The notes under the pieces: model-generated | The model's database searches: none | Seen by the model: only the letters and a program-made list of their open reading frames with translations | What the model was told of the DNA's origin: nothing | Program-made: the position numbers and the translations under genes | NCBI RefSeq assembly: GCF_003573695.1 | Contig: NC_039365.1 | Span: 84,423,089 to 84,487,088 of the forward strand | Length of the DNA: 64,000 nt | Origin: Papaver somniferum | Taxonomy: Eukaryota; Streptophyta; Magnoliopsida; Ranunculales; Papaveraceae | Direction: 5' to 3' | Shown: piece after piece, positions 1 through 64,000 of the stretch | How the letters are laid out: the number at the start of each line of letters is the position of its first letter | Position numbering within the stretch: position 1 is the first letter of the stretch

Positions 1-1290
1 AAAAAATTAAACATATGAGTGAGATTTATTTATTTTTCGAAATTATGATGCGACGAGTGAGTTTTTTTTTTCTTTTTTTGATATTTTAATGTATTGCGAT
101 GTTGATAACGCTTTTACTGATGAGATACATGCACATAATGATGATTGCACAAGAGCATATAAATAAACAAAAATCACGAGCTTCAGAAATTATTGAATAT
201 CGAAATTGGAGAGAACGAGAGGAGGTAACATTTAATCAATTTTATGAAGCTAGAGCAAGTATTATGTGTGCTTCGAAGATGTTGGCAGCCCATAATTTTT
301 TAGTTCTGTTTTCTACTACAATGTCATTTTTATTAGCTTATTATTAAATGTCTTCTATTGGCTTACAGGGTCATCAACGTATTGAGTTTTTATTAGTTAT
401 GCAATAATAATTTTTGTTTAACAAAGTCAATTTTAAAACATGGATCAAATATTTCATAATAGAGATACCTGCCCGTGCATCGCACGGGTGAAAAGTTAGT
501 TTTTATTAGAAAAAAATCTGACTAGGATGGGTAGCCATCTCTATGTGAACCTCTAGAGATACACTAACCCATTAATTTATGAGGTTAGTGTTGGAGAAAG
601 TTTTTAAGGAAAGTGGATGTGTATCACAGTGGATAAAGACTTTTTTTCCCACAGACAAGCGATTGGAAAAGCTCTTATCTGTGTCTTCTCAAATTTCAAC
701 TACCCTTGTCAACTTAAAAACTGAACAACCATTCCAAAAGTAGGTAGAAATTGTTAAACCATAGTAGAGAGAGTGAGAGTGAGAGACCATCCGAGAAGTA
801 GGTAGAAATTGTTGAAACATATTAGTAATATGGCATAGTCATAAGACAAAAGAGCATCTCCTTGGGGCAAATTGAGAAATTCACAGCAAAAGCAGAACGA
901 TTGCATTCCTTAAAATCACGCGGAGACCAAGAAATTGGTACGTACAAAATTCCACTACTGTTGAAATGATGCACATTTGTTCCTAAATTTCTTCTAATGG
1001 CTTAACAATCATTTGTCTTCAACATTACATATTTGTAATACTTGCTTGAGCTAATACAACATCGGACGCAGATAATAGGCTTTTCTAGAAGTCGCCTTAA
1101 AAAACTTTTTACTTGAACTAACCACAACTGATGATTAATGGTGTTTATCTGTAGTTCTGTGTTCTGTACAACTGAGACTTGGGAAGAAAAAAAGAGACAT
1201 TTCAAACTCCAACTTGCTTGTAACCTGAACACTTGATATTCTGAACTGAGATCACTTAAAACTTGCTTGAACAGCGTGAAGGACCGTTTA
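1..1290. other. Intergenic DNA 3' of NUP160, no gene seen
   Basis: AT-rich sequence downstream of the minus-strand NUP160 gene. Its right part, about 1000-1375, probably holds the NUP160 3' UTR. I found no convincing coding region. An 82-codon plus-strand open frame at 99-347 has no recognisable domain or splice context and is not called. The one distinct structure is a short GC-rich hairpin at 472-488. Confidence 0.5.
472..488. repeat. Perfect GC-rich hairpin
   Basis: CCCGTGC and GCACGGG form a perfect 7-bp stem around the loop ATC in otherwise AT-rich DNA. Such hairpins occur at transposon ends in plants, but no partner end or target duplication was found, so the owner is unknown. Confidence 0.5.
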
Positions 1291-1375
1291 CTTTAATTTC
1301 TTGCTCATAATGCAGATCACACAGTTTGAAATATTTCTGCAGCATTGGACACCATCTTTGGCTGCTGATAGCTTC

Positions 1376-4300
1376 TTAACAGTGTGCGGAAGATACTGCA
1401 TCGTGTGAATCCACCTTTATCTGTAAAGCAGAGTTGAGGGGAAAAGAAAGAATGAAGATCTTTACTGGTGAAGAAAAAACCAAATCAGAGAACATATTCA
1501 TCAAAAGGAAAAGCATAACATACTAGTTTTAGATGATTCAATAAAGCTCCGTGCAATAGCTTTTGGAGCTTATCACATTGATCACTATTATGACCAGAGC
1601 TTTTCCACTCCTCAATTTGGCACCAAAGTCTCTCGATCATTGTGTATGGGAACCAAACTGAAGACATCTTTTTTCGCTTGAGTATGTCCACTGGTCTCTG
1701 CACCATATAATCAAATGGAATGGAGAGCCTCCTTTTAGTAGCCCACCCAACATGGAAATGGCAATAACTATCAATATAGCACATATAAAAACGAGGATAG
1801 TATATCATAAAGGTTCAAAATAACCTGAGGTAAATAGAAAGCATAAAAATACATGGTTTTTCAACCTCTGTAACGTGGAAAGAAATATTTACAGCTAAGC
1901 AGCAAGCTATAAAGTGAAGCTATATACGGTCGCATAGAACTGATTTCATAAAAATTACCAGAGATGCAAAGGCTTGCATGTATTCAAGCAATAAATTTGT
2001 AGCTTCTGTAAATCGACCATAATCAACATATAACCGGAATAAAGATGCAGCATCTGATTCTTGACCAGTCATTCCCCAACTGGTTGCATGTCTACCTCCC
2101 TGTAGATTGCACGACTGCATTAATTCAGGGGTCTTGCTTTGCCATATAGTATATATATCGTGTTAGGCAAGAAAATTACAGATAACCATACAGAAATTTT
2201 GAAAAAGAAACGGTATTATTTTCCTCTTATACAGAAACTAAAAGTGTAACACGGTACCTTTCCTCATATTATGCAAGAGCAAGACTTGTAATTAAGAGAA
2301 TTACCTTGAACATATGAACCAGCCAAAGAGGCAACTCAATCTGAGGGTCTATACGCATTAGTGTTTCAGCAACAATTACTGGTAACCTCGGGTGCAAATC
2401 TTTATACTTCGTCTGCAAATGTCCATCACTTGTGGGAATAAATTGCTTGCGGTTCAAATATATGCATGCAAGATAAATAAAGTAGAATCGAAGGTATAGT
2501 TGTGCAATAGATACGCACAAGGTAAAGCTCGAGCTTTTCCCACTGGCCACTCCCCTTCGATTGATGAATAAGGGGAGTTGCATCAATTGCACCATGGACA
2601 TATGATTCATCTTCTGATGATGTCAGTATAAGACTGTGTGCTTTCAAATCATTCCTGAAAACAAGATGTCAATTACATTATGTATATTTGGCACCAGTCA
2701 CCAATAACAACATCTGCATGACCGAAGAAAGACTGAAAGATCAGACATGGAAACTATGTACTTTACCCAATAAATGTGGATCCTAATCCACTGGGACAAC
2801 ATTTTATCGATATAGCAGCAAATACTCGCTCTAATACCCTGTGCAAAGAATTATGTTCAATATTATAATCATGCAGCAAACAAGACTACAGAATAAAAAT
2901 ATCTTCCCGGGATTCTAAGATGGTACCTCTTCAATTCAGAACCTTTCCAGAACTTCAGAAGAACCGTAAATGCCATATCATAAAAGTTTGCTTGAACCAA
3001 AATATCCACCAATTCTGACGAAATTGTTTGTTTTCCTGAAATACAGACCAGGCAATACAATAAGCACATCTGAAAGGGTTTTTTTGGTGTGCGCAGAGAG
3101 AATATATTTAAAGAACTGAGTGTTTGACCTTCTACCTGTAAATTTCAACTTCATATTTGCTAGTGTAAGCAAATATTGCGCTGAGGTGAAGACAAGTTCC
3201 TTTTCAAGCTTCTCAATATCGATGCAATGCTGGGGACAAGAAGATTTAATATTCTTGTCAGCCAGAGCTGCAAAAGTAAAAGATTTTTCGCACAATTAGT
3301 CATCTAACCTCTCAACAGTATCATATGATGAAAAAGCACACCAGTGGTTAAATCACTAGCTTGTGCAAGCACAGTCATACTGCATTACAGATGTTGAGTT
3401 AGTGAAAGAATAAGACAATTAGTAGTTCCTAGACAAATAGTGGTTAAAGGCACTTACAGCTCTCCTCATTACTGGTTCGAGCCTTTTTATTTGGATAATT
3501 TTCATCTGTGCAAGAGCATCCATCAAATTGAGGGTCTATCCATGCGTACGCGGGATGCACAAGGTTCAGAGCATTAATAGCAGCAGAGAGCCCATTGAGT
3601 GTCTCTTGTAGTGCCATGGAAAGCTGCTGGTTCTCTTTCAAGGCTAATTCACTCCTCAAGCGTGTTGAATATCGGTACATGTAACTAGCTGCTTTTCGCC
3701 AGTTATGTCTCCGGATTTCAAAAGCATAAAGCAACTTATATGCATTTGGTTTTGCTGCAATATCTGACCGCTCCGCCTGTTGAGTTCATAAAACGGACCT
3801 CAATGATAAATTCTAGGAAATAGAGATAGCCTGACAGATATGCATATTCTAGCGTTTGCAAAGGAAAGAAAGGCATACCTTCCATGCAAGCTCTTTCTCG
3901 ACCTTCTCCGCTAGCCCCACAAAAGGTAGTTGACCATCACAAAGTGCCTGCAATACAGGAATCTATTAGTCCAAGTACATTTCCGCACCGAGGATATGAA
4001 CACACTGATACACAACATTGGATAACTTGATGCCACGGATTCATACAGAAAATAAATGACATATGACCATAATGTTCCATCTGAGCTTGTGCTGCTTAGG
4101 GGTCTCATTCTCCTTATGAAAGATCTTGATGTGCAAGATGCGGTAAGAGATGAAACTAGGAAAAGTGTTTTTTAAGACTAAGTTACGCCTACTTTTTTGT
4201 AACAAGATTCAAAGGTCAGCTACAAGGGTCAAAGAAAAATTTATGGCACATATGAGAGATGAAGTCCTAACAGAGTTACTCAATCGAGATCCAATTTTAG

Positions 4301-7300
4301 TAGGATTATTCCTTAAAACATCTCAGGATTCGTTCACACAGTGATAGGACTGACCTAAGAGTGGGTTCCTACTTGTATGTAATGAACTCTGAGCTGTTGG
4401 AAGTTTTATGAGGGTCGCACAAGGAACACATCTAAACACAATGAAACATGATAAATATATAGCATACACAGTCATAGAAGACAAGAATATATATAATCAC
4501 CTTAGTAGCTCCACGCTCGCATAGAACAATGATGAAACGCCTCAGGCAGATGTTTTTGCTATCCTCGTCCGGATTAGAGACAATAGCACAGTAAGCATCA
4601 TTATAGAAGCTCATATCTAATGTAAACTTGAAGACATTTGCCCATAGCCTTCCTTTAATCATAGTTGCAGATTCATCGAGAAGACCTCCTCTATGTGTGC
4701 AATCTTCTAAGTCAACAACTTCATCAACTTGCTCTAGTGCTGCAAGACAAAATTGGCAAGCACCTTCACTCAAGTTATATTGCTCAAAAATCCCCATCGC
4801 CCACTGGTAATAATGAAGCTTCCATGCTGCTGCCGACTCACAATCAGCTAAAAACAAAAGAGGGGAAAACAGAGTCAAAAGTCTATCATGCTTAACTAAA
4901 AAAACATGTTTCCGTAACTGAACTCACAATGACCAGGGTTGGGGAGGCCTGGGAAAGACAAACTCTGCAAGGCTTCTGATGCTCCACTTCCAGAAGAAGC
5001 CCTGTAAGTATAAACAACTGTAGTTCAGAAAAGAAAATGCAAGCTTGTAGGAAAGAAAGGCATGTGTAAGCCAACACACAATCTGTCAGCCCTGTTAACA
5101 AACTGAACCTTACTCTTCCACCAAACTACATGACTTCCAGAAAGTTAAAACAAACCCCGATCTGCTCATATTGCTTTCAACATGCCTGACTTTCTATTCT
5201 TCATACTTGCTCAAATTTTGAAAATTATACTGCAAACTACCCGTATAATGTGTTCTTGTATAACTATAGGTCATTGATTAGAGTACTTAGATACTAAAAA
5301 AATAATTTTGGACATGTAAAAGAAGCCCTCTCTGTTCTTATGTGTTAGATAACGTTACATCAGTCACACATGACACCCTCACATATCCAAATAGACACTG
5401 AGGTTAGGAATATTAACAAGTTAGATGTGTTTGACAGTGATATATAGTCACATTAACAACTAGCAGCATCCTAATTATACAGATATCGACTTTGAATAGA
5501 CACAGAAAGGTCAGAAATTTTGAGAACAATAAATGCATTGACGCTCAAATTTAAGGACTAGACATCTTTACGAGATACTGATGAAGGATGAAAATCATAC
5601 TCCAACAACAACGCACAACTTGTAAATTCATGTTGATATCGATCCAAAACCTGTATTATATGGCTCATTATAAACAACCAAAAGGTGCAAGATTAAAAAT
5701 ACGGATCCAAAACCTGTATTATATGGCTCATTATTAACAACTAAAAAGGTGCAAGATTAAAAATAATGATACAAGTATACATGATCATCCTAGAATGCAA
5801 GTTTAAAGCTAAAAAGATGCAAGATTAAAAATAATAATATAGGGAAGTACACATGATCAAAATGCAAGTTTGAAGCTATCACTCTATACCTTATGGTTTG
5901 TCAGTAGAAAGTTTGAAACTCAGGCACACAGCCATGCAAGTAAATCTTTAACCATGTCCAGATACATAGATTCAAAGAACATATTGATGGTCAACGAAAC
6001 ACAAAAGACCAATAGATAACATAAAGCACGAAATGTTAATACCTAAAGAAACAGCGAACAGCTTCACGAACTTTTACTTCTTTTGAGATACCTTGCAATC
6101 CAGATTGTGCCCTTGCAAGAAGACACAATCCTAGAAGATGAAGGCGTATACACCAGTCGCCATCAGTAGTCTGGACACCCTGGGACGTCTTTTCTTTACG
6201 TGAGTGTGCATCGATCATTGCGATTAGGCTCTATTAAGTAGAGAAAATAAATTTTTGTAAAAAAACTGCAAAAATGTAGCAGTATCAACAAAAGGCAGGT
6301 TGTTAACAGCCCCAATTACTTTTGCAGTAAATCATGACCTATGCCTTCGGAACTTCTCAGTTCTATTAAATTACTGAAAAAGTCATAAAGTATTACATCA
6401 TCATCGTAGGCTAAAAAGCCTAGTCCAAAATCACCTTTTCAATTCAATGACCACAACTACCAATGGGATCTTTCTTCACTTCCCTTTGTTACTCCTTTGC
6501 TCTCGTTAGAGTCTCCTTCCTATTCTATTTATTACTGTTAGTCAGACTCCTTTATCATTTTAAGGACACCGTTGAGCATTCAGTGACATGTTATAAACCA
6601 TTTGGCGGCAACTAAGCAAAATGGGGAAGAAACTGTGGAACCATTAGAGGGATAGTAAAAACTTCGGTTTTCCAGATAGTGTATTGTTCTCCCGATCAGA
6701 GATCAAAGTGACATTTTTATATTCAGCACTGGCAGGTGTCTCCCAATCTCATTACAAACCTATTTACCAGGAAAGGAAAATACGGAAGGAGGCATATCGA
6801 ATTTAGTATCACAGAGAATGCAGCCAAACCATTTGATACTTGATAGTAAGTTTAATAGAGCAGAATGTTTATAAACTGGATAAACTAGGCTCTCACTGTC
6901 CATATAGGACTTTACTCATAAAGACTTAGCAGGGAAGGCCATTCCTTCACTTCAATTAGCATACTAATTTACATAAAATAGATTAAATATTCAGTAATTC
7001 AATGACAGCCAACATTGTTAACACTAACAGTGAGCTAAAGTTTGTTGGATAAGATGCGATGGTTATGCTAAATACCAACAAAAAAAAAGCATTAACGAGG
7101 ATGTAAAACTTACCTCAACAGCTTCAAACTGCCCATGCCTAAGTAGGATTTTTGCGAGTTCCGTTGAATGACTAAAAAAGCCAGAAGATTCTCCGCCCAT
7201 CCCACCCCAAATAATCCAACTGATGAAATTTCTTACCGATTTAATATATTTGTTTGGACTAGGAAGATATCTAGAACAGAGGTAGACATTGTCTTCAGCG

Positions 7301-10300
7301 GAACTTTGGAAATTTAAAAAAAGCAAACTGGCCAACGTGAAATCATGAGTGCCAAGCTTCTGATTCCAACGTTTCTTATCAGCGTTGCTATCTGAAAAAA
7401 GCATGGAAAAAAATCAAAATCAAACCTACACACTGAAGATGAACCAAAAGTAAGTGGTAACTAATCAATGTACTTCAAGTGTGGGCTCTAACCAATATCT
7501 AAAATCACATGCATGGCAACAGGCATAACCACTGCTATACACCAGACAAGATGTTTCAACCAGAAGAGTCGGGAATCTAAACATTTATGGACAAACTATG
7601 TACACCAGACATAGTAAAATTTTAGTCAGAACCTCACGGTACAGAAATATCAGAGGTTAGAACCATGATTGCCACTGTATATGACATGTCTGAAACCTCA
7701 TGTATGTCAGACTCGTCAGTAAATCTTTTTTCTCTCACAGACCAGAACATTGTTTCACCCCATCACACCACATGAAGATAACAGACAAAGTTCTAAAGAA
7801 ACAATCGCATAAGCTCACCAATGTGCAGCGCTGAGAGTTGAGAACTGAAATCTTCCGGGGTCGGTGATCTGGAAGGCATAGTTCCTAGGAAATGCAGGAT
7901 AAGCCACTCCATAAGAATCTCTTGAACCATCGGGACCAGTTCTTGTTCTATCCTTGAGATATCGTCTCCTACCATTTGCACCTGCACTAAAATATATTAG
8001 GAATTTCGTAGAAAGAGAATAAATTGAAGCATTATGTGAAGATAACTCATAAAACACAGAACGCTACCAAGAAAATGAGAATAGTAAGATTAAGGGATAT
8101 ATCGAAATGGGTTCCAGTATTGCACTTCAGAATTCCAACTCCTTAAATTATTCAGTATAAGAAAACATTCATCCTCAAGTTGGTAAGCTCTTAAAGCAAT
8201 CCTGAGTGCATACATGCAGGAGTACATTCTTCTGATTGATTCTCTCAATCAATCATAGGTTGCCAAAGTGCATATGATGCTACTTGTAGTTTTTTAGTAT
8301 CTGCAAAAGTAGAAAGCAAAAAATAATACCTGTCCACTAATGTTTACCAAATAGCCTAACAGCAGAAGTATGTCCAAGGCAGATTCAAACATTACTTTTG
8401 CAACTTGAGATGTAGACTGAACCAAAATGGATGTACTAATATTTAAGTCCACTTCTGAATCCAATTTTTGCATGCTTTTGCAGGGGACAAGAAATTTTAG
8501 ATAATGTTCTATGACATTCAAAACTCTGGTCCATGTGCCAGCTTTATTGCATAAAGAATGAAGAGACCGCAGCATGTCAATTGAAAATTTTCTCTGATTT
8601 TTGTGGTCCCCTAATTCCTTCAACCAGGCGCTATCAGCTCCAACTTGTGATACTTGGATTGCTGCTACAGAAGAACTGTATCCAGTTTCCAAAATCTTCA
8701 GCAAACGAGGGACAACTTCTTCAGACGAGATAATTGGTAAACCAACAAGAGATTCATAAAAAATAGCCGGGGCAGCTCTTCCCAATTGCTGGTTAATACT
8801 ACTAATGCATCTTAAAACATCAAAAAGAATTTCACGGTCACTATCATCATTTGGCAAATCCAAGCCAGAGATAACTAAATGACCAAATTCATCGAAAGCA
8901 CCTAAAATAAAAGGCAAAATTAAGTCAGTACAAAGAAATAGCAGTTTTCATCTCTGGAAAATCATCTGAGGTAACCAAGGACCTCACACATACCATAGAT
9001 AAGCAGCTCAACATTCTCCAAACTACGAAACAAGGATATAGAACTTTTCCTGATTAAACCAACAGCACCAGTCGCCTTATCAACCAGCAAGCCATATGGT
9101 CTATTATTTATACACCAATAATGAAAATAGCGAGCACAAAAACTTTTCCAGCAATAAACTATTGAAATTGGGTTTTCGGCACTTCCCTGAGACAGAAGAA
9201 ACAATCAATCATAAGCTTTATTCAGTTGCGCACTCCTCCGAGAAAAGGAAAAAATCAGTGGACAAACAATGTTATTATGAATATTGACACACAAAGCAAC
9301 AATAATAATTAATACAAGTGCCGAGAGAGACATACCTCACTCTCAATAAGAGAAAACATTTCCTGCTTTAGATCATCAAGTGATAAGGACTGAAACTCAG
9401 AATCAGTCCAGTACTTATTGTAGTCTTGAATAGTTGCACGAAAAGTAACATTTTGATGAACCCCGGGATGCAGCAGCCTACGTGAAAAAATAGAAGATAC
9501 AAAGGGAACAACCAGATCCTGCAAAATGAGAGAAGAAAAAAACTGACTTTTGGAAGGAAAAATAAGAAGATATCGAGCAACCTGAGGTTTCAAAAATGAC
9601 TCCAACATCCGGAGCCCCTAGTTTCCTTTATTAAGCTAACCCTAATTATAACCATTCAACATGTATTTCCTAGAATGCATTTCAAATTTTCGTCCATCTT
9701 ATGCATGTCCTAGAATGCATTTTAAATTATCGTCCATCTTATCTACAGATGGAAGCAGATCAAGGTAAAGCAGAACTGCAAATTAAATCGTGTCAAAAAA
9801 AAAAAAAATGCAAATTAAAGCCTCGTCCATGAGCAACCACAACATTGAACTTTTCACTTTTTGCTTAGAGAGAGAAGAAGTAAATAAAACTGAAGTACGT
9901 GTAATTGTAGATAGATGAATATATTAAAAAAAAAAAAAAAACAAGGGCAATTGCGAGCACCTTAACAGAAGAAAATAATGAATTGCTTGCCCAAATCAGA
10001 TCATCCGATGAATGTTCTGAAACTTGAAGTAGCTGGTCGGCAACACATGCTTCCTGCATACCATAGCTGTGCACTTTCTCTCTGACAAAGAGTTTTATAT
10101 GGACTAAGACAGTGTAGAGGTATATTTTCCTGAGAAAAATAGAGATGGGCGGAAAAGGATCCTTTGCAAACTGCTGAAATGATGAGCACAATAAGTTACA
10201 CTTACAGATTAACATCATTGTTAAGGATATCATACGATTCTAGCCCCTCATCTTTCAGTATCCAAAGCTTGTCAGAAGCGAATTTCAAGTCGACTAGAGC

Positions 10301-13300
10301 TCCCTGATGGAAATAAGTTATATTTGTTAGATTTTCAGCTCTTTATTCATCATTACATGATATCAACTAACTGCTACAGCTCATAAAATCTGCATCATAC
10401 ATGGTATACACACCATGCATATCAAAACAGATCATACCCTTTATATACAATTCAGTAATAGGCATAACTTTATACTTACTCATTTTCTACAGAGTTAGGA
10501 CATGTTCTCAGTTCTTACTGAAGTATCATAAACAGTATATACAGCTTCATGAACAACACATAAAACATCATTATGAAGATTGAAGAAGAAAATGATGCTA
10601 ACTTACTGGGCATTTGAGTTGGACTTCTACAACTTCTATTCCTCATACTTGGTTGATGAATAAAACATAATTTTCTTTTTATGTATGAAGCTAGAAAAGA
10701 GTCCTAATCATGCATGCCACATGCCTCTCTAACCTTTCCATTGTGGAGACACACCTCATGGCTACATGGGACAGTTCCCTAGTTATCTTTAACTTAATCT
10801 AGCATTAACCTTAAGCTAGTATTAGGGCATAATGGCGACATAAACCGCTTTAAAAAGCCAACACTGTTGTGTTAGGAAATCAATCAAAGGGTCGATATTT
10901 TTTTTGGCAGAAATGAATGCAAATGATGATCTCGTATTTCAAATAAAATAGAAAATACGCTATTACCTCTCCCAAATATATATTCTGCATTGATGGTTCC
11001 ATTGACAAATTGATTTTGTCTCCTGGATTAAAACGTAGGATAAACATGCCAATGATGTCCTTGTCCACTTCCTTCAAAATTCAACAAAACAAATCAGAAT
11101 CACCATTAGCTATAGGTGGGTTCACATGTAACAGAAACCTTTGAAAAATCATCAATCTAAATATCCTGGAGGGGGCGTATAGTAAACGTGTCTGTTTACT
11201 TCAGCTTCATTGCATATGAAATTACCAAATATATTTGCAGTTTATTAAGCCTCGGCTTTTTAAGACTACACGGCCGTGTTTCAAGGTAATCCCCATGCCG
11301 AGAAAGAAGGAAACAAAGAGGAAATCATATCCCAATTGTTCTTAAATGAATCTTGGAGAAGTATTAGGTATTTAGCTCTAATAAGTTATAAGTGCTTGCA
11401 ATTAGAAACTTGAGATATGCACTGGTATCTTTCTATATCCAAAGAGCAAGTCATGCCCTGCCAGATTGAGAAAGCAATGCAGAGAAAAAAATAATTGTAA
11501 ATATATTGATCAACAAGAGCCCAAATTTATTCACACTCCTCTAACAAGTGTATATTTAACATATTCTTCTGATTGGTTGATTATTTAACCGATGGCCCCA
11601 TTACCCTCCATGTTTAGAATCTGGACCCTCGTTACATAACTCCCTAAATTAAATCAATGATACAGATTAAAATGTTATGTGCACCCTCGTTAAGGAGTGT
11701 GCACAAATTCGGACTCGGTCAACGAAGAAGCACATCGAAACGTACCATGTCATTTCTATATAAGAGTGCGACGGAAATCAGACGCGTAACAGGATTAGCA
11801 TCACCAACCCAAAATCTCAAAAGTGTAGCTCCTGAAAGTAAAACAAAAAAAGAGGAGGCCAGTAAACACATTGCCTACTAGAAAAATCTTGTCGATCTGC
11901 AACTAGAACGGGCTTAACCCCAGGGTCAGTCACCATTGCCTAAAAGCTGTGGTATAAATATTGGGTTCACCCTTGGCTGAGGCCCCACACCGCTCACTGA
12001 CCTGAGATTGAACTCCTACATTGCAGTACATCAATATTACCCCTGTGGCTGAAATTTAACTGATATTTTGAGGACGGTGAAAGAGGACTAGAGGATTAAG
12101 CAGGTAACATCTAGAGTGGTGATAACAAGAGATGATGAAGAGTAGGGAATAGCTAGTTGCCTAGGGATCTGACTTCGGCTAAGTAAATTGGATGTTTAAG
12201 TCTCCTATAAATAATTGTGCACTTTCGGATGTCTTCACAATGTAATCTTGCCTCGTGTAATGATCTACAGATCCAATTGAAGAAAAAAGGAAGAAATAAA
12301 CAAGATTACCTGCTGATTCAGGAATGCTAAGTGTATGATGAAGAACTCTTGTATGACCTAGAAGATCCCACGCTCGTAAGGTTTTATCAGCATGAAGTGC
12401 AAAAATTAAACTTCTTCCCTGCACATCCGATATCACCATATCTTGTACTGGTCCAACAGCTCTACCCCTGTTTGACATGCGAACACAAAAAGAAAATTTG
12501 AGATAAAGAGGAGAAGATGTGCGCAGCCAGAATACATATCGCAGTTGGACAATAGAATCGTTTCAGCTGATCGAACATTCTTATTCAAGTCAGTTGCGGA
12601 AAAATATATGTCAACAGGGAAGACAAGGACACCTTGACATGAAACCCCACAGGCGACCAATCCCAGCATCATCTCTCAGCTCGTTCACAAATCCTAACCA
12701 TAAATGACAGAATTTTTTTACTGTTAATCTGCTGCATCAATGATAAAAGTAATAAACAATGCACATATTCCAACGTTTTATCTGCAGGGGGCATAGAAAT
12801 GAAAACAGTCTCAATCTGAAGCAGATGTAGACGACGATAAGGTCTTACTTCATCATGATCAATTACTATTCATGTGTTCAAAATTAGACACTACTTTTTA
12901 GTTAGTATATTGGGTATTCAGACCCGAAATATTAGACAAATTTGAGATAAAGATCTGACTCAATTAAATAACACACTAAGAAGTCAGGTTCATGCGACCT
13001 AGAGTCAAATGAGGCTGGTAACAGCCTCACATTAGGGAATATAAAATTTCAACTTGGCCTGTTCCATATGTTAAAATATTCCTAGGATGAACAACTGCTA
13101 AACCCTGGGACCTGACAAAAGTGACTGTTGTAGATGTTTTTCTGTAAGGTTGACATATGCCGTTGTATGAAACTGGTTGCCCTTACTGTATCAACAATAT
13201 AGCTAAATCAGATATTCATTTAATTAATTTTGTAGTTGTTCGAAACTGGTTAATCTACAGCAGCAAAATAACAAATCAGATTCACAATAACGAATATGTC

Positions 13301-14318
13301 TTAAGAAATGTACCAGTCTGGATGCTTACCAAGAACTCCAAATATTACACAACTATCCCTAGCTGTCTTATACAATGTAATAAATAGATACACACAGACA
13401 GGATATTACCTGGTGAAGATGGATCAAGTATGCCAAGATGGAAACATCCAACTGAGCCATCACTTCTCCCTACAACTAAACAACCTTTGACTGCTGCTAT
13501 ACTAGTTATGGTTGTTTCAGGTTGTGAATTAGCTTTCAAATCGAATTCTGTAAACTCATTTTGTGGGTATATGGTACATGATGCATAATCACATAAGTTT
13601 CTCAGTTGAATAACATAAGCAATTCCAGAGATTGTAAGTGTGTAAAGAAGATATGGGTTACTGCGAGTCTGCACCGCAAAGAAGACATTGACAGGTATTA
13701 AACCAAAATCTAGTACAAACAAAAAAGAACATAGTACAAACAAACAAACAAAAACAATTATAACCTCGTTTTTGCATATGAAAGCAAATGGGGATAGTGC
13801 GTCTTGAAAGATGAGGCGAAGACCAGTCTTTGGAAACTCTTCTGAAGCTGAAAATTCAATCAATTCAAGAGCATTGGGTTGATTCTTGTGGATTCTCCTG
13901 TCAAAAGAAATTATGTATAGGGAAAATAATAATATTAATACTTCAAGAACTCACTACGTACATACGGAGAGTGAATAAGAACTCACTACGTACTTAGGGT
14001 TACATAATAGGGTTACATAAAATATTGTAAAATACATAATAAAAGAGATTATGAAATTGAAATCAAACAAGGACAAAAGAAAAAGAAATAGAGATTATAA
14101 GTAGAGTACTACTACCAGATGAGATATGCAGGGGGTTTTCCAATGATGTGATATGAGGAAACATCTTCCGTCATGGGAGCGAAGGAGTGCTGCTGCTGAG
14201 AAGTAGCAGTATTACCAGTAATAGCAAGTGAAGAAGAAGGAATTTGAATCTCAAACCACTTGATTGCATCACTGCCGATTACAGGAACTTCCAGCCCCGC
14301 CATTGATCCACTCTTCAT
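1376..14318 (-). CDS. NUP160: Nucleoporin NUP160 (complete, 27 coding exons)
   Basis: Scaffold nucleoporin of the NUP107-160 (Y) complex, acting in nuclear pore assembly and mRNA export. The N-terminus (MAGLEVPVIGSDAIKW after an optional MKSGS) and blocks such as GIGRLWGFMSRGRAVGPVQD, WGMTGQESDAASLF and VWFPYTMIERLWC are typical of plant NUP160. Exons in transcript order: 14116-14318, 13765-13897, 13410-13668, 12633-12693, 12310-12467, 11746-11831, 10967-11071, 10206-10303, 9961-10066, 9336-9518, 8994-9186, 8330-8901, 7819-7981, 7114-7391, 6043-6230, 4928-5001, 4501-4847, 3879-3947, 3458-3776, 3136-3267, 2927-3035, 2767-2838, 2519-2654, 2305-2412, 1959-2099, 1524-1697, 1376-1420. All introns read as GT-AG and the phases close to 1503 codons, close to the family's usual 1500. 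The N-terminal third should be the beta-propeller and the rest alpha-helical. Start could be 14318 or the in-frame ATG at 14303. No disruption seen. Confidence 0.93.
5641..5850. repeat. Tandem repeat of about 62 bp in a NUP160 intron
   Basis: Two close copies start near 5641 and 5702 with ATCCAAAACCTGTATTATAT and end in GGTGCAAGATTAAAAAT. A third, partial and diverged copy (GATGCAAGATTAAAAATAAT) follows near 5816. They lie in the 1-kb intron between 5002 and 6042. Confidence 0.7.
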
Positions 14319-14735
14319 ATCCTCGCACCAACAACAAAAATATTTCCCTTACTTTTCCCCTTCCCTTGGTTTCGTTTCTTAGGGCGGGAGAGAGGCTGTG
14401 TTCTCTTTTTTCTAGAGAAGAAGAAAAATGGACTGAAAAGACCGAAAGATGTGTGGATCTTGTTAAAGTGCAGTGGACCAGTTTGCGTGACCTTCTTTAC
14501 CATGTTGAAGCCCAGTACTTCCGGTTCAGGTTGTTTCAGCCCATGCTTTGCTGAAACATGGAGAAACATTGTGAATTGTGATCTCAGTTTCCACTTCTGA
14601 TGCGATGTCGCGATCGTAATAGTAGTGATCAAGGTTTTTAAAATCGTGAATCGTAAAGTGACTCATTTTTAATCATTTTTAAGTTTTAGGTATTTAATCT
14701 CATGTGATCATAAATTTATAAAACGACCAGGGTAC
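14319..14735 (-). promoter_or_regulatory. NUP160 5' UTR and proximal promoter region
   Basis: About 420 bp lie between the NUP160 start codon and the transposon nest. Read on the minus strand, the part next to the ATG is pyrimidine-rich then purine-rich, as in a plant 5' UTR. I could not fix a TATA box or transcription start. Anything further upstream in the ancestral promoter now lies beyond 32587, displaced by 17.8 kb. Confidence 0.45.
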
Positions 14736-14933
14736 AGAATACACAGGGCCGGTCCTGTGTTTTTTGTGGCCTAATGCAAACTTTTTCTTTGTGGCCCCTT
14801 ATAAAGGTATGCTTAATAGTGGTAAGCCACCTATGGCAAGAGAAAAAATCAAAGTTCATCTGCTCTTAGAAATGTTGCTTTATTAACATGTCAATCAAAA
14901 ATTGGTCTAACTACTAAAAGTTGTATATCGTGC

Positions 14934-14983
14934 ACTAAGGAAACTCGCGTTTTTAGGGGCCACCCGAAAGGATTTAGGGGCCA
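14934..14983 (+). repeat. Left subterminal inverted arm of the hAT element
   Basis: Contains CTCGCGTTTTTAGGGGCCAC and AAAGGATTTAGGGGCCA. The reverse complement recurs with few changes at 31814-31860, so the two arms are an inverted pair inside the outer element. Confidence 0.8.
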
Positions 14984-15159
14984 TCAATTTATACCCAGCC
15001 AAAGACTCTAGTTAAGGAGTATTTTATAGGGAAAATTAGGCTCAGGCCCAACCCATGGATAACCCATAATATGAGGCCCCTAGATAAAAGAGTTTTATTA
15101 GTAGGCCCTGAATTAAAAAATAAATTTAATAAAAGCGAAAAGACTAAATTAGCCTCAAG

Positions 15160-15200
15160 TATATAAGAGACGTCACCTACCTTTCTCTCGTTCAGACGTC
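15160..15200 (+). promoter_or_regulatory. TATA box and GACGTCA motifs of the ULP1-like gene
   Basis: TATATAAG at 15160-15167 is followed by GACGTCAC at about 15169 and a second GACGTCA near 15194, about 650 bp before the start codon. ACGT cores are bZIP-type sites. The other end of the element has a matching TGACGTCA near 25752 beside a TATA-like site facing inward. Confidence 0.5.
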
Positions 15201-15843
15201 ATTATTTCATTTCCAAGGAGAGAGAAAACAAATCTCACTCACCTGAAACAGAAAGAAATCTAGAAAAAAACCGAAAAAATCAAGAAATCTTCCTGAAATC
15301 TGTTCCAAAACAAAGATCGAGATCAAAAACTATTCATCATTTGCTAACCCCTAAATCAGAGAAACAGATCGAAAAAGTTTCAGATTCAAAAACCAAAAAA
15401 AATCAAAAGAAACAGTTTCAGATTCAGTTTCATTATTCGCCGTTGTTACTTTCCTGTTGATGAAATACTCCGACGATTAATCACTAGGTAAGTTTTGATT
15501 TGAAGCTGTTAGTTTTGATTCCTGTTGTTACTGATTCGTGGGTCGAAAATTTCTGAACTAGGGTTTGTAATAAGATTACAACAAACATAACTCATTCTGA
15601 CTGATAATTTTACAGATCGGAGAAGGAGAACAATCGTTTGTGCATAAAATCCATGAAATAACTGATTAAATAGAAACAAAGGTAAGTCATGGATGTGATA
15701 TAACTGATTGATTTAGTGGATTTCATTTCTGAGATGTTACTGTTTGAAAACCCTAGAAACTCTAAGTTGAATTGCAATCAACTAACTTGATTTTATTACT
15801 ACATCAACTGCAGATTCAGAATCAAATTTCTTTTGGAATAAAA

Positions 15844-18800
15844 ATGGTGAAAGGAAAAATGAATCCCCCTAGAAAAGATGATACAATTACAGGTACTAAG
15901 TTGTGAAAACTATTGTTGTCATGGTCTCATGTTTATTTCTCATATAACGCTTGTGAATATGTAATTACACAGAACAAGGACATGTGTAACTATAAGTTAC
16001 ACACTCAAAATGTAACCACTGACTGTGTTGTGGTTTGTATATTGATTGTGTAACTTATAGTTACACATACCAAGTGAGCCTGTCACCACTGACTTGCCTA
16101 GGGATGTGTAACTAGTAGTTGCACATAAAAAATTGGTTGTGTTTAGGATGTGTAACTTGTAGTTACACATAGAAAATTGGTTGTGTAAATTGAAGTTACT
16201 CATTAATATGCATGTGTAAGTTAAAGTTACACCTTGTAGAATGTCTAGAATTGAGTGTGTAACTTGTAGTTAAAATCTACTAACTGAAGAAATTTAAAAG
16301 TTTCTAATGTAAGTGATGCTTTTGAATGTATAACTACGCAAACAAGGGCCTGTGTAACTTTAAGTTACACATTTCAAAATCTCACCACTATGTTGTGGTT
16401 TGTATATTGAGTGTGTAACTTGTAGTTACACATACAAATGAGCCTTGCAGAAGTGGCTGTGTAACTTGTAGTTGCACATCTTAACTGTGAGTTACACATT
16501 CAAGATGTTACCAATGACTTGCAAAGTGGTTGTGTAACTATAAGATACACATTGAAAATCTAATCACTGACTTGCCAATTGACTGTGTAACCTTAAGTTA
16601 CACATGCATAATAACATAACCTTCATATGCATGTAAGTTAAGGTTACACAACACAGAATAGAATGATTCAGTTTGTGTACTTGGCAAATACACATAGTTT
16701 GTAACATGATTTTCATTTTGTAGTTAAAAACGAGTGTATTTGATAAGTACACAACATACTGACTCATGCTATTTTTGTGTGTGATGTGTACAGGAAACCT
16801 AAGGCAGTCGTTGAATGCAGTAAAGGATTTAGTAAAGGTGATAAAGCCTATAGGACTGACTGATAGGGCTCAAAGATATCTTAGGAGAGCTGCTTACGGA
16901 GAACTCGTAATGATGTATTACGATGACTATGATACAACTGTACCAACTACAACAAGACAGATAACTACCAACAAACACGGCGTCTTGAAGCTCTTGAACT
17001 GCTTTGACATGGATTGTGAGACACCATGTTCATTCAGGTTTGCTGATGATAAGATTATAGAGTCTACACCGGCAAAGCTGTCTGGTATATTTTGCATGCA
17101 GAGGATTGGAAGCAGAAAGGGTCAGAAGCTGTTAAAGTACTATTGTCCTAGTGATTTGACTGACAATGTTTTATACAGCAAATACTTCACCGATATCAAA
17201 TCTACAAAGCATCAGACGACGGTGACTAAGACAAACATTTTAGAGAAGATAAAACAACTTATGGCAAAAAGGAGAAAAAGTGGGAAAAGAAAGAAAGTTG
17301 ATGAAAAGGATCTAGTTTGCCTGATAGGTCTTTATCTTTGCTGTGTATTGTTTTTTGGCGACAAAAATGCCAATGGAGTGAACGCGAAATATCTTAGTAT
17401 AGTTGAAACTTATGATACGGTGCTCAAGGTGTCGTGGCCTGATTTAATACACGAGCACTTGTTTGAAGAGATTCATACTAATCTTAGTTGTTTGTCAAAT
17501 GTGAAGGCTTGTGTGCAATACCTACTGGTAAAAAGCTTGTGTGTAATTTCTATTCCAGCAGTTTTAGTGTTACGTGATGGATATTTTTGTTCAATCGACT
17601 AATTAAAATTTATATGTTGCAGTTATTGTTTGCTGAACACACGCCAGCAGGATTAATCCCGAAAGTTGAGAACCACGAGGAAGATATCCCGAGGGTTGGG
17701 AGATGGGATATATACCAGATTTCTGATTACATTTGGAAAACAGACATGACACAGTTTTCGGTAAGTGTTATATGTCAGTTGGTTTAGGTTTTGTAAATTT
17801 ATGGTAATGTAATTTAGATAAAACTTTGATGTAATCAAAATTGTCATGTGTAGCTATAAGTTACACATTTAAATGTGCTTGTGTAACCTTTAGTTACACA
17901 TATCCACTTTACATTAGATACATCTAATGTGCTTATGTAACTATAGGTTACACATATAAAATGTGCTTATGTAACTTTAAGTTACACATACAACCGAAAA
18001 AATGTATATTTAGAATGTTCATCTGTTAATTGCAGCCAACTCCTAGCTTTGTGGCTGAGTTTTCACAGCTTGAGAAGCAGCTGGGTATATCAACCGTGGT
18101 ACCCAGCAAGGACGACCTGCAAAGTTGGCTGAAAGCGCAAACTATTGAGAATAGCCATCTGAAAGAGCAACTGCAAGAAAAGCAAGCAATGCTTAAAGCA
18201 GTGTATGCAATTGCAAGAGAAGGGATATCAGAAGGGGACCTTTCAGGAACAGCGGAATTCAAGGTTCACAAATTTAGTTGCCAAATTATCCAAGCAATGG
18301 GTATTGATCCTTACAAAGTGACCCAGGAAGAGTTTATGCAACATGAAGATGATGTACATGGAGATGGAAGTACTGAGCAAGAGAAAGAGAAAGATGACGC
18401 GGAAACTTCCTTCAATGAAGAATGTAAGTAGTTGTTCATTTTTAATATGCTTCTTTAACTTGATGAGGTACCCAATTAGTTGACACTAAGGTCTTTGAAC
18501 CTTTTTAATTTCATATTTTACTTGTTCATTTTTAACTTGCTTGTTTAACTTGATTAGACTTAATAAATGTTGAGTAAACTGATCATATGGATGTGTAATC
18601 CCTAGTTACACATGCCACATGCATGTGTAACTTCTGGTTACACTAGTTAGATGCATGTGTAACTCCATGTTACACTAGGTATCCATGCCATATTCATGTG
18701 TAACATGAAGTTACACATATTAGTTATCCAAGCCAGTTGATTACACATGATATATTCTTCTTGAAATTTTATTAAAAAAATTTAACATCATCATCATCAT

Positions 18801-20929
18801 CCTAATTCTCGTTTCAATACTTGTGCAGTTCCATGTATGAGCCTTGCAGCTGGAAATACGCCAACAATTCTGCAAGCTCAAACTGCTGCAGAGGGGCACA
18901 AAAGACCACTCAGGACATATAGTTCGAGTATGAAGAGTGTGACAACTTGCAAGACTCCACCAAAGAAAAAGCCTGTCGCAAAGCAAAAGCCCACTCCTAC
19001 AAATAATGTTGATGAGGAGCAGAAGAAAGATGTTGAAGAGACACCTGTTACGGATGAGGCACAGAAGAAAGCTGCAGATGGTGGAGTTGTGGATGGGGCA
19101 GGTGATGATGTAGCTGCAAAAGTCAATGAGGATACACCTGGAACTTTTGATGACAGTTCTGCTTCAACACAGTTTGAGGACTCCATGGTGATAACTGCTA
19201 CAACACCGCAAACACAGCCTGACAATGCTCAGACCTACAGTTTGGTCCAACTAGGAGCTAACCCTGATGATATGACGAATGTTGAAGTGAGTGAAATGAT
19301 AGATGAGATCGTCAGCAACATTAACAAAACTGAACATGGACCCGCAGTGACGGAGAATGCAGAACCTACCTCAACTGGTAACCACTCTTCCGTTCTATGT
19401 TTTGTTTGTAATGGAAGTGTAACTTCAAGTTACACATTGTAAAAGGCATGTGTAGCTTGAGGTTACATACAATACATTATTATTTTGGCTTGTGTAACTT
19501 TAAGTTACATACATGTGCTAATTTTACTGAGATTCTGCCTATATTTGTTTGTGCAGCTACAACGCAGGAAAACGTTTTTAGCCTTGGATTAGAAAAAACT
19601 CCAAAACCTGCAGGAGAGTTACTAAAGGAAGCTGCAAATACAATAAGAGAAAGGCAACCATCATTAATACAACAACGTGTGCTGAGGAATAGAAAAATCC
19701 CAACACAAGATCTGAAACAATATCAAAGAAATTCAAAGAGGATTAAGAAGAAAGCTAATGAAGAAGAAATGGCCGCAGTTCCAGAAGTAGAAGAAGATAG
19801 AATGGCTGAGGTTGCTGAAGAAGATGATGGAACAATGAGAAACGATGTGAAAGGTTCAGAAGTTATCGAAAGGCTGGAAGGCGAGAAAAAGAATAAAGTG
19901 CTTGAATATTTCAATACTCATCCGAAAACGTAAGTAGCTTGACTCCAAGTAGGCTTGATTCTGTTATTGATTTGTATTTTACTACTTGATTCTGTTATCT
20001 TGATTGATAATAGTTTACTTCTTTGTAATGCAGAGACATTGCTTGGATAGAATGCGACGAAGATGGTAACCAGATGTTTGATATATCTGGAGAACTAATG
20101 CTACAGCTTACAAAGAAAGAATCCTATTTGGAGTCAGAATTCATCGACTTCTACATTAGCAGATTGAAGACAAAGATGAACTCTAACAGCAAGTATGACA
20201 AAGCGATATTCCTGTCGCCAAAAGCATACGTAAGTACTTCAATATATTTAAAATCTTATTGCATTTATAATGTGTAGTATATGTGGTAAGATTATGATAA
20301 CATACTCAAGATTTTTTTTCCAGTGTAAAACCCAAGGCCCTGTGTGTAACTTCTGTTTACATAATCACTTGTTCATTTGTAACTTTTGATTAAAAATGTG
20401 AGTTTGACATTCCAAATGGTTTTTGCAGATCTCTTACTTGAAGGATTACGAAGAATTCAAGAAATTTTGGATTCCGAAGCTTGCGAAGGAGTATGTCAAG
20501 TACAAGAACGATGCAGTCAGACTTTTCGCCCCAATGTGCAACAACAACACACACTACACACTGCTGGAGTATGACTTGAGGAGCTCTAATCCTTGGTCCT
20601 ACATGAACTCGTCAAACGTTAAGGAACTCAAGGGTGAACACCTTCTTCAAGCCAAGAAATATGCATTTGCAATTACTACAGAACTCAGACTACGCTGTCC
20701 TTTTGCTCTTGGGATGAATGAAAATGCCAAGAATCTCAATGCGCCCCCACAAGGTACAATTCCTGACTGTCTTCCATGTGTATGCAATTACATGAAGATC
20801 AGGATGAAGAATAAACCACTTGACAAAAAATTAACCTCAACTATGATGCTATGGTGGACTGACAAGCTGAACCGCATGAGAGGAAGCATGCTATACAAGA
20901 TTCTTTCGGATCCATCTAGAGATGTGTAA
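15844..20929 (+). CDS. Transposon-borne protein with C-terminal Ulp1 (C48) protease-like domain
   Basis: Accessory gene of the MULE. Eight exons: 15844-15892, 16794-17527, 17623-17760, 18036-18423, 18829-19377, 19557-19929, 20034-20229, 20429-20929. Joined they give an open frame of 975 residues. Residues about 80-290 resemble the DUF1985/PMD type of transposon domain (LIGLYLCCVLFFG at 193, then SWPDLIHEHLFEEI at 230), with a basic stretch KRRKSGKRKK at 175-184. Residues about 315-370 look coiled-coil. Residues 437-740 are low-complexity and charged. The C-terminal 166 residues match Ulp1 SUMO proteases: catalytic-type His851 in THYTLLEYDL, Asp858, Gln917 and Cys923 in PDCLPCVC. The usual Gly after the DC pair is Leu here, so activity is uncertain. 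It is convergent with the transposase, with a 728-bp spacer. Its introns are packed with the element's palindrome. Relatives are the ULP genes of Kaonashi and VANDAL MULEs. Confidence 0.85.
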
Positions 20930-21657
20930 AGCAGTCATTAGGATTAGAAAAAATTCTATACTCGCAAATATGTTGTTAGCCACAAACAGATGTTAGACTT
21001 GGAAAATATGTTGTTAGAAACTTTTAAATTTCGTCAGTTAGTAGATTTTAGCAGTTCTTAGTTTTGCAAAATATTTTTGGGTTGAAATTCTTTGAATTAA
21101 ATTTTTTTATCTTGTTAGAACTACTACTGCTGTGTGTACAGGTTTCAGAAAGTATGCAACAGGTTAAGTAACTACACATCTTAATTTGATGCAGAAAGTG
21201 TAACCTGAGTTTACATATACATTTATCATGTGTAAGCTAATGTTACACATCCATATATTTGAGTGTAAACTGAAGTTACACAAGCCATTGATCGGATTGT
21301 CCAATAAATCAAAATAAAGTTACACCAGCATTTATCATGTGTAAGCTAATGTTACACATGCAATCACAGCAGTGTAACTTCCGGTTACATATCCATATAT
21401 TTGAGTGTAAACAAAAGTTACAGAAAGCATTTGACCACTGATCAGACGTATACAATAAATCAAAAATAGAATAAAACGCATTTCAACTGTGAACTGACAA
21501 AATCTGAATGAATCATCCTTACACATAATCAACGTTGAAGAAAAATAAAAGCGTTTGGTCCATGAAAACCAACATGAAGAAAATTAAAAAAACAAATAAT
21601 CAAAGATAAATAACAATCAAATCATTAGTTGCAGAAATGAATTTTGTTAGGCTCAAG
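20930..21657. other. Spacer between the two convergent MULE genes
   Basis: Tail-to-tail region with the 3' UTRs of the Ulp1-type gene and the transposase. It contains about seven copies of the palindrome between 21190 and 21440 and no open frame of note. Confidence 0.7.
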
Positions 21658-24470
21658 CTAGTGGGGTGTGAACTTCCGAGGATTCCTGCAACCTGCCTTG
21701 TTGTGACCTGTTTCCTTGCAGTTGCTGCAATGAACTTTCCTCTTCACCTTCTTCTCGTGTTTACTTATAATCCTTTTCCCTGGTGGTCTACCTGGATGCT
21801 TCTTCACGGTAGGTGGGTTGACGGTGTCGTCTGGATGATATTCAACAGGCCTGTTGTAGTTGGGAATCGGTTGGATGGCATGCATATAAGTCTTCCTAAA
21901 ATAGTCGCTTGTAAAATACGGTGAAATGAAATCAATAGCCTCACGTTTAATCTTGCGTATGGCTGCAAGAGCATGAGCACAAGGAAAACCATATACGCGC
22001 CACCTGGAAGAAAACAAAAAACAAATCAAAAATCAGTTAGTTGCACATACAAATCATAAAACACTCAAAATTAGCTAGCTACAGGTGCATGTACAGGATG
22101 TGTATCTTTAAGTTACACATATAAAATAAATTTGTAACTATTATTAACACATGCATATATCTAATGTAAAGTGGATATACACATTCTTAAACAAAAGAAC
22201 ATACAAAGAGAAGAAAAAAGCATAAGAAACCAAACCTTTGACAGGTGCAAGTCTCGTGTTCGAGGTCCACCATGTGAGACCTTTCACTAATAACTTCAAA
22301 CACGGTAGGGCTAGCAACCAATACTTCCCAAGCCAAACCTTCATCTTGAAGAGCCACAAGCTTTTCTTCATACTCAGGGGTTAATGGAGTCATCATATTA
22401 GCACCAATTTCACGACGCTCCGCCATCAAACACATTATTTTCCTCCTAATCTGAAAAGGAGAAAAAAACTCATCAATGCATAAAGTGACAAAACATGAAA
22501 TAAAAAGACAACAAAACACACACACACACTCAATTAACCTGATCAAGAAGAGCAGATGCAGGCATCTTCTTGTGAACCAGAACCCAGCTATTGACTGATT
22601 CTGCTAGAGTACTAGATGTTCGTCCATACCGACAACCTTTGAAATAGGCATTCGCATATGCTTCAGGTGGGATTGTCTCGATGTAATCAGCCACCCAATC
22701 GCAGTTCAAATCTCTAATCTTCTGTATGGCTTTCGCATGGTTTTCAGGTGAGAGTGCGTATGTCGCCTCTCGGAAATGGTCCATCACAAGTGAGTACCTA
22801 GGATCTGTTGCAGTGATGGGTATATTCTTCGTCAAATGATAGTAGCAGAAGCTGTGGAACCCATCTGGATAAACAAGTGGAACACCTTGCAAGAGTCCTT
22901 CATGGCGATCCGAAAGGAAGGTGATTGGCCTCCCATCACCAACAACTTCTTTCAAATTCCTTAAAAACCACTCCCAGTTGTCGATCGTCTCAGAATCGAC
23001 TAGTGCAAAAGCAAGGGGGAAAAATCCTACAAAAAAATTGTGCAGAATCGAAAGAATAATAAGTTTCACACATGCTAAAACAAATATTTAACTTAAGGTT
23101 ACAGATGCTATTTTCTTAGTTACACACTGAGTAAAGTAATGTGTAACTGAGAGTTACACATGTGTAACTGTTAGTTATTTGTCAACTGAAGTTGTTCATA
23201 AAAAAAAAAACACATAGAAAAAACATACCTTTACCACCATTGATCCCAGTAGCTGCCATCAAGCAACCTTTGAATGTACCAGTCAGGAAAGTAGTATCCA
23301 AGTATACCATTGGACGACAAAACCGGTACCCTTTGATGCATGCAGCAAATGCGATGAAAATCCGCTGGAACTGTTTATTTTCACGTTCAAACTTTATCAC
23401 ACTACCAGGGTTGGTTTCCCTTATAGCATCAATATACCATACCAAGTGCGAGTAGGACTTGACATCGTCGCCATAAATCGTATCATAAACCTTTTCCCTA
23501 GCATTATATGCCTGGTAGTACTCCATGTTGATCCCATAGTTGGTCTGGAAATCAGCAGCAATTTGCTTGGGCTTCTTGTGAGGATTTTTGCGAACTTCTT
23601 CCTCAATCAAACTAGACGAGAAGCTGGTGGAGTAAGTTTGGTTCAAGTTGCGTCCACCAGCACCACAAATGTGCTCAGGGTTATAAGACCTGACCTGAAG
23701 AGATTCATACAAAATATAAACAATTCAACCAAAACACAATATGGTGCCAAAAACATCATGTGTAAACCAAAGTTACACATACTGTAACAAAACATAACAT
23801 ATGCTAAGCATTAGATGACAGAACACGGAAAACCTACCTGAAACATTTCATTCCTTTCATCGATAGAAGCTGCATGGAATTTCCAGCCGCATTTTTCATC
23901 TGCACACTTAGCCGTGAACCTAGAACGCTCATTGTGAGTTACAATCATTTGGAAACCAGTGCGAAGACGATACTTGGTAAAAGCAACCCTGACTTGCTTA
24001 ACTCCTTCAACAAACACATGGCCAATATCACCAAGAACCTTGGGCCAACCATCCGATAACAAAGGTTTCGCTGGCTTACTTTTATCTTCCAAATACATTG
24101 CAACAGTAAGATTGTTTGTGGACGAAGACGAACTACTAGACCCATTAGAAATAGAAGAATCTGCCCTAGAGCTAGAGGAAGAGGCCACACGAGGAACATT
24201 TTGCAAGAAAATATCAACACTGGTCTTCTGTTTACTATTTGTGATAGATATAAGAGCTTGCAAAGAAAAATCACAGTCAAGCGGAAAATCTTTCCCACTT
24301 TCTCGAAAGAAGAAAGTAATACCAAGTGGAGTATACTGCTTCCATTCCTTGCAAACTTGTTCCTTAAACTCATCAAGTTTGATATCAGTATTAACACGCA
24401 GGGTAATGAAATCAGAAAAGTAGCGAACAACAGCAATGCAACTAACAGCAGCGCAACTAACAACAGCCAT
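21658..24470 (-). CDS. MURA-type Mutator transposase (intact frame)
   Basis: Catalyses cut-and-paste movement of the MULE. Five exons: 23838-24470, 23229-23694, 22539-23026, 22236-22450, 21658-22003, giving 715 residues with no stop or frameshift. In order: an N-terminal PB1-like region (about 20-80); a serine-rich linker; a MuDR-type DNA-binding zinc finger with Cys189, Cys194, His219, Cys221; the MULE transposase domain with the first catalytic-type Asp344 in VYLDTTFLTGTFKG and the second Asp406 in FLSDRHEGL; a SWIM zinc finger (Cys597, Cys599, Cys609, His611 in CTCQRWRVYGFPCAHA); and a CCHC zinc knuckle (Cys693, Cys696, His701, Cys706). All hallmarks of an autonomous MULE are present. I did not assign the third acidic residue with certainty. 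Introns carry the element's palindromes. Confidence 0.92.
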
Positions 24471-25680
24471 GACAACCTGAAAATATCAAATACACAATAA
24501 GAATATCAAAATTTGAAAACGAACGCAATTCACTCGGGGGCGTTGCCCCCTCGTGAGAAGTATATTCTATGCGGCAAGCTAAATATAAGTAAAAGATACA
24601 GATGATACAATTGTTTACAAATAAAACATGTTACAGGACATATATATGTAACTTCAACTTACACATTCTTCAAATACAACAGGATATATATGTGTAAACT
24701 AAAATTACACATGTTGTAACTAAAAAAACATCTGCATCTTCCTCACACATGCTTAAAAATACAAAGAGGATATATATGTGTAAAATAAATTTACACATGC
24801 TGCAACTAAAAAACATCTGCATCTTCTTTAAGCATGCTTAAAATACAACATGATATATATGTGTAACCTCAAGTTACACATACTGTAACAAAAAAAACAG
24901 CATGTATACAAATCAATTTGAAGTTGTTTTTTTGAAACAAAATTGTTTCTTCATACTTCTCTCAGTATCAACAAAAAGTAAAACAACAAATTAACAGATC
25001 GCACATGAAAGAACAACAAAATAATTCAAAAAAAAAATTGAAAACAGATCTGAAATCAAAAACAACATAAAATTCTTACCTAGATTTGTTGTTTTCTTTC
25101 TTCTGAAACAATGTTTATTTTGTTCCTCTTCTCAGTATCAAACAAACATGTGTAAGCATCAACAAAAACATGTGTAAGTATCAAAAGTGACAAAAATAGA
25201 TCGAAACGGTAAAATCAAAATCAATTGAATTTGAAAACTAAATCGAAATCACAATTCGTACCTATTTTGATTTATGTATTCCCAACTGTCTTCTTCCTCT
25301 TCTCAGACTCAACAAATTCGAAACAGAACAAAAATCGTAATCAGTAGAAGATCGAGATTCAAAAAATCGATGACAAAACTAGTGAATCAAGCAACAGAAA
25401 AGCTAAAAATGAACAAACCTATTTGTTGTTCATCAATGCAGCTTCACTATCTCGTCAGATCTGAAAAACAGACGAATACACCTCAACGAATTGAGAGAAA
25501 ATTCGTTTTCTTCTTCTTCTCGTTTATGTTGTTCTTCTTCTCGTTTTCTTCCTATCAAATTAACGAAAATCAGTATGAAACTATCAAAATTCACGAATTC
25601 GTCTGAAGAAAAATCTCCAATTCTGTTTCTGAACGAGAGCGGAGAGAAGAAAGAGCTGAATCTGATTTGGTTTTCAGTTT
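24471..25680 (-). other. 5' leader of the MURA gene with palindromes
   Basis: Region between the transposase start and its probable promoter. It contains palindrome copies at 24640-24885 and half-copies near 25150, plus a perfect GGGGGC/GCCCCC hairpin at 24536-24550. GT/AG signals suggest a leader intron. Plus-strand open frames at 25274-25718 show no family resemblance and are not called. Confidence 0.5.
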
Positions 25681-25685
25681 CTGGT

Positions 25686-25768
25686 AGGTATAAAACGTCT
25701 ATAAATAGGGAAGGTTAATTTCGGTATTTTTACTTTTATTAAAAATCCTGATGACGTCAGCAATCCGG
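25686..25768 (-). promoter_or_regulatory. Probable promoter of the MURA gene
   Basis: On the minus strand a TATTTATAG TATA-like sequence at about 25700-25708 follows a TGACGTCA palindrome at about 25752-25759. This mirrors the TATA plus GACGTCA pair at the left end of the element. Confidence 0.4.
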
Positions 25769-25960
25769 GAAAATTGAAAACCAGGCCCCAAAAAAAATAT
25801 TTCTGGGCCTAGAAATATCAAAAACGGAAAGTGTGGAGTTGAGGGTGTAAGATCCATTTTGTGGGGCTTGTATATGGTTGAACCCATATAGTAGGGGGTT
25901 CTAGTATTTTTCACTATTTTATATGATGTTGAAGTTACATAAATGCCCTTCTGGTAAAAC

Positions 25961-25975
25961 TGTATAAAAACCAAA
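25961..25975 (+). promoter_or_regulatory. TATA-like box of the PMD gene
   Basis: TGTATAAAAACC lies about 160 bp upstream of the PMD gene's ATG, just outside the right edge of the nested MULE. Confidence 0.4.
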
Positions 25976-26127
25976 TCAGAAAAAATTCTACTCATTTCAA
26001 CTTCTTCTTCCAGTTTCATATTATCTTCCGATTGTGGAAGAAAAAAAAATTTCCCTCGTTCTTGTGTTCAACGGAAACATCGTCGCGAATCGTAAAATCA
26101 AAACATCGTCGATTCGTTTATAAAACA

Positions 26128-29100
26128 ATGGATAAGGGAAATGAAACCCACAGACCTAGAACCAAAAACGTTGCTCGGGGTATCGATCCAAAGATTGGGA
26201 TTTTAGCAAGAAATAAAGAAATTGTTGTTGCAAATGAAGAAGAACGCGAAGAAGAAGTACCCGTCGATGTAGTTGGTGGTGGCGATTCCGATAGTCAAAC
26301 ACTTCGTCAACTTCAAATGGCCCCAGTTAGGTAAGAATCTATCATTTTTGGGGTTTATTTCGCTTTAATTCGACGAATCGAGAAAAAAAATTCAAGGGTT
26401 TTCGGTTATTTATCCAGATTCGGGCGATATTCATGCTTATTTACTTCCGAATGTAGTCGTGTTCTTCATTTCTCAAGAACATCGACAGTATTCGGGAGAA
26501 ATATTTGATGGTTATCGGGCCGGCCGACCCGAATATTGTTGGTCATATCTTCTGGATACAAACTGGAATAATCGGTAGTTTAATGAATTTTTTGGCTCCC
26601 GAATATATTTAAGTGACACACAGTATTCGGAAGTACACTCACTACCGAATATATATATATATATATTGAAAAAATCTCAAAATTCCTGATATAGGAAAAA
26701 TCTCATTTGGGGCCAGAGTATTCGGAAGACAATATAATGTTTTTACCTCCGATTGGTAGGATAAAATTTTAGAGTTTCTGAACTCCAGTTGATGAATATT
26801 AGGTTGTAAAAATGTTTAGTTATATTCCGATTGTTTTCATTCGGGAAAAATATGTGTATTCTTACTCGAATTTTTTCATTCGGGTTATAGTTGTGTACTT
26901 TGTCTTCCGATTGTGTAGGATGAAAAATTTAGAGCTTCGAAACTCAGTTGTAAATATGTTTAGTTAGCTTTCGATTGTTTGTATTCGGGAACAGTATGTG
27001 TCTTCTTACGTCTGAATGTGTAACATTCGGGTATAGTTCCCATACTTGTCTTCCGATTGTATAGTTTGTAAATATTTTCATTTTTGGTTGTTTAGACAAA
27101 GTCGAGAAAGGAGGAAGAAAGTGACAGCTAGTGCTAGGAGGGAAAGGCGTGCCAAAGGTAATTCAAGTGCTCAACAAAGCTTACAAGAACAAAGCAGTCA
27201 ACAAGGAGTGCAACCAAGTGCTGAACAAAGTGTAGAACAACAAGGCAGTGAACAAGGGGTGCAACCAAGTGTTGAACAAGCCGCTCAACAAAGTGCAGAA
27301 CCAACTGCTCCACAAGTTACACCCCACCATGAAATTGAACCAGTTGATCCAGTGCCAAGAGTAGAAGAAGAAGGACAACCAAGTGGTACCCAAAAAGCCA
27401 AAAAAGGAAAAGATGGTGTAAAGAAGGATATTGCTAAGAAAGCATCACATCTTGTCCCTCAGCACTTGAAGAAGAAGGGTATTCCAGCAGGCACAATCCT
27501 TGGGCTACCGGCATGGAGGAAAATTGCTATTTGGATACAAAGACTCATGGGCCAGAGAAATATACGAAACCGAGGTAATAAAATTACTATTTTTTATTAA
27601 TGTATTGTCTATGTGTTATATCGTAATATTTGTATTAAGGATTTTTTTATGTACTTTAATAGGATCATCAAGATGCGGTCCGTCTACTCAAACCTACCGC
27701 CGCACCAACAAAAATGCTTGCGTGGCCTTTATCCGGTGAATGTGAAAGGTTCAAGTCAATTGTTGCCAACTCGGGGTTAGCTAATGCCGCCGAGAATTCA
27801 TTGTTGGAACATGATCGTGTGGCCATATCGGCGTTCGTGGAGAGAATGTATCCTGAGACCGATACTTTCCATATGCCGTTTGGGGAGATGACGATTACCC
27901 GGATGATGTTGTGCAGATTCTTAACCTTCCCGACCAAGGCACAGCTGTGAAGTTTAACTACACAAAGCAGTTAAGTTGGGCACAACTTTATGCTCTAACT
28001 AAAAAGTGCTTAGGTTGGGATGAAGAGACAACAACACAGAGTTTAGGAGGCATGCAAGTTACAGAACAAGACAGATCAACATTACAGCTTTGATGAATAT
28101 GTTCCGAGGCACCTTGGAGAAGGAAAAAATGGAACGTTAACTGATGAGCAAGTGAACCACGCTGCCACCGCATATCTCCTTTGTGTATTGGGATGTGTCA
28201 TATTCCCCAATACTTCTGGCAACCGGATCGACGCCAACCTTATACAACTTTTGGATCCTCTCCATGAAGTCGGTGACTATTCTTGGGGCACGGCATGCCT
28301 AGCATTCTTGATGGAAGAGTTGAGAAAGGCTTCGAGGCTAGGAACCTGCCAAGTTGCCGGGAACGTGGCTCTATTGCAGGTTTTTTCTTTAACTCTATAA
28401 CTCACTCTATAGTTATTCGGTAGACAATACATATGATGCATATTCATAACTCCAAACTATGCATATTCGGTAGGAATCTACATTGTTAACTTCCGAATGT
28501 AGGTTATTCGGGAACATGTTACTTAGTTTTTTTCCCGATTGTTTAGAATCGGAGTTTAGTCTTGAGTTACTGCCGAATATATAGGCCAAAGTATTATAGG
28601 TTACTGAACTCCAAATGACGCATATTCGGTAGGAAATGATCCATCTCTTTTTCCGAATGTTGGTTATTCGGTGGCTAGGTACTTATTTTGTTTTCCGATT
28701 ATATATAATCGGAAATATTCTTTTGATATACCGAATATACAGGCCAGAAAAACTATAGGTTACTGAACTCCAAATGACGCATATTCGTTAGGAAATGATC
28801 CATATCTATTTCCGAATGTTGGTTATTCGGTGGATAGGTACTTAGTTTTATTTCCGATTATATATAATCGGAAATAATGTTTGGAAATTACTACCGAATA
28901 TACACAATCTATTTACTAAAACTTGGTTTCTTATGTATATAGGCATGGATCTATGACCACTTCCCTATCCTGAAGTTGGCCGGAGAGAACCCGGGGTGGT
29001 GCAAAGGTACTCCTAGAGGAACAAAGTATATATTTGAAGACAACCGTTCTAGGACAAAAGAGCAGCAGTTGATTCGCATGAGGGAGATTTTGGACCAATT

Positions 29101-29982
29101 GAAGGCCTCGGACGTATGCTTTGATCCATACAAGGAAGATCGAGCCAGTGGGCATATAAATGTTCGTCGGACTTGTCCCTTTATTTTGGACCATTGTGGC
29201 ACCCCACAGGATATGTGATGTATAACCCCCTAGGGTGATGCGACAACACGGGTATATACAACATCAACCTGTGGAGAAATGGGGATTACTACAAATTGGA
29301 GTTGGAGTTGTGCTCTTCTAGTGGTGACAATCTCACGATTGTTCACACAGGCCCACCTATTGTTCTTGATAACTGGGATAAGAGGAATGACTTCATTATC
29401 AACACTGGTAGACGAACCACCCGAGGTGATGAAAATTCTCCAGGCTATATGAGTTGGTATAAAAACGTATCACATCCTTTGGTTATCCGTGAAATCAAAT
29501 CCAACACTACTGCGGCGGGTTCAAGTTATAATTGTATCATCAAAGATTAACCAGCTGGTTATGATAGACTGGTATGTGTTCTTATATTTTTGTTCATTTT
29601 ATATTGTTCCTATAAATCTTAGGTAATTACCGTTTGATGTTATGTCATTACGTATAAAAAACAGGTGAATAGGTTCAAGCGTGTTTCCAAAATGTTAACT
29701 GCATGCCTGAAGAGCGGAGATCCCATGCTAGCTGAGAAGATCAAAGAGGATAAAGACCTAGTTGATAATATGGATAACGAAGATTATGCTGCCCAGTTTG
29801 GGGAGAAAGTCACGAAGAGGCATCCTCCCAAGGTGGCAGTATCAAAGACGGGTAAAAGAACTCGAGCTTCATCGAGCGCTGAAGGTGCTCCAACTGAAGG
29901 TGCTCCAACTGAAGGTGCTCAAATCCGTGGTCGTGCAGGACTGGGAGGTAGTCACGGTCGTAAAGTAAAGAAGAGCAGATAA
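26128..29982 (+). pseudogene. Plant-mobile-domain (PMD/MAIL-like) gene, broken by frameshifts
   Basis: Transposon-borne relative of MAIN/MAIL1. Exon-like blocks with GT-AG borders: 26128-26330, 27096 to about 27574, 27663-28379, 28943 to about 29570, 29665-29982. An acidic and lysine-rich N-terminus precedes a Q/S/E-rich stretch with VQPS repeats. The PMD core reads LFGYKDSWAREIYETE, DHQDAVRLLKPTAAP, SAFVERMYPETDTFHMPFGE, AYLLCVLGCVIFP, YSWGTACLAFLMEEL and RVMRQHGYIQHQP. The last exon is basic, with a three-fold GAPTE repeat. The frame changes at about 27480-27510, again at about 27898 (one base short in the run ACCCGG), at about 28060-28075, and at least once in 29210-29300. It cannot give a full protein without those shifts, so I call a pseudogene. 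The core order parallels the N-terminal region of the ULP1-like gene next door. Confidence 0.82.
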
Positions 29983-30002
29983 ATGACAATGATTTGTGTT
30001 GT

Positions 30003-30745
30003 GTTGACTTCCGATTATTACAAGTTCAAAATTGAAAAGTATCAGTTTTTCCCAAATTCTGATTTTTGGGCCATCGTACATTCAGGACTTTACAAAACAA
30101 AATTATCCTCCGAATATTACAAGTTCAAAACAAACCATGCCATGGCTCTAGATGGTTCCAAGGGCCAATATAGAAGGTTAGACAACCCATATTCGGAAGT
30201 TTGGGTAACTGAGTTGACTTCCGATTATTGCAAGTTCAAAATTTAAAAAGTATCAGTTTTTCCCAAATTCTGATTTTTGGGCCATCATACATTCGGGACT
30301 TTACAAAAAAAAATTATCCTCTGAATATTACAAGTTCAAAACAAACCATGCCATGGCTCTAGGTGGTTCCAAGGGCCAATATAGAAGGTTAGACGACCCA
30401 TATTCGGAAGTTTGGGTAACTAAGTTGACTTCCGATTATTGCAAGTTCAAAATTTGAAAAGTATCAGTTTTTCCCAAATTCTGATTTTTGGGCCATCGTA
30501 CATTCGGGACTTTACAAAAAAAAATTATCCTCTGAATATTACAAGTTCAAAACAAACCATGTCATGGCTTTAGGTGGTTCCAAGGGCCAATATAGAAGGT
30601 TAGACAACCCATATTCGGAAGTTTGGGTAACTGAGTTGACTTCCGATTATTGCAAGTTCAAAATTTGAAAAGTATCAGTTTTTCCCAGATTCTGATTTTT
30701 GGGCCATCGTACATTCAGGATTTTACAAAAAAAATTATCCTCCGA
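30003..30745 (+). repeat. 211-bp tandem repeat, about 3.5 copies
   Basis: Units begin with GTTGACTTCCGATTATT at 30003, 30213, 30424 and 30635 (periods 210, 211, 211); the last unit is partial. Each contains the TTCCGATT, CCGAATATT and ATTCGGAAG motifs of the PMD element, so the array multiplies that motif. Copies differ by only a few bases, which indicates recent expansion. Confidence 0.92.
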
Positions 30746-31331
30746 ATAATATAGTCGTGTTTAGAAATACCAACCTAATCGGTAGATAAAAATTTAAGTT
30801 CGCTACCGAATGTCCTATTCGGAGGAAATACGTGTATCGTTAGCAACCGATTGTAGTGCATCATTGATACGAAACCTCAAGGGACATATTTTCAGAAACC
30901 TCAACGGCCATATTTTCAAAAATTAAAGCCATTGGAACTCTAATCTATATAAGGATGGTAACCCCTCTCAGTCAAATAATGTTAAACTATTACCGATTGT
31001 AAAGGATAAGAATACTGAGTTTTGAATTTTTTTGAGGAATTCGTTTTTGGGGCCATTCGGGGGTAAATAACTCTACATAACTACCGAATGTAGATTTTTT
31101 TGGAAAACCAGTTTGGGGTTTTTTCTCATATTCGGCAGTAAACTACTATCTTGGAACTACCGAATATACATATTTGGTACCCAGTGTGTTATATTCGTAA
31201 GTTTATTCGAGAAATTATCTACCGAATCTGGGTAGTTCATGGCATTCAATGCATGCAATAATCGGTTTTTCTTGTTTACAAAAGCACACAAACGCATGCA
31301 AATCGAGTATTTGAGTTTCTTAACACAATAC

Positions 31332-31529
31332 CTGTGTTTTACATGCATTGTTAGCTTCAATATCAGGCGATTCTCCATTTTCTTCCATGAAAGGGTCGTC
31401 TAGGTTTTCCTCTCCACAAAAGTTTGGATCATTCAACATATACCCCAAATCGTCTTCTCTAAACGGTCGTGAACCCTCAACATTTTGTTCTTCGCCATGA
31501 TTCTCACCTTCTTATTCATATCCATCCAT
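31332..31529 (-). pseudogene. Remnant first exon of a gene opposing the PMD gene
   Basis: On the minus strand a 66-codon acidic frame starts at the ATG at 31529, has one stop at codon 6, and then stays open to a good donor (ACACAG|GTATTG) at 31332. It includes FREDDLGYMLNDPNFC and MEENGESPDIEANN. By position it mirrors the MURA gene of the nested MULE, convergent with the accessory gene and close to the right end, so it may be what is left of a transposase. No domain is recognisable. Confidence 0.4.
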
Positions 31530-31813
31530 TTTTGTAGTGATAAAATGGGTTTTCCCTTTTTCCTTCACCTTCTTCTCTATAACTCTAACAACTCAAAAAT
31601 GAAAAAGAAATGGAAAAAATGAAACAAAAATCATTCTAATACTGCGCCGACTACAATCGGAAGTCTGGGTAATATTTTGGCTTCCGATTGCAATCGGAGG
31701 ATAAAAATGTTATCATATCCTCCGAATATATAAGGGTAATTTTGCCATTATGAATTACGCGAGATAAGGGCTGGCTACATTTTCCCTTTGGGTGACCTTT
31801 TTTGTTTTATTGT

Positions 31814-31860
31814 TGGCCCCTAAATCCTTTTGAGTGGCCCCTAAAAACGCGAGGCTAAGG
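31814..31860 (-). repeat. Right subterminal inverted arm of the hAT element
   Basis: Reverse complement of the left arm at 14934-14983, including GTGGCCCCTAAAAACGCGAG and TGGCCCCTAAATCCTTT. It supports 14744-32579 as one unit. Confidence 0.8.
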
Positions 31861-32560
31861 AAGTGGTTCACAACACATGACATATACTGTTGTTTGCAGA
31901 AATTATATAACATATTGTAATCGCATCATTTCATTTCTTCACATCTCAATTTTATCCAAACACTGCTATCATTAAGGCAATACATGAATTCTAGAGAATT
32001 AGTGTATCACATAAAGATTACATGAAAATGAAAGTGCGGCAAAAGAAGTTGTGTTTTTAAAATGGATTGCATCTAATAACAATGCAACTATATACTGAAC
32101 ATAAAACATAAGTCCATAAACAATGATATCAAGATCCCAAAAATCTAAAGACTAATTTAGTTTTTAAAAACATCATTGTTAGTATTTAGAAAAGGACACC
32201 CTAAAGGCTCGAACAACACATATCTAATGATCAAAACTCAAACGAATATAGCACAAAAAACATATTACATATATAAATATAATAGTCGAAACACCAAAAC
32301 ACAAAAGAAATGTGATTAATAAAGAAGAAACTACGTAACTATTGAATCAATTGGTTTGAAAAGATAGTATCATACATCCATGAGTTTTTGAATCTTAAAA
32401 CAGTTTTCTTCTTTGTTTTGAGAACTTTCTTTGCCTTCATAACTGGAGTGATCCCTTTTTAAGGGAGAAAAACTCGTATTTCGTAATGTAATTAGATTTT
32501 ATTTTTATTTTTTGGTGGCCCCTTCCAACTCGTGTCCTTAAGCAAGGCTTTTCTTGCTTT
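31861..32560. other. Right arm of the hAT element, noncoding
   Basis: AT-rich sequence between the right inverted arm and the right terminus. No open frame with recognisable content. Confidence 0.6.
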
Positions 32561-32587
32561 AAGGGGAGGGCCGGCCCTGAGAATACA

Positions 32588-35500
32588 CCGTAATCTTTCT
32601 GTATCAACCTAACACCCCTTGTATAATTCTACCAACACAATAATGGCCAAAAAATTACCTCAACAAGATGTACCTTAACATAAAGTCTAAGTTCGTGACT
32701 GAACTAACTATGGGATCTTACCAAGTGGAATAATGTACAAGTGCAATTAATTGACTATAACAGTAATTTATTTAATGTCTTGAACATGCCACCTATAACT
32801 CGCAGTTTTACTAAGGCAAACAAAGAGGAATCTCAAAAGTTCAAGGATTTCAAGGGATTAATACAAACAGGAAGAAGAAGAAGACTGTCCCCAAAAACAT
32901 ATTTGATTATGATTCAGATAGTTCAAAAGGAACTCAAGAGCATCCCTGCTTGCTTTAGATTTTCAATATCCTAAGGTACCCAAATGGATTCCCACTGACA
33001 GTATGGTCGATTTCATCACTGGTTTATAAGAAATAATAACCAATCTCATCATATTGGTTCAGAATCAAGACTAGCTGAAGAACAAGATTGAAGAGACTAT
33101 TGCAGATCTTACAACTATTAAAACAACAAGTTGAAAAACTTGAAAAATAAGAGATGCTAGCTGACAAGTCCCTCGAGACCTGTTTCATGAGTTTGAATAC
33201 TGAAGAAACTTCAGTGAACAATTAGAGCACATCTAAAGCTTAAGCTAGGTGCCTTTTTGCTTAATCATCTATAGACAATCAATTGTTGATATATTTCAAT
33301 TATTGTATAAGGTTTATTTACAACTATCAATAATAAGTTTTTATTTTATAAATCTTGTTTTATTTTGATAGGTTGTGCATCTTGTGGTTCTTATCTCTCT
33401 TTTCCTTGGGATTATGAGATTTACTTTCAGTTTTTATTAACCTTATTGTTTCGATCTCACAATATGTCTATCTCTAATTTTGTGACTTTTTTATTTAGCA
33501 GATTTCAGATCTAACATATTGGGTTGCTTTATCAAATAATCCTAAGTAGATATTGTTTAAACTCATGTGTGATGTCACGATTATACTATTATCAATTTAT
33601 GTTTCATAAGTTATGTATTTAGTATACATGTGAGTTTCAGTTTTAGCTTTTTACTTTGGCGCGTAATAGCTAAGATCTTGTCGACCCTTCTCCGGTAAAG
33701 GTTGTCTCTCTTTGTTATTCTTTTGTCTTGCAGGGAATAACAAAACAATGGGGGAGAGTTATATATTAAACTGGTGCTTAAGCGTCATATCTTTGTGGGG
33801 TGAGTGGTTGTGAAAACCGAGGGAAGAAGTATTTTGATAATCTTTCTTGATATGAAAACTTGATCGGTTTTGATTCTGGTTTGTCATATCGAAGTAAGGT
33901 AACAAGTTTTGGTTTAATCGTTTTCCTGCTAAGAAAAGCTTATTTAATGTCTATTCTTGCTATTGCTCAACATAATAATGTAGAATTGTTTTGGTACCTT
34001 ATTTCATGTTTAAGAGAAACTAAATCAATTTTGATTTTTGTTTGTGCTTAACAAAAAGAGGTTTAATTTCTTTAGTCCAATTGATTCCTGATAAGAAAAA
34101 TAAGTTAATTCTAATCTTAGTTTAGGCTTATCAAAACAAGGTACGATTATTCAAGTTTAATCAGTCCCAATAAGAAACCAGTTAGCTAACCTAGCTTAGA
34201 CTTATCAAAATAAGGTACAGTTATTTCTGAATAATTGGATCCTGATAAGTAGCTAAGTAAATTCAGATTTTAGTTTGACTTATCAAAAAAAAAAAAATCA
34301 CTACGGGTAATTGTTTCGTTGGTAATAGGCTAAGACAAATTACCTTGGTAGTTTCGGTTTTAGTGATGCTTATCAAAAGTGGTATGATAAACCTTTATGC
34401 TTAACTCTTATAGGTTGTATATCGAGTTCGTATGAACTTGTAAGATCTTATCGGATTACTTATGTGTTTTTTTCGTTTCTTTGTCATTTTTGTGACAAAA
34501 GGAGGAGAAATATATGGAGTATATGGTGACTTATAATCACTGAGAAATGATATATGTGTTGAAAAGTATATATCTAAGTAAAGAGTAAAGCATTGACTTA
34601 GGGAGGGAAACATATCATTATGTTGTGTAGTATTGCACACAACAAAAGGGTATAATAAATATGTTTGGATTGAATATATACCTAGCTTTTCTTCAGGGGA
34701 GGTAAAACTTTTTGTCATTCAAATGCTTCAACAACGACATTTATTTTTGAATATCTGCATGTTATTGTGCTGTTGAAACTCGGAATCAAGCTTATGAAGA
34801 ATGAGTTAGGAGCTGTTATGTAATGTAATTAACATTTAGTGTATCAAAGGTCACCATCCTCACCAAGAACTTTCTTGCTACATAAACAGCAAGCAAGATA
34901 GTACCAATTGTTATCCATCAGTACTCCTTCGTAGTGCTGATCTCTTCATGTAGTTATTGCTGCTTGTATGCATATGCGGTACATTAATAGAGAAAATAAA
35001 ATTAAGTGGGTGGTTTGACGGTGTAGGAGAGGTCCCATTTCATATGGATGTGCCGGGTAATAGTTTTTTTTTGTAAGTATCCAAAATCTCATAGGCGCTT
35101 TTCCTTTTTTCATGGCCAATGACCACTATGTATGGTGGGGTGGTCTTGCTTGCATCCTAAATACCCGCGAACAGAAAAAAAAAAACAATCATACAGGGGA
35201 TCCATCCTAAAAAAATAACATCCCATATATTATTCCCAAGCTAACATGTTAACAATATTTTATCGCTATTAGACAAACAATCAAAAGTCAGAAAAAGAAA
35301 GTAAGAAAGCACGTCAATATTTTGTCGCTATTCCCAAGCTAACATGAAAACGAAAAATATTCACCGGATCGAAAGTGGAGGTAAAACGAAATTGGAATCT
35401 ACATGAAGAAGACTTACATGTTCGGGAACTGATGCCGATCTCGATTGGGATTAGCCATTTTATAGAGAAAGGATGAGCATTTTTTTTCTGAGCAGCAGGC

Positions 35501-35916
35501 AAAATTCAATATGAATTGGATTGCGAATACCTTGATTGGGAATACCTTCTGTCATGGAAGAGAGAAACGCATCCAGGGTTTATGATACGTTATGGAATAA
35601 GAGAGTTAAGAGGAAAAGATTAAACAGAATATGAATGAAAACCCAATGAAAACTCAATTTTATGATTCGAAACATAATTAATACACTATAGCGTGGGACG
35701 TGAGTGACGTCCAGCCATTGGATTAACCAAATCAAGTACGTTATTCTAGGAGGGGAGGGAAGATCCCATCAGGTAGTTAGAAAATCCAATGTATCTTGGT
35801 CGCTGGGTGACTCACCAAACACTATTGTTATATAAGCATTGATATCTTTATCTTTTAATTCTTGTAGTATCCATTTGTATTAGAGTTTTGTCACTAAAAT
35901 TGACAAAGGGGGGATT
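32588..35916 (+). mobile_element. Decayed Copia/SIRE-like remnant, plus orientation
   Basis: No intact gene. 32760-33225 gives broken coiled-coil-like frames starting PPITRSFTKANKEE, loosely gag-like. 33890-34290 is a diverged tandem array. A purine-rich ACAAAAGGAGGAGA near 34493 and the tract GACAAAGGGGGG at 35903-35914 resemble the polypurine tracts of SIRE-like elements. The latter abuts a TGTCAGAGCATTGCTC sequence that looks like an LTR start at 35917. The assignment rests on these motifs and on likeness to the LTR families further right. Confidence 0.4.
33890..34300 (+). repeat. Diverged tandem repeat, period about 77-80 bp
   Basis: Recurring GCTTATCAAAA-(t/c)AAGGTAC and CCTGATAAG motifs at about 34046, 34123, 34200 and 34280 with similar spacing. 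The copies are imperfect. It probably belongs to the untranslated 3' part of the surrounding element. Confidence 0.55.
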
Positions 35917-36900
35917 GTCAGAGCATTGCTCGTTTGAACCGGCCAAACGTTGGTATGTCAAGATTGGTTGTCATATTTTAGTTTCAAAACTCAAGGTTGC
36001 TTGATTAAATTACTAAATTCAACCCCATTAGGTTAAACTAGGAAGTCTAGAAATGATGAGACATACACCTATTACTCTGAAGACCTGGAGAATCCGAAGA
36101 TATATCGACATACCGAACACATCATCCTTCTGTCCGAGGTTAGTAATACAAGACTTGACTTATATCCATTTCTATCTTCGTTACTTTCAAGACGTTTAGA
36201 TTGAAAACATAACATGCGTAGTTATATATATGAAACTCTAGTATTAGAGATGTTCAAAGTCTCAAGGAATAATATACAAGTTGCATTGCAACTTATGTAT
36301 ACTGAATTATGAAGTATAACACTTATCATTTGAACTTTGTAATTAAGACATAGACAATATCTTTGTAACTTGTTACTAGATTTTGTAATGAACTTAGGAT
36401 TGATTCCCATACCTATAAAACTATGTTTAACAACATGAGTTTAAGTAAGTAGACTTGCGGGGAAAAATCTGTAGCTGAAAGGAATCAATGGGATTGGCGG
36501 TCCAATTCCCATTGGGTATCTATAGTATGACCGATCCCTACTTGGGGATCTATAGCGGGACCGATCCCTTTGGGGGATCTCTTGCCGGACCGGTCCCAGT
36601 AGATAATCTCACATTTCCGGTTTTACATATACTTTAGGATTTTGTAAATATCGGAATATGAGTTGCTATTAAGGAAAGTTCAAGATGTTGAAATTGTGAG
36701 TAATTTGAACATGTGTAAAATGTTATCTTTTATTGTTCAAAGATATTCCTTGATCAAGGTGAGATCCCAAACCAAAATGTTTGAGAATCTTTTCGATAAT
36801 ATTTTTAAATATATATATTTTTTATTTTTCCAACAAGTAAAACATATCTCTGGAAGATATATTAGTAAAGTATATTTGTATGCTAGCTAATGTTGAGTTG
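35917..36900 (+). repeat. Putative LTR of a Copia/SIRE-like element
   Basis: Begins TGTCAGAGCATTGCTCG directly after a polypurine tract. The sequence GAGCA(T/G)TGCTC is shared with the LTR ends at 40547, 52334, 56258 and 60730. The right boundary is not defined. A small imperfect triplication (GGATCTATAG...GACCGATCCC) lies at about 36500-36600. Confidence 0.4.
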
Positions 36901-37248
36901 TCATCCATGAGGATTTCGGTATATTAGTTGGATATTAATTGGAATTAGACAAAACCTAAAATTGGTGTTTATTGCATATCTTTAGAATATTTTCGGTTAT
37001 GGAAATTCCTTGATGTCCAAACTTATCCTGACACATGCCTTGGCCTATAAATGTTGAAGTTTGTTTTTTTTAAAAACTTATCCTGACACAGGCCCTTCAT
37101 TTTGTAGTTACTGTCGTAGCCCACTAATAGTATTACTCGTAATACTATCTTGGAGAGGAGAGTACCCTAATTAGGAAAAATCTCTTACATCCGCAAGTTT
37201 GAATACTTTTATGGGATCAAGAAGACTTTAGATAGTGCCATTGGTGGG

Positions 37249-37769
37249 TGTTGATGGTGAGTTTTTGACAAGGGAATTTGTAGTAAACTAGCCTTGATTT
37301 AGTTGTATAAGTAATCTCTGGCCCGACACCAGGATTGTTGAATTTGCATAAGTATAATTTTTTATTCCACAAGAGAATCAATAAATTGTATTTGGCTAAT
37401 GGGCTCAGCATCCCTAAAACTATTTTGAAAGTGTATACGTATGCCAAATTTCAGAGCTTTCCCCAGCAGAAACCTTGTTATTTCATGTGTGCCAATATAC
37501 ATGTCTTTTATGCCGTATACATGGTATTAGTCTTATTCAGGACAAATTTAGGCATCATTTAATGAGTCACTAAGAATATTATGTTTAATATATAGTCATA
37601 TCAGTATCGCCTCAAGTCGTGAAAACTCCCGCGGCCGAGTTCCTTGGGCATAATATAACAACACTATTATATTCGAAGTTTATACTAAAATAGCATTTTG
37701 ACTCCAAATTTAAATCTAGCATGTTGGCTTAAACTCAAACCCTAGATTGCAGTTATATGATGATCACAC
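37249..37769 (+). repeat. Gypsy 5' LTR, first part
   Basis: Collinear with 54446-54960, including TGATTTAGTTGTATAAGTAA and TTGAATTTGCATAAGTATA. It continues at 46382 after the inserted element; the last five bases CACAC are the insertion's target duplication. Confidence 0.8.
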
Positions 37770-40547
37770 TGAAAAAAGCGGGGGTCTAACAACCACACCC
37801 AATATTTCGTCTGGCAATCTGAATAGACAAACTCCAATATATTTTCAAGAGAATCAACTAGACAATCAGACTCAATCTATAGAAAAGTATATCAAAGAGT
37901 TTTATATCTTTGTTTCACAATGTAATAAGCAAATTAAACAGATAGAAATCTGTGATCCTGATTATCATGTGAAACAACTTGAACGTTACCAAAGACCAAT
38001 GTTCAAGTGTCAATCAATTTATATCAACGACCAAAGGTTGGATTATCTAATTGATTGATCTCAACGCACAACCTATAATATTTCAATTATATAACAAAAT
38101 ATAATGCGGAAAAGAAAAAACACAGACATCAAAAGTTTGTTTACGAGGAAAATGCAGAAAAACCCCGGGACCTACTCCAGATTTGAACACCACACTGTAT
38201 TAAGCCGCTACAGACACTAGTATACTACCAGTGAACCTTAATCAATCTCACACTGATTCATGGTACAGTCGTGCTCCTTATGTCTCTGATCCCAGCAGGA
38301 TACTACGTACTTGATTCCCTTAGCTGATCTCACCCACAACCAAGAGTTGCTACGACCCAAAGTCGAAGACTTGATAAACAAATATGTCTCACACAGAAAA
38401 GTCTATTGGAATAGATAAATCTTTCTCCCACAGAAATAGCTACGAGTTTTTTTTCGTCTTTTGATTAATCAAGGTGCACATGAACCAATTGATAAACCCG
38501 ACTTATATTCCCGAAGAACAGCCCAGTATTGTCAATCACCTCACAATAATCTTAATCGTATGGTAGCGAAACAAGATATTGTGGAATCACAAACGATGAG
38601 ACGAAGATATTTGTGACTACTTTTTATCTTGCATATCGGAGAATCAATCCCGAGCAAATATTAAAGAATATAGTACTCAATACGATAGAACAAGGCAAGA
38701 TCACAGCACACAACTACATAGAAAATAGTTGGGTCTGGCTTCACAATCCCAATGAAGTGTTTAAGTCGTTAACCTACAGGGATTCGTGAAAAACCTAAGG
38801 TTAAAGGAGAAGCGACTCTATCTTATGCAACTAGTATCACACAGGAGGTGCGGGGATTAGGTTTCCCAGTTGTTAGAGTTCTCCTTTATATAGTTTTCAA
38901 ATCAGGGTTTGCAATCTTAGTTACCTTGGTAACAAAGCATTCAATATTCACCGTTAGATTAAAACCTGATTAGATTCAAGATAATATCTTTCAACCATCA
39001 GATCGAACTTAGCTTGTTATACACAAATGAAATGTACCCTCATTTAGGTTTAAGTAACCGTACCTAAACGTGTACACCATGTTGCCTCAACAGTAATTAA
39101 CCAAGGTTAGCTATATGAACACTCTCATATCAACCTTATTCATTTTAACCATAACTAGTTCAAATGACTCAAATGAAACTAGTTAAAGAGTTGTTCAATT
39201 GCCATATTCTCGTAAAAGTATAAAAAAACACAATTGAAGCAAAATCGATTTGATTTACTCGAATCACTTCATGAAAATTATAGCCACGGTTTGCAAAGAA
39301 TGCATTCCTTAATATATAAATGTATTAGTTCATGAGTCAGACGATTTTAGAACTTTAACCACTCAAGTATGCATACGGGTACGCATACCTAAGTAGACGA
39401 TCTGAGTTTGGGTTCGCCAGTATGCGAATGGGTACACATACTTAAGTACACTTCCAAAATCCAGCAGAAATTCCCGGACCTATACCTTACGCAAGTATAC
39501 GTACCGGTATGTGTACTTGGTACATGGAATTTCACAACTACAAGTACGCTTACGGGTATGCATACTTTAGTTCCGGTCATGGATCACATCCATGCAAGAA
39601 TGCACACTATGTTTATAATCCAGTGATGGTTACGTATTCTAGACTCTATTTCAATCATTGGAACTTTCTTAGAGGACGAAAATAACCGTTTTCACACACT
39701 ATTAGCATCAAAGCAATTTTCAAGTTATTGTACTTGGGTACGCATACTTAAGTACACTTCCAAAACCCATCAGAAATTCCCGGACCTATACCTTACACAA
39801 GTGTACGTACCGGTATGTATACTTGGTACATGGAATTTCACAATTACAAGTACGCATACGGGTATGCATACTTTAGTTCCGGTCATGGATCACATACATG
39901 CAAGAATGCACACTGTGTTTATAATCCAGTGATGGTTAAGTATTTTAAACTCTATTTCAATCATTGAAACTTTCTTAGAAGACGACAATAACCGTTTTCA
40001 CACATTATTAGCATCAAAGCAATTTTTAAGTTATTGAAATAATCATAACGAATTCGAAATCTACACCAAATGATTGTATCACACAAACCATGTAAGATGT
40101 TACTCTGCAATTTTCACATGATCATATTTTGAATTTCGTCAAGAATATAAGATGAACTTGGTTGAAGCGAAATCTTACCAACACATATTTCGAGAAATAT
40201 GTAAGCGAATTAAACTCGGCTCGAAATCTCAAATGTGTATAATCGACAACTATATAGTAATATGACTTTTGTCTCAATATAAGAGATAAAGTAGAAATAT
40301 ACTTTCCAAGTGATAGATGAGTTTTAGTCTCCACATACTTTTGTTGATGAAGTTCCACAAGCTCTCCTTGGTAGTTCTTCGTCTTCAGTTGATGAACTTC
40401 TTCCAATGCTCAACTACACAATCTATCCTACTCCGAGACATCATTATAAGTAAACTAGAAATCAAGACTTACAATTTTGATCACTAACATTGACAAACAA
40501 GCTTGAGATAGCAACGCTTGCGATTTCGACCGAGCAGTGCTCTAACA
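37770..40547 (-). repeat. LTR (3' LTR of the minus-strand element)
   Basis: 2778 bp. A segment at about 39405-39620 containing palindromic TACGCATACGGGTATGCATA motifs is duplicated at about 39728-39945. Confidence 0.8.
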
Positions 40548-41959
40548 ATCTCCCCCTTTGTAAATTTTAGTGACAAAACTATCAATACATATGGATTACA
40601 AAATAAATAAGCTTTGTAGATTCTCATCCAAATGCTTGATCTCCTTGGTTCTTCAACATTACTCGAAATCTTCACCACTTCCAAGTACTCCAATGATTTC
40701 AAATGTGTGCAACTCAGCATCATAGTTGTTGAAGATCCATAACAATAACAATGAGAAAACAGTTGCTCTCAATCATTGTTATGAAGTGTCATCGTATCAT
40801 TACACAACATCAAAGTTCAATTGTATCACAACTTTGACAACAATACTATGGTGATATGTATCACCCCCCCTAGTCAGTACTTCATTCACAATGAAAACCA
40901 CTCCCCCTTACATAATGATCCGTAAACCATATGTATTTGTAGTGTGAACTACACATTAATTCTCTCCCTTTTTGGTCAATATAAATTAGCAAAGGTACGA
41001 AAACTAGTGGGATCCTCATGAAATATTCATAGAGATACTTCATGACCAAAAGAGAACAACATACCAACTTGTTTCGATGATTTCACATAGTCGAAACTTA
41101 GTGTATTCATCAAGGAGTTTATAAAGATACAAGATAACTCCTACAATGTTCCACAACCGCACTCCCCACAAAGATTTGGCAATTAAGCACAAGTTCAATT
41201 AAGAACTCTCCCCCATAAAATGTCATTCCCGAAAGAACAACAAGAGCGACCTTACTTTTACAAGAAAACATGGATTTTTTTGGACATTACAAATCACATG
41301 AAACATGAATTTGTATCCAAAAATCTCAATTGAATTAACCACAAGAAAAATGATCAATTCAATTGGTCATTCTCAACATAAGAGAACTTACGAAGCAACA
41401 TAGTACATACACAAAGATGTGGATCAGGGAAAGACTAATACTGCGGAATAATCAAAGATTCATTCTATTTTTCATCACTATTTGCACAATGACATATAAT
41501 AGAATTCATCTTTGTAAACAAAATTTCATCCTTTGTTTCATCAATATTTGCACAATGACATAAAAGGCTTAACTTTTGTAATCAAAAGTTCATTCTATCT
41601 TTTATCAATACATTCATACCGACATATAATAGAGTTAACTTTTGAGCAAATATGGGGCAGTCAAGGTTCACGGTCGTAAATAACATATCCCATAACAGTT
41701 TGCAATGTATAAAACCATAAATATTAATACTGCAAAAATGATCTTTCAAATCAATTTAAAAATTTAAAAAAATAAATCTAAAAACATTGTAAGATGAAAA
41801 CATTGGCAACAGCTATGTGTACTCACAATAATGGCTATTCCAAACCCTAGTTAAGCTTCTTAAAAACACAAGAATAAATTCTCATAAGAAGTTTCCTATA
41901 CAATCATTGAAAAGAACAAAAGAAATTCTAAGACCAACACAACCAAACACACGTTAAAA

Positions 41960-43842
41960 TCAGAGATTGTGCTTAGTATCTTCACGGATTTCTAGACCTT
42001 CAAGCTTGTGACTGATATCATCAACAACTTCTTTGGAGAAGATATCCTCTTTGAGAAGATCCTTAACATGTGACTTCATGAGAACAAGGTCAGAGTTAAC
42101 ATTTTTCAACTCGGTTTGTAACACATCAAGATCATTATTAGAGTTTTCAAGCTTCAGTTTTGCTATCCCGGGATCATTGAGAAAACCATGAACTACTTCA
42201 GCAGAAACCATCTCGACATTTTCTCGATCTTGATGAGAGTATGCATAAAAGCATGATGCACCGGGATGAAGATTTCCAACTTTAACAATGGTTCTTTTCT
42301 TCTTTACTTCGAAGTCAAAATAAATAGAGTTATTGATAAAATATTCCGGAAAATCCCAAGAACACGGAGGAGCAACCATTCTAGATAGAATAAACCTGGA
42401 GTAAGCGTAATCAAGCAGAAGGTTTTGGTATTTAAATGGTTTCTCAAGGAAACACAGTTTAGGGTTTCCAAAGAAGGTCTGTAACAAGTAATATGGGTAC
42501 CCGTGCGAACACAAACTAGACACCCATAGTCGGAAAATACCCTAATAGTGAAAAACATAACGCAAGAAAGCAGAGTTTTGCTACACGAATAATTTTACAC
42601 AAATTAGCTCGATAAATTTTACATTTTCATCAGAGAAAAATTTAGAGTATAAGAGTAGCATTTTGACATATAAAAAAAAAGACAAAAGCATGACAAAAAA
42701 AAACTACTTATGCAAAAATGTTTGTGAATGATAATCTAGCTAAGAACGATAAGAGAATAGCTAGACAGTCAGAAGACATTTTTCATAAGTATACCTGACC
42801 ATCTCTCACTCAACCAGGTTTTTTGTGAGTGAGATTTCAACCTTGTGATCAATTAGTACAAGTATGAGCCTTGAGCTCATCAAATGAACGTTGCTTTCGG
42901 TTAAATATCTTTCTCCCGATCTTTGGAGGAAAACCGTTATGATGTGAAAAGTTATCATAAAGTTTACTATCATCAAAATACGACGCATAGATTTTGTTCT
43001 TACCTGAAGAAATTTATTCAGAGGGAATTGACAGCCTGTTAAGAATTTCTTTATAAACTTCAATTATCATTTTTAGGTTGTCTTCCATCTTTCCATTTCT
43101 GCTTCCTTCTCCTGGTACCCTTTTCACATCCTGAACAACATTATCTCCCTTTTTGATATAAGAAAACCCATGAGTTCTTCTTGAACCAAATGGTTTAGGA
43201 AGACTATTTCGCAATTAAACATTTGAGGAACACATCAAACTGACTTTCTTGGTGGGGTACACAGGGTGAGTACTAAAACCAATTGGTTTAGACATACGAA
43301 TGTCAGTTACACCTTTGAGAATTAGATCTAAGGTGTGTTGAAGACGATCAATAGAATTGTCATTCAACCTAGATTTCCTCTTTTGTTCACCACGTCTTTT
43401 TGAATTACAAAAGAGACACTTTCTGATCACCTAAGTGATTAGACAGAATAGTCTTAATACCATCGTTGGGAGATATCTCCTTCCATGTGCTGTGGATATT
43501 CCTTGATTAGAGGAAGACACGAGCAAGATTTTTTCAACAGGAATGGATTTTGATTTTGCTTCTCGAACAATTTTTTTTTTCAGTTAACTCAGAAGTAGTT
43601 GGTATGGTGGACTCCTTGGAACATTCTTGAATAGAGAGTTTACTCAAGAGAATTTCAGTTTCCAAAGCATCCTCTTTGAGTTTTCCCTCAAGCAGAGTTT
43701 GTGAAGAACAAACTGAGGTGATTTCCTCACGAAGAACCTTTAGAAGAGAGTCATGCTCATTTATCATACCAACAAGGACATTGAATTTGTGTTTCAACCG
43801 GTTGACATCATCAGCCTGGATTCTAACAAGTTTTAGAATCAC
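41960..43842 (-). pseudogene. Broken gag-like frames of the SIRE-like element
   Basis: Minus-strand frames at 43534-43842, 43215-43430 and 41960-42523. They carry coiled-coil-like stretches (ADDVNRLKHKFNVLVG, LENSNNDLDVLQTELKN) and a partial Cys-rich CLFCNSK motif. They are gag-like by character and place, but no domain is certain. Stops separate them and no pol is present. Confidence 0.4.
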
Positions 43843-44116
43843 TGCACTCTCTTTGGTTTTATCCCTTTCAACTTCAGAGTCAGACTCGTCCGTAAGGTAA
43901 TCTGGTTAACACTTGTCAATAAAAGTCTGTTTCGTTAGAACACTAGGTTCGTCTATATTCGAGATTTACAAATATTTCTCTTTAATAGATTTCATAGAAA
44001 CAGAACTTCTGTTACTGGTGATGTGTTTATCAGAGATGGCACTTCTGTCCATATTCAGATCTCAACAAACACAGACTTGTAAGATCTTAATTGTGTTTGC
44101 CTGCTATGATACCAAT

Positions 44117-46381
44117 TGAAAGAGCGGGGGTCTAACAACCACACCCAATATTTCGTTTGGCAATCTGTATGAACTAACTCCAATATACTTTTAAGAGACT
44201 CAACCACCAAGTCAGTCCCAAACCTGCTGAATCTCTGAAATGTTGAACAACACTCTTGATCCAGAAATCATGACAAATTAAATCTGAAAAAGCGGGGGTC
44301 TAACAACCACACCCAATATTTCGTTTGGCAATCTGAATAGACAAACTCCAATATACTTTTAAGAGAATCAACTAGACAGTCAGACTCGATCTATATAAAA
44401 GTATATCAAAGAGTTTTGTATCTTTGTTTCACAATGTAATAAGCAAATCAAACAAATAGAAATCCGTGAGCCTGATTATTATGTGAAACAACTTGAACGG
44501 TACCAAAGACCAATATTTATGTGTCAATCAATTTATATCAACAACCAAAAGTTGGATTATTTAATTAATTGATCTCAACGCACAACATATGATACTTCAA
44601 TTATATAACAAAATATAACGCGGAAAAGAAATAACACAGACACCAAAATTTTGTTAACAAGGAAAATGCAGAAAAACTCCGGGACCCAGTCCAGATTTAA
44701 GCACCACACTGTATTAAGCCGCTACAGACACTAGCCTACTACCAGTGAACTTCAGACTGGAATTTAGTTGAACCCTAATCCATTTCACACTGATTCAAGG
44801 TACAGTCGTGATCCTTACGTCTCTGATCCCAGCAGAATACTACGCATTTGATTCCCTTAGCTGATCTCACACACAACCAAGAGTTGCTACGACCCAGAGT
44901 CGAAGACTTGATAAACAAATCTGTCTCACACAGAAAAGCCTATTGGAATAGATAAATCTGTCTCCCATAGAAATACCTATGAGTTTTTTTTCGGTCTTTT
45001 GATTAATCAAGGTTCACAGGAACCAATTTATATTCCCGAAGAACAACCTAGTATTATCAATCACCTCACAATAATCTTAATCGTATGGTAGCGAAACAAG
45101 GTATTGTGGAATCACAAACGATGAGACGAAGATGTTAGTGACTAGTTTTTATCTTGCCTATCAGAGAATCAATCTCGAGGAAATATTAAAGAAGACAGTA
45201 CTCAATACGATAGAATAGGGCAAGATCAGAACATACAACTACAGAGAAAATAGTAACCGTACCTAAACGTGTACACCATGTTAGCTCAACAGTAGTTAAC
45301 CAAGGTTAGCCACATGAACACTCTCATATGAACCTTATTCGTCTTTACCATAACTAGTTCAAATGACTCAAATGAAACTAGTTAAGGAGTTGTTTAATTG
45401 CCATATTCTCATAGAAGTATACAAGAACACAATTGAAGCAAAGTCGGTTCGATTCACTCGAATCAATTCATGAACATTATAGCCACGGTTTCCAAAGAAT
45501 GCATTCCTTAATATATAAATGTATTAAATAGCCGGTCTGAGTTTGGGTTCGCCAGTATGCGAACGGGTATGCATACTTAAGTACATTTCCAAAACCCAAC
45601 AGAAATTCCCGGACATATACCTTACGCAAGTATGAGTACCGGTATGTGTACTTGGTACACGGAATTTCACAACTACAAGTACGCATAGGGGTATGCATAC
45701 TTTAGTTCCGGTCATGGATCATATACATGCAAGAATGAACATTATGTTTATAATCCAATGATGGTTAAGTATTCTAAACTCTATTTAAATCATTGAAACT
45801 TTCTTATAGGATGGCAATAGCCGTTCTCACACATTATTAGCATCAAAGCAATTTTCAAGTTATTGAAATAATCATAACGAAACATTCCAAGTCTACACCA
45901 AATGATTCTATCACACAAACCATGTAAGGTGTTACTCGGCGATTTTCACATGATCATCTTTTGACTTTCGTCAGGAATATAAGATGAACTTGGTTGAAGC
46001 GAAAGCTTACCAACACATATTTCGAGAAATATGTAAGCGAGTTAAACTCGGCTCGAAATCTCAAATGTGTATAATCGACAACTATATAATAATACGACTT
46101 TTTTCTCAATACAGAAGATAGAGTAGAAATAGACTTTCCAAGTGACATATGAGTTTTAATCTCCACATACATTTTGATGATGAAGTTCCACAAGCTCTCC
46201 TTAGTAATTATTCTTCTGTAATTGATGAACGCCGTGAAGTCTAGTTCTCAACTACACAATCTATCCTAGTCCGAGACATCACTATAAGTAGACTAGAAAT
46301 CAAGAATTATAGTTTTGATCACTAACATTGAAAAACAAGCTTGAGATAGCAACACTTGCGAGTTCGATCGAGCAGTTAACA
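44117..46381 (-). repeat. LTR (5' LTR of the minus-strand element) with duplicated end
   Basis: 2265 bp. The terminal sequence GAGCGGGGGTCTAACAACC begins at 44117 and again at about 44286 as AAAAGCGGGGGTCTAACAAC. The first about 169 bp is therefore a second, partial copy of the LTR end next to the primer-binding site. Confidence 0.7.
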
Positions 46382-47567
46382 CACACCATCGCGACATATT
46401 GGCTAGACATGATCAAGCCGCTGGCTACGCCGCATATCTCATAAGGTACCTTAGCTAAGGCCATGGAATAGCCATTGTGGCTTACATCGCTTTGGCTAAG
46501 AAAATGGACTAATAAATCAGAAAAAATCACTCCAAAATAACTGACTAAGTCTCGAACACAATTTGGCAGAAATGGCCTGCGGCATATTCACCATAGCGCA
46601 AAATCGTAAGCCGTGCGACTTTCACGGCCTTGGAAGCCTAGGCCAAGGCCACAACACGTTGTCGTGCGATTTTCACGGCCTTGGCAGCCTAGGCCGAGTC
46701 CACACCACGTTGTCGTGCGACTTTCACGGCCTTGGAAGCCTAGGACAAGGCCATAACACGTAGACGCGACATTCACGGCCTTGGCATCTTAGGCCACTGC
46801 CATGGCACGTCGTCGTGCGTCATTCTAGACCATTGTAGCTGAGTCCAAGGCCATGGCAAGACTCTATGCACTGTTTTCGGCCAAAAAAGCCTATGCCACA
46901 ACAAGCCACGATTGTGCTCTAAACATATGGCATGTTATCAATGGCTATGATTTAGCCTAATTAAGATGAGATCTATGATTCATTAAAAACACCTGAGAAA
47001 GATCAAAATACATCACGTGGGGGTGGGGGAGTGTTCTTCATAGAGCATTGTTCTGGTGGTCTACGACAACATGCGGTGTGGCAACACCCTATGTGAAAAG
47101 TTTAAGTAATGTGGTAGTTATAGTAGTAGGAGATGTAGTGGGCGTAACATAAATGGGTTTTCTGGAAACTTCCCTATATTATCTCACACAAACCCATCAT
47201 CTTCATCTCTCCATAACTCACGACTTCCACTACTCACGAAATTGACATTGCGTATTCTAAACTAATATAAATAGGCCGCTTAGCCTATTCAGAAAAAATG
47301 AACAAGCTTTCATACTTAAAAGCTCTGTATTCTTCATAGTTTTCAATACCCAATACACACAATTCAATAGCATTGCCAACTTCTTAAACTTTTCTGCTTT
47401 CCTCCCCTAACATCAACCTATCTTCCTCTCCATCGTGACCGAAGCAGGACGGAACGGCTGCCATCATGGTTTAGGCTTGTCCTGTTCGATTTTGATTTTC
47501 GAACCTAAACAGAAAGTACCACAGCGGTGCATTTGTTTTACCTGAAAGTAATTTTCAGGTACTAACA
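46382..47567 (+). repeat. Gypsy 5' LTR, second part
   Basis: Continues the LTR interrupted at 37769. The part 46387-46760 is collinear with 54963-55394, and the part to 47567 ends CAGGTACTAACA before the primer-binding-like site. Confidence 0.75.
46611..46860 (+). repeat. 51-bp tandem repeat in the Gypsy 5' LTR
   Basis: Five increasingly diverged units of GTCGTGCGACTTTCACGGCC followed by TTGG(A/C)AGCCTAGGCCAAGGC and CACAACACGTT. The same array occurs at 55215-55394 in the 3' LTR. Confidence 0.85.
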
Positions 47568-47656
47568 ATTGGCGACCACAGACGGAGATCAACCTCTCGG
47601 TCACGAAATCAGATTCTCCATCCATGTGAAAATCAGTTCTTCAACCTTTTGAAAAC

Positions 47657-48967
47657 ATGGTAGAGCTTAGATCCTGTGCAAGGGTTGATCCCAGTTCCAG
47701 CAACCTCAATGGTCCAGATCCTGAAAATGTCTCTCGCAATATCGTACCGGAAAACAACACTACTCCTCCTACCGGTGGCGCGGAAGGTGCTTCCAACAAT
47801 GAAGGAAGAAATGAAGAAACGCTTCTGAGCATAGCCGATTTGATGCAGAGACAAAAAAACCTGGCGAAGACGCAGGAACAGATGGCGATAACTCAGACAG
47901 AAGTACTTACCTGCCTCAAAACTTTAACAGCGCAGTTAACTCCGGAGTAGCGTCAAGTTCAGACAGAATAGGCCCAGAATGTCCCTGGATCCTCCATAAG
48001 TATCGAAGATTTAAGGGAACAACCACGAGAAGATGGTGTTCGCACTATTGTACCAGAAAACAATCAGCAACCAAATTTCATCACTCGACAAGATTTGGAG
48101 AAACTCCTGCAAAACCGTGGAAGAGAGGAGTCGTCATTATTCCACCACCACCAACCACCTTATACTGAGGATGTTCAGAAAGCACCAATACCAAGAGGAT
48201 ATGTATCACCTACCTTTTCTCTTTATGATGGGACAGGTAACGTCCGTGAACACATCTTCATATTTCCAGAAGCTTAGGAGTGCATGAATACCACCAGGTA
48301 TTGCGACTCAAAGAATTTTCTAAGTCACTCACTGGAAGGGCGTATACTTCGTACAATAATCTCGCCCCAAACAGTATATCAAGCTGGTCTGAGTTGGTGA
48401 GTGCTTTCTATGGAAAGTATTTCTTTGTTTCCGAGAAAATTACGTTCTCAGATCTGGGAAGGATGTTTCAGCGCAACAACGAGAATCCCGAAGATTATTT
48501 CAAGAGATACAAAATCCAAGCCCTCGACTGCCATGACCCAAAACATAACAAAGCAGCAACTAGTGGAATCATGTATCAACGGTATGATCCCTGTGTATCA
48601 CGCCTTACTTGAAAACTTACATTTTCAAACTTTCTCGGAATTGCACGAAGCGTCCAAGCGATCATCCACAAGCGCCCCGTCACTACTGGAAAGAACAAGA
48701 TCAGCTAAGGATGAAGGCTGCGACACCTGAGGAAATATGCGTTTAATCAACAAACAATACTCAGTTCAACCCTCTATCGGTGTTGTCACCAACCAGGAGC
48801 CGAAGAGAAAAGTCGCACCTCAGCAAGCTCCTCGAGCAAAACATGCCATGTTTTCCCCAGCACCTGCACAGGGTCCTCAAAAGGCGGCATGGCAACAACC
48901 ACCGGCAAAATCGAATACGGCGTTTCCTGACTTCCCTGCTCAATTGAAGAGGTTCTCGAATTACTAG
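47657..48967 (+). pseudogene. Gypsy gag polyprotein, frameshifted
   Basis: Starts at the ATG at 47657, 90 bp after the LTR. The first frame runs to a stop at 47950 and contains a glutamine-rich coiled coil (LMQRQKNLAKTQEQMAITQT). The next blocks, in other frames, carry the Gypsy gag core: LYDGTGNVREH near 48222, then LKEFSKSLTGRAYTSYNNL, SISSWSELVSAFYGKYF and ITFSDLGRMFQRNNE at 48310-48480. Several stops and frame changes break it, so it encodes no functional capsid. Confidence 0.8.
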
Positions 48968-49263
48968 AAGTCTAGATATAAGATGAAGCTATCAAAATTA
49001 TTGTCGCTTCCACAGGTTCGTCAATCACCCTAATCGTGAATGTAATGGGCTGAAGCATATCTTTAGGAAAAAGATAGAATCAGGAGAATTGCACTTGGGG
49101 ACTGAAGGCATTCACAGAGATCCCCTACCTGTCAGAAATTTCACTCTTTCCGAGGAATCCGTTGACAAGACGGTTCAGAGTCTAATGGAACTTATGTGCT
49201 AACTTCTTTATCTTTCAAAGGGTCAACGCATGGATATCTTCACATCCCTCAATCGAGTCATCT

Positions 49264-49620
49264 ATGGTAAGCGCCTGCTTTTTGCCAAAAAAGTCACTAT
49301 TCCATACAAGCCTGCTCCCAAGATCGAGATTCAGACAGATCGAATTCAAAGAAACACTTATTGATGCCCGATCGGATATCAACATCATAACTACCAAAGC
49401 TTTGCAGGCTGCTGAAATTTTCAGACACGAAGCTGTGCACGCACCTGCCATGATTCAAGATCCATAAATGCCTATGGTCGCGTCACCCTCAAAGTAAACA
49501 TAGGGAATGTTGAGACAGATGCTACATTTTAGAATCAAGGAAAATATGGGTTATGATATAGTCCTCGGCCGTCCATGGACCCATATCAGTAAAACCAAGT
49601 TCGACACGCCCCTGCCATAG
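49264..49620 (+). pseudogene. Gypsy aspartic protease remnant
   Basis: IEFKETLIDARSDINII corresponds to the catalytic LID-G-(S/G)-S-INI motif of retroviral-type proteases, with the two residues after Asp altered. Further on, in another frame, DIVLGRPWTHISKTKFD matches the conserved LGRPW block. The catalytic motif is damaged. Confidence 0.65.
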
Positions 49621-49886
49621 AAGCCGCCCCTGAAAGATTCGTTTGGAAATGATGGACGATCAAAATACCATGTTGACTACTCACCTTCGCAAAATGTTGA
49701 ACCTGATTCGATAACAATGTTTGAGGAAAAGATGAAGCTGTGCACCCTTGGAACTCCGCTACAAGTAAGTCCTACTCCACATATCTCATCGGAAACATCC
49801 ATCTCGCAACTTGTCAAGACTTGGGGACTTGACCGGCTATCAATCCCATGTTGACTTGAAGATGCGAATGGGAGGATGATCCTTTT

Positions 49887-52334
49887 TGAAAAACTGGGGG
49901 TCTAACAACCTCACCCAATATTTCATTTAGGAAATCTGTATGGATAAAATCCAATACAATCGCAAGAGATTCAACTAGACATTCAGACTCAATCAATGTA
50001 AATATATCTAAGAGTTGTATCTTTGTTTCACAATGTAATCAACAAATCAAACAAATAAAAAATCGCGAGCCTGATTATTATGTGAAACAACTTGAACGGT
50101 ACCAAAGACCAATGTTCAAGTGTCAATCAATTTATATCAACAACCAAAGGTTGAATTATCTAATTGATTGAACTACGCACAACCTGTGATATTTCGATTA
50201 TATAGAAAATATAATACGAAAAATAAATAACACAGACACAAGAAATTTTGTTAACGAGGAAACCACAAATGCAGAAAAAACCCCAGGACCTAGTCCAGAT
50301 TTGAACACCACATTGTATTAAGCTTCTACAGACACTAGCCTACTCTAAGTTAAATTCGGACTGGAATGTAGTTGATCCCTAACTAATCTCACACTGATCA
50401 AGGTACAATCGCGTTCTTTACGCCTCAGAATCCCAGCATGACTCTACGCACTTGATTCCCTTAGATGATCTCATCCACAACTAAGAGTTGTTACGACCCA
50501 AAGTCGAAGACTTGATAAACCAATCTGTCCCACACAAAAAAGTCTATTGAATAGATAAATCTGTCTCCCACAGAAATACCTATGAGTTTTGTTTCGTATT
50601 TTGATAAACCAAGGTGAACAAGAAACAATTGATACACCAGACTTATATTTCCGAAGAACAACCTAGTAATATCAATCACCTCACAATAATCTTAATCGTA
50701 TGGTAGCGAAACAAGATATTGTAGAATCACAAACGATGAGACGAAGATGTTTGTGACTACTTTTTATCTTGTCTATCGGAGATTAAATCTCGATCAAATC
50801 TTAAAGAAGATAGTACTCAATCACGATAGAAAACAACAAGATCAGAACACCCAATTACATAGAAAATAGTTGGGTCTGGCTTCACAATCCCAATGAAGTC
50901 TTTAAGTCATTAAACTATAACGGTTTCAGAAAAACCCAGGTTAAATGAGAATCGACTCTAGTCACAACTAATACCACACAGGAGGTGTGGGGATTAGGTT
51001 TCCCAGTTGCTAGAATTCTCCCTTATATAGTCTTCAAATCAGGGTTTGCAATCAATGTTACCTTGGTAACAAAGCATTAAATATTCACCGTTAGATGAAA
51101 ACTTGATTAGACTCAAGCTAATATCTTTCAACCGTTAGATCGAACTTAGCTTATTACACACAAATGAAAAGTTATTTCATTTAAATATGGGTAACCATAC
51201 CTAAACGTGTACACCTTGTTGGCTCAACAATAGTTAACCGAAGTTAGCCATATGAACAATTTCATATCAACCTTGTTCATCTTAACACAACTAGTTAAAA
51301 TGACTCAAATGAAACTAGTTCTAAAGTTGTTCAGTTGTTTATGTTCTCATAGAAGTATACAAGAAACAATTGATGCAAAATCTGTTTTGATTCACTCGAA
51401 TCAATTCATGAACATTATATCCACGGTTTAGAAAAGATTGCATTCCTTATTATATAAATGTATTAGTTCATGAACAAACCGATTTTAGAACATAACCTAC
51501 TCAAGTATGCAAACGGGTACGCATACCTAAGTACCCGGACTTAGTTTGGGTTCGCAAATATGCAAACGGGTATGCATACCTTCCAAACTCAGTTGAATTT
51601 TCCGACATCAACTTACACCAGTACGCATACGGGTATGCATACTAAGTTCTCGGTCTTTCATTAAACCAACCAGTACGCATACGGGTACGCATACTATGGT
51701 TCCCGGACTTGGAATAACTTGCAATAGTTAGCATACAAGTACACATATTGTGCTATATCCAATCATGGTTAATTATTCTAAACTCCCATTTTAATCATTG
51801 AAACATTCTCGGAAGACGACAATATCTGTCTCACACAAACTATTAGCTTCAAAGAAATTTTCAAGTGATTGATAGATCAATACGAAACATTCCGAGTCTA
51901 CATCAAATGACTGTCTCACACAATTCATGTAAGATGTTACCAGGCGATTTTCACATTATCATATTTTGACTTTCGTCAAGAATATAAGATGAACTTTGTT
52001 AAAGCGAAATCTTACCAACACATATTTCGAGAAATATGTAAGCGAGTTAAACTCAGCTCGAAATATCAAATGTGTATAATCGAAATCTATATATCTATAC
52101 GACTTTTTTCTCAAATAGGAGATATAGTAGATATACTTTTGAGTGATAGATGAGTTCAAGTCTCCACAAGCTCCCCTTAGTAGTTCTTTGTCTTCAATCG
52201 AATACACTTTTTATTCTAATCCTAGACTTAGATATAAGTAGACTAGAAATCAAGACTTATAGTTTGGCAACTAAACTTGACAAACAAGCTTGAGATAGCA
52301 ATGCTTGCGAGTTCGACCGAGCAATGCTCTAACA
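49887..52334 (-). mobile_element. Solo LTR of the SIRE-like family
   Basis: 2448 bp, starting TGAAAAACTGGGGGTCTAAC and ending GAGCAATGCTCTAACA, with a perfect 5-bp duplication CTTTT at 49882-49886 and 52335-52339. It matches the LTRs of the 37770-46381 element along its length, including the TACGCATACGGGTATGCATA motifs at 51500-51690. It is a recombination product left after loss of the internal region, inserted into the Gypsy body. Confidence 0.88.
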
Positions 52335-52408
52335 CTTTTCAAATATTTAGATGTCTATGAGTCGTTTCTGCCGAAGCTAAAGGAATTAGAAGCTCAATCA
52401 TCCTGAAG

Positions 52409-52603
52409 ATGTGTCCATATGAGATACCAAATCCCATTCATTTTCAAGTTGGTGACACAGTTGAGAAAATAACCACTTCTCCTGCAGAAAAACCTTACCT
52501 GGTTACTGAATCCATATTAGGTGGATATTACAAGATCGTCAACACTGACAAACCCGCGGGGGTATTCATACATGGGAAATGGCTCAAAGCTATCACAGCT
52601 TAA
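52409..52603 (+). pseudogene. C-terminal end of Gypsy pol (integrase tail)
   Basis: FQVGDTVEKITTSPAEKPYL followed by GGYYKIVNTDKPAG and GKWLKAI fits the integrase C-terminal region of plant Gypsy elements. Reverse transcriptase, RNase H and the integrase core that should precede it are missing between the protease remnant and this point. Confidence 0.6.
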
Positions 52604-52826
52604 AAGTATTTTCACCACTTTTATCTCAATTTCCCTGTTTTCAGTAATATTTGTATTTCCTCCAAAATGTTTGCAATATTTTGCACTCATGATTAGGATT
52701 TAAACTTTATTTAATCAAAAATATTTATTTCAGTTCATCATAAAATCCTTCCCGAATATATCCGTTCAAAACCTAGACAAATAAAACCCAAGAAAAAAAA
52801 TGGTATCTCTTAAAGACCTATGAAAA

Positions 52827-53953
52827 CTATGCAGAGAAGAAACTTTTGAAGATCGGCTCAGCACCTTCGGCATACGGTCTCTCCAAATTCTCGAGATCTT
52901 CAGTAGCGATCTTTAATTCCTGAGTCAACCTCTCAAATTCAATGTTAGCTTTTGCTTTTTCGACCGCCTCCAGACCAGAAAAGGTACCTGCCAGACTTAG
53001 TTTCTTTTGTGCGTCTGCAAGAAAGTCACGCAACTATCCGACATCCAGCCTAGCTGCCTCATCCTCATCCAAAGTTTTCCAATCGTGGAGCACTTCACCG
53101 GAAATATATTGGCAAGAAAGGAGCATCATTGCTTGGACCGTCGGCAGTGGCATAAATACCTTCTCTTCCAAGGACCTGCCGTAATCACACACGAAGAAGT
53201 GACCAAATTTCTTTCATATTTTGGAATACAAATCAGCATAAAGAGAAGGAATCGTAAAACCGCCGATGCATTCGTAATTAGGGCGGATCCGGACGAACTT
53301 GAAATCAACGAAAGCTACGGCATTTGGATATTCAGCGTCACTATCTTGTGTGACAATAACTGTGTCAGAGGGAGTACTTCCACTGCTCGAAGGTGACGAT
53401 GTTGTTTCATCAGAAGCGGCAATCGTGGTAATTTCAGAAGTCTCTTCTGAAAACTATTTTTCCTGTCCCAAACTAGGTTCATATCGTGGTGTAGAGGCAT
53501 TGGAACCCGCAACATCACAAGCAGAAAATGAGAACATTCCCTTCTCAGGGGAAATTACTCTTAAGTTCGGGCGAGATGATAACTGATCATTACGAAGAAT
53601 ACCGCGTACGGCGCCTGGAATCTCTAACAAAAATCTACAAAGAAAGGAGAGTTGTAAGTCCCAAAACATTCGCTACCGTTCTGTGATATGTGCCTTCCTG
53701 CCAACACGACGAAAAGGGATACTTGTACCAAAGACGATGTGAATATCTAAGGATTTCTTGAGATTTTCCATTGAAGGAAGAGCAGAACGATAATGAGGGA
53801 ATGACTTATTTTATCTATGATGCCTTCGAAAAAGTTGTCATAATGATTGGAAACAGTCCCCGGGGTAGCTGTGTTAATATCTTCATGAGCAGGGCTCATC
53901 ATGACATCGTTTCCATGATCATCATGCATCGCAGAAGTTTCTTGTGAAAACAT
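52827..53953 (-). pseudogene. Antisense open frame in the Gypsy 3' region
   Basis: Opposite to gag-pol, a coding-like stretch starts MFSQETSAMHDDHGND at 53953 and continues through frames containing RGILRNDQLSSRPNL, FSFSACDVAGSNASTPRY, SSPSSSGSTPSDTVIV, ISGEVLHDWKTLDEDEA and the coiled coil EKAKANIEFERLTQELKIAT, ending at 52827. Several stops and frame shifts break it. Antisense ORFs between pol and the 3' LTR are known in some large plant Gypsy elements (Ogre/Retand type). The protein's role is unknown. Confidence 0.5.
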
Positions 53954-53992
53954 CTAAAGGAATTGTGGTTCATGTACAAACCCTAATCTATA

Positions 53993-54445
53993 TTGCTGTC
54001 AAACCCTAATTTGAAGGACGCATATTTAAAAGGTGTTAATAAAGAATCACTGAGTTCTCACTTGGAAGAAATTCCCGTGAGAATTGATGAGTCGCTGATG
54101 GAAGAATGGCTCATTCACGAATATATATGTGTATATGTATATACACGACACGAGCATAGAAAAAAATTCATGTTTGGATTAGGAAAGCCAATTAGGCAAG
54201 AGGTGGCCGTCCAAACCGCACGGGCCCACGCGAGGTCATGCCCTAGCCAGTGTGAAGACCGGCCCCGTCACCACGACCATTCCATAAGCCTCCACAGCCG
54301 CGCCCGCTACACCATATTGCATCCCGGCCATGCAGATAAGTAACGCTTTTCCTCGCCCATGAAATTTTAGGTTATGTGATATTTGTGTCACCATCCGATG
54401 CTTACCACGCAACACGACATTGTTCCGCGCTAACCAGGGGACTAA
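53993..54445 (+). other. Gypsy untranslated 3' region and polypurine tract
   Basis: Contains a GC-rich patch at 54200-54340 and ends with AGGGGACTAA at 54436-54445 directly before the 3' LTR. Confidence 0.55.
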
Positions 54446-55394
54446 TGTTAATGGTGAGTTTTTGATAAGGGCATTTGTAATAAATTAGCCTTGATTTAGT
54501 TGTATAAGTAATCCCTGGCCCGGCACCAGGATCGTTGAATTTGCATAAGTATATTTTTGTTTCCGCAAGAGAATCAATAAATTTTATTTGGCTAATGAGC
54601 TCAGCAGTCCTAAAGCTATTTTGAAAGTGTATATGTATGCCAAATTTTAGGGATATCCCCAGCAAAAACCTTGTTATTTCATATGTGCTAATATACATGT
54701 TTTTTATGTCATATAATGGTATTAGTCTTATTCAGAACAAAATTAGGCATCATTTAATGAGTTATTAAGAATATTATGCTTAATATATAGTCATATCAGT
54801 ATCGCCTTAAGTCACAAAAACTCCCGCGTCCGATTTCCTTGGGCATACTATAGCGACACTATTATATTCGAAGTTTATAGTAAAATAGCACTTTGACTCC
54901 AAATTTAAATCTGGCATATTGCCTTAAACTTAAACCCTATATTACAGCTATAAAATGATCACATCATCGCGGCATATTGGCTAGACATGATCAAGCCACT
55001 GGTGTACGCCGCACATCTCAGAAGGTACCTTAGCCAAATGTGTCTAAGGCAATTGAATAGCCATTGTGGCTTACAACGCTTTGGCTAAGAAAATGGACTG
55101 ATAACTCAGAAGAAATCACTCCAAAATAACTGACTAAGTCCCTAACACAACTTTGAAGATATGGCCTGTGGCATATTCACCATAACGCCAAATCGTAAGC
55201 CGTGACACCATGCCACGCCCGACCACATAGCCGTGCAACTTTCACGGCCTTGAAATCCTAGGCCAAGGCCACAACACATAGCCGTGTGACATTCATGGCC
55301 TTGGCAGCCTAGGCCACAACACGTTGTCGTGCGACTTTCACAGCCTTGGCAGCTTAGGCCAGGGCCACAACACGTAGTCGTGCGACATTCACTA
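54446..55394 (+). repeat. Gypsy 3' LTR, truncated
   Basis: Collinear with 37249-37769 plus 46382 to about 46760, including four 51-bp tandem units at 55215-55394. It breaks off at about 55395, where SIRE-like LTR sequence begins. The last about 800 bp of the LTR are missing. Confidence 0.78.
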
Positions 55395-57000
55395 CTGTTT
55401 TTTGGAGCAAGATCGAGATACACGAACTATCAAGATAAAGATAGTTGGACCCGGATTCGCGAATCCTTAGGTGAAGTCTTTTTAATCGTAAAACCTAAAA
55501 AAGGTTTAAAGGAGAGGACGACTCTAGTTTACAACTTGGACACACACGAATAATGTCAGGGTTTCAGAGCCCCCAGTTTTTTGAGGTTTTCCTTTTATAG
55601 ACTATACGACATGTTCCCAATTGTTTTAGATTTAAGCTAAGGTAGCTTAGGAATCAAGCAATTAATAATCACTGTTAGATGAAAAACTTGACTTGATATT
55701 ATTATAACAAAATATACACTCTGGTCAGGAAGAACCGTAACCGAACTGTGTACAATGACATGTTCATGAAGGTTAGCCGAAACTAGCCAATTGATTGTTA
55801 AGCTTTACCATTTTCATATAGAACTTTACGACTATCCTTGAGTCACAAATGTGATCAAACATATCAAGATAGTGTTTTTTTATAGAGTTGTTCAAATGCT
55901 GATTATCTCATAGAAATAATGATGGTGCATCTGAAAATATTCGACAGGGTAAGTACGTGAAAACTTGAGAAATAGGTGGTTCAGTCTTCACTTATCTTTT
56001 ATTGATGAAATTCTCCAAAAGCTTCGGTTGATCTTCACCTTCAAATGGTAGAACGCAGTGATATCTGGTACTCAACTACACAGTTCTATCCTAATCCGAG
56101 ACTTGACTAAATGTAGACTAGAAATCAAGTTATAGTTTTGATCAACTAAATTTGAAAACAAGCTTGAGATAGCAACACTTGTGAGTGGCTTCACTTTTGT
56201 AGATCATCCGGAGGTGATCTTTCACAGATATTGCCACTATGGACGCAATGCTCTAACAATCTCCCCCTTTGTCAGTTTTAGTGACAAAACTATCAATACA
56301 TATGGATTAAAAAATAAAGCTTTAAGAATCCAGACTCCATCATGATTGATTTCTTGGTTATTCAACTCATTGAATTCTTCGTTACTTCAAGTTGCAATGA
56401 TTCTGAACGTGTTCAACTCAGCATCGTTGTTGTTGAAGATCCGTAGAGATAACAACTTTGAAAACATATATTCTCAATCGTTGTTATACAGAAACATAAT
56501 ATTATTATCTTCTCCAAAGTTTAATTGTATCACAACTTCGAAGTAATACTATGATGATATGTTTCCCTCCTTAGTCAATACTTGCATCTTTTGCATAATA
56601 GGTGAAACCTATAGATGTTGATTCACTCCCCCTTACATAATGATTCGTAAACCATATGTATGTAGTAAGAAACTACTAATTAATTCTTCCCCTTTTTGTC
56701 AATAAAAATTGGCAAAGGTACGAAAACTATGGGATCGTACTGAATTTAAACAAAAAATTCTTCAAGACTTAGAGAAAACACATATCAACTTTTATTTGGA
56801 TGATATCACAGAGTATAAAATACTTAGCGTCTCATCTAGGAGATTTAAGATACAAGCATCCCCTGTAAATTCCACATCCACTCTCCCTAGCAGTTGTTGA
56901 GAGAATTCCACAAATCAGTTGAACTCGTTGTGGATAAAAAGTCAACACAATCTGTTTAACGAATGATCAAACTTTTTGATGTTACTGGCATGATCTTCAC
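55395..57000 (-). mobile_element. Truncated SIRE-like element: LTR fragment plus interior
   Basis: LTR sequence from about 55405 ends GCAATGCTCTAACA at 56258, followed by the minus-strand polypurine tract at 56259-56270. The interior from 56271 matches 40560-41080 (for example CATAATGATTCGTAAACCAT against CATAATGATCCGTAAACCAT). Both outer ends are lost. Confidence 0.65.
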
Positions 57001-57399
57001 AACAGGATTCGTGAACGGTTGAACTCGAACACGACGTGGATACAAATCAACATAATAGCCTTGATGAACATTGAACTCGTACATTGGTGGATAGAAAATC
57101 GACCCAACAGTGTTACGAACGTTGAAAACGAGCATGTTGTGGATAGAAAATTGACACAAAAGTGTTTTCGAATTTTGAGAATGATATGGAGCTCTTACTT
57201 GATACTGGTCGATGATCGTGTTTGATGTCGCCGGTCGGAACCTTAAAAATAAAAAATAAAACTCAAACTCATGATTTTTCACCTCTATGTTGTAGGGAAT
57301 CGAAAGACGATTCCAACGAGCCAAAAATCACCCAAAGCATACTTAAAACGAAGAAGTTATTGACGAAAGAAGATTTTTACTTAGCGTGCATGTTGTTGC

Positions 57400-57684
57400 T
57401 GACATGGCACTGCTGACGTGGTAGTAAGGCCCCGGAAGAGGTTGCTGACGTGGCACCATTGGTGACGTGGCACTTATGTCGACGCGGCTACCTTGATGAC
57501 GTGGCCATCACCGACGTGGAGAATGGGACGACGTGGCCATAGATGTATAGGTAAGATTGGTGATGTGGCATCTGAGACGGCGAAGTACTGACGTGGCATA
57601 ATATTGATTGGACATCATGCTTACGTGGAAACTGTAATGGCATTCTGGACGAACCTCAATGCTGACGTGGCAGTTGACTTGGCC
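57400..57684. repeat. Cluster of GACGTGG motifs
   Basis: Eight exact copies of GACGTGG, usually TGACGTGGC, plus four near-copies (GACATGGC, GACGCGGC, GATGTGGC, TTACGTGG) in 285 bp. ACGTGG is the core of plant G-box/bZIP sites. Spacing is irregular, so this is either a decayed tandem array or a motif cluster. Confidence 0.75.
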
Positions 57685-57734
57685 ATGTCCGCCGGCCACG
57701 GTTTTTCTGATCTGTTGCCTCTAACCTTGAAGTT

Positions 57735-57940
57735 TCTGTAATGGTTGTAAGAACTGTTATCTTTTCTCTTTAACAGTTGCAATAGTTCAGGACACTGTTA
57801 TCTTTTCTTCAAATGTCATCTTTTTTTGTTCGAACTTTTTGCAACAGTCTTGCTGAACTGTTATCTTTTCTGCGAACCTTTTGCAACAGTATTTTTGAAC
57901 TGTTTCCTTTTCTCAGAACCTCTTGTGACAGTTTTGCTTA
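57735..57940. repeat. Imperfect repeats of GAACTGTTATCTTTTCT / TTTGCAACAGT
   Basis: Four to five diverged units pairing ACTGTTATCTTTTCT with GAACCTTTTGCAACAGT, about 45-55 bp each, directly after the GACGTGG cluster. Confidence 0.6.
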
Positions 57941-58254
57941 TGACCTTTTCTGGGGGCTTTCCCTAGGGTTTGCAAGCGCCTAGAGATATAGGCAACTAGA
58001 CAACCATGTGAACATGACAGTAGTGATTTCAACATACTACAAACTCGATTATGTGGATGTTGCGTTATTTGGGAAGCAAATTCTTCGAACTTTGGACTTG
58101 AACATGCAGCGGATCGAACATCCTGCAATAGTTTTGATGATGTTTTCACTCCATCTTTTACCGTGAACCGAACGTCCTGAGAACAGTTTCATCGGACTTT
58201 GTAGTGATGCAGTTTCGGTGGTTTACGAATGTAATAGTTTCTGCAAATCTCGAA

Positions 58255-58400
58255 CAACGAATATGGACTGCAGCAGTTACGATCAACTGGACTGTAATAA
58301 CTGCGATTATCTGGTTTGTAGCAGATGTGATTAGCTGGACTGCAACAATTGCGATCAAACTAGACTGCAACAATTAGGATCAACTAGACTGCAACAGTGG
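58255..58400. repeat. Imperfect tandem repeat, about 29 bp
   Basis: Five units like GATCAACTAGACTGCAACAA, with TGGACTGTAATAACTGCGAT-type variants. Confidence 0.6.
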
Positions 58401-58515
58401 TTTATGATGGCGTCCAAACTGCTTTCTCACGAACACGATTTTGAAGCTTTCGGTAATACTTTTCTCAACATGAAAACACTATTCTTTTTCTCGTAGTCCC
58501 CTTAGTCGGCGCCAA

Positions 58516-59416
58516 TGTTTGTACCTAGAAATATTTCCAGGCACTAAATACGATGATTTTGGTGATGATGATCAGAACTATGATTTTACGCAAAACAAGC
58601 AGAAATATGAGAGACACGAATTTTACGTGGTTCAACATGGTTTTCCTACATCCACGGACGAATCCCCGTAAGGAGAGATATTTTATTGATGTATTGATTA
58701 GAATGGTTTTCTCCCTTTTAGGGTTTGCTGGTGTATTTCCGTCTATCAGGGCGTGTCCCTTTTGGGTTGAGATTCCCCCTATTTATACAACTGAATACAT
58801 GAGTTAAACCCTAATTTCGAGACAAACTTCCTCTGCAAGTCACTTGGCTAGGAAGACATCTGGAATGTTCTTGAAATTTATGTACAGCTTGGTCAGCAAG
58901 TCATCCAGAATCTTCTTCCAGGGTTTTTGCACTGGATCGGTGGAAACTGGCTAAATAAACATGGGCTTGCGAGTTTGACCAACGACCTTGACTGGCAAGG
59001 TTGACTTTCGCTATTGACTGCGACTATCGATCTTTGGCTGGCAGACTGCTTTGACTGGAGACATGGATGGAGACTGGATGGAGGCTGGCTGGCAGCCGTC
59101 TGAGTACTTGGTTGGAAATTAGTTGGTAGCGCGACTGACAACTTGGCTGGATGCTAGTTGGCAGCACTGCTGGCAACATGACTGGATGCTAGTTGGCAGC
59201 ACCGCTGGCAACATGACTGGAAACTGGCTTGGAGCGCGACTGGCAACATGGCTTCGACAGTTGACCGATGGTTGACTTTGACCATTGACCGACCGACAAA
59301 CTTGGTTAGGTTGTATACTATGTTAGTTGGCTGAATGACAGACTTGAATGAGGGCTAAATGGTGGTTCAATGTTAATCTGGCCCAATATGTGGCATTTTT
59401 ACTCATGGTACAAACA
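58516..59416 (-). repeat. Orphan LTR, 901 bp
   Basis: Starts TGTTTGTACC and ends GGTACAAACA, a perfect 10-bp terminal inverted repeat, and abuts a primer-binding-like TGGCGCC site on its left in minus orientation. No second copy lies in the window, so the element is truncated. A 35-bp tandem repeat sits near its right end. Confidence 0.75.
59112..59252. repeat. 35-bp tandem repeat inside the orphan LTR
   Basis: Unit GACTGGATGCTAGTTGGCAG followed by CACCGCTGGCAACAT. Two close copies lie at about 59150-59220, with diverged flanking units. Confidence 0.75.
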
Positions 59417-59535
59417 GATATCTTCCTCAATAGGAAACAAATCTACTAAATCAATCCATAAAGATTTTTATTTTTATCTTCTATTTAAATATTTCTATAA
59501 ATATTATAATTACCAATGTATTTTTCTTATATACT

Positions 59536-59658
59536 CCATGTACTCCTTTTAGTTTTAGTAATAACATAGCATTTAATATGGATAGTTTTGTACACTCCTC
59601 CGGGCTCCTTAATATCTTGACTTAGTCTAAACGGACTAATAATTTAGGAGGGAGGGAG
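59536..59658. mobile_element. Stowaway-like MITE
   Basis: 123 bp with ends CTCCATGTACTCCTTTTAG and, reversed, CTCCCTCCCTCCTAAATTA, flanked by TA on both sides (59534-59535, 59659-59660). The CTCCCTCC terminus is typical of Stowaway (Tc1/Mariner) MITEs. The left end has decayed. Confidence 0.5.
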
Positions 59659-59660
59659 TA

Positions 59661-60164
59661 ATTAATTCGAAACATTCCCGAATAGCATCAATGACACGCA
59701 TCACTGTTCCATGCTATTTTCAAATGATCAAATCTTGAATCATAGTTTAGGTCATAAACAATAAATTGTTCTTAATCAAATTCATCAAGTATGAACAAAT
59801 GTTCTTAAGCTTAGTCATATTTCGAGAACGTAATCAAGATAAACTTGACTCAAAATTTCTGCTATGCATGTTGTATAATTTAGTTATGCGACAATGTCTC
59901 GTAGATAGAAAGGTGAAAACCTGAGAAATATGTGGTTCAGTCTTCACTTACTTTTTGTTGATGAAGTTCTTCAAAAGCTTCGGATGATCTTCGCATTCAA
60001 ACGGTAGAACGCAGTGATGTCTGCTACTCAACTACACACTTCTATCCTAATCCGAGACTTGACTAAATGTAAACTAGAAATTAAGATATAGTTTTGATCA
60101 ACTGAATTTGACAACAAACTTGAGATAGCAACACTTGTGAGTTCGACAGAGCAATGCTCCAACA
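59661..60164 (-). repeat. SIRE-like LTR fragment
   Basis: Ends GAGCAATGCTCCAACA at 60164. Shares AACTACACA..CTATCCTAATCCGAGA and CTTGAGATAGCAACACTTGT with the fuller LTRs. Its other end is lost at the MITE. Confidence 0.65.
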
Positions 60165-60730
60165 TTGTAATCCGGAAACTCAAATATCTAGGGTTTGCAA
60201 GATGGTTTGCCAATATACCCTGAGCCAAAATTACATAATAACTGGATTTCTCTCTTTGATGTTTGAAACCTTCCCAAATGATAAAATCATTGCTTGGGAA
60301 AGTTTCAATTGATCCACAAAATTAATTCTTGAACAATAAATTGTTTCGAACTAATATTGTTAGGGACCTTGAAACATCCAATGCTTTGAATCATATTTCG
60401 AGATGTTTAACAAGACAAGCTTGACTCGAAAAAATTTCTTTGTAAATCTACTAGAAGTGATACGACATAGTCTCATATAGATAAAATAGTAAAGCTTGTG
60501 AGTAAATAGAATGGTTTAGTCTTCACATACCTTGTTGATGAAGTTCTTCAAATATCTTCGTCGATCTTCAGTCTTTGAGGGTGATATCTGATACTCAACT
60601 ACCAATTTCTATACCTAGTTCGAGACTTGACTTAGTAGACTAGAAATCAAGATATAGTCTTGTTCATCTAATATTGACGACAAGGTTGAGATAGCAAAAC
60701 TTGTGGATTCAACCCAACATTGCTCTAACA
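60165..60730 (-). repeat. Second SIRE-like LTR fragment
   Basis: Ends ATTGCTCTAACA at 60730 and repeats the same LTR-end motifs (GAGACTTGACTTAGTAGACT, GTTGAGATAGCAAAACTTGT). More diverged than the others. Confidence 0.55.
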
Positions 60731-61217
60731 AAATGCATTAAAAATATGTTTCCAATAAGAGATAAGCTGGTGGGGATCATGCCACATATAAATGCAAACT
60801 CCATTCTGTTCTCAGCACACTGAATCGCCTGCACATATCATCATAAAGTGCCCTTTATCCAAAGCCGTGTGGTTCGCCACTTTGGGTTTGCAGATCGGAA
60901 ACAATATAAACCTGGTAGATTGGTTACGTGACTGGTTTGATAAGTTACATATGAACCAAATGGTAGAGAAGCAACTCAGCAAAATAGTTATTGTTGCCTG
61001 GTGCATTTGGTCTGAAAGGTGTGACAAAGTCTTCCAAGGGGGTGATTTTTCTCCAGAGAAAATCATAAGGGCGGGAAGTTCACAGCAGATCATCCGACAA
61101 GACCAGAAAGGATAAGAAGAACCGAGACTAGAAATAATACTAACAGAGGTGTTTTAGTTCTATCGACTTGTAATATACACTCCGTCGTCTTGCTAATAAA
61201 ACATCCTGAGTGGCTCT

Positions 61218-61250
<33 letters not shown>
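60731..61250 (+). mobile_element. 5'-truncated LINE with TAA tail
   Basis: The 3' end of an L1-type LINE. A reverse-transcriptase zinc-binding region reads FPIRDKLVGIMPHINANSI and then, after a frame change near 60795, HTESPAHIIIKCPLSKAVWF, VDWLRDWFDKL and IVAWCIWSERCDKVFQGG up to a stop at 61115. A short 3' UTR ends in a (TAA)n tail at about 61219-61249. The 5' end is truncated at the LTR boundary. Confidence 0.75.
61219..61249 (+). repeat. (TAA)n microsatellite, LINE tail
   Basis: About ten TAA units directly after the LINE 3' UTR, as many plant LINEs end. Confidence 0.85.
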
Positions 61251-61845
61251 CCAGAGATTACAAATTTTGGATACCACACAAATTTAAGTTTACAAATATT
61301 AAAAAATTTGGATTTTTAACTGAATCCTAAAGCAAACTTGTTGATTCATGAATCATGATGTACTTGTTGAGTATTGAATGAAGCTTAGTGATGAATAATC
61401 ACATACTCCTATGAGGACGCATTTTCTTCGCACAGCTAAATTATTCGTTGCTGATTTGCTATATCAAGCGCAATTAAGTTTACTGAATCATTCATGTGAA
61501 GTCGGAACATTTTGAACATAAAAGTAAACATTACTTCATGGTGCACTACTTTTAATAAAATAAGTAGATGACCCCTTTCGACCACTTTCAAAACTTTCTG
61601 CTGCTCTCGCGTCTTGCTGCACTAACTCCTCTCGCTTCCATTTTCGCAATAATTGCAGAGGTTTATGACTTTGTCTTCAGCCTCTCTCCTGGTTATCAAA
61701 TCAATGGAGTGACATCAGATCAAAATGCTTTGTGGGGAAAAAATCCCATTACAATTACTCGTGCTGCCTTGCGCAACCAGACTGTGGTCTCTATCTGAAG
61801 TGTATATTTGCCCATACACTACCTTGTACGTTGGGATTTATTTTT
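61251..61845. other. 3' flank of the TTC27-like gene
   Basis: Contains the gene's 3' UTR next to 61846 and AT-rich intergenic DNA. A plus-strand 76-codon frame at 61568-61798 has no recognisable domain and is not called. Confidence 0.5.
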
Positions 61846-63828
61846 TCAGACAACTATGTTACCATTAGATGATATTGAAGCCGCTTCTATTCGCTTCTTT
61901 ACTTCCTCAAGGCAAGCTTGAAGATCTCTCAATTCATCAGTATCAGAGAAATTTACTGCCTGAAACGAAAGAAAATTTTGAAAGTAGCTTTATCAATGTA
62001 AAGACGGATACAAGAATACCAGGCGAAAGGTGTTGGGTTTTTATGGTTTAAGCAACAAACCAAAACACTTTTTAATGTTTTTTTCTTTGTTTGTTTTGAT
62101 ACAAAGTGTGCTTAATGTTAAGAGGTCAAATTCAAGTAGCTAGATGTCCTATAGCCATGCATAGTGATGTTTGTTGACTAAAAGGTACTACATCAAGAGC
62201 CGCTCTCTGGATCATATCTTAAACAATTGAACCATACCTGCCTAATTACACTTCTTAAGTGCATCTCAGCCGAATTGAGTTCTCGGCAGCTACCAGTGGA
62301 TGAAGCGATCTCCATATATACCTCACAGAGTTGCAAGGATGCATTTGCAAATTTCTTAAACCTATCTCTGTTTTTCCACAAATCAGCTCCCTGAAAATCG
62401 AGTGTATTAGAAGTACTGTGTGTTATCCAGATGATAACATGCCTTAAAAGGAAGAGAAAATAACCTTTTTCACTAAATAGTACTGTTTATTTTAGCACGG
62501 CATAAGTATATACCACATCAATCAAACTTACCTGATAGAATCTGACATGCTTCAGAAGGGCTTCTGAACACATAGTGAGATCCCTTTTAAGTTTATGCCA
62601 CCTTGCATACAAACCCCAAATATTTTCCCCACCACCACCTCGGACAACCTATAATAAATCAATGAAATTAAACAGAACATACCAGGAGGATACAAGGAAA
62701 GAGTCGAAAACAGGGATACGCCAAAATTACAAGGGTTCAGAGAAAGGTACCTGCTGAAGAACATTCCCAAGGAGTTCCACCAAATGACCAGCCTCTAGTG
62801 ACCTCGTCGAGTCAGAGTCTGGTGATGATGAATTGCCTTTTGAAGGAGCACAACTATGCTCCAAAGCTTGTGCTTCAATCTCAACCATAACCCTCTCCAG
62901 CAATTGCACATCTATTCTTTTATTATTTGTCGTATCCAGTACCTTCTTTGTAGCCTCCAATGCCTAAAAGATGCCATCAAGCAGTTGAGCATTCATTTGC
63001 TGTCCTTCCTCTTACATGCAGATACTATATACTTTACCCAGGTGATACCCATACTTCGCCATGTAAATCAGTAAATCACGAGAGAGTGGATGATTAATTA
63101 GGATGAGGTGTTTCTACCCACACTCACATCTAAGGCCCATGCTGGATGTAAAAGAATGGCTCTAACAAGTAATTCGCACCAAAAGCTTCTTATAGTAATT
63201 TTACAAGAGAAACTATGAGCCCTTCTTTCAGATAAAAATAAAGTAGAACCTAAGCAAAAAACACACTTTACCTGTCTGAGGTTACCAATCTCAAAAGAAA
63301 CTTGGCTGAAATTCTCCCACATTTGCCAGCTGCTCCGTCTGCCGGTTCAAAATAAACATGTGAGCAAGCCAATTGCTTCTCAAAATTTGGATAGAGGATA
63401 TACAAAAAAAAAAAAAAAAAAAAACGAGGATAGGATGCAGGGACGGCGAAGAAAAACCTAAATTTAAGGGCTTCCTTAAATGCGGTGAAGGCCTTCTTGT
63501 AGCTTTCTTTCATCATATGCCTGAAAGGAGTTTTAAAATGGCAGAAGTTATAAGTGTTTGAACAGTTGTGATGGAATAGGTCCATTTTCATTGCTGTTAC
63601 GTAATTTGGTTACACTTCCAAATCTTAAAATTTTATCAAATCGCATCAATTCCTCCATGTACACAAGTTAGGATCCGATATTAATTAGTTCTAACACTGG
63701 AAATGAGAAAAGTAACATCAAGAAGCTAAACATACAAGCAAGCAATGTTGTTCCAAGCTTCTCCATTATCAGGATCAAGTTCAACGGCACGAGAAAAGCC
63801 AATTAATGCCATGTCAATATCCTGAGCC
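61846..63828 (-). CDS. TTC27: Tetratricopeptide repeat protein 27-like, C-terminal part (partial)
   Basis: The 3' end of a plant TTC27 homologue; the 5' exons lie beyond the right edge. Exons in transcript order: about 63737-63828, 63458-63520, 63272-63338, 62751-62963, 62532-62648, 62238-62390, 61846-61959, giving 272 residues before the stop. The first exon is a TPR unit (MALIGFSRAVELDPDNGEAW, NNIACL), the next continues it (KAFTAFKEALKFR), and WQMWENFSQVSFEIGNLRQA is the next TPR helix. VLDTTNNKRIDVQLLERVM and LWKNRDRFKKFANASLQLCE are blocks I recognise from plant TTC27-like proteins. The frame is intact. Human TTC27 is a TPR protein whose exact role is not settled, and I infer nothing more. 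NUP160 and this gene are on the same strand and were probably close neighbours before the insertions. Confidence 0.85.
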
Positions 63829-64000
63829 TGCACAAACCGAAAAAAGTTATTTGACCAGTTTCTCTATCGCGGTTAACCCAATTACTAAACGACGAATGAA
63901 CACTGAGTGAGAATGGGTAACCTTTCGCGTAGGAAGGTTACCTATCCTACTGAAAACGCCTATTCTTATGTTTTATTTTTTCTCAACATTTCAACATTAT
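63829..64000 (-). other. Intron of the TTC27-like gene, running off the window
   Basis: The sequence directly upstream of the acceptor (TTTGTGCAG) of the first visible exon. No further exon seen before the edge. Confidence 0.55.

Follow-up and report, generated by a model that had tools for sequence, protein, structure and literature searches.

A MULE transposon of Papaver somniferum carries 42 copies of a spaced palindrome, TGTGTAACT-N3-AGTTACACA (inverted arms, 3-bp spacer), none of which touches coding sequence, and these dyads are likely operator sites for the accessory protein that the element itself encodes. The element lies in the window, by which we mean the whole stretch of 64,000 nucleotides of contig NC_039365.1 that was analysed. 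The accessory protein would bind the dyads as a dimer, in helical register, would remove or prevent silent chromatin on its own element, and would extend the same anti-silencing to non-autonomous relatives. This would be a palindromic variant of the VANC/VANDAL kind of anti-silencing, and from the sequence comparisons below we give the full mechanism an even chance. The features are as follows.

15029 to 25914, no strand: MULE element of Papaver somniferum, 10,886 bp, with weak imperfect terminal inverted repeats
15844 to 20929, plus strand: accessory gene, an open frame of 975 aa in 8 exons (15844-15892, 16794-17527, 17623-17760, 18036-18423, 18829-19377, 19557-19929, 20034-20229, 20429-20929), predicted as a likely motif-binding anti-silencing protein
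15983 to 16694, no strand: array of 15 dyads, accessory intron 1
17847 to 17988, no strand: array of 4 dyads, accessory intron 3
18592 to 18717, no strand: array of 4 dyads, accessory intron 4, in steps of 32, 32 and 41 bp
19416 to 19511, no strand: array of 3 dyads, accessory intron 5
20343 to 20363, no strand: 1 dyad, accessory intron 7
21229 to 21424, no strand: array of 5 dyads between the convergent genes
21658 to 24470, minus strand: transposase gene, 715 aa in 5 exons (24470-23838, 23694-23229, 23026-22539, 22450-22236, 22003-21658)
22099 to 22151, no strand: 2 dyads, transposase intron 4
23085 to 23181, no strand: 3 dyads, transposase intron 2
23759 to 23779, no strand: 1 dyad, transposase intron 1
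24645 to 24880, no strand: 4 dyads upstream of the transposase start codon, mostly inside a tandem repeat of ~85 bp

The element is flanked by a 9-bp target-site duplication, TATTTTATA (15020-15028 and 25915-25923), and the alignment of its ends is gapped and weak. With a MULE transposase, weak imperfect terminal inverted repeats (TIRs) and a 9-bp duplication it resembles VANDAL elements, for which we used the traits of degenerate or no long TIRs and a 9-bp duplication given in the excerpted text of PMC6446971. Its two genes are convergent, have only GT-AG introns, and leave a coding share of 5,076 of 10,886 bp. The transposase matches the Pfam families MULE (3.3e-20), SWIM (2.5e-8) and DBD_Tnp_Mut (8.7e-8). 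Observed/expected CpG ratios (coding 0.54, noncoding 0.46, left flank 0.49, right flank 0.76) carry no clear message.

Dyads were defined by the 3-bp spacer and at least 14 of 18 arm matches. By this measure the window holds 43, of which 42 lie in the element, against a mean of 0.16 and a maximum of 1 in 100 dinucleotide shuffles. All 34 exact arms (15 of TGTGTAACT and 19 of AGTTACACA) fall within 15029-25914, with 0 in the remaining 53 kb of the window; at up to one mismatch there are 72 arms in the element, none touching an exon, and 19 outside it. Accessory introns hold 27 dyads (15 of them in intron 1), transposase introns six, the intergenic part five and the region upstream of the transposase start codon four, and no dyad comes within 954 bp of the left end or 1,034 bp of the right end of the element. 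The initial annotation had described some 40-45 copies of a motif private to the noncoding parts of a two-gene MULE and absent from exons. Its count is borne out for dyads and not for arms, its exon claim holds for both, the excess survives the shuffle control, and the motif proves to be kept in non-autonomous relatives as well. Confinement to noncoding DNA is nonetheless expected of any added cis-element, which counts against giving it special weight. The four motif strings were not found as whole words in the literature searched, and Papaver somniferum is not named among the matches listed in a search on poppy MULEs.

Genome-wide, the exact dyad occurs 6,049 times, against 3 for a reversed-pattern control and 4 with a 4-bp spacer. 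Six full elements contain 197 dyads, and 0 of these touch detected coding sequence, which makes up 27,469 of 60,441 bp. The spacer is fixed: in the full elements a partner arm (at least 7 of 9 matches) stands at spacer 3 for 133 of 158 exact arms and at any other spacer from 0 to 12 for at most 1, and in five non-autonomous loci the corresponding figures are 61 of 74 and at most 2. Spacings between dyads, pooled over the full elements, are phased on the 10.5-bp helical repeat (n = 137, resultant 0.64), also when the 31-34 class is left out (n = 73, resultant 0.456, with a jitter p of 5e-5, the lowest value this test can give); in the non-autonomous loci phasing outside this class is weak or absent (n = 13, R 0.26). 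Two gene-less elements (no internal ORF >107 aa) keep both ends and 24-26 dyads.

A sister MULE family has an accessory protein homologous to that of the window element (HHalign 94.2%, E 1.1e-7) and a different dyad, ASTTCATT-N5/6-AATGAAST. Its two loci hold 36 and 44 dyads of their own type, and the window type occurs in them 0 times and once; their own dyads have weak or absent phasing (resultant 0.15 and 0.07). A neighbouring PMD-gene element contains 62 CCGAWT/AWTCGG hexamers, 0 of them coding, again with phasing that is weak or absent (R 0.32). In this small sample of two MULE families, two sister loci and one PMD-gene element, motif and accessory gene change together between families, the co-variation that the initial annotation had proposed to look for, as expected of VANC-like anti-silencing.

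The accessory protein has six homologues, every one from Papaver somniferum; wider homology searches gave none beyond this species. Exons 2, 3 and 7 are under constraint (dN/dS 0.12-0.35), and exons 2-3, the constrained N-terminal part, are the candidate binding part. The DUF1985- and PMD-like N-terminus that had been read from the sequence is not supported as described. Pfam finds no DUF1985 at E<=1, two poppy DUF1985 sequences, taken as a pair, reach 1.3% in HHalign, and the genome has at least 149 DUF1985 matches (best 150 of 1,815 candidates scored), with none at accessory-family loci among the matches listed. A PMD match in 1 of 10 exon-2 members was rejected, because its E of 0.057 is at noise level and does not improve on the values that unrelated families reached there (best 0.0016). 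A distant relation may exist: a PMD piece (PF10536 4e-12, DUF1985 0.014) aligned to accessory exon 2 by BLASTP at E 7e-4, in a single comparison. Two of the DUF1985 loci, L040 and L041, were tried as a comparison and set aside as uninformative for MULEs, since neither has a repeated word scoring >10 (129 in the window element) or a match to the transposase of the window family.

For the proposed Ulp1-like C-terminus the indications are marginal and near noise. The C48 profile matches 1 of 8 exon-8 sequences at E 0.024, the top of that scan with an unrelated family near at 0.043, and at the positions that we take to be the Ulp1 catalytic site, assigned by eye, there are His in 8/8, Gln in 8/8, Cys in 7/8 and, in place of the presumed catalytic Asp, Asn in 8/8. 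Against it, the sister accessory pieces, two C-terminal ones included, have no C48 match at E<=1, nor any to DUF1985 or PMD. The C48 match and the residues suggest a Ulp1-like C-terminus, but exon 8 evolves almost freely (dN/dS 0.81-1.04), and an active protease is probably not encoded. PDB searches returned nothing for the accessory protein save one unrelated match at E 0.42, and AlphaFold runs on 2 and 5 near-identical sequences were unusable (pLDDT 33 and 30).

Alternatively, the dyads might be bound by the transposase, and their scatter through the element would serve to concentrate that protein or to build a transposition complex. MULE transposases are known to bind element ends, and the dyad-free outer ends count against this reading, as do the position of the arrays, mainly in accessory introns, and the retention of the accessory gene in 4 of 4 diverged elements chosen by transposase alone (in one it is visible only from residue 375). 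However, five of the six arrays sampled show a match to one or both ends of the window element, and elements that lack genes but keep both ends have to be mobilised in trans. Co-variation cannot separate the two proteins, because not only accessory and dyad but also the transposase is different in the sister family. Maize MURA also hypomethylates non-autonomous copies (excerpts of PMC10398659). Weighing these points, we consider transposase sites unlikely, and infer binding by a dimer of the accessory protein.

A dimeric host transcription factor, whose enhancer sites the element has accumulated, would account for the presence of GTTAC in the arms, which we take to be a core of GT-3-type trihelix factors, and enhancers are normally found in introns and UTRs. 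Yet all exact dyads listed (50 of 6,049) are clustered, three clusters having been inspected, so the sample holds no isolated host-gene sites, and the related family uses another dyad; we regard host enhancers as quite improbable. Neutral spread of a functionless tandem repeat appears more doubtful still. Tandem units of ~32, 53, 85 and 197 bp have clearly raised the number of dyads, and among close copies (pairwise intron alignments of L022-L028) the arms are barely more conserved than the linkers, with mismatches of 0.25-0.28 vs 0.29-0.32 in alignments that are unreliable and slip in tandem repeats. In L043, however, the dyads are near perfect while alignment of its intron linkers with those of the window element barely succeeds (3 of 7 compartments not above null): introns 1, 4 and 5 yield 19-64 bp of alignable linker, the intergenic spacer 443 bp at 83%. 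L045 stands closer to the window than L043, and its linkers could be aligned in each of the 5 compartments tried. The fixed spacer and helical spacing also hold across differing introns, and the sister family has a parallel system with another dyad. RNA hairpins, as small-RNA sources or intronic binding sites, were rejected as scarcely credible: the dyad would form a stem of 9 bp closed by a 3-nt loop, and introns are transcribed, but both-sided Watson-Crick changes among 299 distinct dyads are not in excess (40 vs 37.2 expected), so the arms vary independently and the dyad works as DNA, and dyads are dense in gene-less elements and present in the intergenic part.

For binding by the accessory protein, anti-silencing is the outcome that we infer by analogy with Arabidopsis VANC. 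More broadly, poppy MULEs may harbour several parallel self-recognition systems, each family having its own spaced palindrome throughout its introns and its own fast-changing, mobile-domain-like accessory protein, which would read that palindrome as a dimer. In the window family the phasing would put the sites on one helix face, many gene-less elements would be served in trans, and anti-silencing would use operator-like dyads. We advance this generalisation tentatively and judge it slightly more likely to fail than to hold. Target choice by VANC-type proteins was left to future study, and epigenome-editing use was suggested for VANC, in the excerpted text of PMC5735166. Two related MULE families with homologous accessories and different dyads are a ready swap system for target choice, and a protein able to clear silent marks at a 21-bp dyad would, if the proposal is true, be a compact plant epigenome-editing tool. 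Sequence-specific transposon anti-silencing would then not be limited to Arabidopsis or to proteins in which DUF1985 can be recognised, and would read DNA via spaced palindromes.

The sites of Spm TnpA are subterminal repeats. Spm TnpA and maize MURA resemble the proposed system in that an element protein is linked to methylation loss on its own family; MURA is linked to methylation loss at its own family, non-autonomous copies included, and acts at TIRs (excerpts of PMC10398659). Both act at TIRs or subterminal repeats, whereas the poppy dyads are interior and leave the outer kilobase at each end free.

VANC systems are said to have diversified in eudicots, with helical periodicity of their motifs (Sasaki et al., EMBO J, in 2022). 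KIU, the Ulp1-carrying VANDALs and other Ulp1 MULEs (excerpts of PMC13317346) share with the poppy element weak terminal repeats and an accessory protein seemingly ending Ulp1-like, but differ from it in that the poppy C48 match is marginal, the putative Asp is replaced by Asn and exon 8 is nearly unconstrained. The closest likeness is to VANC/VANDAL elements as described in the excerpts of PMC5735166: a MULE with transposase and accessory gene, a short motif that occupies introns, intergenic and upstream DNA but is missing from exons, motif gain by tandem repeats, and related families with different motifs and different accessory proteins. The Arabidopsis motifs, YAGTATTAY for VANC21 and AGTTGTCC/AGTTGTAC for VANC6, likewise lie in noncoding tandem repeats and differ between related families (excerpts of PMC5735166), and they share with the poppy arms a frame, AGT-NNN-AC, that was noticed post hoc and that the sister dyad lacks. 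The words "palindrom", "inverted", "dimer" and "helical" are absent from the excerpted text of PMC5735166, and operator-like dyad recognition by VANC is not described in the excerpts of the papers cited here. The poppy accessory, unlike VANC, has no recognisable DUF1985 (the VANC domain), and its host belongs to the Ranunculales, compared with Arabidopsis for VANC, the 6,049 exact dyads being a poppy count only. VANC21 motifs are single and in the same orientation (excerpts of PMC5735166), whereas the poppy element presents an inverted dyad with a fixed spacer.

The window element is flanked by a 9-bp duplication, TATTTTATA, and its terminal inverted repeats are weak and gapped. Its transposase has Pfam rows for MULE, SWIM and DBD_Tnp_Mut, and the lone row of the accessory protein at E<=1 is MMtag (0.93, far under its cut-off). 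All six homologues found for the accessory protein are from Papaver somniferum (74-97% identity in the aligned part).

Features of the window element and its surroundings
15029-25914: MULE (window element)
Within it, + strand: accessory gene, 8 exons, 975 codons, tail to tail with the transposase gene
Within it, - strand: transposase gene, 5 exons, 715 codons, tail to tail with the accessory gene
25950-31780: PMD element directly right of the MULE; its PMD-type gene (PF10536, 4.2e-12) is broken
28448-28904 and 30003-30748: tandem repeats of 159 bp and 211 bp in the PMD element, raising its number of CCGAWT motifs
14744-32579: outer hAT-like element, ends CAGGGCCGG...CCGGCCCTG, enclosing the MULE and the PMD element (by eye)
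14736-14743 and 32580-32587: 8-bp duplication AGAATACA of the hAT-like element (by eye)
13345-13863, - strand: Nup120/160-like nucleoporin exon whose PF11715 row (E 3e-6) does not reach the family's cut-off, ~1.2 kb to the left of the MULE

The exact arms TGTGTAACT (15 copies) and AGTTACACA (19 copies) in the window all lie within 15029-25914 (34 of 34). Dyads, inverted pairs of 9-bp arms that have a 3-bp spacer and match at 14 or more of 18 arm positions, number 42 in the element and one elsewhere in the 64 kb, and 100 dinucleotide shuffles of the element gave a mean of 0.16 and a maximum of 1. The initial annotation had placed the motif in noncoding DNA only, and this holds: no exon is overlapped, either by the 42 dyads or by the 72 arms that differ from the motif at one position or none. 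The dyads lie in accessory introns (27), transposase introns (6), the intergenic region (5) and upstream of the transposase start codon (4), and the outer ~1 kb at either end has none. CG occurs in the arms of none of the 42, CHG in those of two.

Around accessory exon 2, 20 copies (L009-L028, counting the window copy, L009) have no dyads in the exon and 8-17 in 1.5 kb on the intron-1 side; units of 51-54 bp account for the extra length of some. Five diverged full elements, one from an accessory search (L035) and four selected among the transposase matches because their identity is low (L042-L045), differ from the window element at 22-32% of residues and by 0.24-0.33 at fourfold sites (Jukes-Cantor). 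Both genes are present in all five, the accessory gene of L044 being seen only from residue 375 on. Of 12 exon probes, each element matched 10 to 12, and none of the 197 dyads in the six full elements, window included, touches detected coding sequence (27,469 of 60,441 bp); five L035 dyads sit left of that element's end. Some dyads had earlier been flagged as coding because a single BLAST match spanned transposase intron 2, and an exon-by-exon run clears these flags.

Across the 2.7-Gb assembly there are 6,049 exact dyads, versus three matches to the backwards-read pattern and four to the version with a 4-bp spacer. Single arms are frequent regardless (29,590 and 29,964, versus 12,167 and 12,487 for the control). 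The 50 dyads listed of the 6,049, all in the first 12 Mb of contig 1, group by reading into 12 clusters. Six arm clusters sampled from the first 3 Mb hold 16, 17, 9, 4, 26 and 24 dyads; five show similarity to one or both ends of the window element (in L032 at 73% only), and the sixth, L030, gave no match to those ends by BLAST. Both ends are matched at 81-87% identity in L033 (4.5 kb) and L034 (4.2 kb), whose interiors have no stop-to-stop ORF longer than 107 aa; gene-less elements thus retain ends and dyads. L034 contains about ten copies, each with one dyad, of a ~197-bp unit whose source is the sequence upstream of the transposase.

A sister MULE family, P0013, was read at two loci (L046 and L047; at least 95 exon-level matches). 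Its transposase is 39-49% identical to that of the window in long matches, and its accessory gene occupies the same tail-to-tail position and is related to the window gene (tblastn E 9e-7 and 1e-7; HHalign 94.2%, E 1.1e-7, 32% identity over 135 columns). An unbiased word count found AATGAAGT/ACTTCATT and AATGAACT/AGTTCATT at these loci, and they combine into the dyad ASTTCATT-N5/6-AATGAAST. The proposed co-variation of motif and accessory protein was thus borne out at two loci, where a homologous protein accompanies dyads of the family's own type (36 and 44) and at most one of the window type. Of the sister dyads, 2 of the 36 at one locus and 3 of the 44 at the other touch ORF blocks, whose limits are approximate.

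Window dyads (at least 14/18) : sister dyads (at least 13/16) : CCGAWT hexamers
Window element: 42:0:1
Five full relatives of the window element: 20-36 : 0-1 : 2-4
Five gene-less loci: 9-26 : 0-2 : 0-5
Sister family, two loci: 0:36:3 and 1:44:0
Neighbouring PMD element: 0:1:62
Two DUF1985 loci: 0:2:3 and 1:1:8

The main rival to the accessory protein as reader of the dyads is the transposase, and the sister family's transposase differs too, as this alternative would allow; the dyad-free outer ~1 kb at both ends of the window element argues against it. The accessory protein is kept as the likelier candidate reader.

The PMD element apparently carries a second private motif system: it has 62 CCGAWT/AWTCGG hexamers (10.7 per kb versus 0.19 elsewhere), none of them within coding blocks. 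These pair as AWTCGG-22..24-CCGAWT and as CCGAWT-6/7-AWTCGG.

When sites were picked by one exact arm alone and spacers 0 to 12 scored, a partner arm stood at spacer 3 for 133 of 158 exact arms in full elements, with at most one at any other spacer, and for 61 of 74 in five gene-less loci (L032 left out), with at most two. Neighbouring dyads are spaced near 21, 32-33, 42-46, 52-55, 61-64, 74-76, 81-86 and 94-95 bp. The resultant of these spacings at 10.5 bp is 0.64 in the window (n=32; jitter p 5e-5, the floor), or 0.50 without the 31-34 class (n=21, p 0.007). The six full elements pooled give 0.64 (n=137), or 0.456 without that class (n=73, p at the floor), the spacings being not fully independent because the elements share ancestry. 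Once the 31-34 class is removed, gene-less loci show no such phasing (n=13, 0.26), and helical phase is absent among sister dyads (0.15, 0.07). Helical motif periodicity may already be reported by Sasaki et al. 2022. Among 299 distinct dyads, from 358 scoring at least 12/18, paired Watson-Crick changes in both arms show no excess (40 versus 37.2 expected under independent arms), which argues against an RNA hairpin and for a DNA site.

dN/dS was measured against the window from the single best match of each exon, and some of the copies are broken. It is 0.12-0.35 for accessory exon 2 (seven loci), 0.13-0.29 for exon 3, 0.18-0.30 for exon 7 and 0.81-1.04 for exon 8; exons 4-6 give 0.50-1.52 in the five diverged elements and 0.22-0.61 in three close copies, and the transposase 0.23-0.45. 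dS differs between exons, as if they had been exchanged. The dyads of L043 mostly score 16-18 of 18 despite poorly aligning linkers, which exceed the null in four of seven compartments tried (the aligned length is 19-64 bp for introns 1, 4 and 5 and 443 bp for the intergenic spacer). L045 linkers exceed it in all five compartments tried, so L043 is the sole strong case of dyads outlasting linkers; in close copies, arms were not clearly slower-changing than linkers. Accessory exons 2-3 of L043 (1901-2877) have dS of 1.57 and 1.19, versus 0.39 for its transposase, as if its accessory N-terminus had been acquired from a different lineage, although the element's dyad is of the window type.

The accessory protein had been described as DUF1985/PMD-like at its N-terminus and Ulp1-like at its C-terminus, and for both ends the likeness is at most suggested. 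A single BLASTP comparison of the N-terminus with the PMD piece of the neighbouring element (E 7e-4) suggests distant PMD/DUF1985-like ancestry; HHalign to poppy DUF1985 gave 1.3%, and a PMD row in one of ten members (E 0.057) does not rise above the noise of its scan. A Ulp1-like C-terminus is suggested by a C48 row in one of eight (E 0.024), and Asn stands in place of the catalytic Asp. Both sister copies look Ulp1-like there by eye, with Phe at the presumed catalytic Cys position, and their accessory pieces gave no C48, PMD or DUF1985 row at E<=1. Some DUF1985 matches in poppy form tight clusters (e.g. C9:19226998-19443244, C11:3389991-3468788), others being dispersed.

The accessory protein is predicted to bind the dyads as a dimer and, so bound, to counter silencing across the family, gene-less members included. 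We consider the chances evenly balanced that it is the reader and would oppose silencing like VANC, with a presumed effect on methylation. VANC counters silencing in Arabidopsis (PMC5735166, PMC10398659). MULE accessory proteins with sequence-specific anti-silencing are already known, and Ulp1-carrying VANDALs and their motifs are described in a review (PMC13317346). Literature searches by motif strings and for poppy MULEs found no account of the window dyad in the papers searched. On present evidence the window system behaves like VANC/VANDAL, but it differs from it in DUF1985 and in motif orientation, and by these two criteria is not a member.
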